A stretch of 12,281 nt of DNA, taken from NCBI GenBank assembly GCA_003162555.1, contig PMNQ01000082.1:982-13262 (forward strand), in the 5' to 3' direction. Of this stretch, positions 1-12,281 are shown piece after piece (the first letter of the stretch is position 1; each line of letters opens with the position of its first letter). The notes below the pieces were generated by a model, which saw only the letters and a list, made by a program, of their open reading frames with translations, was not told where the DNA came from and did no database searches. The DNA comes from Gammaproteobacteria bacterium. GTDB taxonomy: Bacteria > Pseudomonadota > Gammaproteobacteria > Steroidobacterales > Steroidobacteraceae. The translations under genes were made by a program, and so were the position numbers.

Positions 1-887
1 AGCGTGAACGGCAGCGCGCCGAGGATCGAGAACCAGATCACGTATTTCCGGCCGAAACGGTCGCCGACCGGTCCGCCGAAGAACGTCCCGGCGGCCGAGG
101 CGAACAGAAACACGAACAGATAGAGCTGCGCCGACTGCGGCGTCACATGAAACCTGTCCATCAGATAGAAGGTGTAATAGCTCGTGAGGCTGGCAAGATA
201 GAAATACTTCGAAAATACCAGGACCAACAGCACCGCCATCGCGCCAATCACCACCCGTCTGGGCAGCAGTCCAGGTTGCGCATCTGAGTGGCGGCGCTGC
301 GCCGCGCTCGCCAGATGCTGATGGCGATACCAGAGCGCAACTTTGAACATCAGGAACATGGCGGCGAGCGTGAGCAGGGCCACCAGCGCAATGCTGCTGC
401 GGCCATACGGGAGGATGATGAACGCGGCGATCAACGGGCCGATAGCGCTACCCGTGTTGCCGCCGATCTGGAAGATGGACTGCGCCAATCCATGGCTGCC
501 ACCGGAGGCAAGTCGCGCGATCCGCGAGGTCTCCGGATGAAAGACGGACGAACCCGTGCCGATCAACGCCGCGGCGGCGAGCACGGTTTCGTAGTTGTGC
601 GCGAATGCCAGCGTCACCAGGCCCAGCATCGTGAAACCCATGCCAACTGTAGCGGCGAACGGTTTGGCATTGCGGTCGGTATACAGTCCAACCAGCGGCT
701 GCAGCAGCGAGGCGGTGAGTTGATAGGTGAGCGTGATCAATCCCAGCTGGACGAAAGTCAGCGTGAACTCCCCTTTTAACAGCGGATAGATCGACAGCAG
801 CAGGGACTGCATCATGTCGTTGACAAAATGCGACGCACTCAGCGCGCCGAGTATCCGGAACTGGATCCTGTCAGTGTTCTGCTGCAC
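1..887 (-). CDS. fsr: Fsr-type MFS exporter (fosmidomycin-resistance family), C-terminus cut by window edge
   Basis: Inner-membrane major facilitator efflux protein. About 295 residues are visible and the last quarter lies beyond the left edge (E. coli Fsr is about 406 aa). Recognisable Fsr signatures are HFVNDMMQSLLLSIYPLL (residues 20-37), GTGSSVFHPETSRIARLASG (110-129), HGLAQSIFQIGGNTGS (132-147), and the MFS loop GDRFGRK (275-281) leading into the segment VIWFSILGALPF. The start is taken as GTG 887, because starting at the first ATG (815) would remove the conserved first transmembrane segment. It lies one base after the Kdd stop (TAG-C-GTG) with no clear ribosome binding site, which suggests translational coupling. 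E. coli Fsr exports fosmidomycin; the natural substrate here is unknown. The family call is firm, the substrate is inference. Confidence 0.88.
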   Translation of the reverse strand, partial: MQQNTDRIQFRILGALSASHFVNDMMQSLLLSIYPLLKGEFTLTFVQLGLITLTYQLTASLLQPLVGLYTDRNAKPFAATVGMGFTMLGLVTLAFAHNYETVLAAAALIGTGSSVFHPETSRIARLASGGSHGLAQSIFQIGGNTGSAIGPLIAAFIILPYGRSSIALVALLTLAAMFLMFKVALWYRHQHLASAAQRRHSDAQPGLLPRRVVIGAMAVLLVLVFSKYFYLASLTSYYTFYLMDRFHVTPQSAQLYLFVFLFASAAGTFFGGPVGDRFGRKYVIWFSILGALPFT

Positions 888-888
888 G

Positions 889-1878
889 CTAAGCGAGCAG
901 GGGCCAGAGTGCAGGCCAGCGCCGCAGCATGTCGATCACCAGTGTGGCGTGCCCCGGATAGAACCCGTTGCCAATCTCGAGCGTGGCGGCGGAGCCGACG
1001 CCCTCCGCGCCGAGCGCTGCCCGGCCGAAACTCGTGGCCATGCTGAAGAACAGAATGAGCCCGTCGGTGCGCGTCGCCAGGATGCAGGCCGATTCGACGC
1101 CCGGCATATCCACGCAGGAAATGCACAGGTCGGCAGGTTTCCCGACGGCGGCGGCAAACGCGACGGCGTCGGTGGCATCCGCGTGCAGTGTGCGCAGGCC
1201 CGGCAGCGCCAGGCCGGCGAAGGCCCGCAACCTCGTCTCGTCGATGTCGGCGATGACGACGGCGCCAGCGCCTGCCTCCACCGCTGCGATCGCCGCCAGG
1301 CTCCCGCTGTTGCCCGCGCCAACTATAAGTACCTTGGCTCCACGCGCGGTTCGCGCTCGTACGCGCGCCGGAGCACCAGCGACGTCGAGCGCGGCAAGTG
1401 CGACCGCTTCCGGTATGTCCTCCGGCAGCGCAGCCCAGGGCGAGGTGTCGAACAGGAACGCGGTGCCGCGTGCGCGCACCGAGTTGGAGCGCGCATCGAT
1501 CATGCCGAGCTCGTCCAGCCGCAGAGGCGTCAGCGTGAGGCTGGTGAGCGAGGCAATGCGTGTGCCTGGTTGCGGCGGCGAAGGGTAGGCGTTGCCCACT
1601 CTGCGCACGACGCCTGTCAGCATGCCGCCGGAATCGGTCTCCGGATTGTGCAGCTTCCCGCGGCGCGCGACCAGCTCGAGTATGGCAGCGCGCACCGCGT
1701 CCAGGTCACCGCGATGCGCGCCGCGCAGCTGGCGCAGGCTGCTGGCATCGATGTGAATATGCTCGACGGCGATCTCGATCTCGCTCGGCTGGCAGGGCGA
1801 CACGGCGTCCAGCCGCTCCGCCTGCTGTGGCAATACGCCTGCCTGGCCAACGACCCGGTGCAGACCCCGGGACGGCAT
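889..1878 (-). CDS. kdd: L-erythro-3,5-diaminohexanoate dehydrogenase (Kdd)
   Basis: A 329-residue cytoplasmic NAD(P)-dependent dehydrogenase. The known family reaction is oxidative deamination of L-erythro-3,5-diaminohexanoate to 5-amino-3-oxohexanoate (EC 1.4.1.11) in the lysine 2,3-aminomutase route of lysine breakdown. What is seen: the N-terminal signature GLHRVVGQAGVLPQ (residues 5-18), a zinc-less MDR-like half with HNPETDSGGML (77-87) and IASLTSLTLTPLRLDEL (108-124), a Rossmann motif VLIVGAGNSG (183-192) with an acidic strand end at D211-D213, and GNGFYPGH (303-310) near the C-terminus. The length is close to the family norm (about 340 aa). Start ATG 1878 is three bases after the upstream SYLF stop. 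Neighbouring pathway genes (kamA, kamD/E, kce, kal) are absent from the window. The assignment rests on remembered family motifs; an alcohol- or alanine-dehydrogenase-like label is the likely alternative. Confidence 0.82.
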   Translation of the reverse strand: MPSRGLHRVVGQAGVLPQQAERLDAVSPCQPSEIEIAVEHIHIDASSLRQLRGAHRGDLDAVRAAILELVARRGKLHNPETDSGGMLTGVVRRVGNAYPSPPQPGTRIASLTSLTLTPLRLDELGMIDARSNSVRARGTAFLFDTSPWAALPEDIPEAVALAALDVAGAPARVRARTARGAKVLIVGAGNSGSLAAIAAVEAGAGAVVIADIDETRLRAFAGLALPGLRTLHADATDAVAFAAAVGKPADLCISCVDMPGVESACILATRTDGLILFFSMATSFGRAALGAEGVGSAATLEIGNGFYPGHATLVIDMLRRWPALWPLLA

Positions 1879-1881
1879 TGC

Positions 1882-2706
1882 TCAGTGCGGCTCGCTGCCC
1901 GGCTTCGGATCAGCCAGCGGGAAGCTGTGCGCAGGCTCGGCGGGCGCGGCCGGGGCTGCCGCTGGCACCGGCGTAGCGACTGGCGCCGGACCGATCAGCG
2001 TACCGGCAGTGCCCGCGGCAGCAGGCGATTGGCTCGCGACGATCGCGGCGATGAAACGGCGCGCGGATTCTGAGCTGGTCTTCACCGTGCCCATGAAGAT
2101 ATCGTCGGTCGTAACGTCGTGGCCGTAGAAACTGCGATTGGCCTTGTGGTCAAACATCAGCGCCGTGCCATCGAGCGCGACGCCCGCGAACAGGCCGCGC
2201 GCGCGGGAATAGGAATAGATTTCGGCCTGCACGCCGGCCGAGGCTTCGCCGCTCCGTCCGAGCGGTCCGGCGGCCACCGAGGCGCTCGCGCCGAGCGTGA
2301 ACTGGCCGCGCGCGAAGTTCTCAAGGCTACGTCGCGTGGCAAACACCAGCACCACGTCGGCCGACTGCGCGCCGATCTGCCAGCCGACGCTTCCGCCGGT
2401 CAACGAAATGAACACCGGATTGCTGAAGCGGCCCGCCTCATCGCGCGAAGACAGCACGCCGTTGCCGTGGCGGCCACCGAAGATGAAGGCGCCTTTGAGC
2501 ACGTTGGGAATCACGGCCACGCCGTAGGCGCGGTCGAGCAGCCAGGTGGGCACGTGCTCGTCGGGAGTGGCGCGCAGCTCTTCCAGCACCTGCGTGGCGG
2601 TGACCAGGCGCGCGTCTTCGCGGTTTTGGGCCAGCACGGTGCCTGTCGGCAGCACAAATGCCGAGAGAACGAGCAGCAATGCCCGCGGCGGCGAGAAATG
2701 ACTCAT
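1882..2706 (-). CDS. Secreted SYLF/Ysc84-domain lipid-binding protein
   Basis: 274 residues. A signal peptide occupies residues 1 to about 26 (hydrophobic LLLVLSAFVLPTGTVLA). The SYLF (formerly DUF500) domain spans about 55-225, with the hallmark run RAYGVAVIPNVLKGAFIFGG (59-78), the GGSVGWQIGAQSADVVLVF block (104-122), and the SYSRARGLFAGVALDGT segment (165-181). Eukaryotic SYLF proteins bind phosphoinositides and bacterial ones are exported and poorly characterised; a membrane-lipid or envelope role is inferred. The C-terminus (226-274) is a low-complexity Ala/Pro tail. Start ATG 2706 has a strong Shine-Dalgarno AGGGGA six bases upstream. The gene lies 49 bp after the DUF3570 stop and three bases before Kdd, so it may head its own transcript with Kdd and Fsr or be read through from the redox cluster. 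Confidence 0.88.
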   Translation of the reverse strand: MSHFSPPRALLLVLSAFVLPTGTVLAQNREDARLVTATQVLEELRATPDEHVPTWLLDRAYGVAVIPNVLKGAFIFGGRHGNGVLSSRDEAGRFSNPVFISLTGGSVGWQIGAQSADVVLVFATRRSLENFARGQFTLGASASVAAGPLGRSGEASAGVQAEIYSYSRARGLFAGVALDGTALMFDHKANRSFYGHDVTTDDIFMGTVKTSSESARRFIAAIVASQSPAAAGTAGTLIGPAPVATPVPAAAPAAPAEPAHSFPLADPKPGSEPH

Positions 2707-2712
2707 GATAAA

Positions 2713-2718
2713 TCCCCT
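2713..2718 (-). promoter_or_regulatory. Ribosome binding site of the SYLF gene
   Basis: AGGGGA on the minus strand, six bases before ATG 2706. It fixes the start and is one of the stronger Shine-Dalgarno sequences in the window. Confidence 0.75.
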
Positions 2719-2755
2719 GAAATTTTAGCGGCTCAGTCAAGGCCGCGATGATCCG

Positions 2756-3898
2756 TCAGAACCAGAACGAAATAAAGCCCTGAAAAATGTTGGCGTTGAG
2801 TATGTACAGCGGCTCGGTTCCGGGGGCGACGCCCTGTACACGCAGATCGCGGAAGTCGTCGTAGCTGATGTGCATTCGATCCCAGCGCACGTTGATGGTT
2901 CCCTTCTGCAGCCACGAAAACCGCGATACGTGGTATTCCCAGGTCGCACCGATCCCCATCGTCAGGTTCCGGAATGCCGCCAGCTCGCGGTCGCGCGCCA
3001 GGAAGTTCTGCGCGTCCCGGAACGGAAACAGGTCGGAGTAGAAGTCGGCCTGGTTCTGGCTGTACATGCGCACATGCGTGTCGAGCGTCCAGCTGTGGAA
3101 CAGCGGCTGGGTGTAGCCGAGCTCGGCGGTGTTGGCCCTGATGCCCCAGGTATCGGCGAAGAAGCGGTAGCTGCCGGATACGGCTGCGTGCCAGGGCAGG
3201 TAGTACTTGAGCTGCCCCGAGCCGGCATTGCCAGTGCGGGTGTGCGGATAGCGTTCCTTCTCGTAGGCGTAGCCCAGCGCCTCAAGTGGATCGAGGTAGC
3301 GCACCTGGCGATAGGGATTATTCAGGAAGCCTTCGCTTTCGCTGGTCTCGAAGTTCAGGCCAAGCAGGAGATTACGCGTCAGGATCTGCGACAGGCCGAT
3401 CTGCCAGTTGCGCCGCTCGACCGCGTCATTGCGCGTCGTGCCCAGCTCGCCGACCTTGTCCCAGCCGCGCGTGAAGCCGAAGGAGACGGTGGTCAGGTCG
3501 CCGAACATGTCCTGGCTGACCGAAGCGAAGGCGGTGGTCGCCTTGTAGTCGTTTTCCTTGCTGCCGATGTAGCCCGCGCTGTAGGTGGTCTTGCCATGCA
3601 GGACATCGACGCTGAGGCTGTCCTGCTTGCGGTGTTCCTTGTACGGGCTGGCCTGCGTGATCACGTCGATCGAGGCGCCGGAGATCATGTCTTCGTAGTG
3701 GTTGTAGGCCACCGAAAAATGATCGCCGAACTTCTTGCGCACCAGTATCGAGGGGCCCTGGATGGTGATGCCGCCGCCGTTGTAGCGATGCCAGAGAATG
3801 TCGGCCCGATCATCCGGCAGCACGCCGGCCTGCGCGCAGCCGAGCACCAGCACGGCCAGGGCGGCGAGCCGGGTATGGATGCGCGTAGAGGGATTCAC
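2756..3898 (-). CDS. DUF3570 outer-membrane beta-barrel protein, GTG start
   Basis: 380 residues from GTG 3898. The frame stays open upstream to 4126, but those residues are Arg/Ser-rich and lie antiphase under the DUF4266 gene, so they are rejected. From GTG 3898 the protein begins with a clean signal peptide (HTRLAALAVLVLGCAQAG, residues 8-25) and then enters the mature domain at LPDDRAD. The rest shows alternating amphipathic strands, DUF3570-like segments such as YNGGGITIQGPSILVRKKF (39-57) and FLNNPYRQVRYLD (191-203), and a C-terminal FISFWF typical of BAM-inserted barrels. Function is unknown; DUF3570 proteins often sit beside DUF4266 and thioredoxin genes (recalled, not checked). The GTG follows the DUF4266 stop by seven bases without an obvious ribosome binding site, which suggests coupled translation. 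Confidence 0.85.
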   Translation of the reverse strand: MNPSTRIHTRLAALAVLVLGCAQAGVLPDDRADILWHRYNGGGITIQGPSILVRKKFGDHFSVAYNHYEDMISGASIDVITQASPYKEHRKQDSLSVDVLHGKTTYSAGYIGSKENDYKATTAFASVSQDMFGDLTTVSFGFTRGWDKVGELGTTRNDAVERRNWQIGLSQILTRNLLLGLNFETSESEGFLNNPYRQVRYLDPLEALGYAYEKERYPHTRTGNAGSGQLKYYLPWHAAVSGSYRFFADTWGIRANTAELGYTQPLFHSWTLDTHVRMYSQNQADFYSDLFPFRDAQNFLARDRELAAFRNLTMGIGATWEYHVSRFSWLQKGTINVRWDRMHISYDDFRDLRVQGVAPGTEPLYILNANIFQGFISFWF

Positions 3899-3905
3899 CG
3901 GACGA

Positions 3906-4151
3906 TCAATTGCAGCCGCAACCGCCGCCGACGCCGCCGGTGGCGCCGCGCGCGCCTTCGCGCGACTCGTAGACGTGGTCAATGTAGGTATTCGACACCG
4001 GGTTCGGCGTGAACGACATGATCGGATCGGCCAGATGTTCACGCTCGTAGGGCTTGACCCATGGCGTGATCGGGCTGCACGCGGACAGCGCCACGCTACC
4101 GGCTGCAGCCAGCAGCCAGATCGCAACGTGTCGCCATCCGCGCGTGTTCAT
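3906..4151 (-). CDS. Small DUF4266 lipoprotein with GGGCGCN tail
   Basis: 81 residues. The signal peptide ends in the lipobox ALSAC with acylation at C25. The mature part holds the DUF4266 core PYEREHLADPIMSF (residues 34-47), then HVYESREGARG, and closes with GGVGGGCGCN (72-81). The only cysteines in the mature protein besides the lipid-bearing C25 are the CGC pair at 78 and 80. It starts at ATG 4151, ten bases after the stop of the TlpA-like thioredoxin gene, and is followed directly by DUF3570. The function is unknown. The flexible Gly tail with two Cys could bind metal, carry a modification or exchange disulfides with the neighbouring thioredoxin; all three are inference. Codon use resembles its neighbours. 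Confidence 0.88.
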   Translation of the reverse strand: MNTRGWRHVAIWLLAAAGSVALSACSPITPWVKPYEREHLADPIMSFTPNPVSNTYIDHVYESREGARGATGGVGGGCGCN

Positions 4152-4161
4152 CGTGCGTCCG

Positions 4162-4665
4162 TCATTCCCGGATCAGCGCCCGGATCTGGTCGAGATATTC
4201 ATTCTCGGCGCCAGGCTGGTAGCCGCGATGAATGTAGCGGACGTTGCCCTTACGGTCGAGGATCACGGTGTTGGGCATACCTTCCACCTGGTACAGCTTA
4301 CTCACCTTGCTGTCCACATCGAAGAGTATCGGAAAGGAGACAGGAGTGCTCTTCAGCCAGTTGATCGCGTCGGTCGAGTTCGGCTCGACGTTGACGCCCA
4401 CCATGGTAAAACCCATGGACTTGTACTGCTTGTGCAGCTGCTCGAGGATCGGCATTTCCTTGCGGCAGGGTCCGCACCAGCTGGCCCAGAAATTCACCAG
4501 CACGATCTGCCCCTTGAGCGAATCCAGGTTGACCGGCTTGCCGCTGTTCGAAGCGAGCTGGAACGCGGGCGCCGGCGCGCCGGCCCGTATCGGGTCGACA
4601 CTGGTGCCGAGCACCGGGAGCGCTGCGAGCGCGCTGAGACAAAGCAGGCGAAGTGCAATCTTCAT
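4162..4665 (-). CDS. TlpA-like exported thiol-disulfide oxidoreductase
   Basis: 167 residues. An N-terminal signal peptide or anchor (MKIALRLLCLSALAALPVLG) is followed by a thioredoxin/AhpC-TSA-like domain starting at APAFQLASNSGKPVNLDSLK. The active site is WCGPC (residues 63-67, C64 and C67), preceded by VLVNFWAS. The cis-proline loop is GMPNTVIL (129-136). This is the architecture of TlpA/ResA-type periplasmic proteins that keep cysteines reduced, for example apocytochrome c CxxCH sites or copper-site cysteines. The cluster contains five CxxCH sites and a CGC-tailed lipoprotein, any of which could be its partner. Start ATG 4665 has GGAG nine bases upstream, and the gap to the upstream barrel gene is 16 bp. 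The family is certain, the partner is inference. Confidence 0.95.
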   Translation of the reverse strand: MKIALRLLCLSALAALPVLGTSVDPIRAGAPAPAFQLASNSGKPVNLDSLKGQIVLVNFWASWCGPCRKEMPILEQLHKQYKSMGFTMVGVNVEPNSTDAINWLKSTPVSFPILFDVDSKVSKLYQVEGMPNTVILDRKGNVRYIHRGYQPGAENEYLDQIRALIRE

Positions 4666-4674
4666 GGGTCAGGA

Positions 4675-4678
4675 CTCC
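4675..4678 (-). promoter_or_regulatory. Ribosome binding site of the TlpA-like gene
   Basis: GGAG on the minus strand, nine bases before ATG 4665. It lies in the 16-bp gap after the barrel gene stop. Confidence 0.65.
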
Positions 4679-4681
4679 GTG

Positions 4682-5416
4682 TCAGAAGAACACGGTCGCG
4701 CCGATATGTGCCGACAGGTTGTTACGCAGCCGGTCTGTACCGAGGAAGTCGGACTTGAACACCTGGTCCTGCGCCTCGATGCGGATCGTCAACCAGTCCG
4801 TCGGCAGCACCCGGAAACCCGCGCCGAAGTTGACGGTGAATTTCTGGTCACCTTCGAACTTCGTGCTGCCGATGCCGCCCAGCAGGTAGAGCCCGCTGGT
4901 CATGGCGAGATTGCGACCGAGAAAGACCTCGCCAGGCAGGAAGTTGTAGCCTAACGAGAGGTTGTAATACGTGAAGCGCCTCTCATCATCAGTGAGCAGC
5001 TGCACATTTCCGCCCAGGGTCTCGAAACTGGTCTTGCCGGTCTTGGCGCGCCCGGCGGCGGCCTCGAAGAAAAAATCTTCCGTGACGTGGTAGTCAAAAA
5101 CGGCACCCACTACTGGCGCCGCGGTGTAACTCTCGATCGACATTTCGCCGAAGTAGGCGCCCAGCTCGACATTCTTGGCCTTGATCTTCGGCACCTTGAT
5201 CTTGCGCCGCTCTACCTGCGGATCGATGACCACCGGTGGTGGTGCGGCATCGGCCGCGGCTGCCGCGGCATCCGCAGCAGCGTCGGCATCCTGCGCGCTG
5301 GCCTGGTTCTTGGCGTGATGGTGCCACGGCCAGTGCATGTGCCGGTGCAACGTGGCGCAACCGCTGGTCAAAACCAGGAGCGAGGCTAGTAGAAGAACGC
5401 GAATCCGATTTTCCAT
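4682..5416 (-). CDS. Lipid-anchored outer-membrane beta-barrel protein with His-rich linker
   Basis: 244 residues. The signal peptide ends in the lipobox LTSGC (C20). Next come a His-rich stretch HRHMHWPWHHH (residues 24-34), an Ala/Asp low-complexity linker (39-60) and a Lys-rich segment RRKIKVPKIKAKNVELG (70-86). The barrel domain (about 84-244) is built of amphipathic strands and ends in ATVFF. It looks like the 'outer membrane beta-barrel domain' group first named from myxobacteria (YFGEMSIESY, then FDYHVTEDFFFEAAAG), recalled from memory. Start ATG 5416 has GAGGTG eight bases upstream and overlaps the preceding gene by 31 bp. Function is unknown; it could be a surface scaffold or pore partner for the cytochromes. 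The short His/Met/Trp cluster may bind metal. Confidence 0.85.
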   Translation of the reverse strand: MENRIRVLLLASLLVLTSGCATLHRHMHWPWHHHAKNQASAQDADAAADAAAAAADAAPPPVVIDPQVERRKIKVPKIKAKNVELGAYFGEMSIESYTAAPVVGAVFDYHVTEDFFFEAAAGRAKTGKTSFETLGGNVQLLTDDERRFTYYNLSLGYNFLPGEVFLGRNLAMTSGLYLLGGIGSTKFEGDQKFTVNFGAGFRVLPTDWLTIRIEAQDQVFKSDFLGTDRLRNNLSAHIGATVFF

Positions 5417-6171
5417 TCCTGTTTCACCTCATTGGCATCGCTCTTCGTGAACACCGTATGGTGACGGTATTCAGCACGCAGGAAAAAGCGCCGGGTCAGA
5501 TAGAAGCGCGCTCCGGCTCCCGCGTAGGCGGTCTGATAATTCTGGTTCAGCGGCGTGACCAGCGTGGCTTTGGGCTCGGTGCGCTCGACGCCGGTGCCCA
5601 GCGTCACGAACGGCGAGAAGCGCCATTCGGGCATGAACACGTGGTTGAGCCCCAGGTCGGCAACGTAACCGTTGGACAGATTGCCGAGGAACTGCCCGAC
5701 TTGCAGCTCGAGCTTCAGGTTGTCCGTCAGCGAGCGCGCCCAGAACCCCTCGACCAGTGTGGCGCCAGCGTAGTCGCCGGCGAGAATGCCGCCTTCCCAG
5801 CGGTGCGATTGAAAACCCTTGCGATCGCCGCGATCAAATTTGAACGTCGAGCCGTCGGCCAGCGTCGTGGTCTCGAGGCTCCGTTCGGACGCCCAGCCTT
5901 CGACGCCGCGTTCGGTGCGCACCTTGAACCATTCGGTGCGCCGGAACAGCACGTCGATTGATTCGCCGCGCGCCACCACCTGGGCCACCGGATACCCACG
6001 GCCTGGACCCGTGTGCAGTTCGATGAACGGCTCGGTGACGAACAGCTGCAGCAACTCGCGATGCGCCGCGCGGCCTGGGATCGGCGCCAGGCACAGCAGC
6101 AGCGCCAGCAGGCGCAGCCGCCTAGTTGTTGAGCGGCGCGGCAAACGGATTGTTGTAGTACTGAGCTCCAA
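5386..6171 (-). CDS. SH3-domain plus outer-membrane beta-barrel protein
   Basis: 261 residues from TTG 6171. The hydrophobic signal segment is RRLRLLALLLCLAPIPGRAA (residues 17-36). A bacterial SH3 (SH3b) domain follows at about 42-100, with VTEPFIELHTGPGRGYPVAQ (45-64) and EWFKVRTERGVEGWASERSL (80-99). The remainder (about 120-261) is a beta-barrel ending in IGFAFFY. SH3b domains usually bind peptidoglycan or peptides, so the protein may tether the barrel to the cell wall. The start is uncertain. TTG 6171 has GGTGG close by but overlaps the upstream cytochrome gene by 50 bp; TTG 6144 would shorten the overlap and still keep the signal peptide, but lacks a binding site. No ATG fits. The gene end overlaps the next barrel gene by 31 bp, indicating coupled translation. 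Confidence 0.85.
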   Translation of the reverse strand: MELSTTTIRLPRRSTTRRLRLLALLLCLAPIPGRAAHRELLQLFVTEPFIELHTGPGRGYPVAQVVARGESIDVLFRRTEWFKVRTERGVEGWASERSLETTTLADGSTFKFDRGDRKGFQSHRWEGGILAGDYAGATLVEGFWARSLTDNLKLELQVGQFLGNLSNGYVADLGLNHVFMPEWRFSPFVTLGTGVERTEPKATLVTPLNQNYQTAYAGAGARFYLTRRFFLRAEYRHHTVFTKSDANEVKQEWKIGFAFFY

Positions 6172-8821
6172 TATCCACCCATTCTGACAGCAATCGCAGT
6201 TCAGCGGGAGTCATGAACCCGCTGTGATTCACAGGAGCTGCCGGCGTGCCGGCGAGCACCCTGAAGAACCGCGACCCTGCTGCGTTGCCGGGCGCCATGG
6301 AGCCAGGGACCTGCGTGTCAGTGCGTACCGGCGCGCAGCCGGCATCGAGACTGAAACTGGAAGTGGTGTGCGTGCTGACCAGTTGTTGGTAAGCGCGTAA
6401 CTGCGCGGTGACCTGCTGGGCCGGATCGGCGTCGAGTTCGAGGCCGCCATCCGCCGCGACCGGCAGCGTGACCGTCACCGGTGTCGGCGGGACAGTCATG
6501 CCAGGCGTGGGCGCCGGCGTGCAGGTCACATCCTGCGTGCGCGTGGCCGTGTGGCAGGTGGTGCAGGTGTTGACCGCGCGGTCGACCGACCAGAGCGGAT
6601 CGATATGCGCGGGCCAGATCGTGGTCGCGCCAGTGCCGCTGGCCGCGTAGTCGATCGTGATGCGGCAGCCGGATGAGTAGCTGTTGTTGCAGCTCGTGCT
6701 GGTCGGCAGCGGCGTGGTCAGTCCGGGAGTGTAGGTCAGCGAAATGGGCGAATCCGGCGCGACCGTGCCCGCATAGATGACATTGAGGCTGGGCGTGGCC
6801 GCGTTGCAGGCGATCGTGCCGCCGCAATTGGTGAGCGCGCCGTACACGCTCTGCGCCATGGTGGCGCCATTGTTGTTCGGGTCGCCGGCGTTGGCCGGCG
6901 CGAACAGGCCACTACGCCCGTGCGAGGTGGTGCTGGTGGCGGTGCGCGCATTGTGGCAGCCGTTGCACTGCAGGACTTCGCCCGGGCGCAGCTGCAGCCA
7001 GGCGCGGTGCTGCGGGAACTGCGGCAGCCGGCGCGCGTTCGCATCGATCACTGAAATCTGGAAGGCGACGTTCGAGGGCACCTTCACGCGCACCGAGCCA
7101 TCCGCTTCGATCGGCACATAGCCGAGGATTTCGCGCATGAAGCCGACGGAGTTACCGAGCGAGATGTTGCGGTCGAAATCAGGAAAGCCGTCCATCAGGT
7201 CCTTGTCGCCCAGCGAAACCGCCTTCTCGATGCGCAGGAAGCGCGCGTTGCGTGCATCCGCCGGCGTCGTCGACATGCGCGCGATGACATCTGCGTTGGT
7301 CTCGGCGCCGGTCGCGAGCGGCACGGTGGCATCCGCCCAGTCATAGATACTGCGGATATCGATGATGCCGAAGCCGTCGCCTGCCAGCGTCGTGCCGGTC
7401 GGCACCGGCGACACGAAGGCCGGCACCGGCCGCGCCTGCAGCGAAACGATGTCGGTCAGCATGATGTCTTCGGTCGGCGAAACGATGGGCTTGAAGGTGT
7501 TGTCCGTAGGATTGAACAGCCAGGCGCTGTACAGCGGCGGCGCGATCGGCAGCGCTGGCGTGATCGCGAGGTTGGCGCTGGTGCACGGCACGGTGGCGCC
7601 GGTGGAATCGATCAGGCGGCATTCGGTCCAGCTCGCCAGGATCCGATGCGTGCTGTCCCAGAGCGGGTAGGCGGAATTGAAGCGGCCGCCAGGCGAAGGC
7701 CCAGGGATGGTGCGCACATCGTTGGGAGTCGCGGCCGCCAGAGCCGGGCAGGGGTTCGTGGTCGTGGGTCCGGGGCCGGCGGCGAGCGTGCGCTGATTGC
7801 ACTCAACGGAATTCACCACATCGAGGATCACGAGATTCCCGCCGAAGTCGGTGCCGGGATCCTTCGGCCGCGTCAGCGCGAGCACCCGGCCGTCTTCCAT
7901 CTGCCGCGCCTTGACGAACTGCACGTCGGTCGGCAGTCCCGTGGTTGGATCTGCGGTGCCCACCATGTGGCTGCGCGCGCCGTACAACAGCTCGACGTCG
8001 CTCCCGTCCGGATTCATCGTGTACAGGTGCATCGCGTTGGTGCCGCCGGGCGCGTGGTCCCAGCGCGTGTACATGATGCGGCCGCCGGACATCACCGTCG
8101 GGTTCAGGTCGTGGCTCTGGTTGAACGAGATCTGCTGGAAGGCGCTCGGGCCGGTCAGCGTCGGGTCGAGCACGTTGAGCGTGAAGGCCGATTCATCGCC
8201 GTTCTCGGTCTGCGCCTCGAAGCCGCTCTTGCCTTCGATCAGCAGCACGCCCTTCGAATAGCGCTGGCGCGTCGAGGCGATGAGGATGCGGCCGTTCGGG
8301 TGCGAGGTATCGAGGGGCAGGTAGTGTGGCGACACGTCCTGGCCTTCATCGGCGGTCACATCGTCCGTGAGGCTGTGCAGGTCGTCGGCGGCGATGTCGT
8401 ATTCCCAGATGCGCCAGGTCGGCGTCTCGAAATCCTTCATCTTCGGATCGATCGGTCCGCGCATGGCGAACACGAGCCGCGTGCCGTCAGCCGAAACATC
8501 GAGATCACGGATGTCGTAGAAATCGGTGCCGGTGATGCGCGTGGTGATGTTGCGCTCGACGCCGCTCGGCGTAGCCTTGTCGCGAATGTAAACGTCGGCC
8601 TTGCTCCAGAACGGCCGCTGGTGCGTCAGGTCGTCCAGATCGCGCAGCTTCTGCAGCTCCACCGGATCGGTCGGCAGCATGCGCTTGATGTAGGCAATAC
8701 CGAAGTCGGTGGTACCGCCGCCGGTCTGTCCATGGCCGATGTCGACCGAGCCTTTGCTGCTGCAAGCAGACATAAGCACGATCGCCAGCAGGCTCAATAG
8801 CAGACGGATATCACGGTTCAT
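6122..8821 (-). CDS. HzsA-related (hydrazine synthase alpha-like) two-haem lipoprotein
   Basis: 899 residues from ATG 8821, chosen because it gives a lipoprotein signal peptide with lipobox LMSAC (C20) and has GGAG nine bases upstream. The frame runs open to 9007 but that part has no signal sequence. Residues about 95-500 look like a beta-propeller of TolB/PD40 type, with repeats such as LDVSADGTRLVFAMRG (107-122), HDLNPTVMSGGRIMYTRWD (237-255) and LYTMNPDGSDVELLYG (266-281). A middle domain (about 560-640) carries the first haem site CNGCH (619-623) after HRAWLQLRPGEVLQ. A C-terminal domain carries CTTCH (753-757). The order propeller, haem, haem matches the alpha subunit of anammox hydrazine synthase, but such HzsA-related proteins also occur outside anammox. 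Extra Cys (341, 358, 401, 413, 666, 672, 711, 719, 767, 829) suggest disulfides. Electron-transfer or oxidoreductase role inferred; substrate unknown. Confidence 0.87.
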   Translation of the reverse strand: MNRDIRLLLSLLAIVLMSACSSKGSVDIGHGQTGGGTTDFGIAYIKRMLPTDPVELQKLRDLDDLTHQRPFWSKADVYIRDKATPSGVERNITTRITGTDFYDIRDLDVSADGTRLVFAMRGPIDPKMKDFETPTWRIWEYDIAADDLHSLTDDVTADEGQDVSPHYLPLDTSHPNGRILIASTRQRYSKGVLLIEGKSGFEAQTENGDESAFTLNVLDPTLTGPSAFQQISFNQSHDLNPTVMSGGRIMYTRWDHAPGGTNAMHLYTMNPDGSDVELLYGARSHMVGTADPTTGLPTDVQFVKARQMEDGRVLALTRPKDPGTDFGGNLVILDVVNSVECNQRTLAAGPGPTTTNPCPALAAATPNDVRTIPGPSPGGRFNSAYPLWDSTHRILASWTECRLIDSTGATVPCTSANLAITPALPIAPPLYSAWLFNPTDNTFKPIVSPTEDIMLTDIVSLQARPVPAFVSPVPTGTTLAGDGFGIIDIRSIYDWADATVPLATGAETNADVIARMSTTPADARNARFLRIEKAVSLGDKDLMDGFPDFDRNISLGNSVGFMREILGYVPIEADGSVRVKVPSNVAFQISVIDANARRLPQFPQHRAWLQLRPGEVLQCNGCHNARTATSTTSHGRSGLFAPANAGDPNNNGATMAQSVYGALTNCGGTIACNAATPSLNVIYAGTVAPDSPISLTYTPGLTTPLPTSTSCNNSYSSGCRITIDYAASGTGATTIWPAHIDPLWSVDRAVNTCTTCHTATRTQDVTCTPAPTPGMTVPPTPVTVTLPVAADGGLELDADPAQQVTAQLRAYQQLVSTHTTSSFSLDAGCAPVRTDTQVPGSMAPGNAAGSRFFRVLAGTPAAPVNHSGFMTPAELRLLSEWVDIGAQYYNNPFAAPLNN

Positions 8822-8830
8822 TCCCACATG

Positions 8831-8834
8831 CTCC
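8831..8834 (-). promoter_or_regulatory. Ribosome binding site deciding the HzsA-related start
   Basis: GGAG on the minus strand, nine bases before ATG 8821. With the lipoprotein signal peptide that follows, it fixes this start over the open frame reaching to 9007. Confidence 0.7.
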
Positions 8835-8835
8835 A

Positions 8836-8849
8836 GCTGGCGAGCCAGC
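8836..8849. repeat. Palindrome GCTGGCGAGCCAGC next to a ribosome binding site
   Basis: A 6-2-6 inverted repeat whose minus-strand end lies one base from the GGAG of the HzsA-related gene. It could be an operator or, in the mRNA, a hairpin that masks the binding site. In this GC-rich sequence a short palindrome can also arise by chance. Confidence 0.4.
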
Positions 8850-9066
8850 GCTCGCGTTCTGCCAACTCGGTCACGTCCGCGCAAGGCACAGTTGGGGTTC
8901 CTTGTGGTCCCAGGGGGCCCGGCACGGCTCGCAAATCTAGCATGCACAGGTAGAGGTTCATGCGTGTGGCTGCCGTGACCCGCCTCGCAGATCGGGAATG
9001 CAAGCATAGCGGTTCAACGTAACCGGGAGCGTTGTCGGCATATGGCGACGTGTGCGCATTGAGACA

Positions 9067-9096
9067 TTCTGGCGGCCCCAAAGCCGTGCGTATATT
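9067..9096 (+). promoter_or_regulatory. Possible sigma-70-type promoter for the plus-strand cytochrome genes
   Basis: TATATT at 9091-9096 matches the -10 consensus at five of six bases and stands out in GC-rich surroundings. Eighteen bases upstream is TTCTGG (9067-9072), a poor -35 match. The implied leader would be about 35 bases. An activator may compensate for the weak -35. Confidence 0.4.
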
Positions 9097-9127
9097 CACC
9101 GCCGTAGTGGTGCCCACCGCGGCGCCT

Positions 9128-9132
9128 GGGAG
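9128..9132 (+). promoter_or_regulatory. Ribosome binding site of the single-haem cytochrome gene
   Basis: GGGAG six bases before ATG 9139. It selects this ATG over the earlier in-frame start at 9052, whose extra residues are Arg-rich and would bury the signal peptide. Confidence 0.75.
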
Positions 9133-9138
9133 CGACGA

Positions 9139-10317
9139 ATGAAACAGGTCATGCATCAAGGTCCCGCACGGCGCGCCGCCACGTTGGCAGGCGTGTTGCT
9201 GCTGGCGCTCCAGGGCTGGACGCCTGTGATCGCCGGTCCGCGTGAACAGGCGCGGCGCATGCATGATCGGCTTGCCGGCGTGCCGCCGAGCGATACGGTG
9301 CTGACGCAGATGGCTACTGATATCGCCGGCGGACAGTCCGATGCCGCCGCGCAGTTGGCGATGACCAACAAGAATTTCTACAACGTGACGCTGAAGAATT
9401 TCGTTGCGCCGTGGACCAACCGCGACCGCACCGTGTTCGTGCCGCTCAACGACTACACCGCGACCGTGATCGGCATGGTGCGCGACGACGTCGATTTCAG
9501 CACGCTGCTGTCGGCCGACCTGCTGTACGTGTCGAATGCGTCGGGCGCACCGGCCTATTCGGCCAGCAACAACGATCACTACCAGTACCTCGACGACAAC
9601 AACGTCGATCTGCAGGCCACGCTCCAGCCCGCGACGCAGTCTGGCCTGCTGGGCCTGCCGGTGGCGGCGACCGCCGGCATCATGACCACGCACGCGGCCG
9701 CGCAGGCCTTCTTCATCAACGGCACCAACCGCGCGATGTTCCGCTTCACGATGATCAATCACATGTGCCGCGACCTCGAGCAGCTGCAGGACTCCTCTCT
9801 GCCGCCGGATCGCGTTCGCCAGGACGTAAGCCGCTCGCCCGGCGGCGACAGCCGCGTGTTCCTCAATAGCTGCATCACCTGTCATGCCGGCATGGATCCG
9901 CTGGCGCAGTCGTTCGCGTACTACAACTTCGACGCGACCACGAACCAGCTGCAGTACACGGACGGCTCGGTGCAGCCGAAGTACCTGATCAACTCCGACA
10001 ACTTCAAGTCCGGCTACGTGACCGTCGACGATCACTGGGACAACCGTTATCGCCAGGGTGCCAACCAGGTGCTCGGCTTTGATGCGGCGCTGCCCGGCAC
10101 GGGCACCGGCGCCAAGAGCATGGGCCAGGAACTCGCGCACAGCGACGGCTTCGCGCAGTGCCAGGTCGAGAAGGTATTCAGGGCGGTGTGCCTGCGTGAT
10201 CCGGGCAACGCCACCGACCGCTCGACGGTGCAGACCATCAAGAACAAGTTCAAGACCACCGGTTACAAGATGAAGCAGGTATTTGCCGATGCCGCCATCT
10301 ACTGCATGGGCAACTAG
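9139..10317 (+). CDS. Exported single-haem c-type cytochrome, DUF1592/DUF1588-like
   Basis: 392 residues. The signal peptide spans residues 1 to about 32 (RRAATLAGVLLLALQGWTPVIAG). One haem c site, CITCH (245-249), is followed by AGMDPLAQSFAYYNFD, which resembles the DUF1588 signature of a CxxCH, then MDPxG and a following FD. Upstream, FSTLLSADLLYVSN (120-133) and GLLGLPVAATAGIMTTHAAA (169-188) resemble the DUF1592 part of planctomycete-type cytochromes. Near the C-terminus HSDGFAQCQVEKVFRAVCLR (334-353) has two further Cys, with another at 389, and no second CxxCH. It is shorter than typical DUF1592/1588/1585 fusions, so it may be a reduced form. Location is periplasmic or beyond. It forms an operon with the next gene (ten-base gap). 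The redox role is inferred and the substrate unknown. Confidence 0.85.
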   Translation: MKQVMHQGPARRAATLAGVLLLALQGWTPVIAGPREQARRMHDRLAGVPPSDTVLTQMATDIAGGQSDAAAQLAMTNKNFYNVTLKNFVAPWTNRDRTVFVPLNDYTATVIGMVRDDVDFSTLLSADLLYVSNASGAPAYSASNNDHYQYLDDNNVDLQATLQPATQSGLLGLPVAATAGIMTTHAAAQAFFINGTNRAMFRFTMINHMCRDLEQLQDSSLPPDRVRQDVSRSPGGDSRVFLNSCITCHAGMDPLAQSFAYYNFDATTNQLQYTDGSVQPKYLINSDNFKSGYVTVDDHWDNRYRQGANQVLGFDAALPGTGTGAKSMGQELAHSDGFAQCQVEKVFRAVCLRDPGNATDRSTVQTIKNKFKTTGYKMKQVFADAAIYCMGN

Positions 10318-10321
10318 GGAG
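10317..10321 (+). promoter_or_regulatory. Ribosome binding site overlapping the upstream stop codon
   Basis: GGGAG shares its first G with the TAG stop of the single-haem gene and lies six bases before GTG 10328. It supports the GTG start and coupled translation of the two cytochromes. Confidence 0.7.
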
Positions 10322-10327
10322 ATAGCC

Positions 10328-12281
10328 GTGAATCGTACGCTGCGAATTCCGCACCTGTTGCTCATCGGCCTGGTCGCTGTCGTGCTGAGCGCCTGCTCGG
10401 GCGGCGCGGCCACCACCGCCAACCCCAACGGCAATGGCAGCGTCACCGCTGCAAGCTACACCGGCCCGGCGCCCAGCACGGCCGACGTGCAGGCCTTCAA
10501 GATCAACCTCTGGCAGAACATCAACACGCCAAACCGCTGCGGCAACTGCCACAAGGCGGGCGGCCAGTCGCCGATGTTCGCGCGCTCCGATGACGTGAAC
10601 CTCGCCTACAACGACGCGCTCGGCGTCGTGAACCTGGCGCAGCCCGACCAGTCGAAGATGGTTCTCAAGGTGGCCGGCGGCCACAACTGCTGGCTCTCAA
10701 GCGCGCAGTCCTGCGCCGACATTCTCACCACCTGGATCAAGGCCTGGGCCGGCGGCGTCTCCTCGGGCGGCACCCAGATCCAGTTGCAGGCTCCGGTCCT
10801 CAAGGACGTGGGCAGCACCAAGACTTTCCCGGCGACCGCGAATGACAACGGCGCCGCTTCCTTCGCGCAGACAATCTACCCGCTGCTGAGCCAGTTCTGC
10901 TCGCGCTGCCACAGCGCCAACGCGACCACGCCGCAGACACCGTATTTCGCCAGCAGCGACGTTAACGAGGCCTACGCGAACGCGCAGGCCAAGATCAACC
11001 TCGACACGCCCGACCTGTCGCGCTTCTACGTGCGTCTGCACGACGAGAGCCACAATTGCTGGATCCCGCAGGGCGCCACGGCCGTGAGCTGCCCGCAGAG
11101 CTCGGCGATCATGCTGGCCGCGATCCAGGCCTTCGTCGATGGCATCGTGCCGACGCAGGTCGATCCCACGCTGCAGCTGTCGAAGGCACTCACTCTCTAT
11201 GACGGCACGGTCGCTTCGGGCGGCAACCGTTACGACACCGGCGTGATCGCCAAGTGGCAGTTCAAGGAAGGCTCGGGCAGCGTCGCCGACGACACCAGCG
11301 GCGTCGATCCGGCACTTAACCTGACGCTCTCGGGCGATACCGCCTGGGTCGGCGGCTGGGGCGTGAGCTTCGGCCCGAACGGCGGCGAAGCGCGCGGCGG
11401 CGCCGCCAGCAGCAAGCTCTACAACCTGATCAAGGGCGGCGGCGAATACAGCGTCGAGCTGTGGGTCGCGCCGGCCAACGTGACGCAGGAAGACGCCTAC
11501 ATGGCGAGCTATTCCGGCGGCACGGCGGCGCGCAATTTCACCATGGGCCAGCACGCCTACCAGTACGAGATGTTCGCGCGCTCCAGTGACACCGACGCCG
11601 ACGGAGCGCCGGCGTTGCTCACCAGCGATACGGATCGCGACGCCCAGGCCTCGCTCCAGCACGTCGTGCTCACCTACGACCCGGTCAACGGCCGGCGCCT
11701 GTACGTGAACGGCAACTTCACCGGCGACATGGACGCGGAGAAGGGCGGTTCGGTTGGCAACTGGGACGACACCTTCGTATTCCTGCTCGGCAACGAGACT
11801 TCGGGCAACCGCAAGTGGCAGGGCACGGTGCGCTTTGCCGCGGTGTTCAACAAAGCGCTGACGCAGGAGCAGATCCAGCAGAACTTCGCGGCCGGCGTCG
11901 GCGAGCGTTACTTCCTGTTGTTCAATGTGAGTGCGCTGACCGGCATGAGCCAGGCCTACGTGATGTTCGAGGTGAGCCGCTACGACAGCTACAGCTACCT
12001 GTTCACGAAACCGACTTTCATCAGCCTCGATCCGGCCGCCATGCCCGGCAGCATCGCGATCAAGGGCATGCGCATCGGCGTGAATGGCGCCGAGGCCGTG
12101 GTGGGCCAGGCGTACGCGCCGATCGATACGGTCGTCACCGACGCCAATTTCACGGCTGGGGTTGGGCAAAAGCTCAGTGCAGTTGGCACGGTCATCGCGC
12201 TGCAGAAGGGGCCGGATTCCGACCTGTTCTTCCTCAGCTTCGATCAGATCGGCAACAGCATGCACGTGCGCACTCCGCCTG
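10328..12281 (+). CDS. Two-haem LamG-domain lipoprotein, C-terminus beyond window edge
   Basis: 651 residues are visible and the reading frame is still open at the right edge. GTG 10328 gives a signal peptide with lipobox LSAC (C23). Two similar haem modules follow: CGNCH (71-75) with HNCW at 119-122, and CSRCH (191-195) with HNCW at 242-245. Residues about 305-520 form a LamG/concanavalin-A-like jelly-roll domain (GVIAKWQFKEGSGSVADDTSG, then YSVELWVAP, QHVVLTYDPVNGRRLYVNG, and RFAAVFNKALTQEQIQQNF). The region after about 527 (YFLLFNVSALTGMSQAYVMF, then KGMRIGVNG) is unassigned. LamG domains often bind carbohydrates or proteins, so this may be a surface cytochrome with a binding module. It is co-transcribed with the single-haem gene upstream. 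Haem and LamG calls are strong; the role is inferred. Confidence 0.87.
   Translation, partial: MNRTLRIPHLLLIGLVAVVLSACSGGAATTANPNGNGSVTAASYTGPAPSTADVQAFKINLWQNINTPNRCGNCHKAGGQSPMFARSDDVNLAYNDALGVVNLAQPDQSKMVLKVAGGHNCWLSSAQSCADILTTWIKAWAGGVSSGGTQIQLQAPVLKDVGSTKTFPATANDNGAASFAQTIYPLLSQFCSRCHSANATTPQTPYFASSDVNEAYANAQAKINLDTPDLSRFYVRLHDESHNCWIPQGATAVSCPQSSAIMLAAIQAFVDGIVPTQVDPTLQLSKALTLYDGTVASGGNRYDTGVIAKWQFKEGSGSVADDTSGVDPALNLTLSGDTAWVGGWGVSFGPNGGEARGGAASSKLYNLIKGGGEYSVELWVAPANVTQEDAYMASYSGGTAARNFTMGQHAYQYEMFARSSDTDADGAPALLTSDTDRDAQASLQHVVLTYDPVNGRRLYVNGNFTGDMDAEKGGSVGNWDDTFVFLLGNETSGNRKWQGTVRFAAVFNKALTQEQIQQNFAAGVGERYFLLFNVSALTGMSQAYVMFEVSRYDSYSYLFTKPTFISLDPAAMPGSIAIKGMRIGVNGAEAVVGQAYAPIDTVVTDANFTAGVGQKLSAVGTVIALQKGPDSDLFFLSFDQIGNSMHVRTPP
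10496..10753 (+). repeat. First copy of duplicated haem module
   Basis: Residues 57-142 of the LamG cytochrome. Order of landmarks: LWQNI, CGNCH, a SPMFARSDDVNLAY-type segment, HNCW (119-122), C129, then a helix ending in WAGG. It aligns by eye with the copy at 10862-11143. Confidence 0.75.
10862..11143 (+). repeat. Second copy of duplicated haem module
   Basis: Residues 179-272 of the LamG cytochrome. Order of landmarks: IYPLL, CSRCH, TPYFASSDVNEAY, HNCW (242-245), C255, then a helix ending in VDG. The same landmarks in the same order as in 10496-10753 indicate an ancient internal duplication. Confidence 0.75.

What the first reader, a model, noticed from the sequence alone, without database searches (positions are those of the whole stretch)
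2756..12281. Divergent eight-gene envelope redox locus with unknown substrate
Three exported cytochromes (five CxxCH sites), three outer-membrane barrels, a TlpA thioredoxin and a Cys-tailed DUF4266 lipoprotein are packed around one divergent promoter region. Every product carries a signal peptide or lipobox and no cytoplasmic enzyme interrupts them. This looks like a complete surface electron-transfer or oxidation system rather than unrelated genes. Known porin-cytochrome systems (Mtr, Omc) use different proteins. The substrate, and whether electrons leave or enter the cell, cannot be read from the sequence.
Basis: partly seen in the sequence, partly recalled or inferred. Interest (0 to 1): 0.75.

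Follow-up and report, generated by a model that had tools for sequence, protein, structure and literature searches.

The report
Conserved flavin-heme outer-membrane redox cluster
Dozens of related bacteria keep the same nine neighbouring genes for exported haem, flavin-type and thiol proteins in the same order, which looks like an undescribed machine for moving electrons across the outer cell membrane, although what it acts on is still unknown.

Summary
The eight genes are real, look exported, and carry five CxxCH haem sites. A ninth gene, a Tat-signal protein with an alkaline-phosphatase-type fold, follows the LamG cytochrome (90 of 92); it lies beyond the window's contig. The core is a variant of the published ApbE/DUF3570/DUF4266/thioredoxin flavinylation system. 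DUF3570 is predicted to be a 16-strand outer-membrane barrel with two tandem relaxed flavinylation motifs (99 of 99). A distinct ApbE subfamily tracks the cluster (48 of 54 carriers, 6 of 44 non-carriers), as does a marker of an Agl/Glt-like motor module (53 of 54, 7 of 44). HzsA-like is not hydrazine synthase: the Tyr ligand is absent in 116 of 116. Best reading: a thiol-to-flavin-to-haem relay across the outer membrane. Direction and substrate are inference. My searches of the held open-access library found no description of the combination.

The parts
2756..3898 (-). DUF3570 protein: predicted 16-strand outer-membrane barrel with tandem flavinylation-type motifs DMISGAS and DVITQAS
   Evidence: Pfam PF12094 E 4.9e-44; model pLDDT 84.7, pTM 0.80; barrel matches; motifs
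3906..4151 (-). DUF4266 lipoprotein with C-terminal CGC (CxC)
   Evidence: PF14086 E 1.6e-22; CxC tail in 101 of 101 copies examined
4162..4665 (-). TlpA/ResA-like exported thioredoxin, WCGPC
   Evidence: Redoxin PF08534 E 1.2e-30; ResA model NF002854 115.5 bits, under its cut-off of 170; CxxC in 92 of 92 copies examined
4682..5416 (-). OMP1: lipoprotein with outer-membrane beta-barrel domain
   Evidence: TIGR04565 OMP_myx_plus 149.8 bits, cut-off 60
5386..6144 (-). OMP2: bacterial SH3 domain plus outer-membrane barrel (start codon uncertain, TTG)
   Evidence: SH3_3 E 6e-9 over cut-off; OMP_b-brl E 1.5e-5, under cut-off
6122..8821 (-). HzsA-like dihaem beta-propeller lipoprotein
   Evidence: HZS_alpha PF18582 E 1.9e-13; family profile hits hydrazine synthase alpha 5c2v E 5.6e-16; CNGCH and CTTCH
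8822..9138 (.). 317-bp divergent intergenic region
   Evidence: gene starts; no sigma-70-like match
9139..10317 (+). exported monohaem cytochrome with PSD2/DUF1585-like C-terminus
   Evidence: PF07624 E 1.3e-4, 22.0 bits, under cut-off 25.8; haem motif in 108 of 108 copies examined
10328..12281 (+). dihaem LamG lipoprotein cytochrome, cut by the contig end
   Evidence: Laminin_G_3 E 1.9e-17; two CxxCH in 95 of 95 copies examined

Best explanation
One conserved envelope redox system. Shown by computation: gene content, order and conservation; a DUF3570 model that is a 16-strand barrel with two tandem D-x-x-[S/T]-x-A-S-type motifs on the face away from its termini; co-occurrence with a distinct ApbE subfamily and with a marker of an Agl/Glt-like motor module. 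Inferred mechanism: reducing equivalents from the cytoplasm pass through DsbD to TlpA, then to the CxC of the DUF4266 lipoprotein, then to one or two FMNs that ApbE attaches to DUF3570 in the periplasm before it inserts into the outer membrane. The flavinylated barrel hands electrons to outer-membrane haem lipoproteins (HzsA-like, LamG cytochrome) and the PSD cytochrome, which reduce or activate an external target, with the alkaline-phosphatase-fold Tat protein acting on or anchoring to the same target. I commit to outward electron flow because the donor side consists of Dsb/TlpA-type thiol carriers. That the genes form one system: about 0.97. This relay and direction: the confidence given below.
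For: Synteny in 125 distinct loci, 69 of them with all nine genes on the stretch held and 74 with all eight of the window; four genomes outside the order, in two other families, have all nine (these are among the 125). Published precedent: the same three families cluster with ApbE and often DsbD, and a DUF3570 was shown to be flavinylated, with two motifs that both had to be removed (PMC8238504, passages). Tandem motif in 99 of 99 DUF3570; the window's first motif DMISGAS fits the strict consensus given in PMC12052999 section 8. Cluster-type ApbE (>=250 bits) in 48 of 54 carriers versus 6 of 44 non-carriers. The window's own genome encodes it (G000:C6, the query) and a DsbD (G000:C101). ApbE lies directly upstream of hzsA on the same strand in L194, L209 and L210. 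Barrel model and matches. Invariant CxC and CxxC.
Against: No inner-membrane electron donor is encoded in the cluster; DsbD_TM is near-universal (94 of 98) and so uninformative. The strict Gly of the ApbE motif is kept at one or both sites in only 19 of 99 DUF3570, and the window's second motif has Gln there. TlpA is missing in 14 of 106 testable loci, so the thiol step cannot be obligatory as drawn. Three carriers show only distant ApbEs (G057, G059, G082). The flavin loop has low model confidence (pLDDT about 53, residues 71-80). Haem counts (1-2 per protein) are low for a long-range wire.
Confidence: 0.42

Rival explanations
1. Inward flow: the surface haem proteins and LamG cytochrome oxidise an extracellular polymer or small molecule, and electrons enter through the flavinylated barrel to the periplasm. 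The LamG domain binds the polymer and the alkaline-phosphatase-fold protein trims it.
For: LamG and alkaline-phosphatase/sulfatase-type folds suit polysaccharide-like substrates. The HzsA-like protein is related to a subunit of an anammox enzyme that makes a product by redox chemistry.
Against: The TlpA/DUF4266/DsbD side is of a reducing type. No periplasmic cytochrome sink or dehydrogenase is encoded in the core. No polymer-degrading enzyme was recognised among the recurrent flanking gene clusters, though these were not all annotated.
Confidence: 0.22
2. An envelope maintenance or assembly unit: TlpA and DUF4266 keep haem-binding or structural cysteines reduced, the barrels and SH3 protein anchor to the wall, and the Agl/Glt-like motor transports or assembles a surface polymer. 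The redox proteins sense or cross-link it; no long-range electron transfer occurs.
For: Strong co-occurrence with c7, a marker of the Agl/Glt-like module: 53 of 54 carriers versus 7 of 44 at >=126 bits, 10 of 44 at the default threshold; in a same-genus relative the module has ExbB, two ExbD and a TonB-like protein with an AgmX/PglI tail. Luciano et al. describe such gammaproteobacterial core complexes as of unknown function (PMC3169522, section 7 and passages). DUF3570's best structural neighbours include polysaccharide export barrels such as PelB, 4y25 and BcsC.
Against: Five haems plus predicted flavins are excessive for thiol upkeep; a subfamily-specific ApbE argues for flavin electron transfer.
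Confidence: 0.2
3. Hydrazine synthase-like nitrogen chemistry on HzsA.
For: Sequence relationship to 5c2v chain A, E 5.6e-16; equivalents of alpha-His689 and alpha-His772 are kept (with the 23-sequence alignment).
Against: The residue four after the CxxCH His, where alpha-Tyr591 would be, is never Tyr (0 of 116 sequences with a CxGCH motif). None of nine window proteins matched a hydrazine synthase beta or gamma model in NCBIfam. The HzsA homologues discussed in PMC12758564 (sections 7-8) have other neighbours.
Confidence: 0.03
4. Unrelated genes that merely sit together.
For: One lone HzsA-like gene exists (L202) and one locus lacks three partners (L115) among 125; 4 of 10 HZS_alpha-bearing genomes in the phylum draw have it unlinked to DUF4266.
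Against: Synteny in 125 loci and across families.
Confidence: 0.02

Closest known systems
ApbE-DUF3570-DUF4266-thioredoxin (DsbD) flavinylation clusters (Meheust et al. 2021, PMC8238504)
   Same: DUF3570, DUF4266 with C-terminal CxC and a thioredoxin-like protein; ApbE nearby in part of the relatives
   Different: Adds HzsA-like, two small outer-membrane barrel proteins, PSD and LamG cytochromes and an alkaline-phosphatase-fold protein. DUF3570 is a separate branch: four canonical copies score 92-114 bits on the profile of the linked form, linked copies at least 346 bits apart from two pieces at contig ends. ApbE is a separate subfamily. The Gly of the motif is mostly replaced. Two genomes carry both types (L194+L206, L197+L205).
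Hydrazine synthase alpha subunit and the HzsA homologues of Hagglund et al. 2025 (PMC12758564)
   Same: Propeller-type N-terminus, HZS_alpha middle domain, two haem sites, similar C-terminal region
   Different: No Tyr591; keeps the His772 equivalent that the paper reports absent in its clade I; neighbours differ (theirs: fused beta-gamma homologue, in clades I-III also a CRTAC1 family protein)
Agl/Glt core complex of Gammaproteobacteria (Luciano et al. 2011, PMC3169522)
   Same: Associated module with ExbB, two ExbD, a TonB-like protein with AgmX/PglI tail and TPR proteins; OMP1 belongs to TIGR04565, named for myxobacteria
   Different: Here it travels with a flavin-haem cluster, an association not mentioned in the parts I read; GltC and GltD equivalents were not identified
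MtrCAB-type porin-cytochrome conduits
   Same: Outer-membrane barrel plus haem lipoproteins

Membership tests
DUF3570-based flavinylation system | DUF3570, DUF4266 and thioredoxin-like genes together | tested here: met
DUF3570-based flavinylation system | apbE in the same gene cluster | tested here: inconclusive
   Not seen on the window's 13.3-kb contig (cut on the lamG side); encoded elsewhere in the genome (G000:C6); close-group ApbE within 12 kb of hzsA in 13 of 54 carriers
DUF3570-based flavinylation system | two [S/T]GA[S/T] motifs in DUF3570 | tested here: inconclusive
   Window: first motif fits (DMISGAS), second does not (DVITQAS). Family: tandem relaxed motif 99 of 99; strict D-x-x-[S/T]-G-A-[S/T] once in 18, twice in 1, never in 80
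DUF3570-based flavinylation system | covalent FMN on the protein | not testable with these tools
   needs co-expression and UV fluorescence or mass spectrometry
Hydrazine synthase | haem alpha-I coordinated by Tyr591 | tested here: not met
   H+4 position is Tyr in 0 of 116; position deduced by counting from His587, not from a structure
Hydrazine synthase | bis-His haem alpha-II (His689, His772) | tested here: met
   both align with His that are invariant in the 23 sequences of A1 (chain numbering shifted by 27, my inference); 27 of 117 copies lack a second plain CxxCH, some of them having a longer spacing
Hydrazine synthase | beta and gamma subunits encoded alongside | tested here: inconclusive
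   no match among nine window proteins in NCBIfam; not searched genome-wide
Agl/Glt core complex | ExbB/AglR-, two ExbD/AglQS- and GltG-like TonB protein in one cluster | tested here: met
   In same-genus relative G001 (L224): myxo_SS_tail 56.4 bits over cut-off 40, MotA_ExbB, ExbD twice. In the window's genome only the marker c7 was seen (G000:C151)
Agl/Glt core complex | GltC, GltD and GltE | tested here: inconclusive
   a TPR protein in L231 matches GltE at 48.8 bits, far under its cut-off of 225; nothing named GltC or GltD was hit
Porin-cytochrome (Mtr) conduit | multihaem (deca-haem) cytochrome inside the barrel | tested here: not met
   at most two CxxCH per protein in the window; in relatives at most two counted in HzsA and lamG

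The most novel reading that the evidence does not exclude
A new class of outer-membrane electron conduit: a 16-strand barrel carrying two covalent FMNs, fed by a periplasmic thiol relay, that passes electrons to surface haem lipoproteins including a relative of the hydrazine synthase alpha subunit, physically coupled to an Agl/Glt-type proton-driven motor. It would be widespread in Steroidobacteraceae, Woeseiaceae and other Gammaproteobacteria.
Probability: 0.28. Interest if true: 0.88.

Novelty: new variant of a known kind. Interest (0 to 1): 0.72.

Why it matters
It joins three loose ends that the papers I read treat apart: DUF3570/DUF4266 flavinylation clusters of uncertain function, HzsA homologues outside anammox bacteria, and the Agl/Glt core complexes of Gammaproteobacteria with no known job. 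If the reading is right, a widespread group of bacteria has an outer-membrane redox machine built on flavin rather than on multihaem wires. Strains held as isolates by their record titles (Povalibacter uvarum DSM 26723, Steroidobacter gossypii S1-65, Peristeroidobacter agariperforans KA5-B) make it directly testable.
Full report
WHAT IS THERE. The window is almost the whole of a 13,262-bp contig of a 72%-complete assembly. Its last gene runs off the contig. Leaving aside MFS, ornithine-cyclodeaminase-like and SYLF genes at 3-2706, it holds a divergent cluster. Minus strand: HzsA-like lipoprotein (6122-8821), SH3 plus barrel protein OMP2 (5386-6144), barrel lipoprotein OMP1 (4682-5416), TlpA (4162-4665), DUF4266 (3906-4151), DUF3570 (2756-3898). 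Plus strand: a PSD2/DUF1585-like monohaem cytochrome (9139-10317) and a dihaem LamG lipoprotein (10328 onward). Five CxxCH sites are present as claimed. Genes overlap or lie 7-16 nt apart within each arm, given the start codons chosen. Export signals were read by eye.

IS IT ONE SYSTEM. The HzsA-like protein occurs in 54 of 98 relatives, own genome included. After removing duplicates, 125 distinct loci remained. A partner was called testable if found or if the contig reached far enough. Present of testable: omp2 115/116, omp1 111/112, tlpA 92/106, DUF4266 101/103, DUF3570 101/103, psd 110/115, lamG 105/109, ninth gene 90/92; every one found had the expected orientation. Order was identical in 124 of 124 loci with two or more of the genes; 69 loci show all nine, 74 all eight of the window. 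Exceptions: L202, an HzsA-like gene alone; L115, lacking tlpA, DUF4266 and DUF3570; twelve further loci without tlpA, five titled Woeseiaceae and three from one genus; and L194, L209, L210 and L211 without the plus arm (ApbE lies upstream of hzsA in the first three). In a draw of 299 genomes across the phylum, HZS_alpha was found in 10 and DUF4266 in 21; in 6 of the 10 the two lie about 3-4 kb apart on one strand. Four of these (L195-L198) have the whole nine-gene set, although they lie outside the order, in two other families.

APBE. ApbE of any kind is in 53 of 54 carriers and 24 of 44 non-carriers (Fisher p 7.6e-8). A search with the window genome's own ApbE (G000:C6) splits ApbEs into a close group (>=250 bits in one piece) and the rest: close group in 48 of 54 carriers and 6 of 44 non-carriers (p 1.2e-14). 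Of the six carriers without, G077 has it split, G093 and G038 have only pieces at contig ends (in G038 a mere 39 residues, 1.2 kb from DUF4266), and G057, G059 and G082 only the distant kind. Canonical ApbE-DUF3570-DUF4266-thioredoxin clusters exist separately, even in the same genomes (L205 with L197, L206 with L194). Their DUF3570 score 92-114 bits on the profile of the linked form, where linked copies score at least 346 apart from two pieces at contig ends. The cluster thus has its own DUF3570 and its own ApbE.

THE MOTOR MODULE. Beyond the ninth gene in many loci, or directly after DUF3570 in the type without cytochrome arm, lie in various combinations a second TlpA, a small conserved protein (c7), c6 (weak TPR signal), a large TPR protein, then ExbB, two ExbD and a TonB-like protein with an AgmX/PglI tail (56.4 bits, cut-off 40). 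This fits the description of the gammaproteobacterial Agl/Glt core complex (PMC3169522, section 7 and passages), which its authors call a complex of unknown function, although GltC and GltD were not identified and GltE only weakly. c7 is in 53 of 54 carriers; in non-carriers 10 of 44 at the default threshold and 7 of 44 at >=126 bits (p 9.6e-19). It lies within 12 kb of hzsA in 27 carriers. Close-group ApbE lies within 5 kb of c7 in 17 of 98 genomes, and in 9 of these neither is on the hzsA contig, in one (G090) because that contig is short. So ApbE links the two modules. These tests do not correct for shared ancestry.

HZSA. The family profile matches hydrazine synthase alpha (5c2v, E 5.6e-16). 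Both ligands of haem alpha-II align with His that are invariant in 23 sequences, including the His772 equivalent that Hagglund et al. report missing in their clade I homologues (PMC12758564, abstract and sections 7 and 8). The position of Tyr591, the unusual ligand of haem alpha-I, is never Tyr (0 of 116). It is a redox relative, not a hydrazine synthase.

HOW IT PROBABLY WORKS. Shown: order, conservation, motifs, folds by prediction, co-occurrence. Inferred: DsbD to TlpA to DUF4266 to flavin on DUF3570 to haem lipoproteins, electrons leaving the cell; the ninth protein and LamG define the target. The weakest points are the missing TlpA in 14 of 106 loci, the relaxed motif, and the absence of a dedicated inner-membrane donor. 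Inward oxidation and a mainly structural or transport role are live rivals.

NOVELTY. Searches of the held open-access library for DUF3570/DUF4266 (one paper), HZS_alpha (seven), gliding core complexes (five and three), ApbE with outer membrane and extracellular electron transfer (four), planctomycete-type cytochrome domains (seventeen) and combinations (thirteen, ten listed) gave no title or abstract describing this combined cluster; most of those papers were seen as listings only. A term search in a Woeseiales metabolism paper (PMC7082342) found no LamG, hydrazine, outer-membrane or extracellular-electron mention. Passages of PMC3858216 repeat that the core system has an unspecified function. 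Subscription papers and preprints were not searched. I file it as a new variant of the flavinylation systems, with a bolder reading stated separately.

Noticed in passing
L202 (G271): A lone HzsA-like gene (524 bits) without the cluster, close to ORFs that look like ExbB and TonB by eye; different context, not explained.
   Followed up: no
L115: HzsA-like plus OMP2 and OMP1 but no TlpA, DUF4266 or DUF3570 within reach; the only such case among 125 loci.
   Followed up: no
L134, L135, L137, L138, L142, L144, L149-L151 and L068, L070, L222: tlpA is missing from the otherwise conserved cluster; five of these twelve loci are titled Woeseiaceae. DUF4266 is kept with its CxC.
   Followed up: partly
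L194, L209, L210, L211: Loci with HzsA-like through DUF3570 followed directly by c7 and TPR genes of the Agl/Glt-like module and without the cytochrome arm; ApbE lies upstream in the first three. A second architecture.
   Followed up: yes
one search hits; L101:4114-5694: A very large family (7,999 scored candidates all matched, a capped list) named hypothetical or, in some records, 'general secretion pathway protein GspF'; it looks like an alkaline-phosphatase-fold protein, so that name is probably wrong.
   Followed up: partly
G077:C204:1628-2523 (L218): The close-group ApbE is split in two frames, with a stop reported inside one piece, next to the cluster; assembly error or decay.
   Followed up: no
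window 1882-2706: A SYLF-domain exported protein lies next to DUF3570 here and near the cluster in about a third of the loci, not in all.
   Followed up: partly
L200, L201, L203 (G104, G199, G251): More distant HZS_alpha proteins (63-80 bits on the family profile) with none of the other cluster genes found on the stretches fetched.
   Followed up: no
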